Positions 1-64,000 of a stretch of DNA of 64,000 nucleotides are shown here, piece after piece. Each line of letters opens with the position of its first letter. The stretch's first letter is position 1. Position numbers and translations under genes: made by a program. This DNA is from Aminobacter ciceronei. Its GTDB lineage: Bacteria; Pseudomonadota; Alphaproteobacteria; Rhizobiales; Rhizobiaceae. Below the pieces are notes generated by a model. The model had not been told where the DNA came from and ran no database searches. It saw only the letters and a list, made by a program, of their open reading frames with translations. The stretch lies in NCBI RefSeq assembly GCF_014138625.1, contig NZ_JACJHY010000003.1:248001-312000 (forward strand), written 5' to 3'.

Positions 1-525
1 ATCTTCGTCGCCGGCCTGATGGTCGGCCGCACGCCGGAATATCTCGGCAAGAAGATCGAGGCCAAGGAAATCAAGATGGCCGTGCTTGCCATCCTGTGCC
101 TGCCGCTCGCCATGCTCGGCTTCACGGCCATCGCCGTGCTGTTGCCGAGTGCCGTGGCTTCAGTCGGCACGCCGGGTCCGCACGGCTTCTCCGAGATCCT
201 CTACGCCTACACCTCGGGCGCGGCCAACAACGGCTCGGCCTTCGGCGGTCTCACCGGCAACACGCCCTGGTACAACATAACAATTGGTCTCGCCATGCTG
301 ATGGGCCGCTTCCTGGTCATCATACCGGCACTCGCCATCGCCGGTTCGCTGGTCACCAAGAAGACGGTTCCCGCTTCCGCTGGCACCTTCCCCACCGACA
401 GCCCGCTGTTCGTCGGCCTGCTTGCCGGCGTCATTCTGATTGTCGGCGGCCTGACCTTCTTCCCGGCGCTCGCCGTCGGCCCGATCGTCGAGCACCTCGC
501 CATGATCGTCGGCCAGACGTTCTGA
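1..525 (+). CDS. kdpA: Potassium-transporting ATPase subunit KdpA (C-terminal part)
   Basis: This is the last 174 codons of KdpA, the potassium-selective channel-like subunit of the high-affinity KdpFABC pump in the inner membrane; the 5' part lies outside the window and the reading frame is open from base 1. A filter-like segment [12 protein letters not shown] is visible at about residue 70 of the fragment, and hydrophobic helices flank it. It sits 37 bp upstream of kdpB in the standard kdpABCDE order, which makes the identification firm. The operon promoter and any kdpF are not visible here. Confidence 0.96.
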
Positions 526-562
526 TGCAGCGCCGCAAAACCAAACGACTGGAGTCTCTCAC

Positions 563-2635
563 ATGAGTGCCCACAAATCTGCGAGCCTGCTCGACGCTCG
601 CATCATCCTTCCCGCCATAGGCGACGCGTTCAGGAAGCTCGACCCACGCAGCCTGGCCAAGAACCCTGTCATGTTCGTCGTCGCCGTGGTCACGGCGCTG
701 ACATCAGTGCTGTTCATCAAGGACCTGGTCACGGGTGCGGGCGGGCTCGGCTTCTCGTTCCAGATCATCCTGTGGCTCTGGTTCACCGTGCTGTTCGCCA
801 ACTTCGCCGAGGCTGTCGCCGAAGGCCGCGGCAAGGCCCAGGCAGACTCGCTGCGCAAGGCGCGCACCGAAACCCAGGCCAAGCTGCTCGAGGGCGAAAG
901 CCGCACCGCCTACAAGATGGTGCCGGGCACCAGCTTGAAGGTCGGCCAGGTCGTCCTGGTCGAGGCCGGCGACATCATCCCCTCCGATGGCGAAATCATC
1001 GAAGGTGTCGCTTCGGTCAACGAAGCCGCGATAACAGGCGAGTCCGCGCCCGTCATTCGTGAATCCGGTGGCGACCGTTCGGCCGTGACAGGCGGCACCC
1101 AGGTGCTGTCGGACTGGATCCGCGTGCGTATCACGGCGGCCGCCGGCTCGACCTTCCTCGACCGCATGATCTCGCTGGTCGAGGGCGCCGAGCGCCAGAA
1201 GACGCCGAACGAAATTGCGCTCAACATCCTGCTTGCCGGCATGACGCTGATCTTCGTGCTCGCCGTCGCCACCATCCCGAGCTTCGCTACCTATGCCGGC
1301 GGCTACATTCCGGTCATCGTGCTTGTCGCGCTGTTCGTGACGCTGATCCCGACCACCATCGGCGCGTTGCTGTCGGCCATCGGCATTGCCGGCATGGACC
1401 GTCTAGTGCGCTTCAACGTGCTCGCCATGTCGGGCCGCGCCGTCGAGGCCGCCGGCGACGTCGACACGCTTTTGCTCGACAAGACCGGCACCATCACCCT
1501 CGGCAACCGCCAGGCCACAGAGTTCCGTCCGGTCAAGGGTGTAACCGAGCAGGAGCTCGCCGACGCGGCCCAGCTTGCCTCGCTCGCCGACGAAACGCCG
1601 GAAGGCCGCTCGATCGTCGTGCTCGCCAAGGAACGCTATGGCATCCGTGCCCGCGACATGGGCTCGCTGCATGCCCATTTCGTGCCCTTCACTGCTCAGA
1701 GCCGGATGAGCGGCGTCGATTTCGACGGCTCTTCCATCCGCAAAGGCGCCGTCGACTCGGTGCTCAACCATGTCAAGTCGGGCGCCGCCTCGGCCTCGGG
1801 CGCACGGGTCGATGCCGAAGCCGTGCGTGGCATCCAGGCCATCTCCGACGAAATCGGCAAGCTCGGTGGCACCCCGCTCGCGGTTGTCCGCGATGCCCGC
1901 CTTCTCGGCGTCATCTACCTCAAGGATATCGTCAAGGGCGGCATCAAGGAACGCTTCACCGAGCTGCGCCGGATGGGCATCCGCACCGTCATGATAACAG
2001 GCGACAACCCGATGACGGCCGCCGCCATCGCTGCCGAAGCCGGCGTCGACGACTTCCTCGCCCAGGCGACACCTGAGAACAAGCTCAGCCTGATCCGCGA
2101 GGAACAGGCCAAGGGCAAGCTGGTGGCCATGTGCGGCGACGGCACCAACGACGCCCCGGCCCTCGCCCAGGCCGACGTCGGCGTGGCGATGAACACCGGC
2201 ACGGTCGCCGCCCGCGAGGCCGGCAACATGGTCGACCTCGACAGCGATCCGACCAAACTCATCGAGATCGTCGAGATCGGCAAGCAGCTGCTGATGACCC
2301 GCGGCGCGCTGACGACCTTTTCCATCGCCAACGACATCGCCAAATATTTCGCCATCATCCCGGCGATGTTCCTGGCCTTCTATCCCCAGCTCGGCGCGCT
2401 CAACATCATGGGCTTGTCGACACCGCAGAGCGCCATCCTGTCGGCGATCATCTTCAACGCCCTGATCATCGTCGCGCTGATTCCGCTGTCGCTGAAGGGC
2501 GTCAAATACCGACCGATCGGCGCCGGCGCACTGCTCCGCCGCAACCTGCTCGTCTACGGCCTCGGCGGCATCATCGTGCCCTTCATCGGCATCAAGGCCA
2601 TCGACATGGCAATCAACGCCATCGGCCTCGTGTAA
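563..2635 (+). CDS. kdpB: Potassium-transporting P-type ATPase subunit KdpB
   Basis: This is the 690-aa catalytic P-type ATPase subunit that couples ATP hydrolysis to K+ uptake through KdpA. Visible motifs are the actuator loop ITGESAP, the phosphorylation site [13 protein letters not shown] with Asp306 as the phosphoryl acceptor, the nucleotide-domain TGDNPMTAA and the hinge motif [19 protein letters not shown]. Hydrophobic helices lie near residues 35-75, 215-280 and 570-690. The length is normal for the family. The ATG at 563 follows kdpA by 37 bp, and kdpC starts 12 bp after the stop, as expected for a co-transcribed operon. Confidence 0.98.
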
Positions 2636-2647
2636 AGGACATCCATC

Positions 2648-3217
2648 ATGTTGAAGCAACTCAGACCTACGCTCGTCATGATCGTCGCGCTCACCGTCAT
2701 CACCGGCCTTGCCTATCCGCTTGGCATGACCGGCATCGCCCAGGTGCTGTTCCCCAGACAGGCCAATGGCAGCCTGATCGAGAAGGACGGCAAGATCATC
2801 GGCTCCGAGCTGATCGGCCAGGCTTTCGCCGGCGAGCAGTACTTCCATGGTCGCCCCTCTGCCGCCGGCGACGGCTACAATGCCGCCGCTTCCTCGGGCT
2901 CCAACCTCGGCCCGACAAGCGCCAAGCTCATCGACCGCATCAAGGCCGAGGCGGAGGCGCTGAAGCAGAGCGATCCTGGCGCACCAGTGCCGGTGGAACT
3001 GGTCACCGCCTCTGGCAGCGGTCTTGATCCGCACCTGTCGCCTGAAGCCGCCTATTTCCAGGTGGCACGTGTGGCCAAGGCCCGAGGTGCCGATGAGGCG
3101 GTCATCCGCAAGCTCGTCGACGGCCATGTCGAAGCCCGAGCGCTCGGCTTCATGGGCGAACCGGTTGTGAACGTCCTCAAGCTCAATTTGGCGCTCGACG
3201 CAGCGGTTGCGCCCTGA
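2648..3217 (+). CDS. kdpC: Potassium-transporting ATPase subunit KdpC
   Basis: This 189-aa subunit has a single N-terminal membrane helix (about residues 8-30) followed by a periplasmic domain. KdpC stabilises the KdpFABC complex and helps K+ or ATP binding. Family features include the segment [20 protein letters not shown] and the GSNLGPTS and [14 protein letters not shown] motifs. It starts 12 bp after kdpB behind a purine-rich AAAGGA leader. Length and position in the operon are typical. Confidence 0.97.
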
Positions 3218-3273
3218 CAAGGTTGTGCCGGAGTTCCATCAGAACTCCGGCACGCCAGACTGCAAAAAGACAG

Positions 3274-6012
3274 ATGCCAGACGATATCAGGGACAAGGAA
3301 TCCAGGCCTTCGCCGGACGCGCTGCTTGAGACAGCCGAGCGTGAAGGACGCGGCCGTCTGAAGATCTTCCTCGGTGCCGCCCCCGGCGTTGGCAAGACTT
3401 ACGAGATGCTGATGTCGGGCCGCGCCCGCCTTGCCGACGGCATTGACGTTGTCATCGGCGTCGTCGAGACCCACGGCCGCCGCGAAACCCAGGCACTGGT
3501 CGAAGGCTTCGAGGTCGTCCCGCGCAAGGCAGTCGACTACAAGGGGCGTACCCTCGAAGAGATGGACCTCGATGCCATCATCGCGCGCCGGCCGGCGCTC
3601 GCACTTGTCGATGAACTCGCCCACACCAATGCGCCCGGCAGCCGCCATCCCAAGCGTTATCTCGACGTCCAGGAGCTGTTGAGCCAGGGCATCGATGTCT
3701 ACACCACGCTCAACATCCAGCATGTCGAGAGCCTCAACGACATCGTCGCCCAGATCACCCGCGTCACCGTGCGCGAGACGGTACCTGACTCCATCATCGA
3801 TCGCGCTGACGATGTCGAGATCATCGATCTCACGCCCGACGACCTGATCAAGCGCCTGCACGAGGGCAAGGTCTATGTACCGTCCACGGCGCGCCGCGCC
3901 ATCGAGAACTATTTTTCGCCCGGCAACCTGACCGCTCTGCGCGAACTGGCACTGCGCCGCACCGCCCAGCGCGTCGACGAGCAGTTGCTGACCCACATGC
4001 AGGCCAACGCCATTGAGGGGCCGTGGGCAGCCGGCGATCGCGTGCTGGTTGCCGTTGACGAGCATCCGCGCGGCGCCTCGCTGGTTCGTTATGCGCGCCG
4101 CCAGGCCGACCGCCTGCGTTGCCCATGGGCGGCACTCCATGTCGAGACGTCGCGCTCGGCCAATCTGCCCGACGCCGACAAGGACCGGCTCGCCGCGACC
4201 ATGCGCCTTGCCGAGCAGCTTGGCGGCGAGGCGATCACCATTCCCGGCCAGTCGGTGGCTGCAGACATCGTCCGCCATGCCGCCACCCACAACATCACCC
4301 ACATCGTCGTCGGTAAGCCGGCTAAGTCGCGCTGGCGCGAGTATTTCGAGGGCTCGGTAACCCACGACCTGATCCGCTATGCTGGCAACATAAGCGTTCA
4401 CGTTACGTCTGGCGTCGAGCCGGACGCGGCACTTGCTTCGCAGAGCGTGAAGACGGCCACTCCACGGCGGCGCTTCGACCCATGGCCTTACCTCACGGCG
4501 GGACTGCACGTTGTCGGCGCGCTTGTCGTCGGCATTGCGCTGCGGCAATTCCTCGACGTTCGCAACATCGCACTGGTCTTCCTGATGGCCGTGCTGAGCT
4601 CGGCGGTCACGCTCGGCCTTTGGCCGGCATTGTTTGCCTCGGTGCTCAGCGCGTTCGCCTATAACTTCTTCTTTTTGCCGCCGCTCTACACGCTGACCAT
4701 CGCCGATCCTGAAAGCGTGGTCGCGCTGGTGTTCTTCCTCATCGTCGCGGTCATCGCCTCCAACCTGACCGGCCGTGTCCAGCGCCAGGCCGCCGCCGCC
4801 CGCGAGCGCGCCCGGATGACCGAGGACCTCTATCTCTTCTCCAAGAAGCTCGCCGGCACCGGCACGCTCGACGACGTGCTCTGGGCCACCGCCTTCCAGA
4901 TTGCGTCGATGCTCAAGGTCCGCGTCGTGCTGCTGCTGCCCGAGGAGGGCACCATCGCCGTCAAGGCCGGCTATCCGCCCGACGACACGCTCGTCGACGC
5001 CGACATCGCCGCTGCCAGATGGGCCTGGGAACACAACCGTGCCGCCGGCCGTGGCGCCGACACCTTGCCCGGCGCCAAGCGCCTCTATCTGCCGCTGCGC
5101 ACCGGTCGCATGGCTGTCGGCGTCGTCGGTCTCGACAACGATCGCCAGGGCCCGCTTTTGACGCCCGAACAGCAGCGCCTGTTCGATGCGCTGGCCGACC
5201 AGGCGGCGGTTGCCATCGAGCGCATCCAGCTCGTCGCCGATGTTGACCGCGCCAGGCTTGCCGTCGAGGCTGACAGGCTGCGTTCGGCGCTGCTCACCTC
5301 GATCTCGCACGACCTCAAAACCCCGCTCGCCAGTATCATGGGCGCGGCCGGTGCGCTCCGCGAGTTTGGTATGTCTTTGCCCGAGGAGGGTAGGGCGGAG
5401 CTCGTCTCGACGGTGCTCGACGAATCCGAACGCCTCAACCGCTTCATCGCCAATCTGCTCGACATGACCAAGATCGAGTCGGGCGCGATGGAGCCCAATT
5501 CGGCGCTGCATTATGTCGGTGATATCGTCGGCTCCGCACTTCGCCGCGCGGCCAAGATCACCGTGCAGCACAAGACCGAACTCGACATGCCGGCCGATCT
5601 GCCGATGCTGAAGCTCGATCCGGTGCTGTTCGAGCAGGTGCTGTTCAACCTGCTCGACAATGCCGCGAAATATGCGCCCGAAGGCTCGACGATCCGCATC
5701 CGCGGCTGGGCCGACGGTGCGACGGTTGCGATCCAGCTCATGGACGAGGGGCCCGGAATTCCGCAGGCTGATCTGGAGCGCGTTTTCGATACGTTCTATC
5801 GCGTCCGCAAGGGCGACCATGTCCGCGCCGGCACCGGTCTCGGCCTGTCGATCTGTCGTGGTTTCGTCGAGGCGATGGGCGGCACAATCATAGCCTCCAA
5901 CCGCGCCGACCGGCCGGGCGCGGTCTTCACCATCACCATGCCGGTGCCGGCCGAGCGACCAAATATCACCGGGCCTGCCCTGGGCGGATCAAATCTGGAC
6001 GGAATTGCATGA
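3274..6012 (+). CDS. kdpD: Osmosensitive K+ channel sensor histidine kinase KdpD
   Basis: This is the 912-aa sensor kinase that activates KdpE when K+ is limiting. In order it has the KdpD N-terminal domain with Walker A GAAPGVGKT at residues 34-42, a universal-stress-like domain (about 250-370), four membrane helices of the DUF4118 type (about 405-500), a GAF-like domain (about 525-650), the HisKA box SISHDLKTPLAS with His679 as phosphoacceptor, and a C-terminal HATPase with N and G boxes. An in-frame TTG lies at 3223, but the ATG at 3274 starts the conserved N-terminus. Its last 4 bases overlap the kdpE start, implying translational coupling. Confidence 0.97.
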   Translation: MPDDIRDKESRPSPDALLETAEREGRGRLKIFLGAAPGVGKTYEMLMSGRARLADGIDVVIGVVETHGRRETQALVEGFEVVPRKAVDYKGRTLEEMDLDAIIARRPALALVDELAHTNAPGSRHPKRYLDVQELLSQGIDVYTTLNIQHVESLNDIVAQITRVTVRETVPDSIIDRADDVEIIDLTPDDLIKRLHEGKVYVPSTARRAIENYFSPGNLTALRELALRRTAQRVDEQLLTHMQANAIEGPWAAGDRVLVAVDEHPRGASLVRYARRQADRLRCPWAALHVETSRSANLPDADKDRLAATMRLAEQLGGEAITIPGQSVAADIVRHAATHNITHIVVGKPAKSRWREYFEGSVTHDLIRYAGNISVHVTSGVEPDAALASQSVKTATPRRRFDPWPYLTAGLHVVGALVVGIALRQFLDVRNIALVFLMAVLSSAVTLGLWPALFASVLSAFAYNFFFLPPLYTLTIADPESVVALVFFLIVAVIASNLTGRVQRQAAAARERARMTEDLYLFSKKLAGTGTLDDVLWATAFQIASMLKVRVVLLLPEEGTIAVKAGYPPDDTLVDADIAAARWAWEHNRAAGRGADTLPGAKRLYLPLRTGRMAVGVVGLDNDRQGPLLTPEQQRLFDALADQAAVAIERIQLVADVDRARLAVEADRLRSALLTSISHDLKTPLASIMGAAGALREFGMSLPEEGRAELVSTVLDESERLNRFIANLLDMTKIESGAMEPNSALHYVGDIVGSALRRAAKITVQHKTELDMPADLPMLKLDPVLFEQVLFNLLDNAAKYAPEGSTIRIRGWADGATVAIQLMDEGPGIPQADLERVFDTFYRVRKGDHVRAGTGLGLSICRGFVEAMGGTIIASNRADRPGAVFTITMPVPAERPNITGPALGGSNLDGIA

Positions 6013-6701
6013 CCAACGCGTCGGTGAAGATCCTGATCGTCGATGACGAGCCGCCGATCCGCAAGCTGCTGCGGGTCGGGCTTTCGACGCAGGGCTATGC
6101 CATTTCCGAAGCACCGGCCGCCAAGCCGGCGATGCTCATGGTCAGGGCCGAGAAGCCGGATCTCATCCTGCTCGATCTCGGCCTGCCCGACATGGGCGGG
6201 CACGATCTGCTCGCTGCCTGGCGGCGCGAGGGCCTTCACGTGCCTGTGATCATCCTGTCCAGCCGCACCGACGAGGCCGGTATCGTCAAGGCGCTCGAAC
6301 TGGGGGCCGACGACTACGTGACCAAGCCATTCGGCATGAACGAACTTGCCGCCCGCATCCGCAACGCCCTTCGCCATAGGCTGCAGCAGCAGGGTGAAAA
6401 GCCGGTGTTCCAGACAGGCGAGCTGTCGGTCGACCTGGTCAAGCGCATCGTCAGGCTTGGCAGCCAGGAGGTGAAGCTGTCGCCCAAGGAATACGACATC
6501 CTGCGCGTTCTGGTGCAGCACGCCGGAAAGGTGCTCACCCACCGTTTCTTGCTCGAGCATATCTGGGGCGGCTCGGCCGACGTGCAATATCTCCGCGTCT
6601 ATGTCCGCCAGCTCCGCCAGAAGATCGAAAAGACCCCCGACGAGCCGCAATACATCACCACAGAAACCGGCGTCGGCTACAGACTGCGCGAACCTGATTG
6701 A
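6009..6701 (+). CDS. kdpE: Response regulator KdpE (OmpR family)
   Basis: This 230-aa DNA-binding response regulator is the partner of KdpD and activates the kdp operon. The receiver domain (about 1-125) has the acidic pair DDE near residue 12, the phosphoacceptor Asp56 in LILLDLGLPD, a conserved Ser in VIILSSRTD and a Lys in DDYVTKPF. The C-terminal half is an OmpR/PhoB winged helix with the segment LSPKEYDILRVLVQHAGKVL and a GYRLREPD end. It overlaps kdpD by ATGA. No clear terminator is seen behind it. Confidence 0.97.
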   Translation: MTNASVKILIVDDEPPIRKLLRVGLSTQGYAISEAPAAKPAMLMVRAEKPDLILLDLGLPDMGGHDLLAAWRREGLHVPVIILSSRTDEAGIVKALELGADDYVTKPFGMNELAARIRNALRHRLQQQGEKPVFQTGELSVDLVKRIVRLGSQEVKLSPKEYDILRVLVQHAGKVLTHRFLLEHIWGGSADVQYLRVYVRQLRQKIEKTPDEPQYITTETGVGYRLREPD

Positions 6702-6768
6702 CCGCAGACGTTGGGCTTCGCCTCGAGGGTTGCTTGAACGCGCCCGCGTCTTGAAGCAAGGGCAGGAC

Positions 6769-7403
6769 CTAAGCCGCCCTTGCCACGCCTCTGCGGCCGC
6801 CCAGCAGGCGGTCGATGCTGACGAGCGTGACGGCGATGATCAGGAAGGCCGCGGTCAGCAATACGATGCTGGCCGTAAGCTGCGTGAGGTTCAGCGCTTC
6901 CGGGTTGAGGAACCAATAGGCGTACCAGCCATCGGCGGCACCCCTGGCAAAGGCATAGCCGCAATAGGCCAGCGGCGGCACCACCGCCCATAGCGCATCC
7001 CGCCATTTGAGCCCGCCATGATCCCAGACGAGCCAGGTCAGGAAAAACAGTACCGGTGTTACGTCATGCAGCGCATGGTCGGCAACGGCCTGCCAGCCGG
7101 TCGGCTGCCAGATCGCCCTGAGCAACACCGAATAGACAAGCCCGCCGAACAGATCGCCGCCGCCGTCACCAGCCGTGAGCGCGCCCCGGCGAACCGCCCG
7201 CCCGGATCAAGCACCAGCGCCGTCGCCACCACCGCCGCCATCAAGTTCATGATGATCGTGAAGAAGCCGAAGAACCGCCAAACCGCAGCAAGGATCGACC
7301 CGCCGTCATTGACGGCCTGGGTAATCAGCAGCGTGAGCTGCAGGGCGAGGGCGGCCCAGGCAGCGATAGCCGTGACGAAGGCGAGGCCGCGGCGGAGGGG
7401 CAA
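6769..7403 (-). pseudogene. Pr6Pr-type membrane protein, frameshifted
   Basis: Two overlapping minus-strand frames together encode one small polytopic membrane protein of the Pr6Pr family. The N-terminal frame (7403 down to about 7140) gives three helices and reads into DPGGRFAGARSRLVTAAA. The C-terminal frame (from about 7150 down to 6769) continues with GLVYSVLLRAIWQP, HALHDVTPVLFFLTWLVWDHG and three more helices. The join needs one extra base in the G/C-rich stretch near 7143-7155; adding one G to GCGGGC would restore a continuous product of about 210 aa. Neither half alone has the family length. This is either a true mutation or a one-base sequence error. The function of the family is not known to me. 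Confidence 0.72.
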
Positions 7404-7510
7404 TGGAGCTTTCCTGCAAGGCTGATTTCTTCCGCCAAGCTACATCAACGCGCCATCAGCGCAATGTACCGGCAACGGTTCCGGCCATCGCAGCATCTCC
7501 CTGCCAACGA

Positions 7511-7542
7511 AAATCGCCCCCTCCGCTGAATGAAGGGGGCGA
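7511..7542 (-). terminator. Rho-independent terminator of gyrB
   Basis: Read on the minus strand, a 9-bp stem TCGCCCCCT / AGGGGGCGA with an 11-nt loop (7514-7542 on the plus strand) is followed by TTTT. It lies 27 bp after the gyrB stop codon, which fits an intrinsic terminator. Confidence 0.75.
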
Positions 7543-7568
7543 AACATCAAACTCAGAAAACGCCGCGA

Positions 7569-10120
<2,552 letters not shown>

Positions 10121-10518
10121 TTTTACCGGGCTTTTGCGAGGGGATAACGCCATGCCGCGTGGCCTTGCGGCGCCTCGTCCTCCGGCTTGATGGTTCGGCC
10201 CATCTGCGCTGCCTGCAGCGCGTCCCGAAAACGAGTACAGGCCGTAGTTTACGTGAGCCAAATGCCGACACACTGCTACCGGAAGCCGATCGACGGCGGC
10301 ATGTTGGCGATGCAGCCGTGGAAGCCGCCGATCGTTGGCAAACTGGCGAAACTATGTGATTTCTCGTCCGTTCATGTAGGCGGAGTTTGGAACAAACGCC
10401 GCGCTGGTGCATTCAGGCTCATCAATAATGTTGTCCCACTTCCGTCTGACACGGTAGGGCCCATTTTTTGCCGGCCTACACTTTTCACAACAGATTTCAG
10501 CCGAGAAAATTCTCATCC
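10121..10518. other. Intergenic stretch without a supported gene
   Basis: Nearly 400 bp between the gyrB promoter and the HWE kinase start holds no convincing coding frame. The frames that are open here are Arg-rich and lack ribosome binding sites. An imperfect inverted repeat with a 3-nt bulge (arms near 10288-10300 and 10324-10333) is present. The AT-richer last 100 bp presumably contain the promoter of the kinase gene, but I could not assign it. Confidence 0.4.
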
Positions 10519-12417
10519 ATGCCGACCACAAGACCATTGAAGGCCGACGACAAGGTTTCCAATCCGATCGTTTCAGGTGAGCTGGCCGGGCTCATCGAGG
10601 CCTTGGACTGGACGTCTACGCCGATCGGCCCGATCGGTTCCTGGCCGGCAGTCGTGCGCATGACGATCCGCATCATGCTGGCATCGGCAATGCCGATGTG
10701 CCTGCTCATCGGCCGCAAGGGCGTGATGATCTACAACGACGCCTATCGCGACATCGCGGGCGCGAGGCATCCGGCCTGCCTCGGCACTTCAGTCTTTGAC
10801 AGCTGGCCCGAGGTCGCGCAGTTCAACCGTACCGTCATCGACCGCATCTTCGAGGGTGAAACGCTGACCTACGAGGATCAGGAACTTGTGCTGTGGCGCA
10901 ATGGTGCCGCCGAACGCGTCTGGCTCGAGCTCGACTACAGTCCTTTGCTCGACGACGACGGCGAGGCGGTTGGTGCATTTGCGATCCTGGCTGAAACCAC
11001 CAAGCGCGTACGTGCCGAAAAGGCACTCGCCCGCAGCGAGGAGCGCCTGTCGCTGGCGCTCGAGGCGTCGGGCATCGTCGGTGCCTGGGAACTCGATCTG
11101 ACCAGCCGGATCGTCACAGCCGACGCGCGTTTCGCCGAGATGTTCGGCGTCGGCCTCGCCGAAGCCGAACAGGGCATTTCGGCTGAAGGCTTCTTCAGGC
11201 GCATCCATCCCGCCGACCGGGACTTCGTCGCGCGCAAAACCGATGAGGCAATCGCCAATCGCGGCGGATTTCGGGCCGAGTATCGCCTCGTCGACGACGA
11301 TGGCGGTATCCGTTGGGTGCTTGCCACCGGCAAGTTTTTCGAAACCGTCGGCGGCAATCCGCGTCTGCCGGGCGTCGTCATCGACATCACCGAGCGCAAG
11401 GCGGTCGAGGCGGCGCTGGCGGCAAGCGAAGCCGGCTTCCGCACGCTTGCCGACACCATGCCGCAGATGGTTTGGTCGACCAGGCCCGACGGTTTCCATG
11501 ATTATTACAATGCGCGCTGGTACGAATTCACCGGCATGCCGCTCGGTTCGACGGATGGCGAGGCATGGGCAGGTATGTTCCATCCCGACGACCAGGACCG
11601 CGCCTGGGAGTTGTGGCGCCATTCGCTCGCCACCGGCGAGCCCTACCAGATCGAGTACCGGCTGCGTCATGCCAATGGCGAATACCGCTGGACACTGGGT
11701 CGGGCGCTGGCCATCCGCAACGAGGCCGGCGAGATCATCCGCTGGTTTGGCACCTGTACCGACATCCATGAAACCAAGCAGGTTGCCGAGGAGCGCGAGA
11801 TCATCGCGCACGAACTCAGCCACCGCATCAAGAACATCTTTTCGGTTCTCAACGGCATCATCAGCCTGTCGGCGCGGTCCCATCCTGACATCAAGCCCTT
11901 GGCCGACCAACTCAGGCAGCGCATCAGCGCGATGGGCAAGGCGCATGATTTTGTCCGGCCGCACAGCCGGGCATCGCGGCCGCAGAACAACCAGTCTTCG
12001 CTGCGCGCCCTGGTCGAGCTTCTGCTCGCTCCGCATGTCGGCGACGATTCCGGCCGCTTTACCTTCCACGGTGACGACGCCACCATCGACGACGGCGCGG
12101 CCACTCCGCTTGCGTTGCTGTTTCATGAGCTTGCCACCAATGCGGCGAAATATGGCGCCTTGGCGGAGGCCGATGGCCGCGTGGTCATCGACGCTGTTCT
12201 GAGCGGCGACAAGTATCGCATGGTCTGGAAGGAAACGGGTGGCGCGCCAGTTTCGGGTCCGCCCGCCGACGAAGGTTTCGGTAGCCGCCTGATCACACTC
12301 AGCGTCCAGGGCCAGCTTGGCGGCACGCTGCAGCGGCGCTGGAAGGCGGATGGGCTCGAAGTGGAACTGACGATGCCGGCAGCACAGCTCAGCCGTTCGG
12401 CAACGTTGCGGCGCTAG
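10519..12417 (+). CDS. PAS-domain HWE-family sensor histidine kinase
   Basis: This 632-aa soluble kinase has no membrane helices. It carries about three PAS modules: one with EDQELVLWRNGAAERVWLEL near residue 130, one near 175-310 and one near 315-425 with a PAC motif EYRWTLGRALAIRNEAGEI. The kinase core is of the HWE type: His435 in HELSHRIKNIFSVLNG, N box LLFHELATNAAKYGAL and the diagnostic G1-box WKE in RMVWKETGG. HWE kinases often work in general stress or light responses. The ATG at 10519 begins the aligned N-terminus. It faces a response regulator gene (12486-12932), which may be its partner. Confidence 0.9.
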   Translation: MPTTRPLKADDKVSNPIVSGELAGLIEALDWTSTPIGPIGSWPAVVRMTIRIMLASAMPMCLLIGRKGVMIYNDAYRDIAGARHPACLGTSVFDSWPEVAQFNRTVIDRIFEGETLTYEDQELVLWRNGAAERVWLELDYSPLLDDDGEAVGAFAILAETTKRVRAEKALARSEERLSLALEASGIVGAWELDLTSRIVTADARFAEMFGVGLAEAEQGISAEGFFRRIHPADRDFVARKTDEAIANRGGFRAEYRLVDDDGGIRWVLATGKFFETVGGNPRLPGVVIDITERKAVEAALAASEAGFRTLADTMPQMVWSTRPDGFHDYYNARWYEFTGMPLGSTDGEAWAGMFHPDDQDRAWELWRHSLATGEPYQIEYRLRHANGEYRWTLGRALAIRNEAGEIIRWFGTCTDIHETKQVAEEREIIAHELSHRIKNIFSVLNGIISLSARSHPDIKPLADQLRQRISAMGKAHDFVRPHSRASRPQNNQSSLRALVELLLAPHVGDDSGRFTFHGDDATIDDGAATPLALLFHELATNAAKYGALAEADGRVVIDAVLSGDKYRMVWKETGGAPVSGPPADEGFGSRLITLSVQGQLGGTLQRRWKADGLEVELTMPAAQLSRSATLRR

Positions 12418-12429
12418 AGCGACGACAAA

Positions 12430-12457
12430 GGGCGCAACGGCTTCGGCCGGAGCGCCC
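12430..12457. terminator. Hairpin between convergent kinase and response regulator genes
   Basis: A two-part stem GGGCGC / GCGCCC and CGGC / GCCG closes on a TTCG tetraloop (12442-12445). It lies between two convergent genes 68 bp apart and may stop transcription from both sides, although no long T run follows. Confidence 0.5.
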
Positions 12458-12485
12458 CTGATGATGTTGAGACGTCGCGTTTTCG

Positions 12486-12932
12486 TCAGGCGGTTACGCC
12501 AAGTCCGTCCTCGCGGTCATTGCAATTATCCGCTCCAAACAGCTTCAGCCGCGTTGGCGGTTCGGCGGCAAGGCGGTGTCGGCGCGCCACTGCATATCGT
12601 ACCGCTTCAGACAATTCTTCGTCCATCACCGGCTTGGGAAGTACGCCGATCGTGCCGGGAACGCCGTCGCCCAGTTGCGAAGGGTTGGCGGTGATGAACA
12701 GCACCGTCACGCCGAACTGTTCGGCAAGAATCTTGCCCAGTGAAGGGCCGGTAGGACCATCCCGCAAATTGAGGTCAACAAGCGCTATTTCGGCATGCCG
12801 CGCCAAGTCGAGGGCACTCGCCGAGTCCATGGCGATGCCGATCGGGTGGTGTCCTAGCTCTTCGAGCATGCTCTCAATTTCGGTGGCAACGAAGATCTCG
12901 TCTTCAACCACCATCACCTTGCAGTTCATCAT
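12486..12932 (-). CDS. Single-domain response regulator
   Basis: This 148-aa protein is only a CheY-like receiver domain. The acidic pair is VVEDE (residues 8-12), the phosphoacceptor is Asp53 in ALVDLNLRDG, the switch residue sits in LFITANPS and the conserved Lys in GVLPKPV. It lacks an output domain, so it probably acts by protein contact or as a phosphate sink. Two adjacent ATG codons (12932 and 12929) could start it, and no strong ribosome binding site decides between them. It converges with the HWE kinase gene, its most likely partner; this pairing is inferred from position only. Confidence 0.88.
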   Translation of the reverse strand: MMNCKVMVVEDEIFVATEIESMLEELGHHPIGIAMDSASALDLARHAEIALVDLNLRDGPTGPSLGKILAEQFGVTVLFITANPSQLGDGVPGTIGVLPKPVMDEELSEAVRYAVARRHRLAAEPPTRLKLFGADNCNDREDGLGVTA

Positions 12933-13072
12933 GTCACTCTACACGCGTATTCCCTGTTGATTGGTTGCATGGGCCAAACGTCACCGTCAGCGATAGGTTG
13001 CATGCCAGGGGGGTGAATTTCCGCAAAGACAATGTTCGTCGCCTCAATTGTGGTCCTGAGGCAACGACGTGG

Positions 13073-13642
13073 TCAACCGACACGGAGCGGCTTCAGCGCT
13101 TCGCTCCAGCGGAACAGTTCGTTGAGCATCGTCTTGGCGCTGTCGTCGATCAGCGCGTTCGACTTGAACTCGCCATCCTCGGCGAGGTGCTGGGTGAAAG
13201 CGGGGATGGCGATCGCCTCGGGGATCGGCATGATCTTCAGCGTCGTCAAAAGCATCTTTTCCGACTGCACGGCGCGCAGGCCGGCAGAGACGCCGCCATA
13301 GCTCAGGAAACCGGCCGGCTTGTAGTTCCACTCGCGCGCCAGATAGTTGACGGCGTTCACCAGCGCAGGCGCGGCGAAGAAATTGTACTCCGGCGTCACG
13401 AACACGAAGGCGTCGCCGGCCTTGATCGCCTCGGACCACTTCTTCGTATGCTCGTTCTCGTACTGACCGAGCCTTGGGTGTCTGGGCTCGTCGAAGATCG
13501 GCAGGCCGAAGGCCTCGATGTCGGTGATGACGGGTTCGAATTTGCCATGCTCGCGCGCATAGGCATCGAGCCAGCGGGCGAAAACGGGTCCGACGCGGCC
13601 GGGGCGGGTGCTGGCCACGACGATATTGAGCTGGTGTTTCAA
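13073..13642 (-). CDS. NADPH-dependent FMN reductase family protein
   Basis: This 189-aa flavodoxin-fold oxidoreductase shows the FMN phosphate loop STRPGRVG near residue 10, the flavin-ring loop TPEYNFFAAPALVNAVNYL and the GGVSAGLRAV segment typical of the NADPH-dependent FMN/azo-reductase family. I place the start at a TTG (13642, reading LKHQLNIVVAS), because AAGGA lies about 8 bases upstream and the longer open frame to 13729 encodes no conserved sequence. It is divergent from the P450 gene, with a 183-bp shared upstream region, so it could supply reducing power to it; that is only a guess. Confidence 0.88.
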   Translation of the reverse strand: MKHQLNIVVASTRPGRVGPVFARWLDAYAREHGKFEPVITDIEAFGLPIFDEPRHPRLGQYENEHTKKWSEAIKAGDAFVFVTPEYNFFAAPALVNAVNYLAREWNYKPAGFLSYGGVSAGLRAVQSEKMLLTTLKIMPIPEAIAIPAFTQHLAEDGEFKSNALIDDSAKTMLNELFRWSEALKPLRVG

Positions 13643-13825
13643 GATTTCAGTCCTTGGCAGGTAAGGGGCGGTATCAAAAGGTGACTGGCGGGAAATAGTC
13701 GCTTGGACCCCGCCATGGCAAGAAGGCACCTCGAGGTAACCCGGTCACATCTCGGTCATCGTCCCGTTCCGCCGCATGGACGTGCCCACTCTCCATGCCT
13801 ACATTCCACGGATGAGGCACATTTG

Positions 13826-15196
13826 ATGGACACAAGACCCGAACCCTTCGTCCCGCCCGCGCCGACGCCGCGCAACACGCCGCCGTCGACGCTGGAGATG
13901 ATGCGCATCGTCTATCGCAATCCGCTCGAGCTGTGGGGCGAGCCGTCCTACAACGAGCCCTGGATCTCGGTGAACGGCGTCGGCGGTCCGCTGGTCATCG
14001 CCAACGATCCCGGGCTCATCCGTCACGTGCTGGTCGACAACGCCAGAAACTACAAGATGGCGACCGTGCGCCAGATGATCCTGCGACCGATCCTGCGCGA
14101 TGGTCTGCTTACCGCCGAGGGCGACGTCTGGAAGCGTTCCCGCAAGGCTATGGCCCCGGTCTTTACCCCGCGCCACATTTTTGGTTTCGCCCAGCCGATG
14201 CTCGCCCGCACCCTCGACTTCGTCAAACGTTACGAGGACGCCTCAGGCACCGTCGATGTTGCCCACGACATGACCATGCTGACCTACGAGATTCTGGCCG
14301 AGACGCTGTTTTCGGGCGAGATCGCGGGCGAGGCCGGCAGCTTCGCCCACGAGATCGACCGGCTGTTCGAGACCATGGGTCGCGTCGACCCGCTCGACCT
14401 GTTGCGCGCGCCCGAATGGCTGCCGCGCCTCACCCGCATCCGCGGGCGCAAGACCATGGCCTATTTCCGCAAGATCGTCACCGACACGGTGGCGATGCGC
14501 AGCGACAAGCTGGTGCGTGACGCAGCCGGCGCGCCCGAGGATTTCCTGACCCTGCTCTTGCGTGCCGAAGGCCCCGATGGCCTGTCGCGCCAGGAGATCG
14601 AAGACAACATCATCACCTTCATCGGTGCCGGCCACGAGACCACGGCCCGCGCGCTCGGTTGGACCATCTACTGCCTCGCCGAGGCGACCTGGGAGCGCGA
14701 CCGCATCGAGCAGGAAATCGACGCAGTGCTGGCGCGCGAGCCCGATCCTGTGAGATGGCTCGACGCCATGCCGCTCACCCGCGCCGCTTTCGAAGAGGCC
14801 TTGCGCCTCTACCCGCCGGCGCCGTCGATCAACCGCGAGCCGATCGCCGAGGACGAATACAAGGGCTTCAAGATCCCGCGCAAGGCGCAAGTGCTGGTCA
14901 TGCCCTGGACGGTCCACCGCCACCGCAAGCTCTGGGACAAGCCGGACGCGTTTCTGCCTGAGCGTTTCCATCCCGAAAACCGCGACAGGATCGACCGCTA
15001 CCAGTATTTGCCCTTCGGCGCCGGTCCGCGTGTCTGCATCGGTATGAGTTTCGCCATGCAGGAAGCCATCATCGCGCTCGCCATCCTGCTCTCCCGCTTC
15101 CGCTTCGACACAACTGACGAAACCAGGCCCTGGCCGGTGCAGAAGCTGACCACCCAGCCGCAAGGCGGCCTGCCGATGCGGGTGACGCGGCGGTGA
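13826..15196 (+). CDS. Cytochrome P450
   Basis: This 456-aa soluble monooxygenase has the I-helix oxygen-activation motif GAGHETTAR, the K-helix ExxR in EEALRLYPP, a PERF-type segment LPERFHPEN and the heme-binding loop FGAGPRVCIGM with Cys404 as axial ligand. No N-terminal membrane anchor is seen. The ATG at 13826 gives the expected length; the frame is open further upstream, but that sequence is not P450-like. No dedicated ferredoxin gene lies beside it. The closest redox partner candidate is the divergent FMN reductase. The substrate cannot be told from sequence; the overall look is that of the CYP102/CYP4-like bacterial fatty-acid or alkane group. Confidence 0.93.
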   Translation: MDTRPEPFVPPAPTPRNTPPSTLEMMRIVYRNPLELWGEPSYNEPWISVNGVGGPLVIANDPGLIRHVLVDNARNYKMATVRQMILRPILRDGLLTAEGDVWKRSRKAMAPVFTPRHIFGFAQPMLARTLDFVKRYEDASGTVDVAHDMTMLTYEILAETLFSGEIAGEAGSFAHEIDRLFETMGRVDPLDLLRAPEWLPRLTRIRGRKTMAYFRKIVTDTVAMRSDKLVRDAAGAPEDFLTLLLRAEGPDGLSRQEIEDNIITFIGAGHETTARALGWTIYCLAEATWERDRIEQEIDAVLAREPDPVRWLDAMPLTRAAFEEALRLYPPAPSINREPIAEDEYKGFKIPRKAQVLVMPWTVHRHRKLWDKPDAFLPERFHPENRDRIDRYQYLPFGAGPRVCIGMSFAMQEAIIALAILLSRFRFDTTDETRPWPVQKLTTQPQGGLPMRVTRR

Positions 15197-15203
15197 CAGC
15201 ATC

Positions 15204-15300
15204 TTTCTCCCCGTTTGAGGAGGGGCGGCGCGACGCTCGGCAGAGCCATGTCAGTGTCGCTCGACGCCGCCTTCCCACAAAGAGAGGACGGGGAATCCGG
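15204..15300. repeat. Degenerate member of intergenic mosaic repeat family
   Basis: The gap between the P450 and acylphosphatase genes holds TTCTCCCCGTTTGAGGAGG, a short stem-loop related to the TTCTCCCCGTTCACGGGG module at 57322 and 59681. A second related piece, CTCCCCCTGTCGAGGGGG, lies at 15630-15652 after the acylphosphatase gene. Confidence 0.45.
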
Positions 15301-15321
15301 GAGCACCACATGGAGGCTGAC

Positions 15322-15600
15322 ATGAACGACAGCGCCGTCCTCGTCCGCATATCAGGCCGCGTCCAGGGCGTCAGTTTCCGCATCTGGACGCAGCGCGAGG
15401 CCCGTCGCCTCGGCCTGAACGGCTGGGTCCGCAATGAGCGAGACGGCTCCGTCAGCGCCTTGATCTCGGGTCCTGAAGAGGCAGTAACCTCGATGCTGGA
15501 TGCGTTTTGGCAAGGGCCGCCCGGCTGTGAAGTCCGCAGCGTGGTTCAGGAAACGGCCAGTCCTGCCGACGCTTCCGCCGGCTTCAACATCACCGCTTGA
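15322..15600 (+). CDS. acyP: Acylphosphatase
   Basis: This 92-aa enzyme hydrolyses acyl phosphates. The family signature is clear: RISGRVQGVSFRIWTQREA at about residues 9-27, with the catalytic Arg in the phosphate loop, and GWVRNERDGSVSALISG with the catalytic Asn of the second motif. The position usually occupied by Tyr in the phosphate loop (GVxYR) is Ser-Phe-Arg here. The ATG at 15322 is chosen over 15310 because GGAGG lies 6 bases before it. It is flanked by repeats and is probably monocistronic. Confidence 0.93.
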   Translation: MNDSAVLVRISGRVQGVSFRIWTQREARRLGLNGWVRNERDGSVSALISGPEEAVTSMLDAFWQGPPGCEVRSVVQETASPADASAGFNITA

Positions 15601-15709
15601 CCAACGCAACCGCGCCGACTGGCGCTTCCTCTCCCCCTGTCGAGGGGGAAAGTGGTACGCACAGCGGGTGGTGCTTAGGGGCGGCTGTTCAGCGTACTGC
15701 TCGCCAACA

Positions 15710-15940
15710 TCACGCCTTCACGAAAGGCTCGACAGTGCCCTTGAGCTTGATGGTGATCGGCTCGCCGAAGCGGTCCTTGGACTTGCCGGCCGGCACACGG
15801 ATCCAGCCTTCGCTGACGCAATACTCGCTGACGTCCTGGCGCTCTTTGCCGTTGAACATGATGCCGACGCCAGCCTCCAGCGCCTCTGCGTTGAAAAAGG
15901 GACTGCGCGGGTCGTTGCTCAGGCGGTCGGGCAGGGACAT
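15710..15940 (-). CDS. DUF3297 family protein
   Basis: This 76-aa protein has the pattern LPDRLSNDPRSPFFNAE, GIMFNGKERQDVSEYCVSEGWIRVPAGKS and an ending in TIKLKGTVEPF, which is the complete DUF3297 domain found widely in proteobacteria. The function of this family is unknown. The second of two in-frame ATGs (15940) is preferred because GGAG lies 6 bases before it; the first (15946) overlaps that site. It stands alone between a repeat-bearing gap and yraN. Confidence 0.87.
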   Translation of the reverse strand: MSLPDRLSNDPRSPFFNAEALEAGVGIMFNGKERQDVSEYCVSEGWIRVPAGKSKDRFGEPITIKLKGTVEPFVKA

Positions 15941-16061
15941 TGCCATCTCCAGTAACTAGGGCGCCCCCTGGGCGCGAACCTCGATTGCCCGCATCGCGAG
16001 CTTTGCGAGGCCTGTTAAGGGCAATGGCGGCAGGCGTAAAGAGCCAACGGCTGCTCGAAGC

Positions 16062-16425
16062 TCAGTTCCGCCCCTGGAAGGCGTTCTCGACATGCACCGG
16101 CCAACGACGCGGCAGCACCGCCACCATGTCGAAACGCACCGAAAGCTTGCCATAGTCGGGCTGTCGCGCGAGCCACAAATCGGCAGCGCCCTCGATGCGC
16201 CGTTCTGACCCATAGGCGACGGCCTCCATCGCCTCGACCAGCGTTCTACGCGCCTTCACCTCGACGATCAGCACCAGGTCGCCGCGCCGCGCGATCAAGT
16301 CGATCTCGCCGAGCTTGGTCTTGTAGCGGCGAGCGACGATCCGATAGCCCTTGAGCATCAGCGCAAGCGCGGCCAGCCATTCGCCGCGATGGCCGCGGCC
16401 CAGTGCCTTCTGCCGGGTGCGCCGG

Positions 16426-16433
<8 letters not shown>
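16062..16433 (-). CDS. yraN: YraN (UPF0102) family protein
   Basis: This 123-aa protein of the YraN/UPF0102 family resembles Holliday-junction resolvase-like nucleases. The core is [22 protein letters not shown], with the Asp and the ExK motif expected for a PD-(D/E)xK fold. The start codon is GTG at 16433, overlapping the end of rsmI by 8 bp. The rsmI-yraN order is conserved in many proteobacteria, and the overlap implies co-translation. No experimental activity is firmly tied to the family. Confidence 0.92.
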
Positions 16434-17325
<892 letters not shown>

Positions 17326-17541
17326 GCCGCCTCGCTTTCACCTTCTCCTTGGCATGGTCCGGTCCGGCTTGCAAAAGGATGTGATCGATTCTGCCATGGC
17401 TTTGCCACAGTGCGGGAAGCAAATCGCCGCCGCGGATCGGAACAGAGCGATTCGTGAACAGAGGCAATCGTACCGGCCATGCCCCATCGTTTCGACGCCT
17501 TCATCTCCCGCCTCGACGCCGCCACCAAGGCGGCTCCACCC

Positions 17542-17979
17542 TCACGCCTTGTAGGCGACCAGCACCGCACCCGCCGCGATCAGCGCGACGCCGAGCCAGT
17601 TCGCCGTGCCAAGTCGCTCGCCAAGGAAAATGACGCCAAACACCGCGACAAGAACGACGCTTAGCTTGTCGATCGGCGCCACCTGCGCCGCGTTTCCGAG
17701 CTTCAGCGCGCGGAAGTAGCACAACCACGACGCCCCCGTGGCCAGCCCGGAAAGCACGAGGAACAGATAGGTCTTGCTCGAAATCTCGCCGAGCGGCTGG
17801 AACTGCCCGGTGGCGGCAATGATTGCGCCGAGCACCAGAAGGATCACCACAGTCCTGATCAGCGTCGCGAAGTCGGAATTGATGTTCTCGATGCCGACCT
17901 TGGCGAATATCGCCGTCAGCGCCGCGAAAGTGGCTGAGAGAATGGCCCAGAACTGCCAGGAATCTAGGGCTGAATTCAT
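17542..17979 (-). CDS. EamA/DMT-family half-size membrane transporter
   Basis: This 145-aa protein has about five hydrophobic helices, matching one EamA repeat rather than the usual two. It ends with LSVVLVAVFGVIFLGERLGTANWLGVALIAAGAVL, which is characteristic of drug/metabolite transporters. Half-size members probably work as dimers. A GGAG lies ahead of the ATG at 17979. It stands alone, divergent from a GNAT gene. The substrate is unknown. Confidence 0.85.
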   Translation of the reverse strand: MNSALDSWQFWAILSATFAALTAIFAKVGIENINSDFATLIRTVVILLVLGAIIAATGQFQPLGEISSKTYLFLVLSGLATGASWLCYFRALKLGNAAQVAPIDKLSVVLVAVFGVIFLGERLGTANWLGVALIAAGAVLVAYKA

Positions 17980-18071
17980 GTTGGCTCCGTTGTTCTGATC
18001 TCTTGGCTGCTGGATCGTTGCTTGCCCATGCTGTACCGGACGCCTGAAAATTTCGAAATCGGGCTGATACC

Positions 18072-18545
18072 ATGGCGACGCACAAGACCTATTCCATCTC
18101 CGATCTTCGCGACAGGCCGGATTTCGCTGATGACGTCGCCGACCGCATCTGGAACGCCTGGTGGCGTCAGGACGGCCACGAACGCGCCTTTATCAGGGGC
18201 CTCGTCGACGAGAATTTTGCCTCGACCGGCCTGCCGCAGGCGTTCGTCGCCCATGACGGCGACACCTTTCTCGGCACCGCTCACCTGATCGACAACGATC
18301 TCGAATCGCGGCCGCAATATTCGCCCTGGGTGGCCGCCGTCTGGGTCGACGAAACCGCCAGGAGGTCCGGCATCGGCGCGGCTCTTGTCCAGGCCGGGGC
18401 GGACGCGGCGTTCGGGCAGGGTTTCGACACCGCCTATCTCTGCGCCAAACCTGCCGTCTCCGCCTTCTACGAGCGCCTCGGCTGGCAGCGCATCGAGGAA
18501 GATGTCGAGGGGCTCAACGTTTTTTCGATGAAGCGTGGTGCCTGA
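18072..18545 (+). CDS. GNAT family N-acetyltransferase
   Basis: This 157-aa protein carries a Gcn5-related acetyltransferase fold: the VAAVWVDETARRSGIGAALV segment contains the acetyl-CoA loop (RxxGIG), followed by DTAYLCAKPAVSAFYERLGWQ, the typical C-terminal beta-bulge and YxxxGF-like motif. The substrate cannot be predicted. It converges on the phosphatase gene with 6 bp between the stop codons. Confidence 0.88.
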   Translation: MATHKTYSISDLRDRPDFADDVADRIWNAWWRQDGHERAFIRGLVDENFASTGLPQAFVAHDGDTFLGTAHLIDNDLESRPQYSPWVAAVWVDETARRSGIGAALVQAGADAAFGQGFDTAYLCAKPAVSAFYERLGWQRIEEDVEGLNVFSMKRGA

Positions 18546-18551
18546 TCGGCC

Positions 18552-18872
18552 TTAGCGCAGGTGCCCCGGCACCCGCTCTTCCAGCAGCGTCACCAGTGCC
18601 GGGTCCATGAAAGCGTAGTCTTCGGGAATATCGAGGCAGACGACGCGCGCCTTCAGCGACCTGCGGAATTTCTTCTGTAGCTTGGTGCGGTGGGCCTTTT
18701 CCATCACGAAGATGATGTCGGCCCACACCACCAGTTCCGCTGTCAGCGGGTTCTCGGCATCGTGGTTTGTGCCAGCCGAGTCGACTTCTATGTCGCGCCG
18801 GGCGGCAAACACCTGCTCGGCCGTCGGGCTGCGCAACCTGTTCTGGCTGCAGACGAAGAGCACGTTCTTCAT
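18552..18872 (-). CDS. Low-molecular-weight protein tyrosine phosphatase-like protein
   Basis: This 106-aa protein starts with VLFVCSQNRLRSPTAEQVF, which contains the CX5RS phosphate-binding loop (Cys8, Arg14, Ser15). Later it has AGTNHDAENPLT and a Asp-Ile-Pro-Glu-Asp-Tyr segment that could provide the general acid. At about 106 aa it is shorter than classical LMW-PTPs (about 150 aa) and belongs to a short LMW-PTP-like group. It starts 12 bp after hemW and is the last gene of the rph-led operon. Confidence 0.87.
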   Translation of the reverse strand: MKNVLFVCSQNRLRSPTAEQVFAARRDIEVDSAGTNHDAENPLTAELVVWADIIFVMEKAHRTKLQKKFRRSLKARVVCLDIPEDYAFMDPALVTLLEERVPGHLR

Positions 18873-18884
18873 CGCAGTCCCCGC

Positions 18885-20051
18885 CTACCGCGCCAGGTCG
18901 GCCACGACGGCGTCCAGCACGATCATGCCCTCAGGCGTCGCGCGCAAGCGCGAATTGCCGATCGGTGCCACCAGCCCTTCGCCCTGCAGGATCGACAACC
19001 GTGCCGAAGACAGCGACTTGCCGGATAACTGCTCGTAGCGGGCGAGGTCGATGCCCTCGACCAGCCTGAGGCCCATCAGCAGGAACTCGTCGGCCTCTTC
19101 CGAGCGTGTCAGCGTCTCGCCGCCGACCACGCCATGGCCACGTTGCTCGACCAGTTCGACCCAGCGTTCCGGCAGCTTCTCGGCGATGGTGACGATGCGC
19201 GTGCCGTCCTCCAGGAAGCGGCCATGGGCACCGGGGCCGACGCCGACATATTCGCCGTAGCGCCAGTAGGTCAGATTGTGCCGGCTCTCGGCGCCCGGTT
19301 TGGCGTGGTTGGAGATTTCATAGGCCGGCAGGCCATGCGCCGCCGTTACGTCCTGGGTGATGGCGTAGAGCTCCGCCGCGTGCTCGCCGTCGGGGATCTC
19401 GAACTTGCCGGCATTGTAGAGCTGGAAGAAGCGCGTGCCTTCTTCGATTGTCAGCTGGTACAGCGACAGATGGTCGACGGCATAACCGATCGCCTGCTTC
19501 AGCTCCGCCGCCCAGGCATCCGGCTTCTGGCCGGGTCGGGCATAGATCAGGTCGAAGGACAGGCGCGGAAAAATCTCGCGTGCCAGTCCGATCGCATGCA
19601 GCGCCTCCTCGACATTGTGCAGCCGCCCGAGGAAGCGCAAATCCTGGTCGTTCAGCGCCTGCACGCCAAGCGAGAGCCGGTTGACCCCGGCAGCGCGATA
19701 GCCGCGGAAGCGCTCGGCTTCCACCGACGACGGGTTCGCCTCGAGCGTGATTTCAGCACTATCTGCGATCGTCCAGTTGGCAGCGATCGCCTCCAGCACG
19801 GCGCCGACCGTCTCGGGCCGCATCAGCGACGGCGTACCGCCGCCGAGAAACACGCTCGTCACCTCGCGCGGCCCGGTGCGGGCGCGCATGTTTGCTAGTT
19901 CCGTCGAAAAGGCGCGGGCAAAGCGCTCCTGGTCCACCGGCTGGTGGCGGACATGGCTGTTGAAGTCGCAATAAGGGCATTTGGCCGCGCAGAACGGCCA
20001 GTGCACATAGACGCCGAAGCCGGGGTCGCGGCTGAGCGACGCAAATGCCAT
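18885..20051 (-). CDS. hemW: Radical SAM heme chaperone HemW
   Basis: This 388-aa radical SAM protein is of the HemN-like family, now regarded as a heme chaperone rather than coproporphyrinogen dehydrogenase. The [4Fe-4S] motif is CAAKCPYCDF near residue 22, followed by FLGGGTPSLM and SLGVQALND. The C-terminal part matches the HemN_C winged helix. The chosen ATG (20051) shares a base with the rdgB stop codon (TGATG), arguing for this start rather than an upstream one and for translational coupling. Earlier databases would label it hemN. Confidence 0.94.
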   Translation of the reverse strand: MAFASLSRDPGFGVYVHWPFCAAKCPYCDFNSHVRHQPVDQERFARAFSTELANMRARTGPREVTSVFLGGGTPSLMRPETVGAVLEAIAANWTIADSAEITLEANPSSVEAERFRGYRAAGVNRLSLGVQALNDQDLRFLGRLHNVEEALHAIGLAREIFPRLSFDLIYARPGQKPDAWAAELKQAIGYAVDHLSLYQLTIEEGTRFFQLYNAGKFEIPDGEHAAELYAITQDVTAAHGLPAYEISNHAKPGAESRHNLTYWRYGEYVGVGPGAHGRFLEDGTRIVTIAEKLPERWVELVEQRGHGVVGGETLTRSEEADEFLLMGLRLVEGIDLARYEQLSGKSLSSARLSILQGEGLVAPIGNSRLRATPEGMIVLDAVVADLAR

Positions 20052-20698
20052 CAGGCCGAACCGAGCATGGCACGGGCGAACTTCTGGAAGGCGCGGGCCC
20101 GGTGCGACAGTGCGTCGGCCTGGCCCGGCTTCCAGCCGTGCTTTTCGTCGGCGCTCATCTCGCCGAAGGTCTTGTCGAAGCCCTTGGGCAGGAATACCGG
20201 GTCGTAGCCAAAGCCTTTTTCGCCGCGCGGCGGCCAGACGAGATTGCCCTCGGCTTCGCCACGGAAATACTCGGCGTGTCCGTCCGGCCATGCCAGGCAG
20301 ATGACGGCAACGAAGCGGCCGGTGCGCTGCGCGACGGCCTTGGCACCGCGCTCCTGCAGGGCGTCCTCGGTGCGCTGCATTGCCATGGCAAAGTCGCGCG
20401 TGCCATCCGGCTTTTCGGCCCAGTTGGCGGTGTAGACACCGGGTGCGCCGTCGAGCGCGTCGACCACCAGCCCTGAATCGTCAGACATGGCCGGCAGGCC
20501 GGTCGCGGTCGCCGCGGCCAGCGCCTTGATGTAGGCGTTTTCCTCGAAGGTCGTGCCAGTCTCGTCGGGTTCGGGCAGGCCGTATTCCTTGGCCGACTTG
20601 GCCCCGATGCCGAACGGCGCCATCAGGTTGGCGAATTCGCGCAGTTTGCCGGCATTGTGGCTGGCGATCACGATCTCATTGTCGGCAAGCTTGCGCAT
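20051..20698 (-). CDS. rdgB: XTP/dITP diphosphatase (RdgB/HAM1)
   Basis: This 215-aa house-cleaning enzyme hydrolyses non-canonical purine triphosphates such as dITP and XTP. Motifs: [14 protein letters not shown] near residue 12, [32 protein letters not shown], and [10 protein letters not shown] with ALSHRARAF near the C-terminus. The start at 20698 overlaps the stop codon of the VOC gene as TGATG; an ATG four codons upstream (20710) is possible. It sits in the order rph, VOC, rdgB, hemW, and rph-rdgB linkage is common. Confidence 0.95.
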
Positions 20699-21108
20699 CA
20701 AAGGCCCCATAGTTTCGGCTCGGCGATCTCGAGCGAATTGCCACTGGGATCGCGGAAATAGATGGAACGGCCGCCATTGGGCCATTCGAAATCGGCTTCG
20801 ATGGCTATACCCTCGCCTTCGAGCCGCGTCTTCCAGTCCTCGACTTCTTCGGCCGTGCCGGCAAAGCACAGATGCCCCGGGCCTGACGTACCATGCGGCG
20901 GCACCGGCAGCCTGGCATCGGGCTTCGGTGGCTGCCGCGTCGCCTCGGCGTAAAAGAGCAGAAGCACGCCCTGGCCGCAGCGGAAGAACACATGCCGCCC
21001 CGGCACCTTGGCGATCCGCTCCAGTCCCATCACCTCGCCGTAGAAGTTTTCTGCGGCATCGAGGTCGGTGACATAGAGCGCGGATTCGAGGATCGCCGAG
21101 GGCTGCAT
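20698..21108 (-). CDS. VOC family (glyoxalase/bleomycin-resistance fold) protein
   Basis: This 136-aa protein has the two beta-alpha-beta-beta-beta modules of the vicinal oxygen chelate superfamily: [20 protein letters not shown] at the start, and GHLCFAG and [17 protein letters not shown] at the end, the latter carrying the typical Glu metal ligand. The specific reaction is unknown. It starts 10 bp after rph and is embedded between rph and rdgB, which hints at a housekeeping role. Confidence 0.87.
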
Positions 21109-21118
21109 GGCGAGAGCC

Positions 21119-21835
21119 TCAGCCCACCGCCATCTTCTGCAGGTCGACCAGACGCGCAATGCCCTTGCGGGCGAGGCCCATCAGCTGCAGGAACTCTTCC
21201 TCCGAGAACGGCGTACCTTCGGCGGTGCCCTGGATCTCGACGATGCCGCCCTTGCCGGTCATGACGAAATTGGCGTCGGTGCCGGCCGAGGAATCCTCGA
21301 GATAGTCGAGGTCGATGACCGGCTGCCCATCATGGATACCGCAGGAGATCGCCGCGACATGGTCCTTCAGCACCTTGTCGATGCTGACCATCTGGCGCGC
21401 TTCCATCCAGCGCAGGCAATCGTACAGCGCGATCCACGCGCCGGTGATCGAGGCCGTGCGGGTGCCGCCATCGGCCTGGATGACGTCGCAGTCGACGGTG
21501 ATCTGGCGCTCGCCGAGCGCCTGCATGTCTACCACGGCCCGCAGCGAGCGGCCGATCAGGCGCTGGATTTCCAGCGTGCGGCCGCCCTGCTTGCCGGAAG
21601 AGGCTTCGCGGCGCATGCGTTCGCCGGTCGAGCGCGGCAGCATGCCGTACTCGGCCGTCACCCAGCCCTTGCCGGTGTTGCGCATCCAGCCCGGCACCTT
21701 CTCTTCAAGGCTCGCCGTGCACAGCACATGGGTGTCGCCGAACTTGACCAGGCACGAGCCTTCGGCGTGCTTGGAGATGTTGCGCTCGAAGGAGATGGCG
21801 CGCATTTCGTCGAACTGGCGTTTGGAGGGGCGCAT
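21119..21835 (-). CDS. rph: Ribonuclease PH
   Basis: This 238-aa phosphorolytic 3'-5' exoribonuclease trims tRNA 3' ends. Family segments are [40 protein letters not shown] and [19 protein letters not shown], and the length is standard. It is the first gene of a five-gene leftward operon (rph, VOC, rdgB, hemW, LMW-PTP) and is divergent from hrcA, a linkage widely conserved in rhizobia. Confidence 0.97.
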
Positions 21836-21931
21836 ACGGCTACTTTCTATGGCGAAATCGGAAATTGTTGCCGGCTTGTAGCCCCATGGCCGGACCAGCG
21901 CAAAGGAAAACCGGTTCCGTGGCTGGAGCTG

Positions 21932-21959
21932 TTGTGTTCGCGGCCATGCGGTCTATATC
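21932..21959 (+). promoter_or_regulatory. Possible promoter of hrcA
   Basis: TTGTGT (21932-21937) and TATATC (21954-21959) are 16 bp apart, and the hrcA ATG follows 16 bp later, leaving a very short leader. I found no CIRCE inverted repeat (TTAGCACTC-N9-GAGTGCTAA) here. Confidence 0.35.
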
Positions 21960-21975
21960 ATTTTGGACGGAGACC

Positions 21976-23055
21976 ATGAAGCAGATGACCAAAGCGGTAC
22001 CCGATCCCACGCTGCAATCGCTCGACATGCGGTCGCGTGACATCTTCCGGCGCATCGTCGATTCCTATCTCAGGGATGGCGAGCCCGTGGGCTCGCGTAA
22101 CCTGTCACGCATGCTGCCGTCGTCGCTGTCGCCGGCGACCGTCCGCAACGTGATGAGCGATCTCGAGCAGCTCGGCCTCGTCTACGCGCCGCACATCTCC
22201 GCCGGCCGCCTGCCGACGCAAAAGGGGCTCAGGTTCTTCGTCGACGCCTTCATGGAGCTTGGCGATCTGCCTGACGACGAACGCCGGACGATCGAGGCGC
22301 AGGTCAAGGCTTCGGGCGAGGGCGCCACGCTGGAGCATATGCTGACCGAGGCGAGCCAGATGCTGTCGGGCATGTCGCGCGGCGCAGGCCTCGTCCTCGC
22401 CGCCAAGAACGAGGTCGCGCTCAAGCACATCGAGTTCATCCAACTCGAACCGACCAAGGCGCTCGCCGTGCTGGTGTCGCAGAATGGCGATGTCGAGAAC
22501 CGTGTCGTCGAGCTGCCGCTCGGCGTCACCGTTTCGCAACTGCACGAAGCGTCGAACTTCCTGAATGCCCATATTCGAGGCCGTACCCTTGCCGAGGCCC
22601 GGCTGGAGATCGCCCGTATCAAGGACGAGACCAAGGCAGCCCTCGACACGCTGTCGCAGGACCTCGTCGAAAAGGGTCTCGCCGTCTGGGCCGGCGCCGA
22701 GAGCGGCCTGCCGGCGCGCCTGATCGTGCGCGGCCGCGCCAATCTGCTCGAAAACGTCACCGCCCAGGCCGACATCGAGCTGCTCAAGCACCTGTTCGAG
22801 GACATGGAAACCCAGGACGGGCTGATCCAGTTGCTCGACCTCGCCGAGGAAGGCTCGGGCGTGCGCATCTTCATCGGCTCGGAAAACCGGCTGTTTTCGC
22901 TGTCCGGCTCGTCGCTGGTCGTCGCGCCCTATCGCGACAAGGACGCTCGCGTGGTCGGCGCGCTCGGCGTCATCGGACCGACCCGGCTCAATTATGCCCG
23001 CATCGTGCCGATGGTCGACTATACGGCGCAGCTGATTTCGCGCATGCTGAGGTGA
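21976..23055 (+). CDS. hrcA: Heat-inducible transcription repressor HrcA
   Basis: This 359-aa repressor binds CIRCE operators in front of groESL and similar genes. The N-terminal winged helix includes YLRDGEPVGSRNLSRML and SPATVRNVMSDLEQLGLV with SAGRLPTQKGLRFF. The C-terminal region has a GAF-like domain with VRIFIGSEN and a GVIGPTRLNYARIVPMVDY ending. The start at 21976 follows GGACGGAG. grpE, its usual rhizobial neighbour, is not next to it; a 65-codon gene is. Confidence 0.96.
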   Translation: MKQMTKAVPDPTLQSLDMRSRDIFRRIVDSYLRDGEPVGSRNLSRMLPSSLSPATVRNVMSDLEQLGLVYAPHISAGRLPTQKGLRFFVDAFMELGDLPDDERRTIEAQVKASGEGATLEHMLTEASQMLSGMSRGAGLVLAAKNEVALKHIEFIQLEPTKALAVLVSQNGDVENRVVELPLGVTVSQLHEASNFLNAHIRGRTLAEARLEIARIKDETKAALDTLSQDLVEKGLAVWAGAESGLPARLIVRGRANLLENVTAQADIELLKHLFEDMETQDGLIQLLDLAEEGSGVRIFIGSENRLFSLSGSSLVVAPYRDKDARVVGALGVIGPTRLNYARIVPMVDYTAQLISRMLR

Positions 23056-23079
23056 GCTGAAACTGCGGAGAACCGGACC

Positions 23080-23277
23080 ATGGCACTCGAACAGATCAAG
23101 GCCCAGATAGCCGTGCTGCTCCAGGAAATGGTCAACCAGCCGGAGGATTCACACGAGTTGCAGGAACAGCTGCGCGAGAAGCTCTCCGAGTTGCGCGCCC
23201 AGGGCCTGCCGCTGCCCAAGGACCTCGTCGACCTCGAAAAGCGCCTCGATGACGATTTTTCCGAACAGGAAGAATGA
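23080..23277 (+). CDS. Small coiled-coil protein of unknown function
   Basis: This 65-aa, strongly acidic protein is rich in Glu, Gln and Leu and should form a long helix or coiled coil over most of its length (MALEQIKAQIAVLL at the start, LVDLEKRLDDDFSEQEE at the end). It follows hrcA by 24 bp on the same strand with AACCGGACC before the ATG, so it is likely co-transcribed. I do not recognise a family. Its composition would suit a small adaptor or a protein bound to another coiled coil. Confidence 0.7.
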   Translation: MALEQIKAQIAVLLQEMVNQPEDSHELQEQLREKLSELRAQGLPLPKDLVDLEKRLDDDFSEQEE

Positions 23278-23289
23278 GCAGTCGGGCGA

Positions 23290-24087
23290 TCACGCCCCTT
23301 TGCTGGCCTTGTCCTGCTCGCCCCATGTCACCTGCCGGTAGTCGAAGCCATATTCCAGCGTTGGTTTGACGATGCGGAAATAGGGCGACAGGTCGAAGTC
23401 GCGCGGCGTGTAGAGCGAGTGGTGGCGGATGTGCATGATCTCCTGGCGCATGTAGGTCGACTGCGCCGAAGCGCGGCCGGGGGCGCGGGTGATCTCGGGC
23501 AGGATTGGATAGCGGATCTCACCATAGGCCTGCGCGATCATCGTCGAGCAGATGGCGCGTGTCGGGTCGCCGGAACCGAAGGCCAGCATGCGGCGGCGCC
23601 AGCGCACGGGCACCGGCGGCCGCGGAATGAAGTAGCGCAGCATGTCGGTGATGTTCTTGAGGTCGTATTTCAGCCCGAGCCTTTGCACCATGAACCTGAC
23701 GACATGGTCGCGATCCTCCGGTGACAGGCCGTTGGCCCGGCAGATGCGGGTGTTGTAGGTGCGGTATTTCGACAGCGGCACGGCAACGCAGCCTTCTCCG
23801 AGATTGACCTCGATCAGCCGCGGCCGCTCCGATCCGTCCGTCGGCTCTGGCAGCGCGTCGCCGATATAGAGTGCAGAATGCGACCAGGTCGACTGCGTCA
23901 GATACTTGATGACGGCCGAAATACGCTGGTTGCCTTCGATCAGAAGGATGTCGCCGGGCTCCAGCGTTCGCCGCAGCGTGTCCGGGTCGGAAGGTGTGTA
24001 AGGCTCGTAGCCGGAGGATTCGACCTGCAGCCGGGAGGCGAGCCAGCGGCCGAGACGGTCGAGCAGGGTGTCGGTCTTTTGCGTCAT
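23290..24087 (-). CDS. YiiX/YebB-like permuted NlpC/P60 papain-fold hydrolase
   Basis: This 265-aa protein matches the C92/YaeF-YiiX group of permuted papain-like amidases. The His-bearing motif GDILLIEGNQRISAVIKYL ... STWSHSALYIG comes first (about residues 45-80), followed by IEVNLGEGCVAVPLSKY, and the putative catalytic Cys in TRAICSTMIAQAY comes late (about residue 190), the permuted order. No signal peptide is evident. The start at 24087 is preferred to the open frame upstream. The physiological substrate (peptidoglycan, lipid or peptide amide) is not known. Confidence 0.82.
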   Translation of the reverse strand: MTQKTDTLLDRLGRWLASRLQVESSGYEPYTPSDPDTLRRTLEPGDILLIEGNQRISAVIKYLTQSTWSHSALYIGDALPEPTDGSERPRLIEVNLGEGCVAVPLSKYRTYNTRICRANGLSPEDRDHVVRFMVQRLGLKYDLKNITDMLRYFIPRPPVPVRWRRRMLAFGSGDPTRAICSTMIAQAYGEIRYPILPEITRAPGRASAQSTYMRQEIMHIRHHSLYTPRDFDLSPYFRIVKPTLEYGFDYRQVTWGEQDKASKGA

Positions 24088-24139
24088 GACGCACAGGACG
24101 TAACATGAGCCGGGCCGGCGATGCCAGCGGGGCAAACAG

Positions 24140-25072
24140 CTAGTCGGCTTCAGTTTCCGCCAAGGTTCCGCCGAGGTCGTCGCGGACCTTCTTGGCCAGC
24201 CTGCGCACCGTGCGCCGTGGCTTGTCCTCGAACAGTTCGGCGGCGTCAGCGAGGCACAGCTTGCGCAGCGCTTTCTCCGAGCGCTTGAGCAGCCTGACCA
24301 GCTGTTTCGGTTCCAGGCCGTCGAATGGCTTTTCGCCGGCCTCGATCAGCTGGCGCATAACGAACACGTCGTGCAACTCGCCCAGGCTTTCGCCGAGCGC
24401 TTCGACGCGCTCGCGGCGCGGCTTGACCGGCGAGGGCCACAGCTTGCGCAGCAGGGACAGGTGTGCGGCATGCCGCTTCACCGCCTTGCGCAGCTCATGA
24501 AAATCATCCGCTTCGCCGCGCTCGCGGGATTGCTGCAGCGCCTTGCGCGCCCGCCTCAGCGTCGCCAAGGCGCCGTCGGCCAGGACGTCGGCGGCATTCT
24601 CCGGCAGGTCGGGCAGAGCGAGGGACTGCAGCGCTTCGAAACCTGCCTGGCATTCGCCGATTGCCGTGTCGAGTACGGCGTCCAGGCCTGCATCGCCATG
24701 GGCTGCCTGCGCGCGATGGCGCACCAGCATGGCGCGGATTGCGATCAGCCCGGCGTCTGCGGCGTACTCGGCGAAATCCTCAGCCAGCCGGTCGATGGTT
24801 TCGATCAGCGCGGTCGCCTGCCGTGGTGCCGCGATCGAGGCCGAGATGGCGCGGTAGCGGTCGTTCTCCGCGCGGCAGAAGGCCTCGTCGCCCGGCCACA
24901 CCAGGTGCAGCAGCGCGCGCAGCGCCTTGAGCCGCCTGCGCGCCTTGTGCAGCGCCTTGTCGGGATTGTCGCGGGCGGTGACCAGATGGGCGGCGATCTT
25001 CTCGATCTCTTCGCCGGCGATACGGCGGACCTCGCCGGTAAGCGCCAGGCGCGGATCGATGCGAAAGCTCAT
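24140..25072 (-). CDS. CHAD domain protein
   Basis: This 310-aa, all-helical CHAD domain has the characteristic basic/His pattern: ALHKARRRLKALRALLHLV near residue 45 and DFHELRKAVKRHAAHLSLLRKLW near residue 205. CHAD domains bind polyphosphate granules. Its ATG overlaps the TGA of the upstream CYTH gene (ATGA), so the two domains, often fused in one protein (as in E. coli YgiF-type enzymes), are here split but translationally coupled. Confidence 0.9.
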   Translation of the reverse strand: MSFRIDPRLALTGEVRRIAGEEIEKIAAHLVTARDNPDKALHKARRRLKALRALLHLVWPGDEAFCRAENDRYRAISASIAAPRQATALIETIDRLAEDFAEYAADAGLIAIRAMLVRHRAQAAHGDAGLDAVLDTAIGECQAGFEALQSLALPDLPENAADVLADGALATLRRARKALQQSRERGEADDFHELRKAVKRHAAHLSLLRKLWPSPVKPRRERVEALGESLGELHDVFVMRQLIEAGEKPFDGLEPKQLVRLLKRSEKALRKLCLADAAELFEDKPRRTVRRLAKKVRDDLGGTLAETEAD

Positions 25073-25545
25073 GCAACGGCCTCCGGGACGTCGTCGCTGT
25101 GGGCAAGCGACGCATTGTAGTAGCGCGGATCGCCGGTCACCTCGCGGCCGAGCCAAGCCGGTAGTTCGGATGCCGGAACATCCTCCGGCGTCTCGAGTTC
25201 CGCGATGATCAGCCCCCTCAGTTCGCCTCCGAAAACGTCGATCTCATAGAGGCGGCCACGATGGCTAACATGGTGACGTGTCTTCTCGATGACACGGCCG
25301 ATGGCAAAATCCATCATCTCCTCGGCCTCGGCGAGGGGCACCTGATACTCGAATTCGTCGCGCACGCGACCCCTGGAGCCGAATTTCAGCGTCAGCGTCG
25401 CCACTTCGCCATCGGAGATGCGCAGCCGCACGGAGCGGCCCGTATTCGAGGCGAGATAGAACTGGCGGATGCGGATCCTGCCTTCGACAAGGCTTCGCCA
25501 CTCCTGTCCGTTCACGAGGAACTTGCGTTCGACTTCCTTGGCCAT
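25069..25545 (-). CDS. CYTH domain protein (inorganic triphosphatase-like)
   Basis: This 158-aa CYTH-fold protein starts MAKEVERKFLV, the ExExK signature of triphosphate tunnel enzymes, and continues with RIRQFYL, VRLRISDG, TLTLKFGS, EFEYQVPLAEAEEM and YEIDVFGG, giving the charged residues that line the tunnel. The activity is expected on tripolyphosphate or another organic triphosphate. The start at 25545 begins the signature. Translationally coupled to the CHAD gene. Confidence 0.9.
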   Translation of the reverse strand: MAKEVERKFLVNGQEWRSLVEGRIRIRQFYLASNTGRSVRLRISDGEVATLTLKFGSRGRVRDEFEYQVPLAEAEEMMDFAIGRVIEKTRHHVSHRGRLYEIDVFGGELRGLIIAELETPEDVPASELPAWLGREVTGDPRYYNASLAHSDDVPEAVA

Positions 25546-25594
25546 GGGCGCCAATAAAGCGCGGCCCGACAGCCGGTGCAACATTTCATTTGAC

Positions 25595-25616
25595 TTTAAT
25601 CAATCGATTGATTAAA
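25595..25616. promoter_or_regulatory. 22-bp perfect palindrome, probable TetR operator
   Basis: Half-site TTTAATCAATC followed immediately by its exact reverse complement. It lies 8 bp before the ATG of the TetR gene and 50 bp upstream of the divergent CYTH gene, the expected place for an autoregulatory operator. Confidence 0.8.
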
Positions 25617-25624
25617 TCGCCGAA

Positions 25625-26308
25625 ATGAGCAAGACACAAACCCCGCAAAATCCCTCCGCAGCCGACGCCACCCGCCTGGCCCTGGTGATGGCTGCCCTGA
25701 AACTGTTTGGCCGCCAGGGCTTCGACGGCACCTCGACGCGCGAGATAGCCACCGCAGCCAATGCCAATATTGGCTCGATCGCCTATCATTTCGGCGGCAA
25801 GGAAGGGCTGAGGCTGGCCGCAGCCGACCATGTCGTGGCGACCATCCAGGCGATCGCCAGCCAGGCGCTCGGCAATACCGGGCTGGCCCAGCCGCAAGTA
25901 GTCTCCGCCGAAGAGGCCGAGTCCCAGATCGAGGCGGCGGTAGAGCGCATGGTCGGTTTCATGGTCGCCCGCCCCGAGGCTGGCGAGATCGTCCAGTTCG
26001 TGCTGCGCGAGCTGTCGACGCCGACCGATGCGCTCGACCGTATCTACACCGGCGTGTTTGAGCCGGTGCACCGCAGGCTGTGTCACCTCTGGGCCGCCGC
26101 CACCGGCGAGGAGGCCGAGAGTGAGCGCGTCAGGATCAGCGTCTTCATGATGATCGGCCAGGTCGTCTACTTCCGCATCGCCCGCGCCGCGGTCCTGCGC
26201 CGGATGGGCTGGGTCGACATCGGCCCCGCCGAAGTCGGCAAGGTCATCGGCATCGCCAGGGAAAACGTCGCAGTCATCATCGCTGCGCGAAAGGCAGGAA
26301 AGCCATGA
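25625..26308 (+). CDS. TetR-family regulator (CecR/YbiH-like)
   Basis: This 227-aa regulator has an N-terminal TetR helix-turn-helix (LFGRQGFDGTSTREIATAANANIGSIAYHFGGKEGL, about residues 28-65) and a CecR-type C-terminal domain with ELSTPTDALDRIY. It is the first gene of an operon with HlyD, ABC ATPase and ABC permease genes, the same logic as E. coli cecR-ybhGFSR, whose regulator controls drug efflux. ATGA overlap with the HlyD gene. A perfect palindrome directly upstream is the likely operator; the ligand is unknown. Confidence 0.9.
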   Translation: MSKTQTPQNPSAADATRLALVMAALKLFGRQGFDGTSTREIATAANANIGSIAYHFGGKEGLRLAAADHVVATIQAIASQALGNTGLAQPQVVSAEEAESQIEAAVERMVGFMVARPEAGEIVQFVLRELSTPTDALDRIYTGVFEPVHRRLCHLWAAATGEEAESERVRISVFMMIGQVVYFRIARAAVLRRMGWVDIGPAEVGKVIGIARENVAVIIAARKAGKP

Positions 26309-27261
26309 GTGTTCTGTGTTCCATACCCTTTGCCGCACAGCTGTTTTCGGCCTGTGCCGGCCCGGCACCTCTGGCCGTCGGTTATGTCGAGGGCGACTAT
26401 GTCCAGCTCGCTCCCATCGAGGTGGCGCAGGTTGAAACCGTCTCCGTCCGCCGCGGCGACCGCGTCGAGGCAGGCAAGCCCGTCGTCACGCTGGAAAGCG
26501 GCGACGCCAGGATCGCGGTGACCCAGGCCGAGGCAGCCCTTGCCCAGGCAGAGGCGCAGCTCGCCGACCTCAAGATCGGCAAGCGTCCCGACGAGATCGC
26601 CGCCCTCGAGGCAGCCGTGCGCTCCAGCCAGGCCCAGGCCGACGATGCCCAGCGCAGCCTGACCCGTACCCAGGATCTCGCCCGACGTTCGATTGCCACC
26701 CAGGCCCAGCTCGACGACGCGACGACCAAGCTCGAGGTCGCCCAGGCGGCCTTTGGACAGGCCACAGCCAATCTCGCCGTCGGCCGCCTGCCGGCCCGCA
26801 GCGAGGTGATCAAGGCCGCCGAAAAGCAGGTCGAGCAGGCCCGCTCAGCGCTCGGCCAGGCAGAGTGGCGGCTGTCCAAGCGCACGCTGACCGCACCCGC
26901 CGCCGGCCGCATCAACGACGTCATCCGCAATGCCGGCGACACCGCCGGCCCGTCCTCGCCGGTGCTGTCGGTGCTGCCCGACGGCGCGGTCAAGCTGACC
27001 TTGTTCATCCCGGAGCGCGCGTTTTCCTCCGTTCATGTCGGCACCCGCCTTGCCGTACGCTGCGACGGCTGCGCCGACGGGCTCACCGCCAAGGTCAGCT
27101 ACGTCTCGCCCGATCCCGAATTCACCCCGCCGGTCATCTACTCGCTCGAGAACCGGCAGAAGCTCGTCTACCTCGTCGAGGCGCGCCCTGAAGGCGCCAA
27201 CTCGGCGCTGCAGCCGGGCCAGATCGTCGATGTGGCACTGGAGAAGGGAGCAGGGGAGTAA
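26305..27261 (+). CDS. HlyD-family periplasmic adaptor (YbhG-like)
   Basis: This 318-aa membrane-fusion protein has an N-terminal hydrophobic segment with a Cys (LFSACAGPAPL), a biotinyl-lipoyl half (VETVSVRRGDRVEAGKPVV), a long Ala/Gln/Glu-rich helical hairpin (about residues 70-190), the second lipoyl half (LTAPAAGRINDVIRNAGDT) and a beta-barrel. It would link the inner-membrane ABC exporter to an outer-membrane channel. The N-terminal Cys is a weak lipobox (F at -3), so lipid attachment is uncertain. Translationally coupled to the TetR gene. Confidence 0.9.
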   Translation: MSVLCSIPFAAQLFSACAGPAPLAVGYVEGDYVQLAPIEVAQVETVSVRRGDRVEAGKPVVTLESGDARIAVTQAEAALAQAEAQLADLKIGKRPDEIAALEAAVRSSQAQADDAQRSLTRTQDLARRSIATQAQLDDATTKLEVAQAAFGQATANLAVGRLPARSEVIKAAEKQVEQARSALGQAEWRLSKRTLTAPAAGRINDVIRNAGDTAGPSSPVLSVLPDGAVKLTLFIPERAFSSVHVGTRLAVRCDGCADGLTAKVSYVSPDPEFTPPVIYSLENRQKLVYLVEARPEGANSALQPGQIVDVALEKGAGE

Positions 27262-27331
27262 GGCAGTAGGGCAGGCCAGGCGCGTTGCAGCCCTGTTGCC
27301 CTATTCACTTACTGCCTTGTCTACGGCACCC

Positions 27332-28249
27332 ATGAACGCCATCGAAGTCACCAACCTCGTCAAGCGCTTCGGCGACAAGACCGTCGTCGACCATGTCACC
27401 ATGACCGTCGCCGAAGGCGAGATCGTCGGCTTCCTCGGGCCCAACGGCTCGGGCAAGACAACCACCATTCGCATCATGTGCGGCCTGCTGACGCCCGACG
27501 AGGGCGAGGGCCAGGTGCTGGGCTACGACTTGCGCAGCGACAGCCTCAAGATCAAGCGCGAAGTCGGCTACATGACGCAGAAGTTCTCGTTCTACGAGGA
27601 CCTGACGATCGGCGAGAACCTCGAATTCGTTGCCCGGCTCTACAAGCTCAGACCTGTCGAGGAGCATGTCGCCCGAACCCTCGAAGAGCTCGGTCTGACC
27701 ACGCGCCGTAACCAGCTTGCCGGCACGCTGTCGGGCGGCTGGAAGCAGCGCCTGGCACTCGCCGCCTGTATCATGCACAAGCCGAAGCTGCTTCTGCTCG
27801 ACGAACCCACCGCCGGCGTCGACCCCAAGGCGCGGCGTGAATTCTGGGACGAGATCCACCGCCTGGCGCGCGGCGGGCTCACCGTGCTCGTCTCCACCCA
27901 CTACATGGACGAGGCCGAGCGCTGCCACCGCATCAGCTACATCTCCTATGGCAAGATGCTGGCGTCGGGCACCGTCGAGGAGGTCGTGCGCAATGCCGGG
28001 CTGACAACTTTCGTCGTCTCGGGCCCGCGGCTCGACCAGATCGCCTCCGCGCTTGAAGGCCGGCCCGGCGTCGAGCAGGTCGCCCCCTTCGGCGCGACGC
28101 TTCATGTCGTCGGCTCCGACAGGCAGAAGCTCGAGGCAGCCCTTGCCGACATCGGCAGCCGCGAAGGCGTGACCGTCGCGCCGGGCGAAACCAGCCTCGA
28201 AGACGTCTTCATCCAGTTCATGGCCGCTTCCAGGGACAATATGTCATGA
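27332..28249 (+). CDS. ABC exporter ATP-binding protein
   Basis: This 305-aa ABC ATPase has Walker A GPNGSGKTTT near residue 38, the Q-loop MTQKFSFYEDLTI, signature TLSGGWKQRLALA, Walker B LLLLDEPTAGVDP and the H-loop STHYMDEAERC. The C-terminal extension is of the ABC-2 exporter type. It corresponds to one half of E. coli YbhF, which carries two ATPase domains. The ATG at 27332 follows the HlyD gene by 70 bp; no strong Shine-Dalgarno is visible there. The stop overlaps the permease start (ATGA). Confidence 0.93.
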   Translation: MNAIEVTNLVKRFGDKTVVDHVTMTVAEGEIVGFLGPNGSGKTTTIRIMCGLLTPDEGEGQVLGYDLRSDSLKIKREVGYMTQKFSFYEDLTIGENLEFVARLYKLRPVEEHVARTLEELGLTTRRNQLAGTLSGGWKQRLALAACIMHKPKLLLLDEPTAGVDPKARREFWDEIHRLARGGLTVLVSTHYMDEAERCHRISYISYGKMLASGTVEEVVRNAGLTTFVVSGPRLDQIASALEGRPGVEQVAPFGATLHVVGSDRQKLEAALADIGSREGVTVAPGETSLEDVFIQFMAASRDNMS

Positions 28250-29388
28250 CCGCCAACGGCTTCTTTTCCTTTGCGCGGCTCGGTGCGCTGCTGACCAAGG
28301 AATTCATCCAGATGCGGCGTGACCGCATCACCTTTGCCATGATGCTCGGCGTGCCGCTGATGCAGCTGGTGTTGTTCGGCTTCGCCATCAACAGCGACCC
28401 CAAAAGCCTGCCCGCAGCACTGCTCGCCACCAGCAACGACCAGTACACGCGGGCCATGGTCTCGGCGCTGCAGAACACCAACTACTACCGCTTCGACCAC
28501 ATCGCCCATACCGCCGCCGAGGCCGAGGAGCTGATGGCCAGCGGCGAGGTTGCCTTCGTCGTCACCATCCCAGCCGATTTCGGCCGCCGGGTGGCGGCCG
28601 GCGACGCGCCGCAGATCCTGATCGAGGCCGACGCCACCGATCCCTCGGCCTCCAGCGGTGCTGTGTCTACGCTGGGCACGGTGGCCAACCAGGCGCTGCT
28701 CAGGGCCCAGGGCATGGAAGCGTCTTCCGCCGAGACCGCCAAGGGGCAGCTCGAGGTCGTCGTCCATCGCCGCTACAATCCCGAGGGCATCTCGCAATAC
28801 AACATCGTGCCCGGCCTGCTCGGCGTCATCCTGCAGATGACCATGGTGATGATGACGTCGATGGCACTGACCCGCGAAACCGAGCGCGGCACGATGGAAA
28901 ATCTGCTCGCCATGCCGGCGAGCCCGGCCGAGATCATGCTCGGCAAGGTCTTGCCCTATCTTGTCGTCGGCGCGGTGCAGGTGACGGTGGTGCTGGTCGC
29001 CTCCAAGCTGCTGTTTGCCATCCCGTTCATCGGCTCGCTGTCGTTGCTTCTGTCGGCGATCCTGGTCTTCGTGCTGGCGCTGGTGCTGCTCGGCTACACC
29101 ATCTCGACGATTGCCCGCACCCAGATGCAGGCGATGCAGCTGACCTTCTTCTTCTTCCTGCCGTCGATCCTGCTGTCGGGTTTCATGTTCCCCTATCGCG
29201 GCATGCCCGGCTGGGCCCAGGCGCTGGGCGAGATCCTGCCGCTGACGCATTTCCTGCGCATCATCCGCGCCGTCATGCTGAAGGGCGCAGAGCTGCCGGC
29301 CATCGCCGTCGAAGTCGGCATTCTCGGCCTGTTCGTTGCCGTATTCGCTGGGCTGGCCCTGTTCCGCTTCCGCCGCACTCTGGACTGA
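28246..29388 (+). CDS. ABC-2 type exporter permease
   Basis: This 380-aa permease has an N-terminal helix (about 30-55), a large extracytoplasmic domain (about 56-180) and five C-terminal helices, the YbhS/YbhR pattern. Recognisable segments are LTKEFIQMRRDRITFAMMLGVPLMQL near the start and MTSMALTRETERGTMENLLAMPASPAEIMLGK. Only one permease gene is present, whereas E. coli has two, so a homodimer is likely. Last gene of the TetR-led operon. Confidence 0.92.
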   Translation: MTANGFFSFARLGALLTKEFIQMRRDRITFAMMLGVPLMQLVLFGFAINSDPKSLPAALLATSNDQYTRAMVSALQNTNYYRFDHIAHTAAEAEELMASGEVAFVVTIPADFGRRVAAGDAPQILIEADATDPSASSGAVSTLGTVANQALLRAQGMEASSAETAKGQLEVVVHRRYNPEGISQYNIVPGLLGVILQMTMVMMTSMALTRETERGTMENLLAMPASPAEIMLGKVLPYLVVGAVQVTVVLVASKLLFAIPFIGSLSLLLSAILVFVLALVLLGYTISTIARTQMQAMQLTFFFFLPSILLSGFMFPYRGMPGWAQALGEILPLTHFLRIIRAVMLKGAELPAIAVEVGILGLFVAVFAGLALFRFRRTLD

Positions 29389-29475
29389 GAAGGTCTGGCA
29401 GCTGCCTTGTGGCATGAGCTTTTGCGCCGCCCATGGCTCTGCTAGGCTGCCTGCTCCCGGCTGAAGGTGCGGCAC

Positions 29476-30297
29476 ATGCTTCGTGGCGGACTACGCAACG
29501 CGCTGACAGCGCTCCTGCTGCTTTTCGCTGGCGTCGGCCAGGCGAGGGCCGACGACCTCTATTCCGTTGGCACGATCACCAGCGGCACAGCGCCCGAGCG
29601 GCGCGACATCGGTTTTGCCAATTGCCTGCGCAATGTCGTGGTCCGGGTCACCGGCGACAGCAGGCTGCTCAATGAGCCGCGCCTTGCCAAACAAGCCGCG
29701 CATGCCGGCGAGCTGATCGCCAGCCACAGCTTCCGCGACCGCATGAGTGGCACACCTATTCATGACGAGCAGGGCAGCTACGACCGCCCGCACGACCTGA
29801 CCTGCGTCTTCGACCGCGCAAAGCTCGACGCCTTCTTGAAGTCGTTCGACCACAAACCTTGGCTCAAGCGTCCAAAACTTGTCGCCGTCATCGGCGCCCT
29901 CGACATGAAGGGGAGGGCCAGCATGCTGGCCAGCGACAGCATTGCCCCGCGCGATGAAGACATGCGCGCAGCACTCGTCAGCGCCGCCGACAAGGCAGCC
30001 TTGCCGCTTCTGCTGCCGTCGCAGCAACAGTTGATGCACGCGGGGCTTTCGGCTTCGACCCTCGCGAAAGCCGATCCGGCGCGCCTCGGCACCCTGGCCC
30101 GCATGGCCGGCGGCGAGCGGGCGCTTGTCGGCACCATCGTCTGGAACAGCAAGCCTGCCGGCTGGGTCGCCGAATGGCGCATCGCCGACGCGTCGCCCGC
30201 CACGCGCTGGGGCATTTCAGGCGTCGGCTTCGATGACGCCTTCCGCAACGCCGTCTCAGGCGCCGCGCAGGTGCTGTCGGGGCATGAGGCGCCGTAG
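29476..30297 (+). CDS. DUF2066-type exported protein
   Basis: This 273-aa protein starts with a signal peptide (LTALLLLFAGVGQARA, cleavage near residue 25) and contains VVVRVTGDSRLLNEPRL, which is the start of a DUF2066-like domain, and later LLLPSQQQLM and GTIVWNSKPAGWVAEWRI. The function of the family is unknown; it is often an outer-envelope-associated protein. ATG 29476 is preferred over GTG 29467 because GAAGG precedes it by 8 bases. It stands alone. Confidence 0.75.
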   Translation: MLRGGLRNALTALLLLFAGVGQARADDLYSVGTITSGTAPERRDIGFANCLRNVVVRVTGDSRLLNEPRLAKQAAHAGELIASHSFRDRMSGTPIHDEQGSYDRPHDLTCVFDRAKLDAFLKSFDHKPWLKRPKLVAVIGALDMKGRASMLASDSIAPRDEDMRAALVSAADKAALPLLLPSQQQLMHAGLSASTLAKADPARLGTLARMAGGERALVGTIVWNSKPAGWVAEWRIADASPATRWGISGVGFDDAFRNAVSGAAQVLSGHEAP

Positions 30298-30299
30298 TG

Positions 30300-30324
30300 G
30301 CGCCGCCTTGTAGAGGCGGGGCGC
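30300..30324 (+). terminator. GC-rich hairpin after DUF2066 gene
   Basis: GCGCCGCCT and AGGCGGGGCGC pair around a TGTAG loop with one bulged G, 3 bp after the stop codon. There is no T run, so termination is uncertain. Confidence 0.35.
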
Positions 30325-30354
30325 TCCGGGTCTGCGAGGCCGCGCCTATGAGGT

Positions 30355-30500
30355 TGGCGATTCCTCTCCCTCACGAAATGGGAGAGGTGGCCGTGTAGCG
30401 CCCGGAGAGGGGTGCTTGGCGAAGAGACTTGGCCCTCCGCTATGGCTCCGGGCGTTCGTCGTTGGAAAAGCCAGATCGTTGGCTTTTCTTGGCCTGCGGC
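30355..30500. repeat. Intergenic mosaic repeat with AAAAGCCA hairpin
   Basis: This gap contains CTCCCTCACGAAATGGGAGAG, then CCCTCCGCTATGGCTCCGGG joined to CGTTCGTCG, then the hairpin GAAAAGCCA-GATCGT-TGGCTTTTC (30465-30488), and GGCCTGCGGCCAACACTCC. Reversed, the same module order is found at 57344-57424, where the central hairpin has a different sequence. Confidence 0.7.
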
Positions 30501-30509
30501 CAACACTCC

Positions 30510-30833
30510 TCACCCCATCAGCGACCTGACCCGCTTCTCGCCACCAGCCTTGCGCCACGCATTGAACCTGTGCGTCGCCGCCGCGAACGAGATCTTCATC
30601 GCCTGGGACACCGAGTAGCGCGACTTGCCCTCGTCGAACATGCGGTAGCAGCATTCGACGCCGTCGGGCGTCAGCTTGCCGTCGCAGGTCTTGTTGTGCG
30701 GGTTGGCCGGGTCGAACTGTTCCGGCTGCGGTTCGAGCATGCCCTTGAGGCGGGCGAGGTCTGCTTCGATGCTGGCGATCAGCTCGAGCACGGGCTTGGG
30801 GTCGATGTGATGCGCCTGCTGCTTGGCCGCCAT
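30510..30833 (-). CDS. Hypothetical protein, possible HTH fold
   Basis: This 107-aa protein has an N-terminal helical half (DPKPVLELIASIEADLARLKGML), a middle with three Cys (CDGKLTPDGVECCYRMFDEG) and a C-terminal segment YSVSQAMKISFAAATHRFNAWRKAGG that resembles a helix-turn-helix. GAAGGAAT precedes the ATG. I do not recognise a characterised family. It is divergent from mbfA; the 12-bp palindrome 30862-30873 lies 29 bp upstream of its start and might be its own operator. Confidence 0.7.
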   Translation of the reverse strand: MAAKQQAHHIDPKPVLELIASIEADLARLKGMLEPQPEQFDPANPHNKTCDGKLTPDGVECCYRMFDEGKSRYSVSQAMKISFAAATHRFNAWRKAGGEKRVRSLMG

Positions 30834-30861
30834 TGTGCATTCCTTCTATCAGGTGAGATTA

Positions 30862-30873
30862 GGCTATATAGCC
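30862..30873. promoter_or_regulatory. 12-bp palindrome GGCTATATAGCC
   Basis: A perfect palindrome in the mbfA / 107-codon gene intergenic region; its TATA core may overlap a -10 element of the leftward gene. Confidence 0.35.
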
Positions 30874-30976
30874 ACACATTCCCCTATAACAAGGCGCGCT
30901 GTCGCACCTGATTTGGCATGCGGCAATAGATCATACCTGGGGTAAGCGCGCATTGACCGGGAGGCGTCGAACACCT

Positions 30977-30997
30977 AGTTTAGAATCATTCTAAACT
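30977..30997 (+). promoter_or_regulatory. Irr-box (ICE-like) operator of mbfA
   Basis: Perfect dyad AGTTTAGAA-TCA-TTCTAAACT. The core TTTAGAA-N3-TTCTAAA is the pattern of the iron control element bound by Irr in rhizobia, where mbfA is a known Irr target. It ends 13 bp before the mbfA ATG, so bound Irr would block transcription or initiation. Confidence 0.85.
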
Positions 30998-31010
30998 GGA
31001 AGATTCGCAG

Positions 31011-31994
31011 ATGTTGTCCCGTGTCTTCGGCTTCGGCCGCCGCGCCTTCGATTCCTTGTCCGAGCAGGAGATCCTGGCTCTCGCCATTTCGTCGGAGGAG
31101 GATGACGGCCGCATTTACCGCGCCTATGCCGACGGCTTGCGCGACGCGTTTCCGCAATCGGCCAAGGTGTTCGACGCCATGGCCGAGGAGGAGGACGGCC
31201 ACCGCGCCGCACTCATCGAACTGCATCGGGCCCGTTTCGGCGAGCGCATACCGTTGATCCGCCGCGAGCATGTCCGCGGCTATTACGAGCGCAAGCCGGA
31301 CTGGCTGGTGCGTCCTCTCGGCATCGACAAGGTCCGAGACCAGGCAGAGGACATGGAACGCCAAGCCTACCGCTTCTACATCGAGGCGATGAAGCGGACG
31401 AGCGACGCCTCGACCCGCAAGCTGCTCGGCGATCTTGCCGCGGCGGAGCAGGGGCACGAAACGCTCGCCCAGCGTCTCGGCGACAAGCTGGTGCCCAAGG
31501 ACGTCAAGGACGAGGAGCTGGCTGGCGAACGTCGCCAGTTCATCCTGACCTATGTCCAGCCGGGCCTAGCCGGGCTGATGGACGGATCGGTGTCGACGCT
31601 GGCGCCGATCTTCGCCGCCGCCTTCGCCACCCAGGACACCTGGCAGACCTTCCTCATCGGCCTGTCCGCCTCGGTCGGCGCCGGCATCTCGATGGGGTTC
31701 ACCGAAGCCGCCCATGATGATGGCAAACTGTCCGGTCGCGGCTCGCCGCTCAAGCGTGGCCTCGCCTCGGGCATCATGACATCAGTGGGTGGCCTCGGCC
31801 ACGCTCTGCCCTATCTCATCCCGCATTTCTGGACCGCCACAACGGTCGCCGCCATCATTGTCTTCTTCGAGCTCTGGGCCATAGCCTTCATCCAGAACCG
31901 CTTCATGGAGACGCCGTTCCTGCGCGCGGCCTTCCAGGTCGTGCTCGGCGGCGCGCTGGTCTTCGCGGCGGGTGTGCTGATCGGCAATGCGTGA
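31011..31994 (+). CDS. mbfA: Membrane-bound ferritin / iron exporter MbfA
   Basis: This 327-aa protein joins an N-terminal erythrin/ferritin-like di-iron domain (about residues 1-165; Glu-rich motifs AISSEEDDGRIYRAYA, MAEEEDGHRAALIEL, AEDMERQAYRFYIEA and LAAAEQGHETLA) to a C-terminal VIT1/CCC1-type membrane domain with about five helices and GLMDGSVSTLAPIFAAAFAT. MbfA exports iron and protects against iron and peroxide stress in Bradyrhizobium and Agrobacterium. The Irr-box-like dyad upstream fits induction under high iron. Monocistronic. Confidence 0.94.
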   Translation: MLSRVFGFGRRAFDSLSEQEILALAISSEEDDGRIYRAYADGLRDAFPQSAKVFDAMAEEEDGHRAALIELHRARFGERIPLIRREHVRGYYERKPDWLVRPLGIDKVRDQAEDMERQAYRFYIEAMKRTSDASTRKLLGDLAAAEQGHETLAQRLGDKLVPKDVKDEELAGERRQFILTYVQPGLAGLMDGSVSTLAPIFAAAFATQDTWQTFLIGLSASVGAGISMGFTEAAHDDGKLSGRGSPLKRGLASGIMTSVGGLGHALPYLIPHFWTATTVAAIIVFFELWAIAFIQNRFMETPFLRAAFQVVLGGALVFAAGVLIGNA

Positions 31995-32013
31995 TGCCTG
32001 GGCGTTGCCCATC

Positions 32014-32115
32014 ACCCTTTCCCCGTGAAGGAAGGGGGGGGGGAGGGGCCGTCGGCGTTGCGGCCGTATCCCCTCCTTACGGGGAGAAGGTCCTGCAGGC
32101 GATTAGGGGTAGCGT
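32014..32115. repeat. Mosaic repeat with 10-bp G tract
   Basis: CCCTTTCCCCGTGAAGGAAGG is followed by ten G residues (32034-32043), and a second stem, CCCCTCCTTACGGGGAGAAGG, ends the element. It belongs to the same loosely conserved family as the repeats at 57322 and 59681 and may serve as the mbfA terminator. Confidence 0.55.
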
Positions 32116-32153
32116 ATTCGGTCATGGATAGAGGGGGCGCGAAGGAGCCTGAC

Positions 32154-32498
32154 CTACCCATGCACGTCCCGACTATCCCCCGGCGCTTCCGCCCGCTCGT
32201 TCAGCCCGTAATCGCGCACGACATGGGCAATGCGCAGCCTGTAGCCTGAAAACACACCGCCGCGCCCTGCCATCTGCGCCTGCCTGTGTTCCTCGGTGTT
32301 GCGCCAGGCCTCCACCGCTTCCTCGTCGCGCCAGAACGACAGCGACAAAAGCTGCTTCGGATCGGCCAGGCTCTGGAACCGCTCGATCGACAGGAAGCCG
32401 TCGATGCTCTGGAGCAGCGGACGGAGGTCGGCGGCGATGCCGAGATAGGCGTCGCGCCGGCCCTCCGCCGGCTCCACCTCGAAGATCACGGCGATCAT
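32154..32498 (-). CDS. Antibiotic biosynthesis monooxygenase (ABM) domain protein
   Basis: This 114-aa dimeric alpha-beta barrel protein begins MIAVIFEVEPAEGRRDAYLGIAADLRPLL and has IDGFLSIERFQSL and SLSFWRDEEAVEAWRNTEEHRQAQ, the W-x-N-x-x-x-H pattern of ABM proteins. Members include heme-degrading and quinone monooxygenases, but most are uncharacterised. Its start overlaps the stop of the upstream NIPSNAP gene (ATGA), so the two related-fold proteins are co-translated. Confidence 0.88.
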   Translation of the reverse strand: MIAVIFEVEPAEGRRDAYLGIAADLRPLLQSIDGFLSIERFQSLADPKQLLSLSFWRDEEAVEAWRNTEEHRQAQMAGRGGVFSGYRLRIAHVVRDYGLNERAEAPGDSRDVHG

Positions 32499-32827
32499 GG
32501 CTTCACCAGTGGCGCATGCGGCCCCGACGCCAGCTTCAGAAAGATGCGATCCTCCTTGAGGATGAACTTTTCGCGGCGCGCAAATTCATAGTTCTCACGC
32601 CCCAGCGGGTCGGCGGCGAGCCGTGCCCGATAGGCTTCGTAGGCCGCCAGGTTGTCGATGTTGTAGACGCCGTAGGCCGTCGTCGCCGAACCCTCATGTG
32701 GGGCGAAGTAGCCGACGAGGTCTGCTCCGCAGCGCGGGATCGCCTGGCCCCAGTTGCGGGCATAGGCCTCGAAAGCCGCTTTGCCGAACGGGTCGATCTC
32801 GTAGCGGATGAAGCAGGTGATGGTCAT
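32495..32827 (-). CDS. NIPSNAP family protein
   Basis: This 110-aa protein with a ferredoxin-like dimeric barrel has ITCFIRYEIDPFGKAAFEAYARNW, LVGYFAPHEGSATTAYGVYNI and the C-terminal FILKEDRIFLKL typical of bacterial NIPSNAP proteins. The function is unknown. The start at 32827 follows GGAGACAAAG. It is translationally coupled to the ABM gene. Confidence 0.88.
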   Translation of the reverse strand: MTITCFIRYEIDPFGKAAFEAYARNWGQAIPRCGADLVGYFAPHEGSATTAYGVYNIDNLAAYEAYRARLAADPLGRENYEFARREKFILKEDRIFLKLASGPHAPLVKP

Positions 32828-32891
32828 CTTTGTCTCCGGAAGTGTTGGCAATGGTTCGGCCGGCGTCGAAGCATCGGGCCGAGGTCGCGTG

Positions 32892-33095
32892 CTAGCGCCA
32901 GAAGGGTTTTGCGGCTTCACGTGTCGCCTCGCGGCGGCTGAGCCCGATGTCGTCGAGCTGTTCGTCGGTCAGTTGGGAAAGGTCGAGCCGTTGCAGATGC
33001 CTGTCGTAGCCGCGGAACAGGAACGCCAGCACCCGGCTGAGCGCATCCAGCGGCAGGCGTCTCGGCGTGGTGGCGAATTCGCTTCTCGTCGTCAT
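32892..33095 (-). CDS. DUF1127 small protein
   Basis: This 67-aa basic protein has the DUF1127 core LQRLDLSQLTDEQLDDIGLSRREATREAAKPFWR at its C-terminus, with the DIGLSR motif. Short DUF1127 proteins in Agrobacterium and relatives affect phosphate and carbon metabolism and bind RNA. It is divergent from the ArsR gene, with 85 bp between the starts. Confidence 0.88.
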   Translation of the reverse strand: MTTRSEFATTPRRLPLDALSRVLAFLFRGYDRHLQRLDLSQLTDEQLDDIGLSRREATREAAKPFWR

Positions 33096-33180
33096 GGCTC
33101 ACTCCTCTGTCTGGTCGGAGACTACGCCTTGCCTGGCGAGAATGCTTCGACTAGCATCGAACCATGGAGGTAGAAGCGCC

Positions 33181-33861
33181 ATGAAAGAAGGTCCCGATAT
33201 CGCCCGCATCGCCAGCCTTGTCGGCGACCCGGCGCGCGCCAACATGCTGACCGCGCTGATGGATGGCGGCGCGCTGACAGCCAGCGAGCTGGCGCTTGAA
33301 GCCGGCGTGTCGCTGCCGACGGCCAGTTCGCATCTCGCCAAGTTGATGGACGGCAAGCTGCTGACGGTGGCGAGCCAGGGCAGGCATCGCTACTACGCGT
33401 TGTCAGGTGCCGAGGTCGCCAACATGATCGAGGCGATCAGCGGCGTCGCCGCCCATTCCGGGCCCAGGCGCGCGCGTCCGGGCCCACGCGACAAGTCGAT
33501 GCGCGAAGCCCGCGTCTGCTACGACCATCTCGCCGGAGACCATGCAGTGGCGATGTTCGACCGCCTCATTGCCCAAGAGATCATCGTCCGCGACGACGAG
33601 GAGATCAGGCTCGGCCCGGCGGGCCAGGGTTTCTTCGCCGCCATCGGCATCGATACCGCGACGCTCGGCGCCTCGCGCCGGCCGATGTGCCGCGCCTGCC
33701 TCGACTGGAGCGTCAGGCGTTCGCATCTGGCGGGATCGCTCGGCACTGCGATCCTCGACAAGATCCTCGCTGAGAAATGGGCGCGCCGCCCAACAGGCAG
33801 CCGCGTCGTCGAATTCACCCCGCCGGGACGCAAGGCTTTCGAGAAGCTGTTCCTCTCCTGA
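33181..33861 (+). CDS. ArsR-family winged-helix transcriptional regulator
   Basis: This 226-aa regulator has an N-terminal ArsR-type DNA-binding domain (ARIASLVGDPARANMLTALM, ASELALEAGVSLPTASSHLAKLM, RHRYYALSG, about residues 6-80) and a long C-terminal part (about 100-226) with CYDHLAGDHAVAMFDRLI and MCRACLDWSVRRSHLAG. Two Cys (about 174 and 177) in MCRAC could bind metal or sense thiols, but I cannot show this. GGAGG lies upstream of the ATG at 33181. Target genes are unknown; the divergent DUF1127 gene is a candidate. Confidence 0.87.
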   Translation: MKEGPDIARIASLVGDPARANMLTALMDGGALTASELALEAGVSLPTASSHLAKLMDGKLLTVASQGRHRYYALSGAEVANMIEAISGVAAHSGPRRARPGPRDKSMREARVCYDHLAGDHAVAMFDRLIAQEIIVRDDEEIRLGPAGQGFFAAIGIDTATLGASRRPMCRACLDWSVRRSHLAGSLGTAILDKILAEKWARRPTGSRVVEFTPPGRKAFEKLFLS

Positions 33862-33900
33862 CGCCCGATCCGTCGCAGCCACGCCGCTGACAGCCCCTGG

Positions 33901-33958
33901 CGATGTAACCGCGCCGCGAAACCTGTGGATAATTTCGCGGCAATTGGTCGTTACATCG
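33901..33958. other. Nested inverted repeat enclosing a DnaA-box sequence
   Basis: The outer arms are CGATGTAAC (33901-33909) and GTTACATCG (33950-33958), and the inner arms are GCCGCGAAA (33913-33921) and TTTCGCGGC (33933-33941). The 11-nt loop contains TGTGGATAA (33924-33932), the reverse complement of the consensus DnaA box TTATCCACA. It starts 39 bp after the ArsR stop. It may be a structured RNA, a terminator-like element or a protein-binding site. Confidence 0.55.
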
Positions 33959-34149
33959 GTGACGCAAAAGACACATCTTAATCAATGCCGCCCGATCCGG
34001 TCTAAATGCCTAGAAAAAAACATGATTCAGCCCTGATCGGGCGCATTTTCACACGAAGATTAACATCGCGTTCACCGAAGATTCACACCCGCCGGCTATG
34101 ATCGCTTTCACGTTTCGGGACGAGCCCCGGGCGGACAGGGATAAGAACA

Positions 34150-34302
34150 ATGGCTATCTGGAACCACCTCACTTACGCCGCTGTGGCGTTTCGCGAATTC
34201 ATCGCCCCGACCTACCGCCCCGAGCGTCACTACATGCGCGGCCCGGGACCTGCCTGCGCGCGCCGCTCCGGCTCGCTTCAGTCGCGCGTGACGTTCCACT
34301 GA
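34150..34302 (+). CDS. Possible 50-codon small protein
   Basis: A short frame starts MAIWNHLTYAAVAFREFIAPTYRPERHY and ends CARRSGSLQSRVTFH. AGGGA lies 9 bases before the ATG, and the first 30 codons look protein-like (aromatic residues, a mixed helix). It is immediately followed by a 35-codon Arg-rich frame (34305-34412). I know no homologue, so coding status is uncertain. Confidence 0.3.
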   Translation: MAIWNHLTYAAVAFREFIAPTYRPERHYMRGPGPACARRSGSLQSRVTFH

Positions 34303-34524
34303 TCATGACCGTTACCGGACGTCACGAAAGCCGCATCGCGCGGCCGACCAGCGATCATCGCTCGACCACCTTGCGCGGCGAACGCCGGGCAATCATCGCC
34401 ACGCGCCTGTAAGGCTTGCTCGCTACGCCGGCGGCGCAATGCCGGCCTGTTTCAAGACGAGCTCTTCAAGACACGATGACGAACCGGCGCGCTGCTTCTT
34501 TGCGGATGCGGGCGCCTTGCCGAT

Positions 34525-34544
34525 CGGCCCGTTCATACGGGCCG
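34525..34544 (-). terminator. Perfect 8-bp hairpin after GST gene
   Basis: CGGCCCGT and ACGGGCCG are separated by a TCAT loop, 9 bp after the GST stop on the minus strand. No T run follows. Confidence 0.45.
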
Positions 34545-34552
34545 TTCCGCCT

Positions 34553-35173
34553 TCACCACATGGCGTGGCTGGCGTTCAGCTCCTTCAGCACGGCATCCTC
34601 CTTGAGAACCGTGCACAAGCGCGCGATGTTCGGCCAGGCCAGAGCGAGCTTGGCCGGCTCCGGGTGCCAGTACGCCAGCATCAGCAGATAGACGTCGGCG
34701 ATCGACATATGCGTGCCGGCGAGCCAGTCCCGGTCTTGCAGTGCCGCCTCGACAACGCCGAAGCTGCGCTCCGCCTCTGCGATTGCGGCTGCCTTCACCG
34801 CCTCGATGCCATGAGCGTCCGTGGTATAGCGATGAGCGTAATATTCGCGCAGCAGCGCCGGATAGGTCACCGATGTCAGGAAGGCCATCCAGCGCAGGAA
34901 GTCGGCGCGCCCAGACGCATCCACTGACGGTGCCAGCCGGGCGTAGGGATGGCGTTCGGCGATCAGCTGGCACATCGCAGCGGACTCCGTCATCGCCTGT
35001 CCGTCGGGCAGCACCAGCGCCGGCACCTGGCCAAGCGGGCTGATCTTGCGGAACTCTGATGGGGGCTCGACGCCCTTGACCACCTCGATGCGCTCGAATG
35101 GCACACCCGCCAGGGCGAAAGCCGCCTCGACGACAAAGCCGCCGCTGCCGGCGCGTGTGTAAAGCCTGTACAT
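34553..35173 (-). CDS. Glutathione S-transferase family protein
   Basis: This 206-aa protein has a thioredoxin-like N-terminal domain (MYRLYTRAGSGGFVVEAAFALAG, ISPLGQVPALVLPDG with the cis-Pro loop, and ESAAMCQLIAERHP) and an all-helical C-terminal domain with DWLAGTHMSIADVYLLML, the N-capping box of GSTs. Ser10 lies where the catalytic Ser/Tyr is expected. The ATG at 35173 begins the domain; an upstream ATG at 35215 is possible. The substrate is not predictable. Confidence 0.9.
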   Translation of the reverse strand: MYRLYTRAGSGGFVVEAAFALAGVPFERIEVVKGVEPPSEFRKISPLGQVPALVLPDGQAMTESAAMCQLIAERHPYARLAPSVDASGRADFLRWMAFLTSVTYPALLREYYAHRYTTDAHGIEAVKAAAIAEAERSFGVVEAALQDRDWLAGTHMSIADVYLLMLAYWHPEPAKLALAWPNIARLCTVLKEDAVLKELNASHAMW

Positions 35174-35442
35174 TTCTGCCCCCAGCCGTTCTTCCCCGGC
35201 GCTCGGATATGACATGCCGCCGACATCCTGCTCAAGGCGGGCAGGCGCTTGCCAGGATCGATTTTTCGCCGGTCCAGCCGCTACGGCCCTGCTGCGCTGC
35301 ATGATCCCCTTAATCGGGATCGATTTTCGCATTCGACCGGCGCGCGGCCGAAAAAAACTCTGCTAGCCTGTCGAAATCCGTCGAGGTGGCGCGACTTCCG
35401 TTCGGCCCGCGACGACGCGGCCTGGAACAACAGGAGACCACA

Positions 35443-35793
35443 ATGCAGTACATGCTTCTGCTTCATCACGACGACACGCCCTTTGCGGCGGCGAGCCCGG
35501 AAGACCAGGAGAAGATGAGCGCGCCCTACATGGCCTACAATGAAGCGCTGATCAAAGCCGGAGCCATGGTGTCGGGCGAGCGTCTGCGCGGCGCGTCTTC
35601 GGCGACGACAGTCCGTGTCCGCGACGGCAAGACCGAAGTGCTCGACGGCCCTTTCGCCACGACCAAGGAGCAGCTCGGCGGTTTCTACATCATCGAGGCG
35701 CCGGACCTTGACGCCGCGCTCGGCTGGGCGGCGCGTTGCCCAAGCGCCAATTACGGCATCGTCGAGGTCCGCCCGATCTGGCCAACCCGCTAG
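35443..35793 (+). CDS. YciI/DGPF-domain protein
   Basis: This 116-aa dimeric alpha-beta barrel protein starts MQYMLLLHHDDTPF and has the diagnostic DGPF motif in EVLDGPFATTKEQLGGFYIIEA. Proteins of this type are the standard genomic partners of ECF42 sigma factors, whose gene follows 17 bp later. AGGAGA precedes the ATG. The enzymatic role, if any, is unknown. Confidence 0.92.
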   Translation: MQYMLLLHHDDTPFAAASPEDQEKMSAPYMAYNEALIKAGAMVSGERLRGASSATTVRVRDGKTEVLDGPFATTKEQLGGFYIIEAPDLDAALGWAARCPSANYGIVEVRPIWPTR

Positions 35794-35810
35794 CATGGCT
35801 CCCCATTAGC

Positions 35811-37073
35811 ATGGCTCAGGGCGCCGAACAGGCGCGGGCGGCGGCGGAAGCCGCTGCCCGCCAGAGCTACGGCAGGCTCGTTGCCTGGCTGGCGGCGCGC
35901 ACCCGCGATGTCGCCGGTGCCGAGGACGCGCTTGCCGACGCGTTCGCCGCGGCCTTGTCCAGATGGCCAGAGACCGGCGTGCCGGACCATCCCGAGGCCT
36001 GGCTGCTGACGGTGGCGCGGCGACGGTCCATCGACCAGCGGCGTCGGCGCATGACCGGCGAAGCGGGCCAGGCCCATCTCAGGCTCATTGGCGAAGAACT
36101 GGAACAGGAGATGGCGCGCGAGAAATGTCCCGACGACCGGCTTGGCCTGATCTTCGCCTGCGCCCATCCGGCGATCGACGCCGGCGTGCGTGCCCCGTTG
36201 ATCCTGCAGACGATCCTCGGCTTCGATGCCGCCACCATCGCCTCGGCCTTCCTCGTCTCGCCCTCGACGATGAGTCAGCGGCTGGTGCGGGCGAAGTCGC
36301 GTATCAAGCATGCCGGCATCCCGTTCCGCATTCCCGAAAAGGCCGAGCTCGGCGAAAGGCTGCTGGCCGTTCTGGAAGCGATCTACGCAGCATTCGCCGA
36401 AGGCTGGACCGACGCCAGCGGTGCCGAATCCCGCCGCCGCAACCTCGCTTCCGAAGCCATCTGGCTCGGCCGGCTGGTGGTCGACCTGCTGCCGGACGAA
36501 CCGGAGGCGCTCTGCCTGCTGTCCCTGATGCTGCATGCCGAGGCGCGCCGGCCGGCCCGCCGTAACCCGCTGGGCGAGTTTGTGCCGCTCGGCGAGCAGG
36601 ACACCTTGTTGTGGGATGCTGGCCTGATCGGCGAGGCCGATGCATTGCTGCAGCGCGCCGGCGCCTTCGGAGGCATCGGCCGCTACCAGATCGAGGCGGC
36701 CATCCAGTCGGCCCATGCCGCGCGCCGTTTTGCCGGCCGCACCGACTGGGCGGCGATCGCCACCCTTTATGCCGGGCTGATGACGCTCTCGGCCTCGCCG
36801 GTCGTTGCCGTCAACCACGCGGTGGCTGTCGCCTATGCCGGCGCGCCCGAACAAGGTCTGGCCCTGCTCGACGCCATCGACGACGCCAGGCTCAACGAGT
36901 ACCAGCCCTATTGGGCGGCGCGTGCCGAATTGCTGACGCTCTCAGGCAATCTCGCCGAAGCCGACAAGGCCTATGAACTCGCCATCGGCCTCGAACCCGA
37001 CCAGGCCGTGCGCCGGTTCCTCAAGCGCCGCAGAGGCGACGCAGCTTCACGCCGCGGGCAGGTCAGCGGCTGA
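35811..37073 (+). CDS. ECF42-type RNA polymerase sigma factor with TPR-like C-terminus
   Basis: This 420-aa protein has sigma-2 (SYGRLVAWLAARTRDVAGAEDALADAFAAAL, about residues 18-90) and sigma-4 (LQTILGFDAATIASAFLVSPSTMSQRLVRAKSRI, about 140-175) regions, followed by a 240-residue helical extension ending in TPR-like repeats (LSGNLAEADKAYELAIGLEPDQA). This architecture beside a DGPF protein defines ECF42. These sigma factors lack an anti-sigma; the C-terminal extension controls them. The bases TAGCATGGCTC occur twice around the start; the first ATG (35795) stops after three codons, so 35811 is used. Confidence 0.92.
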   Translation: MAQGAEQARAAAEAAARQSYGRLVAWLAARTRDVAGAEDALADAFAAALSRWPETGVPDHPEAWLLTVARRRSIDQRRRRMTGEAGQAHLRLIGEELEQEMAREKCPDDRLGLIFACAHPAIDAGVRAPLILQTILGFDAATIASAFLVSPSTMSQRLVRAKSRIKHAGIPFRIPEKAELGERLLAVLEAIYAAFAEGWTDASGAESRRRNLASEAIWLGRLVVDLLPDEPEALCLLSLMLHAEARRPARRNPLGEFVPLGEQDTLLWDAGLIGEADALLQRAGAFGGIGRYQIEAAIQSAHAARRFAGRTDWAAIATLYAGLMTLSASPVVAVNHAVAVAYAGAPEQGLALLDAIDDARLNEYQPYWAARAELLTLSGNLAEADKAYELAIGLEPDQAVRRFLKRRRGDAASRRGQVSG

Positions 37074-37437
37074 GCGCGGGGTCGCAGGCGCGCAGCATTA
37101 CCGTCGCTTCGGCGTCTTCGCCAAGCGTCAGGCAGCCTTCACTGGAGCAGAGCAGCCAGCCGTCGCCGGTGGCGCCCGATGCGGCCAGCACCAGCACTTC
37201 CTGTGGGCCGACCTTCGGTGTGTAGCGCCACCAGCCGTTGTCGAAGACAGCGCCTTCGGGCGGGTCCATGCCGGCGCCCGAGCCCTGCACGCGGGCGCCA
37301 ACGATCTGGAGTTTACCGTCGCTCACGCGCCAGTCTTCTTCCCAGCGCAGTTTTTCCACCGAATGTGTCCAGCTCAGCGTGAAGGCGGCCACCGCGAGCG
37401 CGGCCGCCTTTGAGCCGGCGACTATGCACAAGCCCAC
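37063..37437 (-). CDS. DUF1850 protein associated with TRAP transporter
   Basis: This 124-aa protein has an N-terminal hydrophobic segment (GLCIVAGSKAAALAVAAFTLSW) and an exported beta-rich remainder with LTLSWTHSVEKLRWEEDWRVSDG, the DUF1850 pattern. A GTG at 37437, 2 bp after the TRAP permease stop, is the likely start. DUF1850 genes regularly sit with TAXI-type TRAP transporters. It ends inside the last codons of the convergent ECF42 gene (11-bp overlap). Confidence 0.82.
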   Translation of the reverse strand: MGLCIVAGSKAAALAVAAFTLSWTHSVEKLRWEEDWRVSDGKLQIVGARVQGSGAGMDPPEGAVFDNGWWRYTPKVGPQEVLVLAASGATGDGWLLCSSEGCLTLGEDAEATVMLRACDPALSR

Positions 37438-37439
37438 GG

Positions 37440-39566
37440 TCAGGCCTTGTTGCTCCCTGCTGCCGCTCCAGCTTCGGGCTGTCCGCGCGTGCGCAGCCAG
37501 TGAAGCCCTATGATCACGGCCGCAAGCGCGAAACCGATTTCGTCCGTCATCGGCAGGGCGGCGACCAAGGTGAAGGCCGCTGCGGTCGCCAGCAGGCGTT
37601 CCCATGCGACCATGCGCCTGCGCAGGAAGCCGACGACTGCGGCGCCCCAGAGGGCGATGGCCAACCCGGTCTTGAAGACGATGTAGGCGACTGCCGGCCA
37701 GTAACCGATGGCGGCTGCCATCGGCCCGCCTTCCTGAAGCATGAGCGAGGGAGTGTAGACCGCCATGAACGGAATGACGAAGCCTGCTGCTGCGACCTTG
37801 ATGGCCTCGAACGAGATCTTCAGTCCGCTCTCGCGCGCGATTGGCGCCGCAGCAAAACAGGCAAGCGCCACCGGTGGCGTCAAGTCGGCCAGGATACCGA
37901 AGTAGAACACGAACATGTGGCTGACCAGAAGCGGCACGCCCAGTTCGAGCAGGGCTGGCCCGGCGATTGACGAGGTGATGATGTAGTTCGGGATGGTTGG
38001 AATGCCCATGCCAAGCACGATGCAGGTCACCATCGTCAGGACCAGCGACAGGAACAGGCTCGATTCGCCCACCGAAACGATGAACGCGCCGAAGGTTGTC
38101 GCGACTCCGGTCAGCGTCATCGTGCCGATGATGACGCCGACGACGGCGCAGGCGACGCCCACCGGCAGCGCCGTCCTGGCGCCTTCCGCAAGGGCGTCGC
38201 GGCACGAGATCAGCGTGTCGCGGCCGCCGCTGACGAAGGCGTTGACGGCGATCAGGGCCGCTGCCGCAACAAGGATCGCGCCGATGCCGATGCGAAAGAA
38301 GCTCGCTGCCACCAGGCCAAGCCCGATCCAGAAGACCATCCGGATGACCATTGAAGGCAGCCGCAGCGCCACCGAACCGCCGAGGATCAGCAGAACCGTC
38401 ATCGCCAGGCCGATGGTTCCGGCATACAGCGGCGTATACCCGGAAAACAGCAGGTAGATCAGCACCGCCAGCGGCAGGATAAGGAACCAGCCTTCGCGCA
38501 GCGCGCGGATCGGCGAGGGCAGGTCCGCCCGCGGCAGCCCGTGCAGCCCGTGCTTGCCCGCTTCGAGATGCACCATCCAGAATGCTGAGGCAAAATACAG
38601 CAGGGCCGGAATGAGCGCTGCCTTCACCACCTCGTAGTACTCCACGCCCAGCGTCTCGGCCATGATGAAAGCCACCGCGCCCATCACCGGCGGCATGATC
38701 TGCCCACCCATCGACGCGGTCGCCTCGACGCCGCCGGCAAAGGCAGGGCGGTAGCCGAACCGCTTCATCAGTGGGATCGTGAACTGCCCGGTGGTCACCA
38801 CATTGGCCACGCCAGAACCGGAAATCGTGCCCATCATGCCCGAAGCGATTACCGCTACCTTGGCGGCGCCACCGCGCGCGTGCCCGACGCAGCCCAGCGA
38901 GATGTCGGTGAACAGCTTGATCATGCCCGCGCGTTCGAGGAACGAGCCGAACAGGATGAACAGGAAGATGTAGGTCGCCGAGACGTAGATCGGAATACCG
39001 TAGATACCCTCGGTGCCGTAGGCCAGCTGGTCGATGACTTGCGAGAAGTCGTAGCCGCGATGGTTCAACGGCGACGGCAGGTACTGGCCGAACAACGCGT
39101 AAAGAAGGAAGCTTCCCGAAATGATCGGCAATGCCGGTCCCATCATCGCATAGGCGGCGAGGAATACGGTTGCCAGGGCGATCACGCCGAAGACCAGGTC
39201 GACCTGGTTCAGGTCGCCGGCCCTCAGGATCAACGGTTCATATTCGATGAACTGGTAGGTCGCCACCGCAACGCCGAGGAAGGCGAGCCCCCAGGCCAGC
39301 GCCTTGCCGGTCGCACCGGCGCCGCGCGCCGTCGCCACCAGTGGAAAGGCCAACAGCAGCAGGAAGGCGACATGGGTCGCCCGCAGGACCTGGCTCGGCA
39401 CGCTCAGCACATGGGCCGCCGTGGCGATCTGGAACAGCGAGAAGGCAACCGCCGTCCAAAACAGCAGCCGGCCTTCGGGTGTCTTGGCAAAGCCGCTGCC
39501 GGTCGGGTCATGGAAATCGGCTGCGGGCGGGGAGACGTCGGGTCGCGACATCGCTGGCTCCGGCAA
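37440..39566 (-). CDS. TRAP transporter fused permease (TAXI type, 4TM/12TM)
   Basis: This membrane protein of 708 aa (703 from the ATG at 39551) fuses the small and large TRAP subunits. The N-terminal 4-helix part spans about residues 25-165, and the large part begins around ISGSFLLYALFGQYLP with signature segments GSGVANVVTTGQFTIPLMKRFGY, GGVEATASMGGQIMPPVMGAVAFIMAE and IPTIPNYIITSSIAGPAL. It imports an organic anion with Na+ coupling together with the TAXI binding protein gene upstream. The substrate is unknown. Confidence 0.94.
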   Translation of the reverse strand: MPEPAMSRPDVSPPAADFHDPTGSGFAKTPEGRLLFWTAVAFSLFQIATAAHVLSVPSQVLRATHVAFLLLLAFPLVATARGAGATGKALAWGLAFLGVAVATYQFIEYEPLILRAGDLNQVDLVFGVIALATVFLAAYAMMGPALPIISGSFLLYALFGQYLPSPLNHRGYDFSQVIDQLAYGTEGIYGIPIYVSATYIFLFILFGSFLERAGMIKLFTDISLGCVGHARGGAAKVAVIASGMMGTISGSGVANVVTTGQFTIPLMKRFGYRPAFAGGVEATASMGGQIMPPVMGAVAFIMAETLGVEYYEVVKAALIPALLYFASAFWMVHLEAGKHGLHGLPRADLPSPIRALREGWFLILPLAVLIYLLFSGYTPLYAGTIGLAMTVLLILGGSVALRLPSMVIRMVFWIGLGLVAASFFRIGIGAILVAAAALIAVNAFVSGGRDTLISCRDALAEGARTALPVGVACAVVGVIIGTMTLTGVATTFGAFIVSVGESSLFLSLVLTMVTCIVLGMGIPTIPNYIITSSIAGPALLELGVPLLVSHMFVFYFGILADLTPPVALACFAAAPIARESGLKISFEAIKVAAAGFVIPFMAVYTPSLMLQEGGPMAAAIGYWPAVAYIVFKTGLAIALWGAAVVGFLRRRMVAWERLLATAAAFTLVAALPMTDEIGFALAAVIIGLHWLRTRGQPEAGAAAGSNKA

Positions 39567-39584
39567 GGGCTATGTTGGAAGTTA

Positions 39585-39603
39585 GGGCGGCAAGGTGCCG
39601 CCC
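39585..39603 (-). promoter_or_regulatory. Hairpin between TAXI binding-protein and permease genes
   Basis: GGGCGGCA and TGCCGCCC pair with a 3-nt loop in the 67-bp gap. Such stems often stabilise the binding-protein mRNA, giving more binding protein than permease. Confidence 0.45.
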
Positions 39604-39633
39604 AGCTGGATCAGGCCTGTGCGTGGGCCGGGC

Positions 39634-40590
39634 CTACATCAGGCCCTTTTCCTTGTAATAGCGTTCCGCGCCCGGATGCAGCGGGATGGGCAGGCCCTTG
39701 GCGGCGCTATCGGCGGAGATCGCCTTCGCCGCGGCATGGGCTGCTGTCATCTGGTCGAGATTGTCGAACAACTGCTTGGTCATTTCATAAGCGAGGTCGT
39801 CCGACACGTCGGAATTCGTCACGAGGATGTTGGTGATCGCCAGCGTCGGCACGTCGGCCGACTGGCCTTCATATGTGCCCGCCGGAATCGTGGCTGCCTG
39901 GAATGGTGCGCCCAGCTTCTCGGCGACGTCGGCCGGCACCGCCACGACGGTGATCGGCAACGACACCGCAAGGTCTTTGATCGACGCGACGCCAAGTCCG
40001 GCAGACTGCAAGGTGGCGTCGAGCTGCCGGTTCTTGATCAACTCGACCGACTCGCCAAACGGCAGGTATTCGGTCTTGCCGAGGTCCTGGTAGCTCATGC
40101 CGAGCGCTCCGAAGATGGCGCGAGCATTGAGCTCTGTGCCCGACTTGGGGGCGCCGACGGAAAGGCTCTTGCCTTTCAGGTCGGTGAAGCTGCTGATTCC
40201 GGATTCCTTGGCGGCCACGATCTGCACATAGTTCGGATAGATGGCGGCGATCGCCCGCAGCTTGTCGAGCTTCTTGCTGAAGCCTGCCTCGGTGTCGCCT
40301 TCCCAGGCCGCCTTGACGGAATCGCCGAGTGCGAAGCCTATTTCGCCCTTGCCCTGCTGCAGAAGGTTCAAGTTCTCCACCGACGCCTTGGTTGCCTGCA
40401 CCTGAGTGCGCACGTCCTTGATGCTCTTGCCGTAGATTTCCGACAACGCGACACCGAGCGGATAATACACGCCCGAAGTGCCTCCGGTCAGCACGTTGAT
40501 GAACTGTTCCGCCTTGGCCGGAACTGCGGCCAGGGCGACACCGATGGCCACGGCGCCGGCAGCAAATAGCTTCGACTTCAGATGCAGCAT
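39634..40590 (-). CDS. TAXI family TRAP transporter solute-binding protein
   Basis: This 318-aa periplasmic binding protein has a signal peptide (LFAAGAVAIGVALAAVPAKA, cleavage near residue 27) and the TAXI-family start FINVLTGGTSGVYYPLGVALSEI. Later segments are KGEIGFALGDSVKAAWEG and SVGAPKSGTELNARAIFGALGM. First gene of the three-gene transporter operon (binding protein, permease, DUF1850). Confidence 0.94.
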   Translation of the reverse strand: MLHLKSKLFAAGAVAIGVALAAVPAKAEQFINVLTGGTSGVYYPLGVALSEIYGKSIKDVRTQVQATKASVENLNLLQQGKGEIGFALGDSVKAAWEGDTEAGFSKKLDKLRAIAAIYPNYVQIVAAKESGISSFTDLKGKSLSVGAPKSGTELNARAIFGALGMSYQDLGKTEYLPFGESVELIKNRQLDATLQSAGLGVASIKDLAVSLPITVVAVPADVAEKLGAPFQAATIPAGTYEGQSADVPTLAITNILVTNSDVSDDLAYEMTKQLFDNLDQMTAAHAAAKAISADSAAKGLPIPLHPGAERYYKEKGLM

Positions 40591-40707
40591 GTATCTCTCC
40601 TCCGATTGACGCGCCCGCGCTCTGGTCTGCGCCGACTTGCGGGCATGTTAGCGGGAGGAGGTCAAATGCCAAGCCTCAATTGTTCACAGCAAACCTACGC
40701 TTCGTCC

Positions 40708-41688
40708 TCAGCCGCCCAGCCCTTCGAACAGCACCGTCGACAGATACCGCTCCGCAAAGGACGGGATTACCACAACGATGTTCTTGCCGGCATTCTCCGG
40801 CCGCGAGCCGACGATCACTGCCGCCTGCAGCGCTGCACCCGAGGAGATGCCGACCGGCACGCCTTCGAGACGCGCGACGAGGCGGGCGTTTGCCACCGCA
40901 TCCTCGTTCGAAACCTTGATGATCTCGTCATAGACGGTCGTGTCGAGCACTTTGGGCGCGAAGCCGGCGCCGATGCCCTGAATCTTGTGCGGGCCGGGCT
41001 GGCCGCCCGACAGCACCGGCGAACCCTCGGGCTCGACTGCCACGACATGCAGCGAAGGCTTGCGGGCCTTGATCACCTGGCCGACGCCGGTGATCGTGCC
41101 GCCGGTGCCGATGCCGGCAACGAAGATGTCGATCGACCCCTGCGTGTCGTTCCAGATCTCCTCGGCCGTCGTCTGGCGATGGATCTCGGGATTGGCCGGG
41201 TTTTCGAACTGCTGCGGAATGATCGCGTTGGGAATTGTCTGCACCAGCTCCTCGGCCTTGGCAATTGCGCCCTTCATGCCCTTGGCGCCTTCGGTCAGCA
41301 CCAGTTCGGCACCGAGCAGCGCCAGCATCTTGCGGCGCTCGATCGACATCGTCTCCGGCATGGTCAGGATCAGCTTGTAGCCTTTGGCGGCGGCGGCAAA
41401 GGCAAGCGCGATGCCGGTATTGCCCGACGTCGGTTCGATCAGCGTGCTTTTGCCCGGCTCGATGCGGCCGGCGGCTTCCAGCGCCTCGACCATGGCGACG
41501 CCGATGCGGTCCTTGACCGACGCGATCGGGTTGAAGAACTCCAGCTTGGCGATCAGGTTCGCGACGACGCCCTTCTCCCTGGCGAACTTGTCGAGCCGTA
41601 CCAGCGGCGTGTCGCCGATGGTTTCGGTGATGGAGCCATAGACGCGTCCGCGACCTGGTACGCGCGTGGAGGTAACGGGCTTGTTCAT
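40708..41688 (-). CDS. cysK: Cysteine synthase A
   Basis: This 326-aa pyridoxal-phosphate enzyme makes cysteine from O-acetylserine and sulfide. The PLP lysine is in [13 protein letters not shown] near residue 55, the substrate loop is [12 protein letters not shown], the phosphate-binding loop is GTGGTITG and the C-terminal serine motif is [12 protein letters not shown]. The N-terminal [16 protein letters not shown] is standard. It is transcribed leftwards, with a 34-bp perfect palindrome 90 bp upstream of its start. A SulP sulfate-type transporter gene lies about 2.3 kb away. Confidence 0.96.
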
Positions 41689-41777
41689 CGATTTCGCTCC
41701 CTAGGATTGCCTGAGATGTGAACTGCGAAGATAGGGGGTCGCAGGGCAAATTCCGAGTGGGTGCCGTGCTGATTAGG

Positions 41778-41811
41778 CAAGGCCCACGGAAACATGTTTC
41801 CGTGGGCCTTG
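41778..41811. terminator. 34-bp perfect palindrome between lysE-like and cysK genes
   Basis: The 17-base arm CAAGGCCCACGGAAACA is followed directly by its exact complement. It lies 32 bp after the LysE-type gene stop and 90 bp before cysK, both on the minus strand. As RNA it makes a 14-15-bp stem, likely terminating the LysE transcript, although no T run follows. As DNA it could be an operator of cysK. Confidence 0.6.
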
Positions 41812-41842
41812 ATTTGTAGGAATGAAATTCCAGTCCGCCTGT

Positions 41843-42460
41843 CTACTGGCGGACCGCGATGGCAGCGGCGGCACCAACCATGAAACCGGCTGCGGTGCGG
41901 TTGAGCAGCTTGAGCGCGCGCGGCGTCTTGAGGAACCAGCGCGCCTGCGAAGCCAGCGCCAGGTAGGGCACCAGCACGATCAGCAGCACGACGATCGTGA
42001 CAGCGACGAGAATGCCGTAGTCGCCCAGCGTCAACGCATGCAGGTCGACGACCGTCGGCATGATCGCCATGTAGAAGATCATCGACTTGGGATTGCCCAA
42101 GGTCACCGTCAGCCCGGCGAGGAAGCTCGAGAACAGTCCGCCCTTGCCGTTCCTTGCCTCGACCGTCTCCGGCGTGATGCCGCTGGTCCAGAAATTCCAG
42201 GCGAGCCAGGCGAGATAGGCGACGCCGAGCCACTTGATCGCCAGGAACACCATGCCGAAGGACTGGGCGACAAAGGCAAGGCCAAGCGCTACGGCGGTGA
42301 GATAGGTGAGATCGCCGAGCACGATCCCGAGCGACATGGCCAACGACGAGCGGAAGCCCGAGCCGAGCGCGCGCGCCACCAGCGCCGTCACGCCCGGACC
42401 AGGAATGGCGGCAGCGATGGCGAGCGCACCGCTATAGGCAAGAAAACCTGTAAGGGTCAT
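41843..42460 (-). CDS. LysE/RhtB family amino-acid exporter
   Basis: This 205-aa membrane protein has about six helices. Family segments are ALAIAAAIPGPGVTALVARALGSGFRSSLAMSLGI at the start (the PGP motif), IKWLGVAYLAWLAWNFW and FLAGLTVTLGNPKSMIFYMAIMP (the GNPK motif). It should export amino acids or related metabolites. The start at 42460 is supported by the conserved N-terminus. Divergent from the Hsp70-like gene. Confidence 0.92.
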   Translation of the reverse strand: MTLTGFLAYSGALAIAAAIPGPGVTALVARALGSGFRSSLAMSLGIVLGDLTYLTAVALGLAFVAQSFGMVFLAIKWLGVAYLAWLAWNFWTSGITPETVEARNGKGGLFSSFLAGLTVTLGNPKSMIFYMAIMPTVVDLHALTLGDYGILVAVTIVVLLIVLVPYLALASQARWFLKTPRALKLLNRTAAGFMVGAAAAIAVRQ

Positions 42461-42690
42461 GGCGGAATCCAGGCAGGATTGAATGGTCGCGCTATCGCAC
42501 GAAAGCGGTATCCATGGAATGCCGCGGGGATTGGGCCAGCGTTCACATTTTTCAGGAATTTGCCCTGTACGCTCAGAAAATGCCCTGGAGAGATCGACAT
42601 TCGTCCCCCCGTCGTGTAGGCGCACGGTCCGATTGCGGCCCGGCAGACGCATGGGGTCGCCCGTTCATGCACAAAATTCAGGACTAGGTG

Positions 42691-43947
42691 ATGCGACCGG
42701 CTTTCGGCGGCATAGACTTCGGCACTTCCAATTCGACCGTCGGCGTTATCGAGAACGGCCGTCCGCGCCTCGTTGCGCTCGAGGGTGAAAACGTCACGCT
42801 GCCGTCGGCCATCTTCTTCAACTTCGAGGACAACCAGACGGCCCTTGGTCGCCGCGCCATCGGCGAATACACCGACGGCGCCGAAGGCCGCCTGATGCGC
42901 GCGCTGAAGAGCGTGCTCGGCTCCTCGCTGGTGCATGAGAAGACGCGCATCAAGGCGCGTTACATCGCCTTCACCGACATCGTCGGCATGTTCGTCGGCC
43001 ATCTCAAGGACCGCCTGGAGAACCACGTCGGCGAACCGGTCGAAAACGTCGTGCTCGGCCGTCCGGTGCAGTTCGTCGACGACAATCCCGAGGCCGACGC
43101 GGCTGCCCAGAGCGAGCTCGAAAAAGCCGCCCGCGCCCAGGGCTTCAAGCACATCGATTTCCAGTTCGAGCCGATCGCCGCCGCACTCGACTATGAGCGC
43201 ACGGTGACGCGCGAGGAACTGGCGCTGATCGTCGACATGGGCGGCGGCACCTCCGACTTCTCCATCGTCCGCGTCTCGCCCGAGCGCGCCACTTCCGGCG
43301 ACCGCAAGGCCGACATCCTGGCCAATCGCGGTGTCCATATCGGCGGTACTGATTTCGACCGCCTGCTGTCGATTGCCCACGTCATGCCCGAACTCGGCTA
43401 CCTCACGCCGACCAAGGACGGCAAACGCAACCTGCCGGCGGGCTATTTCATCGACCTCGCCACCTGGCAGCGCATCAACCTGCTCTACACGCCCAAGGCG
43501 ATGCTCGACTTGCGCGCAATCCGCTTCGAGGCCGAGCGTCCCGATCTTATCGACAGGATGATCGAGGTCGTCGATCAGCGTTTCGGTCACGCGCTGGCGA
43601 CCAAGGTCGAAAAGGCCAAGATCGAGCTGACCGATGCGACCGAAACCGCCATCGACGTCGCCCTGCCGGGCGCCAAGTTCACGGCGTCGCTGACCAGGCA
43701 AGGCTTGGAAGACACTATCCGCGGTGCCGTCGAGCGCGTTACCGCGACCGTCGCCGACACTCTTGCCGAAGCGCAGGTCGGCGCCAAGGACATCACCGCC
43801 GTGTTCCTGACCGGCGGCTCGACCGCCATCCCGCTGGCGCGCGAAAGCATCCTGGCGCTGGTGCCGGGCGCCCAGATCGTACAGGGTGACGCCTTCGGCT
43901 CCGTCGGTCTCGGCCTCGCCCTCGACGCCCAGCGCAAATTTGCTTAA
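42691..43947 (+). CDS. Hsp70-like protein (YegD-type)
   Basis: This 418-aa actin-fold ATPase lacks the peptide-binding domain of DnaK. Motifs: GGIDFGTSNSTVGVIE (phosphate 1) at the start, LALIVDMGGGTSDFSIVRV (phosphate 2) near residue 180 and AVFLTGGSTAIPLARESI (adenosine loop) near residue 370. It resembles E. coli YegD, whose role is unclear. A GTG at 42688 directly precedes the ATG at 42691; AGGA upstream fits the ATG best. It ends overlapping the SulP gene by 4 bp tail to tail. Confidence 0.9.
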   Translation: MRPAFGGIDFGTSNSTVGVIENGRPRLVALEGENVTLPSAIFFNFEDNQTALGRRAIGEYTDGAEGRLMRALKSVLGSSLVHEKTRIKARYIAFTDIVGMFVGHLKDRLENHVGEPVENVVLGRPVQFVDDNPEADAAAQSELEKAARAQGFKHIDFQFEPIAAALDYERTVTREELALIVDMGGGTSDFSIVRVSPERATSGDRKADILANRGVHIGGTDFDRLLSIAHVMPELGYLTPTKDGKRNLPAGYFIDLATWQRINLLYTPKAMLDLRAIRFEAERPDLIDRMIEVVDQRFGHALATKVEKAKIELTDATETAIDVALPGAKFTASLTRQGLEDTIRGAVERVTATVADTLAEAQVGAKDITAVFLTGGSTAIPLARESILALVPGAQIVQGDAFGSVGLGLALDAQRKFA

Positions 43948-45689
43948 CGCTCCAGGGTGCTGGTCTTCCCGGGCTTGAGCAGGTCGAGTGCGTCCCGCAC
44001 TGAGGCGGCGTAACTGACGGCGGGATGCTTGACGCCGTGGTTGATCAGCATCCGTCGCGTCTGCGGCGATGCTCCTGTGATGAAGAAGCGGACACCTGCC
44101 TGCCGTGCCTTGCGTGCGGCGCCTTCGAGCACGTTCGCTGCGGTGGAATCGAGAAACGGCACGCCCGAGCAGTCGAGAATGAAATTCTTGCGCTGGTCGG
44201 CGATGCGGTCGAGCACAGCCCCCACCGTCGAGGCCGCGCCAAAGAAGAACGCGCCCGAGATACGGTAGATGACGGTGTCGGCATCGCCCGCATCGCTCGC
44301 CTCATAGGCGTGGCGGCTGCCATTGGTGGCGTCGGCGACATCCTCCTGCACCAGTGGCTGATCGCTCTCCACCGCGATGCTTTTTGCCATGCGGTCGATG
44401 AACAGGATCGAACCGAGCGCGAAGCCGACGACGATGCCTTCGGTCAGGTCGCGGAACACCACCAGCAGGAATGTGACCATCAGCACCAGCGCGTCCCCCC
44501 ATGACGAGCGGATCAGTGTCGCGAAGGCCTGCTTTTCGATCATGTTCCAGGCCACGACCGCCAGCACACCGGCGAGAGCTGCGAGCGGGATGTAGGCGGC
44601 AAGCGGTGCGGCTACCAGCATGAAGGCGAGCAAGAACAGCGAATGCAGAATGCCTGATACCGGGCCGTGCGCGCCCGCCCGCACATTGGTTGCCGTTCGG
44701 GCAATCGTACCGGTCACGCAGATGCCTCCAAACAGCGCGGCACCGATATTGGCAAAGCCTTGTGCCACCAGTTCGCAGTTCGAGCGATGCCGCCTGCCGG
44801 TCATGCCGTCGGCAACGACGGCGGACAGCAGTGACTCGATCGCGCCGAGCAGCGCGAAGGCAAGCGCGTCCGGCAGTACCGCAATCGCCTTGTCCACACC
44901 GAAGCTGGGCAGGGCAGGCCAGGGCAGGCCGCGCGGAATGCCACCGAAACGCGTGCCGATGGTTTCTACCGGCAGGTCCAGCAGGGCAACGGCCATGGAA
45001 GCGACGCCGACCGCGATCAGCATGCCCGGCCAGCCGGGGCGCCAGCGTTTGAGCATCAGGATGGTGCCAATGGTCAGCACCGTAATCGCCAGGGCCGCGA
45101 TGTTGAGCGTGCCCATCGCATCAACCAGTGCCATCAACTTCGGCACAAGCGGACCCGGTTCCTTGCCGCTGAGCGTCAGTCCGAACATCTCGCTGATCTG
45201 GCTGGCGAAGATGATCACGGCGATGCCTGCGGTGAAACCCACCGTCACCGGATAGGGAATGAACTTGATGTAGGTTCCGAGCCGGAGATAGCCGATCGCC
45301 GCCAGGAACACCCCAGCCATGACAGTGGCGAGGATCAGCCCGTCCACGCCTTCGCGCGCCACCGTTGCCGCCACCAGAACGATGAAGGCGCCTGCCGGAC
45401 CACCGATCTGGAAGCGGCTGCCGCCGAGAGCCGAGACTATGAAGCCGCCGACGATTGCCGTGAACAGCCCTTTGTCAGGCGACACACCCGATGCGATGGC
45501 GATTGCCATCGATAATGGCAGAGCCACGATTGCCACCGTCAGCCCCGAAATCGCGTCGGCCTTGAACTGCAGCGCGCCATAGCCCTCGCGGAAAACAGTC
45601 ACCAGCTTGGGCGTGAACAGTTCCGCGAAAGTCGGTTGCCCGTGCTTCCCTGATCCGTATCGCCTTGGATTGCCGCCTGCATTCATCAT
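43944..45689 (-). CDS. SulP family anion transporter with STAS domain
   Basis: This protein of about 581 aa has some 12-14 membrane helices (about residues 30-430) and a C-terminal STAS domain (about 455-575, FILDCSGVPFLDSTAANVLEGAARKA). The transport domain shows ALPLSMAIAIASGVSPDKGLFTAIVGGFIVSALGGS and GGPAGAFIVLVAATV. SulP proteins move sulfate, bicarbonate or other anions; the substrate here is not certain. Start choice lies between adjacent ATGs at 45689/45686 and a GTG at 45698. Confidence 0.93.
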   Translation of the reverse strand: MMNAGGNPRRYGSGKHGQPTFAELFTPKLVTVFREGYGALQFKADAISGLTVAIVALPLSMAIAIASGVSPDKGLFTAIVGGFIVSALGGSRFQIGGPAGAFIVLVAATVAREGVDGLILATVMAGVFLAAIGYLRLGTYIKFIPYPVTVGFTAGIAVIIFASQISEMFGLTLSGKEPGPLVPKLMALVDAMGTLNIAALAITVLTIGTILMLKRWRPGWPGMLIAVGVASMAVALLDLPVETIGTRFGGIPRGLPWPALPSFGVDKAIAVLPDALAFALLGAIESLLSAVVADGMTGRRHRSNCELVAQGFANIGAALFGGICVTGTIARTATNVRAGAHGPVSGILHSLFLLAFMLVAAPLAAYIPLAALAGVLAVVAWNMIEKQAFATLIRSSWGDALVLMVTFLLVVFRDLTEGIVVGFALGSILFIDRMAKSIAVESDQPLVQEDVADATNGSRHAYEASDAGDADTVIYRISGAFFFGAASTVGAVLDRIADQRKNFILDCSGVPFLDSTAANVLEGAARKARQAGVRFFITGASPQTRRMLINHGVKHPAVSYAASVRDALDLLKPGKTSTLER

Positions 45690-45774
45690 CCGCACCACTG
45701 GAAACGCGGCGGCTTCGTCGGCAAGACTGTCGGCGGTCGCCGTCGCGACTACATCATGCGGATAGCCGGAAGCT

Positions 45775-46017
45775 TCACGCCTTCTTCTTCAGGCGCACGC
45801 CCCGACCGCCGGTCTCGCTCTCGCCGATCAGTTCCACCCCGGCATCTTCGATCGCCTGGATGACCTTGGTCAGCGTATCGACCACGCCACGCACCACGCC
45901 CTCGCTTGCTTCCATGCGCTGGATCGTCGGCACCGAGACACCGGCCATTTCGGCGAGCGTCTTCTGGTCGATGCCTGCCAGCGCTCTTGCGGCGCGCATC
46001 TGTGCGGCTGTGATCAC
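45775..46017 (-). CDS. XRE-family helix-turn-helix regulator
   Basis: This 80-aa Cro/C1-type regulator has the HTH in ITAAQMRAARALAGIDQKTLAEMAGVSVPTIQRMEASEG and a short C-terminal tail ending in RLKKKA. Small regulators of this type are usually autoregulated. The palindrome GAATGTATCATACATTC 29 bp upstream contains a TATGAT -10-like element on the coding strand. The operator covers the promoter. Confidence 0.88.
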   Translation of the reverse strand: MITAAQMRAARALAGIDQKTLAEMAGVSVPTIQRMEASEGVVRGVVDTLTKVIQAIEDAGVELIGESETGGRGVRLKKKA

Positions 46018-46046
46018 TGAGGTGGTCCCGTCTCGATCCGCATCAC

Positions 46047-46063
46047 GAATGTATCATACATTC
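46047..46063. promoter_or_regulatory. 17-bp palindrome, probable XRE operator over -10 box
   Basis: GAATGTAT-C-ATACATTC; on the minus strand TATGAT lies inside it. A second dyad, ATGATG-TTTCAAG-CATCAT, lies at 46067-46085. Confidence 0.6.
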
Positions 46064-46106
46064 ATGATGATGTTTCAAGCATCATTATTGATGCCTGAGC
46101 CCCATA

Positions 46107-46793
46107 TCATTCATCGGCCTCGGCCGGCCGCATGAAGCGGCGGCTGATCAGCCAGCACAAAGTCGCCCAGGCAAAGCCCGCGCACCAGCCCGCTAGCACG
46201 TCCGAAGGCCAGTGCACGCCGAGATAGACGCGGCTGATGCCGACCATGAGCGTGGTCAGGATGCCGATGGCAAAGACGAAGACCGTCGCCGCCCGCCCGG
46301 GCAGGAAGCGTGCCAGCAGCGCCCCCAGCGTCAGATAGGTGACCGCCGATAGCATGGCGTGGCCGCTTGGAAAGCTCATCGTGTGCACCTGCGCCAGATG
46401 CGGCACGAGGTCGGGCCTGGGGCGGTCGATGCCGAGCTTGAGCAGGCTCGACAGCACCTGGCCGCCGGCGACCGAGACGAATACGAACAGCGCCGGTCCC
46501 CAGCGCCTGGACATGCCGAGATAGATGATGCTGATCGCGGTGATGTAGATCAGCACCGAGGCGCTGCCCAGCGCTGTGATATCGCGCATCGCCTCTTCCA
46601 CCCAGGAGGGGCCGATCGGATCGGCGGTGTTGCCGGCCGCGCGGAAGAACAGCAGGATGTCGGTATCGAAGGCGTGCGGTGCGGCGTCGCGGGCGATCTC
46701 CGACAACTCGACGAAGCCCCACAGGCCGCCGGCAATGATGATGCCCGCCGCCAAAAGCGAAAACTCGATCCTGTTCCACAATCTCTGCTGCAT
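46107..46793 (-). CDS. PAP2-family membrane phosphatase
   Basis: This 228-aa membrane phosphatase has the three PAP2 motifs KLGIDRPRPD, PSGHAMLS and SRVYLGVHWPSDVLAGW, and about six helices. It would dephosphorylate a lipid phosphate such as undecaprenyl pyrophosphate or phosphatidate at the periplasmic face. The ATG at 46793 is the likely start; the frame is open further up but is not conserved-looking. It is divergent from phoX, so it could share phosphate control. Confidence 0.9.
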   Translation of the reverse strand: MQQRLWNRIEFSLLAAGIIIAGGLWGFVELSEIARDAAPHAFDTDILLFFRAAGNTADPIGPSWVEEAMRDITALGSASVLIYITAISIIYLGMSRRWGPALFVFVSVAGGQVLSSLLKLGIDRPRPDLVPHLAQVHTMSFPSGHAMLSAVTYLTLGALLARFLPGRAATVFVFAIGILTTLMVGISRVYLGVHWPSDVLAGWCAGFAWATLCWLISRRFMRPAEADE

Positions 46794-46967
46794 CGTCCTG
46801 CCGTGTCTCGGGGCTGTTCTGCCCTTGGGATGGCCGCTTCCCGACCCATTCGCAACAGGTGGGGATGGCTTTCCCAAAGAAAAGGCATGCAATGCAAAAG
46901 GTCGCAGCAAACCAACTCGCGTGAGCACTCAGGTCACGTTTTTGGGTGCTGTGGATTTTCGGCCAAT

Positions 46968-46985
46968 CTGTCATGCTGTTGTTAT
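46968..46985 (+). promoter_or_regulatory. Pho box upstream of phoX
   Basis: CTGTCAT-GCTG-TTGTTAT: two 7-mers with a 4-bp spacer, the first identical to the rhizobial PhoB half-site and the second matching 5 of 7. It lies 61 bp before the phoX-type ATG. Confidence 0.7.
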
Positions 46986-47046
46986 GCACGGCAACTAGCG
47001 GTCTCGGCGAACCCCAAGCCGAACACCCCAGCCAGAGGTCGACGCC

Positions 47047-49032
47047 ATGAACCAGCCCCATGATCAGAAATTCCGCACCTCGATGCTCGAGGAGAATGAC
47101 GGTCCCGGTCACAACCCGACCGACAACCGCACCATGGGCGACATCATCGCCAAGCGCTTCTCCCGCCGCAGCTTCCTCCAGGGTTCGCTCGCCGTCTCGG
47201 CCATCGCCGCAACCGTAAGCCCCATCGCAATCCTGCTCGCCGACGACGCCCGCGCCGCCTCTGCCTCCGCTTTTGCCTTCGACGAGATCGAGGCCGGCAT
47301 CGACGACAAGCATCACGTCGCCGCTGGCTACGACGCCGACGTGCTGTTGCGCTGGGGTGATCCGATCTTCGCCGACGCGCCCGAATTCGATCCGACCAAC
47401 CAGTCGGCGGAAGCCCAGGCCAAGCAGTTCGGCTACAACAACGATTATGTCGGCTATATCGCCCTCGAAGGCTCGTCCGAGCACGGCCTGCTGGTGGTCA
47501 ACCACGAATACACCAACGAGCACCTGATGTTCCCCGGCATCGTCAAGATCGTCGAGGGCAAGATCGAGGTCGCGCCAGCGGACCAGAAGCGCGTCGACAT
47601 CGAGATGGCGGCCCATGGCGGCACCATCGTCGAGATCCGCAAGGAAGCGGGCAAGTGGCATCCGGTCCGCGACGGCAAGCTCAACCGCCGCATCACTTCG
47701 ACCACCGAGATGCAGCTGACCGGCCCGGCCGCCGGCCATGATCGCCTGAAGACCAATGCCGATGCCACCGGTACCAAGGTGTACGGCACGCTCAACAACT
47801 GCGCCGGCGGCGTCACGCCCTGGGGCACCTACATCATGGCTGAGGAAAACTTCCACGGTTATTTCGGTGGCGAGCTGCCGGCCGATCATCCGGAGGCCGC
47901 CAACTACAAGCGCCTCGGCGTGCCGGAAGGCACTTATGAGTGGTTCAAGTTCTACGACCGCTTCGACGTCTCCAAGGAACCGAATGAGCCCAACCGCTTC
48001 GGCTGGATCGTCGAGGTCGACGTCAACGACCCGAACTCGCTGCCTAAGAAGCGCACGGCACTCGGTCGCTTCAAGCACGAGGGCGCTGAATCCATCGTGG
48101 CCAGCGACGGCCGCGTCGTCTTCTATCTCGGCGACGACGAGCGCTTCGACTACGTCTACAAGTTCGTGACCAAGGGCAAGTTCAACCCCGACGACCGTGC
48201 CGCCAATCTCGACCTGCTCGACGACGGCACGCTCTACGTCGCCAAATTCGCCGAGGACGGCACCTTCGCCTGGCTGCCGCTGGTCCAGGGCGACGGCCCG
48301 CTCACGGCCGACAACGGCTTTGTCAGCCAGGCCGACGTGGTCATCGAGACGCGCCGCGCCGCCGACCTGCTCGGTGCCACCAAGATGGACCGCCCCGAGG
48401 ACATCCAGCCCAATGCCGTCAACGGCAAGGTCTATGTCATGCTGACCAACAACACCAAGCGCAAGGCCGACCAGGTCGACGCTGCCAACCCGCGCGCCGA
48501 AAACGCCTTCGGCCACATCATCGAACTGATCGAGGACGGCAGCGATTTCACCGCCACCAAGGGCAAGTGGGAAGTGCTGCTCAAGTGTGGTGACCCGTCG
48601 GTCGCCGAGGTCGGCGCGTCATTTTCGACTTCGACCACCCAAAATGGCTGGTTCGGAATGCCCGACAACTGCGCCGTCGACTCCGCCGGCCGCCTGTGGG
48701 TGTCGACTGACGGAAATTCGCCCAAGGCCACCGGCCGCACCGACGGCCTGTGGGCCGTCGACACCGAGGGCGCGGCGCGCGCCACCTCGAAGCTGTTCTT
48801 CCGCGTGCCTGTCGGCGCCGAGATGTGCGGCCCGCTGTTCACGCCCGACGACCAGACCGCATTCGTTGCCGTCCAGCATCCGGCCGACGGTGGCGAGGAT
48901 TGGGAAGGCTTTGGCCGTCCGTCCTATTATGAGGACCTGTCGACGCGCTGGCCCGACTTCAAGCCCGATATGCCGGTCCGACCGGCCGTCGTCGCCATCA
49001 CCAGGCAGGGCGGCGGCAAGATCGCCGTCTGA
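47047..49032 (+). CDS. phoX: PhoX-family (DUF839) alkaline phosphatase
   Basis: This 661-aa protein carries a twin-arginine signal (FSRRSFLQGSLAVSAIAATVSP, about residues 36-57), as PhoX enzymes are exported folded with their Ca/Fe cofactors. The body has GYDADVLLRWGDPIF, LVVNHEYTNEHLMFPG, NNCAGGVTPWGTYIMAEENFHGYF, AESIVASDGRVVFYLGDDERFDYVYKFV and DNCAVDSAGRLWVSTDGN, all typical. It releases phosphate from organic phosphates under phosphate limitation. A Pho box upstream and a terminator at 49058 make it a single-gene unit. Confidence 0.94.
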   Translation: MNQPHDQKFRTSMLEENDGPGHNPTDNRTMGDIIAKRFSRRSFLQGSLAVSAIAATVSPIAILLADDARAASASAFAFDEIEAGIDDKHHVAAGYDADVLLRWGDPIFADAPEFDPTNQSAEAQAKQFGYNNDYVGYIALEGSSEHGLLVVNHEYTNEHLMFPGIVKIVEGKIEVAPADQKRVDIEMAAHGGTIVEIRKEAGKWHPVRDGKLNRRITSTTEMQLTGPAAGHDRLKTNADATGTKVYGTLNNCAGGVTPWGTYIMAEENFHGYFGGELPADHPEAANYKRLGVPEGTYEWFKFYDRFDVSKEPNEPNRFGWIVEVDVNDPNSLPKKRTALGRFKHEGAESIVASDGRVVFYLGDDERFDYVYKFVTKGKFNPDDRAANLDLLDDGTLYVAKFAEDGTFAWLPLVQGDGPLTADNGFVSQADVVIETRRAADLLGATKMDRPEDIQPNAVNGKVYVMLTNNTKRKADQVDAANPRAENAFGHIIELIEDGSDFTATKGKWEVLLKCGDPSVAEVGASFSTSTTQNGWFGMPDNCAVDSAGRLWVSTDGNSPKATGRTDGLWAVDTEGAARATSKLFFRVPVGAEMCGPLFTPDDQTAFVAVQHPADGGEDWEGFGRPSYYEDLSTRWPDFKPDMPVRPAVVAITRQGGGKIAV

Positions 49033-49057
49033 TAGAAGTCTTTGTGCCTGAGGGAAG

Positions 49058-49080
49058 CGGCCGCGTTCAGCGGCCGTTTT
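49058..49080 (+). terminator. Rho-independent terminator of phoX
   Basis: CGGCCGC-GTTCA-GCGGCCG followed by TTTTCATTTT, 26 bp after the stop codon. Confidence 0.8.
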
Positions 49081-49418
49081 CATTTTCCGGCCAGCGCCGG
49101 CCCGAGCGTGATCAGCGCCACCGCCACCACCGCGAGCCCGACGCCGATGCCCTGTATGCCGCTCAGCTTCTCGCCAAAATAAATGATGGCCACCGCGTTG
49201 ACGGCGATCAACTGGATCACCGCCGACAGCGAGAACGACACCGACATGCCGAAGTCCCGCACCAGGCGCAACATGATCAGGTTGCCCAGCGAATAGAGGA
49301 TCAGCGTCACCACCAGCTTGCCGATGGTCGGCTCGACGCCCCAGGTCTTGGCGACCATCGCGGCGATGAGGAAGATGACGGTCGAAAAACCGAGCAGCGA
49401 AAGGCCGACGACGGACAT
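49080..49418 (-). CDS. Small DMT/EamA-like membrane protein
   Basis: This 112-aa protein has four hydrophobic helices: GLSLLGFSTVIFLIAAMVAK, GKLVVTLILYSLGNLIMLRLV, SFSLSAVIQLIAVNAVAIIYFGE and GIGVGLAVVAVALITLGPAL. The penultimate segment with FGEKLSGIQGIGVGL is the EamA/SMR end motif. It probably acts as a dimer. Substrate unknown. Confidence 0.82.
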   Translation of the reverse strand: MSVVGLSLLGFSTVIFLIAAMVAKTWGVEPTIGKLVVTLILYSLGNLIMLRLVRDFGMSVSFSLSAVIQLIAVNAVAIIYFGEKLSGIQGIGVGLAVVAVALITLGPALAGK

Positions 49419-49521
49419 TTTTCAGGCAAGCTCCCACAAATGTCCGGCGATTTGCTCCGAATGCCGCGCCAACGTCAAGCAAAGCGGCGACACGCTCCAA
49501 CGTTATGGCGCCATGCGACGC

Positions 49522-49550
49522 AAAAACCCTCCCGTCCGGAAACGGGAGGG
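49522..49550 (-). terminator. Rho-independent terminator of the Cys-containing exported protein gene
   Basis: On the minus strand CCCTCCCGT-TTCCGG-ACGGGAGGG is followed by TTTTT, 36 bp beyond the stop codon. Confidence 0.85.
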
Positions 49551-49585
49551 CGCTTGGCTTCAGGTCTTGGGAACCCCTGATTCCA

Positions 49586-49891
49586 TCAGGGATAGGTACA
49601 CTTGCCCTTCTGCGGTTCGCCCTGCGGGCCCGGTGTGCCGGTCTCCTCCCAGTCGCCGCCATGGCTGATGCAATAGGAGATCATCAGGTTGCACGACGCC
49701 TTGTTGTTGCAGGTCTCGACATGGCCGTGGGTCTGTCCGCCGCCCGGCGCCTTGAGGCCGAGCTGGTGCGGCGGCGGTGCCGGCACGCGGGCCTTGAGCT
49801 GGGCAGCCGATGCAGCACCGGCAAAGGCCGACATCGAAAGTGCGAGCGTCGCGATCAGCGACGAGCGGATGATGGTGTTGGTCATGTTCAT
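49586..49891 (-). CDS. Small exported protein with four cysteines
   Basis: This 101-aa protein has a signal peptide (SSLIATLALSMSAFAGAASA, cleavage near residue 28) and a short mature part containing VETCNNKASCNLMISYCISHGGDW and KCTYP, four Cys in all. AGAGGAG lies 7 bases before the ATG at 49891. It has its own strong terminator. I do not recognise a family. It lies 3.9 kb from bufA, which also encodes a small exported four-Cys protein, but the sequences are not clearly related. Confidence 0.75.
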   Translation of the reverse strand: MNMTNTIIRSSLIATLALSMSAFAGAASAAQLKARVPAPPPHQLGLKAPGGGQTHGHVETCNNKASCNLMISYCISHGGDWEETGTPGPQGEPQKGKCTYP

Positions 49892-50059
49892 TTCGGTTCT
49901 CCTCTGGGACACTTTGATCTTGCGGCTCACCGGCCGCCACGATCGTGTGTGTCGGGGCTGGAGAAGAAGGTTCACGGCGGAGCTGGAAAAAAGTTCGGAC
50001 GATCTTTGAGGCCTCTTGCCATCCCGCGAAAACAGGCTGTCGGGCGGCAACCCGACAGC

Positions 50060-50809
50060 CTATTCGCCACTCACGGGGATCGTTGCAACAATCCGCCCGG
50101 AAAGCGCCAGGTCGTCGTTCGTCGCCATCACCGCCAGCGACGTCACCGGCAGTTCGGCCAACACGCGCCGCCGCCACCGCTCCGCCAATCCTGCCAGATC
50201 AGTCGTCTCCGCAGCGGTCAGAGCCGCCGCGAAATGGTAGAGGCCGACCACATGGAAGCGGGTCTGCCGCGCGCCGCAGGCTTGCTGGACCAGGCCGAAG
50301 ACATCTTCGTCGTGGTGGCAGCAGGGATAGACCGGCAGGTAGATCCGGCCGGTGTTGATCCGGCCGAGGAACGGCCCGCCGAGGCGCAGGGCAAGTGCTC
50401 CCAGCGGCGCGAGCGCTACGGTCACAGCCTGCACGCACCGCGCGATGTCGGGCTCGGACAGGCCACCGACGATGGTGGCATGCAGCTTGCCGGCGCGCTC
50501 GCGGCCGAGCTGCCAGGCGATCTTGTCGCTGAACGAAAACGAACGCAGCTCCGCCTCGAATGCTTGGAACGTATCGCTGCGGCCGAGCGCCTGGGCGTCG
50601 ATGGGGACGACAAGCGAATGGCGCGGCGTGTCATAGCGGCCATTGCGATAATCCGTGCCGTCCTTGCCGGCAATGATCTCGGCATGGCCTGGAGCAACCA
50701 GCGGCAGATGGGCAAGCCTATAGGCATCGTCGAAGGTCAGCGTCTCGCCGGGACCGAAGACCCGGCGCGACGCGTCAAAGGCCATGACGTTGTCGTTGCA
50801 GAATTTCAT
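50060..50809 (-). CDS. Hypothetical protein (possible 2H-phosphoesterase-like fold)
   Basis: This 249-aa soluble protein starts MKFCNDNVMAFDASRRVFGPG. It has a LHATIVGGLSEPD segment (an H-x-T motif) and later RFHVVGLYHFAAALTAAE (an H-F-A near the second expected position), with RIYLPVYPCCHHDEDVFGLVQQACG between them. This loosely recalls 2H phosphoesterases, but the second motif lacks Thr/Ser, so I give no function. It could be co-transcribed with the GNAT gene 36 bp upstream. Confidence 0.75.
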   Translation of the reverse strand: MKFCNDNVMAFDASRRVFGPGETLTFDDAYRLAHLPLVAPGHAEIIAGKDGTDYRNGRYDTPRHSLVVPIDAQALGRSDTFQAFEAELRSFSFSDKIAWQLGRERAGKLHATIVGGLSEPDIARCVQAVTVALAPLGALALRLGGPFLGRINTGRIYLPVYPCCHHDEDVFGLVQQACGARQTRFHVVGLYHFAAALTAAETTDLAGLAERWRRRVLAELPVTSLAVMATNDDLALSGRIVATIPVSGE

Positions 50810-50845
50810 CCTGAAACGTCCATGCGGCGGGTTCCCCCTGCGCGC

Positions 50846-51448
50846 TCATCCCGTTCGCGGCTTGACCATCAGCACCCAGTTCTCGCCTGCACCGGTCCAG
50901 CCATCCTTGACCATCGGCTCGGAGGCGACCTCGCGATAGCCGACGCTTTCATAGAGATGGCGGGCCTTGGTGTTGGCGTCCGAAACGATCAGGCTGGTGC
51001 CGGTGCAGCCGGTGGCCTCGGCGATCGCGTCGGCCATGGCCAGTAGCCGCGAGCCGTAGCCGCGCGCCCGTGCCTCCGGCAGCGTCGCCATGACGTTGAC
51101 ATACCAGCTGCCCACCGCCATCGCCTCGAGCATGTTGAATGGCACGAACATCGCCGGCGTGTCGGGGTCGGGCAACGACGGCTCGATCGGATAGCCGATC
51201 AGGCAGGCAATCACCTTGCCATGTTCCAGTACCACCGCGTTGCGATAGGAAAAGCTGCCTTGCTCGCGTTGCGCCCGCTGGCGGCCGACCTCCCAGGGGT
51301 CGCCACCTTCGGCCATCTTGGTCCAGAGATAAAGCGGCAGCCCGTCGCCAGCCATGTTGACCAGCTTGGCCAGGATCGCGGCGTCCTCCTTGGTGGCGGG
51401 CCGCGCCTCGGCAGTCAAACCCTCGTCGCGGTGCGCCTTTTCGGGCAT
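50846..51448 (-). CDS. GNAT family N-acetyltransferase
   Basis: This 200-aa acetyltransferase has the acetyl-CoA loop in MATLPEARARGYGSRLLAMADAI and the C-terminal TSLIVSDANTKARHLYESVGYREV of the GNAT fold. The N-terminus RPATKEDAAILAKLVNMAGDGLP is typical of amikacin/diverse-substrate GNATs, but no substrate can be assigned. It precedes the unknown 249-aa gene. Confidence 0.88.
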   Translation of the reverse strand: MPEKAHRDEGLTAEARPATKEDAAILAKLVNMAGDGLPLYLWTKMAEGGDPWEVGRQRAQREQGSFSYRNAVVLEHGKVIACLIGYPIEPSLPDPDTPAMFVPFNMLEAMAVGSWYVNVMATLPEARARGYGSRLLAMADAIAEATGCTGTSLIVSDANTKARHLYESVGYREVASEPMVKDGWTGAGENWVLMVKPRTG

Positions 51449-51558
51449 GACATGCTCCTCCAGTCCACAGCGTCCCCTCGCTGCGGCAGTATAGGAGCGC
51501 GCGTTCCGGGCGGCGTCAACCGCCGACCGCGTGTGTCTCGGGCAGGCCCGCCACCACC

Positions 51559-52062
51559 TCAGTCTTTACGTGCGCCAAGGCCAACCAGCCTGTCCAGAGA
51601 AAGCTGTCCGCCCCCATAAGCAGCCAGCGCCAATGCCATCGCCGCCCAGGGCAGATGGAAATTGGCCCAGCCCTCCGGCACCGTCAGTTGGATCACTGCC
51701 GTCATCGCCAGGATGCCGAGGGCGGCAAAGCGCGTGCCGAGCCCCAGCACCAGCAGGATCGGCAGCACAATCTCGCCGATGCCTGCCAGCGTCGCCATCA
51801 GGATCGGCGCCGGATAGGGGTACTGGCTGCCGAGGATGTGCAGCGAAAACTCCTGGGTAAACAGATAGCGCGCGCCGTTGGACAGCGTCAGGAAGCCGTC
51901 CCATTTGGTCAGTCCCGACTTGAAGAACGGCACGGCGATGGCAAAGCGCAGCGCCAGGAGTGGCAGCGCCTCGGGGATCGCCGCAATCGCTGACTCAATG
52001 CGCCGGATCGCGGAGCCCAAGCCGGCCTTGTGCGCCATTGGCGCGTGGTTGATGTCGCTCAT
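51559..52062 (-). CDS. DoxX family membrane protein (bufferin locus)
   Basis: This 167-aa protein has four membrane helices, with LPLLALRFAIAVPFFKSGLTKWDG, PAPILMATLAGIGEIVLPILLVLGLGTRFAALG and VPEGWANFHLPWAAMALALAAYGGGQLSLD, the DoxX pattern. Its ATG overlaps the bufC stop codon (ATGA). DoxX-like proteins are frequent last genes of DUF2282-DUF692-DUF2063 operons, where they may serve redox or metal handling in the membrane. Confidence 0.9.
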   Translation of the reverse strand: MSDINHAPMAHKAGLGSAIRRIESAIAAIPEALPLLALRFAIAVPFFKSGLTKWDGFLTLSNGARYLFTQEFSLHILGSQYPYPAPILMATLAGIGEIVLPILLVLGLGTRFAALGILAMTAVIQLTVPEGWANFHLPWAAMALALAAYGGGQLSLDRLVGLGARKD

Positions 52063-52823
52063 CTCATGTCTCCTTGTTGGTCAGCCACGCCGGCGAACAT
52101 GCCGAGCGCGACCAGGCCGACGATGGCGCGGCCGAAGTCGAATGCCGGGTCCGTGTCGAAGGCTTCAGCCGCGGCGTCGCCGATGCTGTCGCCGCGCAAC
52201 AGCGCTGCCGCGAACACCGCGTCCGCCTCGGCGATGACATGCACGGCCACCTCGATGTCCGGCCGGGTGATCACGATGCTCTCCGGCTCGAGCACCGTCT
52301 GCACGCGGACCTCGTCGCCCTGGTGGGCCTGCCAGATCGTCCCGATGGAAAACTTCGAACGAACCAGCGCCGCCGCCGGATGCGCAATGAGGGTGGCGCT
52401 GCCGAGCCGCTCGGGCGCCAGCCTTGCCAGCGCCGCGACGTCGAGCGGAACGATGTCGGCGGCGTGGTAGGCGCGGGTCCAGTAGGCCTCCAGCCGCGCC
52501 GTGTCGGCGAGATAGGGCAGGGCGGCGGCCGGGGCGAAGCCGGCGACGAAATCGGGAAAGCTGTCGCCATAGGCAAACATCACCGGGCTATCGGGCAGCG
52601 TCGTTGCGATGAAGGCGCGTGCCATGCCGTTGAAGAAGTCGTCGCCGACAAGCCGCCGCAGAACCGGGAAACGCTGGCTCAGCGCCTTGGAGAGCGAAAC
52701 CGCGACATTGTTGCGGTAGACGGCGAAGCGCGCCGCATCAGCCTCGCCGCGCGCGCTGGTCACGCCGTCCGGCAGCGGTCGTGTGGCATCGAGCAAGGCT
52801 GAGGCAAACGTGTTCTGGTCCAT
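52059..52823 (-). CDS. bufC: BufC-like DUF2063 protein
   Basis: This 254-aa protein begins with a DUF2063 (HvfC/BufC N-terminal) domain: FASALLDATRPLPDGV, RFAVYRNNVAVSLSKALSQRFPVLRRLVGDDFFNGMARAFI and YGDSFPDFVAGF. Such proteins act as partners of DUF692 iron enzymes and recruit the substrate peptide. The ATG at 52823 (or the GTG at 52829, which overlaps the bufB stop) starts it, so bufB, bufC and doxX are tightly coupled. Confidence 0.9.
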   Translation of the reverse strand: MDQNTFASALLDATRPLPDGVTSARGEADAARFAVYRNNVAVSLSKALSQRFPVLRRLVGDDFFNGMARAFIATTLPDSPVMFAYGDSFPDFVAGFAPAAALPYLADTARLEAYWTRAYHAADIVPLDVAALARLAPERLGSATLIAHPAAALVRSKFSIGTIWQAHQGDEVRVQTVLEPESIVITRPDIEVAVHVIAEADAVFAAALLRGDSIGDAAAEAFDTDPAFDFGRAIVGLVALGMFAGVADQQGDMR

Positions 52824-52825
52824 CG

Positions 52826-53713
52826 TCACGCGCGCCTGGAAAACCGCGCATCGCGCCGCAGCGCTGCCTCGTCGAGCACGGCCTCGGCGCGCGTGGCCTC
52901 CGCCAGCAGCACGGCAAAGGCCGGCACGTCATTGTCCCATTCGATCAGCGTCGGTACCGGGCCGGTGCGGCCGATCGTGTGGCGATAGAGCGAAAAGACG
53001 TCGTCGGCGACTGTCGAATTGTGGGCGTCGATCAGCAGCCGGTCACCGGCGCCGTCGACGGTCTCGTCATAGCCGGCGAGGTGGATCTCGCCGACGCGCT
53101 CGACCGGGAAGCGGTCGATGTAAGCGAACGGGTCGAGCCTGTGGTTGATGGCCGACACCATCACGTTGTTGACGTCGAGCAGCAGCCCGCAGCCGGTCCT
53201 TTCGGCAATGGCGTCGAGGAAGTCGATCTCGTCGATCGTGCTGTCTTCGAACAGGATGTAGGTCGAGGGATTTTCGAGCAGCATGCGCCGCCCCACCGCC
53301 TGCTGCACCTCGTCGACATGGGCGCTGACATGCGCCAGCGTCCGGTTCGTATAGGGCAGCGGCAGCAGGTCGTTCAGGAAGCCGGCGTCATGCGTCGACC
53401 AGGCCAGATGTTCGGAAAAGGACTGCGGCTGGTAGCGGTCGATCAGCCGCCGCAGCCGCGCCAGATGCGCCTTGTCGAGTGGTCGTTCGGCCCCGATCGA
53501 CAATCCGACGCCGTGCAGCGACAGCGGATAGCGCGCAACGATCTCGGACAGTGTCCGGTGCGGCGCACCGCCGTCGCCCATATAATTCTCGGCATGGACC
53601 TCGAAGAAGCCGATTTCGGGCTCGGTCGCGATGATTTCGCCTATGTGCTCGGGTTTGAGGCCAAGGCCCGCGCGGGCGGGTAGGGACTGGCCGCTTTGTG
53701 TACCGGTATTCAT
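52826..53713 (-). CDS. bufB: BufB-like DUF692 multinuclear iron oxidase (MNIO)
   Basis: This 295-aa TIM-barrel enzyme is of the DUF692/MNIO family, which modify Cys residues of small exported peptides using iron and O2. Metal-ligand-bearing motifs are [60 protein letters not shown] and [10 protein letters not shown]. The start at 53713 reads [23 protein letters not shown]; the upstream open frame is not MNIO-like. It follows bufA by 62 bp with a strong hairpin between them. Confidence 0.94.
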
Positions 53714-53744
53714 GCTGGGTGCTCGGATGGGTCGGGCAGGCGAG

Positions 53745-53770
53745 ATGGGGCCCGGCGCGCCGGGCCCCAT
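53745..53770 (-). promoter_or_regulatory. 26-bp perfect palindrome between bufA and bufB
   Basis: The arm ATGGGGCCCGGCG is followed by its exact complement, giving a very stable 11-13-bp GC stem in the mRNA, 5 bp after the bufA stop. With no T run it likely protects the bufA mRNA or partly attenuates read-through, so that the peptide outnumbers its modifying enzyme. Confidence 0.7.
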
Positions 53771-53775
53771 GTGCA

Positions 53776-54063
53776 TCACATGGCAGTTGGCTCGAGCATG
53801 CCCTTGTGACCGTCGACGTCCATCGTCGTGCAGGTGCCGGCCGGCACGGCCTTCCAGGCGTTGCCCTGATAGTCCATGGTCGAGGTGCCGGCGCAGGTCG
53901 TGCCTGCTCCCGCGGCGCAATCGTTCTGGCCCTTCAGCGAAATGCCGTAGCACTTTTCCATGCCGACCATCTTTTCAGCCGGCAGCGGGGCGGCAAAGGC
54001 GGACGAGGCAAGTGCCGATGCGAGCGAGCCGGCGAGAGCAAGGGCTAGGGTCTGGCGATTCAT
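53776..54063 (-). CDS. bufA: BufA-like exported Cys-rich precursor (DUF2282)
   Basis: This 95-aa precursor has a signal peptide ([18 protein letters not shown], cleavage near residue 24) and a mature part with [43 protein letters not shown], four Cys in the DUF2282 pattern. In the bufferin model the Cys residues are modified by BufB to metal-binding groups and the peptide sequesters copper or similar metals in the periplasm. GGAGAA lies before the ATG. First gene of the leftward bufA-bufB-bufC-doxX operon. Confidence 0.92.
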
Positions 54064-54119
54064 GACGTTCTCCTGATAAAGGATTGACAGGGAAGCGTTC
54101 TGCGTCCCATGCCGTCGAC

Positions 54120-54145
54120 TTCGCCGGCACCTCGCCATTCGTTAC
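54120..54145 (-). promoter_or_regulatory. Putative SigF-type promoter of bufA operon
   Basis: On the minus strand GTAACG (54140-54145) and CGAA (54120-54123) are separated by 16 bp. This recalls the GTAACC...CGAA motif of Caulobacter SigF targets as I remember it. It lies 56 bp before the bufA ATG. Confidence 0.6.
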
Positions 54146-54191
54146 GCCGGGCCGTGAACACGGTTTCGTGAGTGAGACGGCAGTTGGCGTT

Positions 54192-54239
54192 GTAACATTT
54201 CTGCGTCGACTGAAGTAACAAACGGCTTTTTAAGCCGAA
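54192..54239 (+). promoter_or_regulatory. Putative autoregulated promoter of sigF
   Basis: GTAACA occurs twice (54192-54197 and 54215-54220); the second is followed after 15 bp by CGAA (54236-54239), close to the bufA promoter pattern but one base shorter. It ends 16 bp before the sigF start codon. Confidence 0.45.
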
Positions 54240-54255
54240 GAGAAGGAAGACAGGC

Positions 54256-54792
54256 TTGACGAGGACGGATGACGCCGAACTCGCTCGGCTTTTCAGGGCG
54301 GCAATTTCAGGTGACGAAGGCGCATACGCTGCCTTTCTCGATGGCGTGGCGCAATTGGTGCGCGGATACTGCCGCAGACGTATCGTGCATGGCGGCGTCG
54401 AGCCGGAGGATGTCGTCCAGGAGGTTCTGCTTGCGATTCATCTGAAGCGTCATACCTGGCGCCAGGATGAAGCAGTGACGCCTTGGGTCTACGCCATCGC
54501 CCGCTACAAGCTGATCGATGCCTTCCGCCGCCGCGGCAAGCGCATTGAGGTCGACATCGCAGACTTCGCCGAAACGCTCGCCGAGCCCGAGAAGGACGAA
54601 GTGGGCGAGCGCGACATCGGCCGTGCGCTCGACGGCCTGGCCCCGGTGCAGCGCAGTGTCGTTGCCTCGGTTTCGGTCGAGGGCGCCTCGATCGGCGAGA
54701 CGGCCAATGCGCTTGGCATGACCGAGACGGCGGTGCGGGTGGCGCTGCATCGCGGCCTCAAGGCGATCGCGCATCGCTTCAGACAGGACTGA
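54256..54792 (+). CDS. sigF: ECF sigma factor, SigF type
   Basis: This 178-aa ECF sigma factor has region 2 in RRRIVHGGVEPEDVVQEVLLAIHLKRHTWRQDEAVTPWVYAIARYKLIDAFRRRGKR and region 4 in LDGLAPVQRSVVASVSVEGASIGETANALGMTETAVRVALHRGLKAI. The start is a TTG at 54256, preceded by GAAGGAAGA; no in-frame ATG lies nearby. Followed 11 bp later by nrsF, its membrane anti-sigma. In Caulobacter SigF answers chromate, cadmium and similar metal stress and drives DUF2282/DUF692 genes, as the divergent operon here suggests. Confidence 0.92.
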   Translation: MTRTDDAELARLFRAAISGDEGAYAAFLDGVAQLVRGYCRRRIVHGGVEPEDVVQEVLLAIHLKRHTWRQDEAVTPWVYAIARYKLIDAFRRRGKRIEVDIADFAETLAEPEKDEVGERDIGRALDGLAPVQRSVVASVSVEGASIGETANALGMTETAVRVALHRGLKAIAHRFRQD

Positions 54793-54803
54793 ACGGAACG
54801 GAA

Positions 54804-55442
54804 ATGGAAACGAAGAATCTCATCACGGCGATTTCCAGCGACGCGGCAGCAGGCCGGCGTTCGTTCGGCACGCTGCTGCGCGCCGCCTTCGTTGCGGCAA
54901 GCGTCATTGCCGCTGTCGTCTTTTCCGTCGTCGCCGGCCCGCGCGCCGATTTTGCCGCCGCCGCCGAAACCTGGCGTTTCCTCCTCAAATTCGTTGTCAC
55001 CCTGGCGCTGGTTGCCACATCGGGTGCGGTGGCTATTGCACTCGCCCGTCCCGGTGCACGGCTTGGCATGCGTGTCGCGTTGCTCGCTGCCGCACCCGCC
55101 ATCCTGCTCGGCGCGGTCCTGATCGAACTCACCACCATTGCCCCTTCTGAATGGGCGACCCGGCTTGTCGGCACCAACAACATGGTTTGCCTGACGCTGA
55201 TCCCACTCATCGGTCTCGGCCCGCTCGCCATCTTCCTCGTCGCCATGCGCCAGGGCGCGCCGACGCGGCCCAGCCTCGCCGGTGCCGCCTGCGGCCTGCT
55301 CGCCGGCGGCCTTGCCGCGACGCTCTACGCCGCCCACTGCTTCGACGACTCGCCGTTTTTCGTCGCCACCTGGTACACGCTGGCCATCGCCATCCTGACC
55401 GTCGTCGGCGCGATCGCCGGCCGGTACGTCCTGCGCTGGTAG
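54804..55442 (+). CDS. nrsF: NrsF (DUF1109) membrane anti-sigma factor
   Basis: This 212-aa protein has six membrane helices and a short N-terminal cytoplasmic tail (METKNLITAISSDAAAGRRS). Three Cys are present, C129 (NNMVCLTLI), C163 and C179 (YAAHCFDDSPF). C129 and C179 agree with the two conserved periplasmic cysteines through which Caulobacter NrsF (Cys131/Cys181, from memory) senses metals. It should hold SigF at the membrane until metal or redox stress releases it. Confidence 0.93.
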   Translation: METKNLITAISSDAAAGRRSFGTLLRAAFVAASVIAAVVFSVVAGPRADFAAAAETWRFLLKFVVTLALVATSGAVAIALARPGARLGMRVALLAAAPAILLGAVLIELTTIAPSEWATRLVGTNNMVCLTLIPLIGLGPLAIFLVAMRQGAPTRPSLAGAACGLLAGGLAATLYAAHCFDDSPFFVATWYTLAIAILTVVGAIAGRYVLRW

Positions 55443-55462
55443 CAAAGCGCCGCAAAGCCGCG

Positions 55463-55491
55463 CTTGTTAACCCTTGCGGCCCCTGCTAAAG
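55463..55491 (+). promoter_or_regulatory. Possible promoter of lepA
   Basis: CTTGTT (55463-55468) and CTAAAG (55486-55491) are 17 bp apart. Transcription would start about 55498, almost at the ATG at 55500. Confidence 0.4.
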
Positions 55492-55499
55492 CGCGGCGC

Positions 55500-57308
55500 A
55501 TGACCACACCGCTCGACCACATCCGCAATTTCTCCATCGTTGCCCATATCGATCATGGCAAGTCGACGCTTGCCGACCGGCTGATCCAGTCCACCGGCGG
55601 GCTGGAACTGCGCGAGATGACCGAGCAGGTCCTCGACAACATGGACATCGAGCGCGAGCGCGGCATCACCATCAAGGCTCAGACCGTTCGGCTCAACTAC
55701 CGTGCCAACAATGGCGAGGATTACATCCTCAACCTGATCGACACGCCCGGACACGTCGACTTCGCCTATGAAGTCTCGCGCTCGCTGTCGGCCTGCGAGG
55801 GCTCGCTGCTCGTCGTCGACGCTTCCCAGGGCGTCGAGGCGCAGACACTGGCGAACGTCTACCAGGCCATCGACAACAACCACGAGATCGTCGTCGTCCT
55901 CAACAAGATCGACCTGCCCGCCGCCGAGCCCGAGCGCATCAAGGAGCAGGTCGAGGAAGTCATCGGCATCGACGCCTCGCAAGCCGTCCACATCTCGGCC
56001 AAGACCGGCCTCGGCATCGAGGACGTGCTCGAGGCGATCGTCACCCAGTTGCCGCCGCCGCGCGAGGGCGACATCGACGCGCCGCTCAAGGCGATGCTGG
56101 TCGACAGCTGGTACGACACCTATCTCGGCGTCATCGTCCTGGTGCGCATCATCGATGGCAAGCTCAAGAAGGGCCAGACCATCCGGATGATGGAGACCAA
56201 CGCCAAATATCTGGTCGAGCGTACCGGCGTCTTCACGCCGAAGATGGTCCAGGTCGACGAACTCGGCCCGGGTGAATTCGGCTTCTTCACCGGCTCGATC
56301 AAGGAAGTGGCCGACACCCGCGTCGGCGACACCATCACCGAGGACAAGCGCCCCACCGCAAAGGCCCTGCCGGGCTTCAAGCCGGCCCAGCCGGTGGTGT
56401 TCTGCGGCCTGTTCCCGGTCGACGCCGCCGATTTCGAGGACCTCCGCGCCGCCATGGGCAAGCTGCGCCTCAACGACGCCAGCTTCTCCTTCGAAATGGA
56501 AACCTCGGCCGCACTCGGCTTCGGTTTCCGCTGCGGCTTCCTCGGCCTGCTGCATCTCGAGATCATCCAGGAGCGGCTCGAGCGCGAGTTCAACCTCGAC
56601 CTCATCGCCACCGCCCCCAGCGTCGTCTACCGCATGAACCTCAATGACGGGTCGACCAAGGAACTGCACAATCCCGCCGACATGCCCGACGTGGTCAAGA
56701 TCGCCGCGATCGAGGAGCCGTGGATCCGCGCCACCATCCTCACCCCGGACGATTATCTCGGCTCGATCCTGAAACTCTGCCAGGAGCGCCGCGGCATTCA
56801 GGCCGACCTCTCTTATGTCGGCAAGCGCGCCATGCTGGTCTACGATCTGCCGCTCAACGAGGTCGTGTTCGATTTCTATGACCGCCTGAAGTCGATCTCC
56901 AAGGGCTACGCCTCCTTCGACTATCACCTGACCGACTACCGCGAGGGCGACCTCGTCAAGATGTCGATCCTGGTCAATGAGGAGCCCGTCGACGCGCTGT
57001 CGATGCTCGTCCATCGCACCGCCGCGGAAAAGCGCGGCCGCGTCATGGTCGAGAAGCTGAAGGAGCTGATCCCGCAGCACATGTTCAAGATCCCCGTCCA
57101 GGCCGCCATCGGCGGCAAGGTCATTGCCCGCGAGACCATCTCGGCGCTGCGCAAGGACGTCACCGCCAAGTGCTACGGCGGCGACGTCACCCGCAAGCGC
57201 AAGCTGCTCGAGAAGCAGAAAGAGGGCAAGAAGCGCATGCGCCAGTTCGGCAAGGTCGACATCCCGCAGGAAGCCTTTATCCAGGCGCTCAAGATGGGCG
57301 ACAACTAG
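55500..57308 (+). CDS. lepA: Elongation factor 4 (LepA)
   Basis: This 602-aa ribosome-bound GTPase promotes back-translocation or assembly under stress. G1 is [14 protein letters not shown], switch [12 protein letters not shown]3 [13 protein letters not shown]4 NKIDLPAA and G5 SAKTGLG. Domains II-V follow, and the LepA-specific C-terminal domain ends with [24 protein letters not shown]. The ATG at 55500 begins the family N-terminus; an in-frame TTG upstream (55464) is unlikely. No obvious Shine-Dalgarno precedes it. Confidence 0.98.
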
Positions 57309-57319
57309 CGTTCTCTTTT

Positions 57320-57460
57320 TCCTTCTCCCCGTTCACGGGGGTGAGGAGTGCCCGGCCAACGTTCGATCAGTCGACAATGATGTGTCGACTGAAGCGACGA
57401 ACGCCCGGAGCCATAACGGAGGGCGGTGGCCCGCAGGGCCGGATGAGGGGCGGCGCAACT
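57320..57460. repeat. Mosaic repeat: outer module split by inner module
   Basis: The outer module is CCTTCTCCCCGTTCACGGGG (57321-57340) and GGTGGCCCGCAGGGCCGGAT followed by GAGGGG (57425-57450). About 80 bp in between contains GGTGAGGAGTG, the hairpin CAGTCGACA-ATGATG-TGTCGACTG (57368-57391) and CGACGAACGCCCGGAGCCAT joined to AACGGAGGGC. The same inner module, reversed, is at 30430-30520. The outer module is uninterrupted at 59681. Confidence 0.75.
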
Positions 57461-57684
57461 CTGCGCGATCTCCTAAAAGTATCAATGCCGCATGCTGATC
57501 GCGACCCGGCTTATCTCGCCCTCAACAATCGTCTCCACTCCATCTACAGTCATCCCGCAGTGCAAACGCGTATTGCACCGCAGCGTCGAATTATTCGCGG
57601 CCACGCGTCTTCGACTGTTCTGTCGATTTACTGGCATCGTGAAGATGGCTAGCCTTCCCCTCGCATTCTGCCAGAGGGAACATC
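57461..57684. other. Intergenic remainder before the FAD oxidoreductase
   Basis: About 220 bp without a supported gene; it must contain the promoter of the gene at 57685. AGAGGGAAC directly before that ATG is the ribosome binding site. Confidence 0.4.
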
Positions 57685-59658
57685 ATGAACTGGACTGAAA
57701 AGGACAAGAAACTGGGTATGGACCGCGCCATAACAAGGCGCGATTTCATGGACGGCGTGGCGATGGCGATCGGCGGCGCGGTGGCCTTGCGCGCCATGGG
57801 CCCCGGCCAGGCACGCGCGCAAGCTGCCGCCACCGCCTACCCGCCTGCCGCTGCGGAGCTGCAGGGGCAGACCGACACTGCCCAGAATGTCATGCATGCC
57901 GTCCGCGACGGCACCTACTGGTCCGACGCCGGCCCGGTCACGTCGAGCGCCGAGAGCTACGACCTCGTCGTCGTCGGTGCCGGTATTTCGGGCCTTGCCG
58001 CCGCACATGCCTTCCGCAAACAGGCCGGCCCCGACAAGCGTGTGCTGATCGTCGATCCGCTCGCCGATTTCGGCGGCCACGCCAAGCGCAACGAATTCAC
58101 CGCTTCGAATGGTTCGAAGCTGATCGGTTATGGCGGCAGCCAGTCGATGCAGACGCCGAGTTACTTCAGCCCCGCCGTCAACGCGCTGCTCGCCGACATC
58201 GGCATCGAACCGAAACGCTTCGAAACCTTCTACGATCAGAAATGGTCCGATGATCGCGGCCTGTCGGGCGCCATCTTCTTCTCCAAGGAGCAGTGGGGCG
58301 AGGACAGGCTGGTGATCCGCAAGGGCAAGCCGGCCGAATGGGTGGCCAACACACCGCTCAACGACAAGGCCAAGGCCGACCTGATCCAGCTTATGGAAGC
58401 GCCCGGCGACTATCTGCCCGGCCTAAACAGCGAGCAGCGCCTGCAGAAACTGTCGGAGATCACCTACAGGGCGTTCCTGCTCGACCATGCCAAGGTCGAC
58501 CCGCAAGTCGCTGACTATTTTGCCACCTCGACCAATGGCTATTTCGGCGTCGGCATCGACACTGCGAGCGCACTCGACGCGCGCGCCAACGGAAATCCGG
58601 GTTTTGACGGTATGGATCTCGGCGAGGCTGTGTCGAAATACAACAGCCCGTCCGGCCGTCTCGCCTTCACCGACCCCGACGACTACATCTACCATTTCCC
58701 CGACGGCAATGCCGGCATCGCCCGCGCTCTGGTACGCGCGCTGGTGCCAGGCGCGCTTGCCGGCACGACAATGGAGGAGCTGGTTACCGAAACCGTCGAC
58801 TATTCAGCCCTCGACAAGCCGGAAAACGCTGTCCGCATCAGGCTGAATTCGACAGTCGTCAAGGTCGCGCATGATGGCGCCCCAGGCAGCGCCAGCTCGG
58901 TTACCGTCACCTATGCCGATATCAAGGGCAAGCCGGTCAGCATCAAGGCCGGGCACGTCGTGCTCGCCTGCTGGCACCGGGTCATTCCCTATCTCACCGA
59001 CGAACTCGGCACTGAGCAGACAACTGCCCTCAACGACCAGCAGAAGGTGCCGCTGATCTACGCCAACGTCCAGCTGCGCAACTGGGAGGCCTTCGACAAG
59101 CTCAAGATCGACGGTTTCAGGGCGCGCGGCGATTTCTGGAGCGGCGCCGACATCGATTTCCCCGTCTCGATGGGCGCCTACAAATTCGCCGACAAGCCTG
59201 AGGATCCCGTCATCTTGCACCTCTCCAAGGTGATGACCAGCCCGGGCCTTGCCCCGCGCGAACAGGCGCTGGCCGGGCGGCGGGCAATGATGGCGCTGAG
59301 CTTCGAGGAGATGGAGCGCTCGATCCGCGACCTGCTCGGCCGCGCCCTGTCAGGCGGCGGCTTCGACCCCGCTCGCGACATAGAGGCCATCACCTGCAAT
59401 CGCTGGTCGCACGGCTACGCCTACGAATATATGCGCCCCGGCGACCGTTTCTGGCCCGACGGCCCGCTGCCCATCGAAGCCGCGCGCAAGCCATGGGGCC
59501 GCATCTCGATCGCCAACGCCGACAGCGGCGCCTACGCCTACGCCCATTCGGCGATCGACCAGGGCGTGCGTGCGGTACGGGATCTGCTGGGGACGCCTGA
59601 AGGAGCGCCCGACTATGCCCGCTTCCCGGGGCCTCCGGCGGAGAAGATCGGGCTCTAA
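57685..59658 (+). CDS. Tat-exported FAD/NAD(P)-binding oxidoreductase, spermidine dehydrogenase-like
   Basis: This 657-aa protein has a twin-arginine-type signal (MDRAITRRDFMDGVAMAIGGAVALRAMG), a Rossmann FAD motif DLVVVGAGISGLAAAHAFR near residue 93, and VDPLADFGGHAKRNEF, the FAD second motif. The C-terminal segment has AITCNRWSHGYAYEYMRPGDRFWPD and RISIANADSGAYAYAHSAIDQGVRA. Overall it resembles periplasmic spermidine dehydrogenases, but the substrate is not proven. It stands alone between two repeats. Confidence 0.85.
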   Translation: MNWTEKDKKLGMDRAITRRDFMDGVAMAIGGAVALRAMGPGQARAQAAATAYPPAAAELQGQTDTAQNVMHAVRDGTYWSDAGPVTSSAESYDLVVVGAGISGLAAAHAFRKQAGPDKRVLIVDPLADFGGHAKRNEFTASNGSKLIGYGGSQSMQTPSYFSPAVNALLADIGIEPKRFETFYDQKWSDDRGLSGAIFFSKEQWGEDRLVIRKGKPAEWVANTPLNDKAKADLIQLMEAPGDYLPGLNSEQRLQKLSEITYRAFLLDHAKVDPQVADYFATSTNGYFGVGIDTASALDARANGNPGFDGMDLGEAVSKYNSPSGRLAFTDPDDYIYHFPDGNAGIARALVRALVPGALAGTTMEELVTETVDYSALDKPENAVRIRLNSTVVKVAHDGAPGSASSVTVTYADIKGKPVSIKAGHVVLACWHRVIPYLTDELGTEQTTALNDQQKVPLIYANVQLRNWEAFDKLKIDGFRARGDFWSGADIDFPVSMGAYKFADKPEDPVILHLSKVMTSPGLAPREQALAGRRAMMALSFEEMERSIRDLLGRALSGGGFDPARDIEAITCNRWSHGYAYEYMRPGDRFWPDGPLPIEAARKPWGRISIANADSGAYAYAHSAIDQGVRAVRDLLGTPEGAPDYARFPGPPAEKIGL

Positions 59659-59675
59659 AGCGGGCGATCGACGCT

Positions 59676-59745
59676 TTATCCTTCTCCCCGTTCACGGGGA
59701 GAAGGTGGCCCGCAGGGCCGGATGAGGGGCAGCGCAAACCAGCTC
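59676..59745. repeat. Intact outer module of mosaic repeat
   Basis: CCTTCTCCCCGTTCACGGGG, AGAAGGTGGCCCGCAGGGCC and GGATGAGGGGCAGCGCAA run continuously, without the inner module seen at 57344-57424. Confidence 0.75.
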
Positions 59746-59796
59746 TTAAATGTCGTGTCAGCCATCACGGATACGCAAGATGAGTGGGCTCTATCG

Positions 59797-60261
59797 CTAC
59801 CTCCCAAACCGCATCACCCAGTTCACCTCCCACGTTTCGCCACTATCCCTGGACATCGCCTGTTCCCAGCGCGGTTCCTCCCCGCCAGTCCAGAGGAACC
59901 GCACGCGCACCGGCACACCGCCCTCGACATCGTCGCCATAGAAGATGCCACGCCCGTCCTCGAACCTCCCGATCGTCGGCGGGAACAGCCGATAACTCTT
60001 TGTGTCGCTCCAGTAGATCGACCACAGCCCCGTCTCCGGGTTGTAGAGCCTGAGCGTCATGCCGGTGAAGCCGCGCTCTGGCACCGTCATCTGGTCGAGA
60101 TTGCCGCCGAACGTGCCGTCGGGTGCCTGCATCACCTTTTCGATGTGCGAGAACGCGGTGAACGTCTCCCATTCGGTGGAACCCACCAGCCGCGCGCGCA
60201 GGCGTTCGTTGGTCACCGTCCAGTCGCCGATCAGGAAATCGAAATCGTCAAAGCCGCTCAT
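59797..60261 (-). CDS. DUF1579-type protein
   Basis: This 154-aa protein begins MSGFDDFDFLIGDWTVTNERLRARL, the FDFLIGxWxVxN pattern of DUF1579, and continues with DQMTVPERGFTGMTLRLYNPETGLWSIYWSD and WTGGEEPRWEQAMSRDSGETWEVNWVMRF. It should form a lipocalin-like beta barrel. Ligand and role are unknown. It is divergent from the small lipoprotein gene. Confidence 0.85.
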   Translation of the reverse strand: MSGFDDFDFLIGDWTVTNERLRARLVGSTEWETFTAFSHIEKVMQAPDGTFGGNLDQMTVPERGFTGMTLRLYNPETGLWSIYWSDTKSYRLFPPTIGRFEDGRGIFYGDDVEGGVPVRVRFLWTGGEEPRWEQAMSRDSGETWEVNWVMRFGR

Positions 60262-60422
60262 GCCATCCTCCCATTGGTTTGCCCAGGAATAGCAGACCCC
60301 TGCTGACAGGCTTCTGTCAGCAACTGCCCGCGAAGGCCGGCAAGCGATGGCTTGACCTTGCCGGCACCTCGGGCTCATCTGCCGCCGCGATCCCGCCACA
60401 GCTTCCGCGTAACGCCCGCCCC

Positions 60423-60602
60423 ATGAAATTGCTCACCGCCCTTCTTGCCCTGGCCACCCTCTCCGCCTGCGCCTCCCGTGCGCCGGTGCCGCCAGCGCCC
60501 GTCGCCGCCCCACCTGTTGCCGTGCAGCCCGTCGTCGAGCCGCTGCCGGCAGGTGTCAAGCCGCTGACGGTCGAGCAGGACGAACAGATTTCGCAGGGTT
60601 GA
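60423..60602 (+). CDS. Small lipoprotein of unknown function
   Basis: This 59-aa protein has a lipobox LSAC (signal KLLTALLALATLSAC), after which the mature part is a Pro/Ala/Val-rich linker (APVPPAPVAAPPVAVQPVV) and a short acidic end (LTVEQDEQISQG). Such small lipoproteins probably span or touch the cell wall. Its neighbours give no functional hint. Confidence 0.7.
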   Translation: MKLLTALLALATLSACASRAPVPPAPVAAPPVAVQPVVEPLPAGVKPLTVEQDEQISQG

Positions 60603-61008
60603 GCGGGGATGAACTTGCTCCGCAGGCTGCTTCGCTTTTTTCTGCTTGGTATCGTTCCTTCGCACCCCCCCCCTTCTGGCCTGCCGGCGTTCGATGCTCG
60701 AAAAGCCAAGCAATTGGCTTTTCGTCCGCTGCGCGGACCTCATCGCACCCCCCCACAAGGAGGGAGATTAGTCGCGTCGCCGGCGGCGCAAGTCCTGCAA
60801 GATTGCGGGGATTCAGCTTACTGTCTCGGCGATTGGGCGCGGCGACGATGACAGCGTGATCTCCCTCCTTGCGGGGGAGATGGCCGGCAGGCCAGAGGGG
60901 GGTGCGAAGGAACGCAAGCCCTCAGAATCTGCGTCTAGCGCAAGCAGCCCTTGCCAGCGAACGCGGTAGCGATAAGCTCGGCCCATATCCACGGAGGCCG
61001 CGAAAAAC
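60603..61008. other. Repeat-filled intergenic region of about 400 bp
   Basis: No supported gene. Most of it (60653-60914) is a composite inverted repeat; the rest is a short Arg/Ser-rich open frame that I do not accept as coding. Confidence 0.5.
60653..60914. repeat. Inverted pair of mosaic repeats (MITE-like)
   Basis: The left arm (60653-60688) begins CGTTCCTTCGCACC and ends TTCTGGCCTGCCGGC; the right arm (60883-60914), GCCGGCAGGCCAGAGGGG followed by GGTGCGAAGGAACG, is its near-perfect complement with a shorter C tract. The inner arms are CAAGGAGGGAGAT (60756-60768) and ATCTCCCTCCTTG (60859-60871). Inside lies the hairpin CGAAAAGCCAA-GCAA-TTGGCTTTTCG (60699-60724). No transposase gene is present. 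Confidence 0.75.
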
Positions 61009-61647
61009 ATGGCCAAGGGCATGGTCGAGGGCGAGAAGATCGATGTCGGCTTTTCCGGTCGTCGCTGCATCCACTCGCGCAATTGCGTTCTCGCCAATCC
61101 TCATGTCTTCGAGCCCAATGCGCCGGGCGAATGGATTCACCCGGACGCGGCGTCTGTCGAGCAGATCGTGGCGATCGCCGAAAGCTGTCCTTCGGGCGCC
61201 CTCACCTATCGCCGCCGGGATGGCGGGCCGGCTGAGGCGCCGCCGGTGGTCAACACGGTTCGCATCCGCGAGAACGGGCCGCTGGCCGTGCATGCCGAAA
61301 TCGTCTTCAACGGCGAGACCTTCCATCGCGCCACCTTGTGCCGCTGCGGTGCCTCTGAGAACAAGCCGTTCTGCGACGGCAGCCACACCAAGACCGGCTT
61401 TGTCGCCACCGGTGAGCCGGTGTTGAAGCAGTCCCAGCCGCTCGCTGCCCGGGATGGGCCGCTGGTCGTCACGCCGCAGCCCAACGGCAACCTCAAGCTC
61501 GAGGGCAATGTCGAGATCGTCACCGGCACCGGCCACACGATCGACCGCGCGACAAAAGTCTGGCTTTGCCGCTGCGGCCAGTCGGCCAACAAGCCCTGGT
61601 GCGACAACACCCACAAGCGCGTGTCGTGGTCGACGGAAGGTCGATGA
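61009..61647 (+). CDS. Iron-sulfur protein with Fer4_19 and two CDGSH motifs
   Basis: This 212-aa protein starts with a divergent ferredoxin-like domain (DUF1271/Fer4_19; CIHSRNCVLANPHVF ... CPSGALTYRR, residues about 18-68) and then has two CDGSH-type [2Fe-2S] sites: CRCGASENKPFCDGSH near residue 110 and CRCGQSANKPWCDNTH near residue 187, the second with Asn for Gly. It likely carries electrons or clusters. GGAGG upstream supports the ATG at 61009. It is followed at 61648 by a repeat. Confidence 0.92.
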   Translation: MAKGMVEGEKIDVGFSGRRCIHSRNCVLANPHVFEPNAPGEWIHPDAASVEQIVAIAESCPSGALTYRRRDGGPAEAPPVVNTVRIRENGPLAVHAEIVFNGETFHRATLCRCGASENKPFCDGSHTKTGFVATGEPVLKQSQPLAARDGPLVVTPQPNGNLKLEGNVEIVTGTGHTIDRATKVWLCRCGQSANKPWCDNTHKRVSWSTEGR

Positions 61648-61710
61648 CAAGCCAACGATTTGGCTTGGCAAACGGCTAAGCGCCCGTAGCCACAGCGGAG
61701 GGCAGGCTTC
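61648..61710. repeat. Mosaic repeat fragment with AAGCCAA hairpin
   Basis: CAAGCCAA-CGAT-TTGGCTTG (61648-61667), then AGCGCCCGTAGCCACAGCGG followed by AGGGC, close to the CGCCCGGAGCCATA module at 57400. Confidence 0.65.
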
Positions 61711-61821
61711 ATTGCATGACGTGCTGAGCTGAGCCGGTCGTTTCATCAGGCTGGCCAATTTTGCTTTGCAGGCGATATCGGCTAAGCGGAACGGAACTCA
61801 CGAACGCCGGAAGCCCAGCGC

Positions 61822-63840
61822 ATGCACGCCAGCCATCCTCTCTATCTCGGTATCGACACCGGCGGCACTTACACCGACGCCGTATTGTGGTCCGAGGCGC
61901 TTGACCCGCAGGGCAGGGTGCTGGCCAAGGCCAAGTCGCTGACCACCCGCCACGACCTGGCGGTTGGCATTTCGGGCGCGGTCGACGCGGTGCTGGACAA
62001 GGCTGGCGTCAACCCCGCCGCCATCAAGCTGGTGTCGATGTCGACGACGCTTGCCACCAACGCTTTGGTCGAGGGCCAGGGCGGGCGCGTGGCGCTGGTC
62101 ATGATCGGCTTCTCCGAGGCTGACCTCGCCCGCGACGGGCTGAAGACCGCGCTCGGCACCGATCCGCTGGTGCTGTGCGAGGGCGGCCATGACGTCCACG
62201 GCAACGCCCGCACGCTTGATCTCGGAGCCCTCGAAGCGGCCTTGCCAGAATTGGCGAAATCCGTCTCGGGCTTCGCCGTCTGCGCCTATTTCGCCACCCG
62301 CAACCCGGCTCATGAGACCGCCGCCCGCGACCTTATCCGCGAGGCGACGGGCATGCCAGTCACCACCAGCCACGAGTTGTCGGCCAAGCTCGGCGGCCCG
62401 CGCCGGGCCCTGACCACGCTGCTCAATGCCCGCCTGATCTCGATGATCGACCGCCTCGTCGCCGCGACCGAAGGGTTCCTCGACAAGCGCAAGATCAATG
62501 CGCCCTTGATGGTGGTGCGCGGTGATGGCGCGCTAGTGTCTGCCCAATTCGCCCGCCAGCGGCCGATCGAGACAATCCTGTCCGGTCCCGCTGCCAGCCT
62601 CGTCGGCGCCCGTCACATGACCGGGCTCGACAATGCTGTCGTCTCCGACATCGGCGGTACCACCACCGATGTCGCCGTGCTCGACCATGGCCGCCCGCGC
62701 CTCGACCCCGAGGGCGCCACCGTCGGCGGCTTCCGCACCATGGTCGAGGCTGTCGCCATGCGCACCTTCGGCCTCGGTGGCGATTCCGAGGTGTCGCTGG
62801 AGGAAGGCGGGCTGAAGCCGAAGATGTCGCTCGGCCCGCGCCGCCTGGTGCCGCTGGCGCTTGCCGGCATGGTCCATGGCGAGGCGGTCTCGGTGGAGCT
62901 GGAACGCCAGCTGCGCGCCCCCAATCCCGGCCGCATGGATGGCCGTTTTGCTGTGCGCACCGGCGTGCCCGAGCAACTGGCGGCAGGGTTGACCGCGCCG
63001 GAGGCAAAGCTCTACGACCAGATTACCGGCGTGCCGCAGCCGATCGACCGCCTGCTCACCTCCAACGCCCAGAATGCCACGCTCAATCGGCTGGTGTCGC
63101 GCGGGCTTGTCCATGTCTGTGGCTTCACGCCTTCGGACGCCGCTCATGTGCTTGGCCGCCAGGCCAATTGGGACGAGGCGGCGGCCAGGCTCGGCGCCGA
63201 GCTGTTCGCCCGCAAGCGCGACGGTCGCGGCCAGCCGGTCGCGGCGAGCCCGGAGGCGATTGCCGAACGCGTGCTGGCGACGTTGACCCGCCTGTCGGCG
63301 GAGGTGATCCTCGAAACCGCCTTCGCCGAGGATGGGCTCGACGGTGCTGCAACCGTGGCACACGCCCTGGTACAGCGCGCCGTCGACGCCCATCCTGGCA
63401 TCGCTCGCTTCACGGTCGCGCTCGACCGTCCGGTCATCGGTCTCGGCGCCTCGGCCCCGCTGCATTATGCCGGCCTGCCGCCGCTGGTCGGTAACGAATG
63501 CGTGGTGCCTAGGGATACCGACGTCGCCAACGCGCTGGGGGCGGTTGTCGGCCAGGTCCGCGTGACGGCCGAGGCCCGCGTCAGCCAGCCCAAGGAAGGT
63601 CTGTTCCGCGTCGCCGTCGGCGAATTGTTGCGCGATTTCACCGACGAGGAGGCGGCGATGGCGCTGGCGGAAGCCGAAGCGCGCGCCATAGTTGGCGCGA
63701 GGGCTCGCGATGCCGGCACCGATGCGGCAGAGGTCGAAGTGACTGTCGATCTCAAAGTCTCGACGGTCGAAAGCCAGCGCATGTTCATCGAGGCGCATGT
63801 GCTTGCCACCGCCAGCGGCCGGCCCCGGATCGCGGTTTGA
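61822..63840 (+). CDS. Hydantoinase/oxoprolinase family protein (HyuA-like)
   Basis: This 672-aa protein begins with HyuA-type N-terminal ATP-binding motif LGIDTGGTYTDAVLW and contains STTLATNALVEGQGGRVALVM, SDIGGTTTDVAVLDHG and GLGGDSEVSLEEGG. The family includes 5-oxoprolinase, N-methylhydantoinase A and acetone carboxylase-like subunits, so only a cyclic amide or related substrate can be inferred. No HyuB partner is visible, but the gene truncated at the window end might be related. GGAAG precedes the ATG at 61822. Confidence 0.9.
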   Translation: MHASHPLYLGIDTGGTYTDAVLWSEALDPQGRVLAKAKSLTTRHDLAVGISGAVDAVLDKAGVNPAAIKLVSMSTTLATNALVEGQGGRVALVMIGFSEADLARDGLKTALGTDPLVLCEGGHDVHGNARTLDLGALEAALPELAKSVSGFAVCAYFATRNPAHETAARDLIREATGMPVTTSHELSAKLGGPRRALTTLLNARLISMIDRLVAATEGFLDKRKINAPLMVVRGDGALVSAQFARQRPIETILSGPAASLVGARHMTGLDNAVVSDIGGTTTDVAVLDHGRPRLDPEGATVGGFRTMVEAVAMRTFGLGGDSEVSLEEGGLKPKMSLGPRRLVPLALAGMVHGEAVSVELERQLRAPNPGRMDGRFAVRTGVPEQLAAGLTAPEAKLYDQITGVPQPIDRLLTSNAQNATLNRLVSRGLVHVCGFTPSDAAHVLGRQANWDEAAARLGAELFARKRDGRGQPVAASPEAIAERVLATLTRLSAEVILETAFAEDGLDGAATVAHALVQRAVDAHPGIARFTVALDRPVIGLGASAPLHYAGLPPLVGNECVVPRDTDVANALGAVVGQVRVTAEARVSQPKEGLFRVAVGELLRDFTDEEAAMALAEAEARAIVGARARDAGTDAAEVEVTVDLKVSTVESQRMFIEAHVLATASGRPRIAV

Positions 63841-63987
63841 CGGCTAAATCGATTTGCAGCGGCAATGGCCGTAAATCATTGCTGCCTTGCAACATTCGAC
63901 GAATTGACCGTGCGCGTTTTGCATGCCAAACGCCCGAAAACTTTATTTAGAACGCCCCTGCGGCGCCGGAATTCTGGAGCGCATCTC

Positions 63988-64000
63988 ATGACCGATACTG
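63988..64000 (+). CDS. Start of a further gene (truncated by the window)
   Basis: ATGACCGATACTG preceded by TGGAGCGCATCTC looks like a start with a ribosome binding site, 147 bp after the hydantoinase gene. Only four codons are visible (MTDT), so nothing can be said about its product. Confidence 0.5.

Follow-up and report, generated by a model that had tools for sequence, protein, structure and literature searches.

A Buf1 bufferin locus paired with SigF/NrsF in Aminobacter ciceronei and a conserved RNA stem at its precursor/enzyme border

Introduction

What kind of peptide system do six adjacent genes of the soil bacterium Aminobacter ciceronei encode, to which signal might it answer, and how could its operon yield more peptide than enzyme? 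These questions arise from one locus in a 64,000-nucleotide stretch of the genome (the window; contig NZ_JACJHY010000003.1, positions 248,001 to 312,000), which we analyzed against its relatives and the published homologues. The locus is a clean example of the recently recognized bufferin class of peptide copper buffers and therefore mostly confirms the published picture. The divergent arrangement of SigF and bufferin genes was already known; among what this work adds is an RNA stem between the precursor gene bufA and the enzyme gene bufB.

Results

All six genes proposed in a first-pass annotation of the window stand where it had placed them, and each matches its family in Pfam and NCBIfam searches (Table 1), for which bufB was taken one codon longer than its final start. 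In NCBIfam, the bufB product scores above the MNIO_BufB cut-off (NF050167; 383.9 versus 310) and the sigF product above that of NF009165 (239.6 versus 198). SigF is 95% identical to its Aminobacter carboxidus counterpart (locus L007). BufA had been described as exported with four cysteines, and reading by eye agrees: it has a signal-like N-terminal segment and four Cys. The divergent region between the bufA and sigF units likewise has the 192 bp ascribed to it. A tightly overlapping four-gene operon had also been claimed, which fits the packing of bufB, bufC and doxX (the last two overlap by 4 nt) but not bufA, 62 nt away from bufB. By its gene content, the locus reads as a Buf1 bufferin cluster that forms one regulon-like block with SigF/NrsF. 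A tRNA search of 49000-58000 returned none, and Rfam returned only che1 and AsrC in 51400-55600, both below the gathering threshold and judged to be chance matches.

Table 1. Genes and regulatory features of the locus (positions in the window; scores in bits, with model cut-offs).
Feature	Position	Strand	Description
doxX (bufD)	51559-52062	-	Membrane-protein family; PF07681 DoxX 63.3 (cut-off 23.6)
bufC	52059-52823	-	MNIO partner protein; PF09836 DUF2063 88 (cut-off 27.2)
bufB	52826-53713	-	MNIO (DUF692), ATG start; PF05114 MbnB_TglH_ChrH 352.1 (cut-off 25)
bufA/bufB gap	53714-53775	-	62 nt; strong GC stem, proposed precursor/enzyme mRNA divider
bufA	53776-54063	-	95-aa precursor, Buf1; PF10048 DUF2282 87.7 (cut-off 22.4)
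SigF-type promoter, bufABCD	54120-54145	-	GTAACG-N16-CGAA; 56 nt from CGAA to bufA ATG
SigF-type promoter, sigF-nrsF	54215-54239	+	GTAACA-N15-CGAA; 16 nt upstream of TTG start
sigF	54256-54792	+	ECF sigma factor, TTG start; sigma70 r2 43.6 (cut-off 24), r4_2 39.1 (cut-off 25.7)
nrsF	54804-55442	+	Anti-sigma, DUF1109/NrsF family; PF06532 175.5 (cut-off 26.8); C129 and C179

Aligned with VcMbnB (7dz9), BufB keeps seven of the eight iron ligands listed in PMC8888699 (H91, E135, D165, N168, H194, D209, and E238); the eighth, H55, falls outside that alignment and is inferred from one with 3bww. BufB is expected to be an iron enzyme that modifies BufA cysteines. A search of solved structures gave no match for BufC or BufA. 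In the Caulobacter Buf1 product, thiooxazoles binding Cu(I) and Cu(II) have been described (PMC12452194), with the central cysteines as modification targets (PMC12452194, section 14). The product structure, which the first-pass annotation considered open, is thus in part known from a homologue.

Further support for a common regulon comes from the promoters. SigF-type promoters precede both units, the spacer on the sigF side being one nucleotide shorter, and both have the GTAAC-N16/17-CGAA form of ECF16 target promoters; this promoter type, together with the NrsF partner, suggests that SigF belongs to group ECF16. The comparison kept the top 80 out of at least 572 named MNIO loci, hence close relatives. 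In 40 of these 80 a divergent sigF adjoins bufA, an association that is not due to chance, and 39 of the 40 carry nrsF (L071 gave no nrsF BLAST match). With the -10 element taken as CGAA or CGTA, promoters occur in 32/40 of the divergent loci on the bufA side and in 35/40 on the sigF side (about 0.1 and 0.05, respectively, in shuffles), on both sides in 27/40 and on at least one side in 40/40; with CGAA alone, each side has 18/40. The regulon-like block proposed earlier is borne out by this conservation. Of 47 family matches, 30 were taken as loci.

Elsewhere in the genome there are three PF00174 genes. The C1 copy (msrP-like) carries GTAACG-N16-CGTA 70 nt upstream of its likely ATG, and for the C9 and C16 copies no GTAAC site is listed immediately before the gene. 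Genome-wide, the motif shows no enrichment, either as GTAAC-N15-18-CGAA (91 matches versus 233 for a reversed-pattern control) or in its CGTA form (27 versus 306). Because of this, lone matches were not taken as promoters, and only those at the window pair, the msrP-like gene and the C15 cluster were used.

NrsF was said to keep two cysteines matching the Caulobacter sensing pair. The pair itself stands: C129 is conserved in 70/70 aligned rows and C179 in 68/70, and their spacing of 50 equals that of Caulobacter C131/C181 (PMC3511200). The total is three, however, with C163 rarely kept (6/70). The 70 rows contain the window NrsF twice (win, FL115) and leave aside L071 (no match), L008 (nrsF cut at the locus end), and L089 (a family locus with no usable match). 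By PF06532, NrsF is an anti-sigma of the DUF1109/NrsF family, and it has the two conserved Cys; on the NCBIfam equivalog model AntiSigF_NrsF (NF042994) it scores 98.2, well under the cut-off of 300, and is therefore a family member and not a certified equivalog. Called a metal sensor in the first-pass annotation, NrsF is a candidate for that role, given the H2O2 response of its Bradyrhizobium homologue and the S. meliloti induction results discussed below.

At the border of bufA and bufB, a 22-nt perfect palindrome occupies 53747-53768, and the stem region 53717-53800 has a z of -2.08. Such a stem is a conserved feature of this border in relatives. Watson-Crick stems that pair perfectly over 8 bp or more lie between the last bufA and bufB in 49/79 loci, against 1.8 expected from shuffles (79 and not 80, because the script found no bufA stop in L072), and in 18 of 34 representatives, against 0.75 expected. 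Twelve hold-out plasmid loci, chosen for genus variety among 60 listed of 348 records, gave 8/12 (0.5 expected), a hold-out not fully blind for this measure because the switch to it came after clean stems had scored low. The first score had allowed one mismatch and undercounted some clean stems; at a threshold of 9, set on the main locus set before hold-out counting, it gave 5/12 for the hold-out (0.7 expected) and 22 of the 34 representatives (3.6 expected). Stems of at least 8 bp are absent from 30/79 loci and from 4/12 hold-out loci. A literature search on stem-loops of RiPP precursors and stoichiometry found nothing relevant.

The genome also carries a second bufferin island (C15) with precursor genes bufA2 and bufA3 and two further sigma/NrsF-like pairs. 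Island promoters read GTAACY, as compared to GTAACR in the window circuit (window bufA, window sigF, and the msrP-like gene). NrsF2 of the island lacks C179 and has IGYQC, a C129 equivalent, and FHxxDA; NrsF3 has the C129 equivalent alone. Nine co-directional loci are of the island type, one of which (L040) has no promoter motif. Orientation of the genes does not strictly define the class, as a co-directional yet two-Cys locus in Paracoccus (L171) and a divergent yet island-type locus in Nitrobacter (L174) show.

Discussion

We consider it highly probable that the six genes constitute a bufferin system of the Buf1 type, governed by an ECF16-type switch that regulates its own expression. By analogy with published homologues, SigF would at rest be held by membrane-bound NrsF. 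Envelope stress, caused by copper or a different thiophilic metal or else by an oxidant, would be read at C179 and free SigF, while C129 would keep NrsF competent for binding. Free SigF would then act on both divergent promoters and probably on the msrP-like gene elsewhere in the genome. BufB and BufC would convert the two central Cys of BufA to thiooxazoles, and BufA, presumably exported after this modification, would buffer periplasmic copper with assistance from DoxX. The mRNA stem between bufA and bufB may provide more precursor than enzyme. We counted in favor of this mechanism the families above curated cut-offs, the BufB iron ligands, the promoter pair, the C1 PF00174 site, the Caulobacter copper data, and the stem statistics; we counted against it the S. 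meliloti and C. metallidurans results discussed below (non-induction of the orthologue and the gig cluster, respectively), the NF042994 score, the C9 and C16 PF00174 genes that have no site, and the loci that have no stem.

The stem could show how bufferin operons might make more peptide than enzyme, being simple, frequent, and easily broken. It may instead be a mere leaky terminator or a generic intergenic structure and not a dedicated stoichiometry element, a reading to which we give appreciable but clearly less than even weight. GC-rich genomes do carry such stems, perfect ones of 8 bp or longer occurring in 5/33 same-strand gaps of 25-130 nt from stretches of this genome, and a leaky terminator would likewise reduce enzyme expression. 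However, the 49/79 found at bufferin borders is set against those 5/33 control gaps, which may themselves include both bufA/bufB gaps of this genome, and TTTT occurs within 10 nt downstream of only 2/57 stems. Among 15 tandem-precursor loci, no stem scoring above 6 lies between bufA genes, a control weaker than it appears because most of these gaps are so short (13 of 31-43 nt, one of zero).

An oxazolin (Hvf) or methanobactin system in place of a bufferin is very improbable: the window proteins do cross-match the corresponding NCBIfam models weakly, but always below cut-off (HvfB-type 248.8/360, HvfC 42.8/142, HvfX 57/80, MbnB 63.5/325), and the MNIO_BufB score and the DUF2282 precursor favor a bufferin. 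It is unlikely, though far from negligible, that the response is chiefly to oxidants (H2O2 or HOCl), with NrsF sensing oxidation and copper protection by the bufferin being a side effect, or with the peptide serving as a sulfur-based sink. In Bradyrhizobium, C179 of OsrA (C129/C179) is reported as needed for H2O2 release of EcfF (PMC3420878), the Brucella ECF16 pair responds to HOCl (PMC8315932), a Caulobacter sigF mutant has poorer oxidative-stress resistance in stationary phase (work cited in PMC8224329), and a SigF-type promoter precedes the msrP-like gene here. On the other hand, Caulobacter SigF genes are described as induced by Cr, Cd, and Cu and not by ROS-generating agents (PMC3511200; PMC8224329), and the published Caulobacter product chelates copper (PMC12452194). 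The Caulobacter sigF mutant is also copper-sensitive and its SigF regulon copper-induced (PMC8224329). The same account reports no effect of the homologous gig cluster on copper resistance in C. metallidurans and notes redundancy.

Because this single genome contains several sigma/NrsF variants, two of them devoid of the Cys that presumably reads the signal, it is a natural setting in which to test what NrsF senses. We tentatively suggest, at somewhat short of even likelihood, that a conserved stem sets the precursor:enzyme ratio in bufferin operons and that this organism also runs insulated SigF-like circuits. If so, both the base adjacent to the -35 element and the sensor chemistry have diverged, keeping separate bufferin stores under different signals.

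Among the closest described systems is Caulobacter SigF/NrsF with CC3254-CC3257 (Buf1), which shares all six families, the equal Cys spacing, a SigF-dependent promoter ahead of each unit, and a YedY/MsrP-type gene (CC2748 YedY) in the regulon (PMC3511200; PMC8224329). In the window GTAAC is followed by G or A, and in Caulobacter, as published, by C. Here the second bufferin set lies in an island that has sigma/NrsF-like pairs of its own, whereas in Caulobacter it is an operon in the same SigF regulon. Bradyrhizobium EcfF/OsrA (ECF16) resembles the window pair in its DUF1109 anti-sigma with C129/C179 and its GTAAC(g,a) promoters; it differs in being tied to methionine sulfoxide reductases and H2O2, and the cited sections do not mention bufferin genes (PMC3420878).

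Sigma and NrsF genes are listed among Buf1 cluster contents (PMC12452194, section 14), and the suggestion that the arrangement was open in this lineage is not supported, since this divergent arrangement has been described in both S. meliloti (PMC6180224) and C. crescentus (PMC3511200). Within Rhizobiales, the published description of S. meliloti rpoE7-ecfR7 with SMb20530-20527 gives mapped promoters, GTAAC-N17-CGAA and GTAAC-N16-CGAA, akin to the window pair. It differs in that no inducer is reported for the rpoE7 system, rpoE7 and its target not being induced by H2O2, Cd or chromate (PMC6180224). The S. meliloti locus is missing from some strains (PMC6180224); the six-gene locus is patchy within Aminobacter, and one genome retains a scar of nrsF deletion.

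Gene Set and Novelty of the Bufferin Locus

The six genes at 51559-55442 lie where the first-pass annotation had placed them, with the 192 bp it gave between bufA and sigF, and Pfam bears out the family of each of the six: a DUF2282 precursor, MNIO, a DUF2063 partner, DoxX, an ECF sigma factor and NrsF. The MNIO protein also scores above the bufferin equivalog cut-off of NCBIfam. The tight packing described for the operon holds for bufB, bufC and doxX (2 nt between bufB and bufC, a 4-nt overlap of bufC with doxX) but not for bufA, which lies 62 nt away from bufB, whose ATG is at 53713. Set in a genome of 6.77 Mb, this is an unremarkable Buf1 bufferin locus that looks intact and has a switch of the ECF16 type; its bufB shows 85.473% identity to that of the Aminobacter carboxidus DSM 1086 locus (L007). 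About 1.5 kb beyond doxX, a small Cys-containing protein is encoded at 49586-50050 (-). Read from an inner ATG it begins with a signal-like segment, and neither Pfam nor NCBIfam gives a match to it at E 0.1.

Alignment of BufB to the methanobactin enzyme VcMbnB (7dz9) spans seven of the eight VcMbnB iron ligands, all seven of which are conserved (ligand list from PMC8888699). The eighth, outside that alignment, we infer from 3bww to have a putative counterpart in BufB. By analogy with Caulobacter, where the product carries a thiooxazole on the central Cys (PMC12452194, PMC13097082), the BufA product would be of the same type.

The arrangement had been regarded as open, but it is already on record for Caulobacter (PMC3511200) and S. 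meliloti (PMC6180224), and PMC12452194 names sigma and NrsF genes among the members of Buf1 clusters. The arrangement itself is not new; what we add are testable side findings. Across 121 genomes of the window's family, an MNIO match was found in 62 and an NrsF match in 38, and comparing the two match lists by eye placed both on opposite strands, at most about 4 kb apart, in 23 genomes including the window's. A divergent sigma gene was present in 40 of the 80 named MNIO loci, themselves the best 80 of at least 572 matches. Seven loci (L033, L040, L045, L053, L070, L077, L170) have an insert of about 1 kb separating bufB from bufC; that of L170 is annotated as a hypothetical protein and is perhaps of the adjamnio-VI type named in PMC12452194.

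Promoter Motifs

Coordinates of promoter motifs and of the second bufferin region
Feature	Position	Strand	Basis
bufA-facing promoter motif, GTAAC-N17-CGAA	54145-54120	-	motif in window
sigF-facing promoter motif, GTAAC-N16-CGAA	54215-54239	+	motif in window
Island region (L003, L004, L006)	G000 (window organism's genome) contig C15, 95-137 kb		gene calls and motif search

With CGAA or CGTA as the -10 element, the motif occurs in at least one direction in all 40 divergent named loci (among the best 80 of at least 572 MNIO loci): on the bufA side in 32, on the sigF side in 35 and on both in 27, against dinucleotide-shuffle expectations of 0.1 and 0.05, CGTA having been allowed only after loci without the CGAA form had been seen. 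CGAA alone gives 18/40 on either side (0.15 and 0.2 expected). A motif of the GTAAC-N16/17-CGAA type also precedes bufA in 15 of 40 non-divergent loci. Five operons (L010, L011, L012, L013, L026) keep GTAAC-N16/17-CGAA before bufA while no sigma gene was found in the stretch examined, and thus may be driven by a distant sigma factor.

Elsewhere in the window genome, the motif search found GTAACG-N16-CGTA on contig C1, 70 nt upstream of the ATG at which a PF00174 gene, MsrP-like in appearance, probably starts. For the other two PF00174 genes (contigs C9 and C16), the same search listed no comparable site just upstream. A YedY gene is among those controlled by Caulobacter SigF (PMC3511200).

A Stem Between bufA and bufB

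A strong hairpin is predicted for the bufA/bufB gap (z -2.08 with flank). Using a criterion of perfect Watson-Crick pairing over 8 bp or more and a loop of 3-12, we found a stem in 49 of 79 loci, where shuffles expect 1.8, and in 18 of 34 representatives sharing less than 75% BufB identity (0.75 expected). Among 12 hold-out plasmid loci, eight had a perfect stem (0.5 expected) and the remaining four had gaps of only 5-31 nt; the earlier mismatch-tolerant score, its threshold fixed, recovered 5/12 against 0.7 expected. Stems were commoner with a divergent sigma gene (30/40 versus 19/39 remaining loci). For comparison, a perfect stem was present in 5 of 33 gaps of 25-130 nt between same-strand genes in parts of the window genome, a set that may include the genome's own two bufA/bufB gaps.

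On the mismatch-tolerant score, values of at least 9 were reached in 54/79 loci within the 70 nt downstream of bufA, versus 7/79 within the 70 nt that follow the bufB match. In the 15 two-bufA loci, no stem above score 6 lay between the bufA copies, 13 of these gaps being only 31-43 nt and one zero. Accordingly, the stem sits at the boundary of the precursor and enzyme blocks, and we infer that it may set their stoichiometry. Most of these stems are unlike classical terminators, since TTTT follows within 10 nt in just 2 of 57 (mismatch-tolerant score). Literature searches on bufferins with stem-loop or hairpin found nothing, and one on DUF692 with hairpin found nothing on such a stem, as judged by titles and abstract openings.

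Tandem bufA genes without an intervening stem occur in L027, L029-L032, L037, L039, L044, L051, L055, L057, L058, L067 and L086; at several Rhizobium-type loci the -10 element facing either way is CGTA rather than CGAA.

NrsF Cysteines and the Second Bufferin Set

The window NrsF has three Cys (129, 163 and 179), of which C129 is retained in 70/70 aligned rows, C179 in 68/70 and C163 in 6/70; both rows without C179 are island NrsF proteins of the window genome. The first-pass annotation called NrsF a metal sensor. Published signals differ from one relative to another: Cr, Cd and Cu act in Caulobacter (PMC3511200, PMC8224329), H2O2 acts via C179 in Bradyrhizobium (PMC3420878), HOCl acts in Brucella (PMC8315932), and H2O2, Cd and chromate were all without effect in S. 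meliloti (PMC6180224). We therefore do not call NrsF a proven metal sensor.

On C15, bufA2-bufB2-bufC2-doxX2 precedes the genome's second sigma/NrsF pair, beyond which lie thioredoxin and DsbD-type genes. The contig also carries a third such pair accompanied by an isolated bufA3, and a MerC-DUF2282 fusion adjoining genes that look mer-like by eye. Eight of the genome's 91 GTAAC-N15-18-CGAA sites fall within 31.4 kb of C15, and our own gene calls put a gene on the same strand 50 to 250 nt downstream of each of the seven N17 sites there.

The base after GTAAC is C or T at all seven of these (GTAACY-N16-CGAA); at the two window motifs and the site on C1 it is G or A. Among the named loci, it is A or G in 66/67 divergent-class promoters, and C or T in 8/8 promoters found among nine co-directional island-type loci, the eight being mutually related. 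The rule is not universal, since Caulobacter has a two-Cys NrsF and a published GTAACC promoter. Island-type NrsF proteins (those of the nine co-directional loci, C15 NrsF2 and Nitrobacter L174) are without the C179 position; common to all of them are an FHxxDA motif and the C129 equivalent. Except in L174, which has a Cys near that position, they also share a Gln-Cys further upstream, in most as IGYQC. NrsF3 retains the C129 equivalent alone.

History in the Genus

An MNIO gene is present in 3 of 10 genus genomes and adjoins lepA in all three. In six of the seven genomes without it, the flanking matches enclose some 0.8-4.4 kb of other DNA; in the seventh, G123 (L164), these matches are just 48 bp apart. 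There, the lepA-side match opens with the last nrsF codons (AIAGRYVLRW and stop; L164 7947-7980), a remnant beside lepA as expected after deletion. Accordingly, at least one absence in the genus looks like loss. In L160 the match likewise starts inside the end of nrsF, although its sequence does not read like that gene. In other genus members without the locus (L158, L159, L161, L163), the GNAT-lepA site holds genes that by eye resemble TetR-type and homocysteine S-methyltransferase-type ones.
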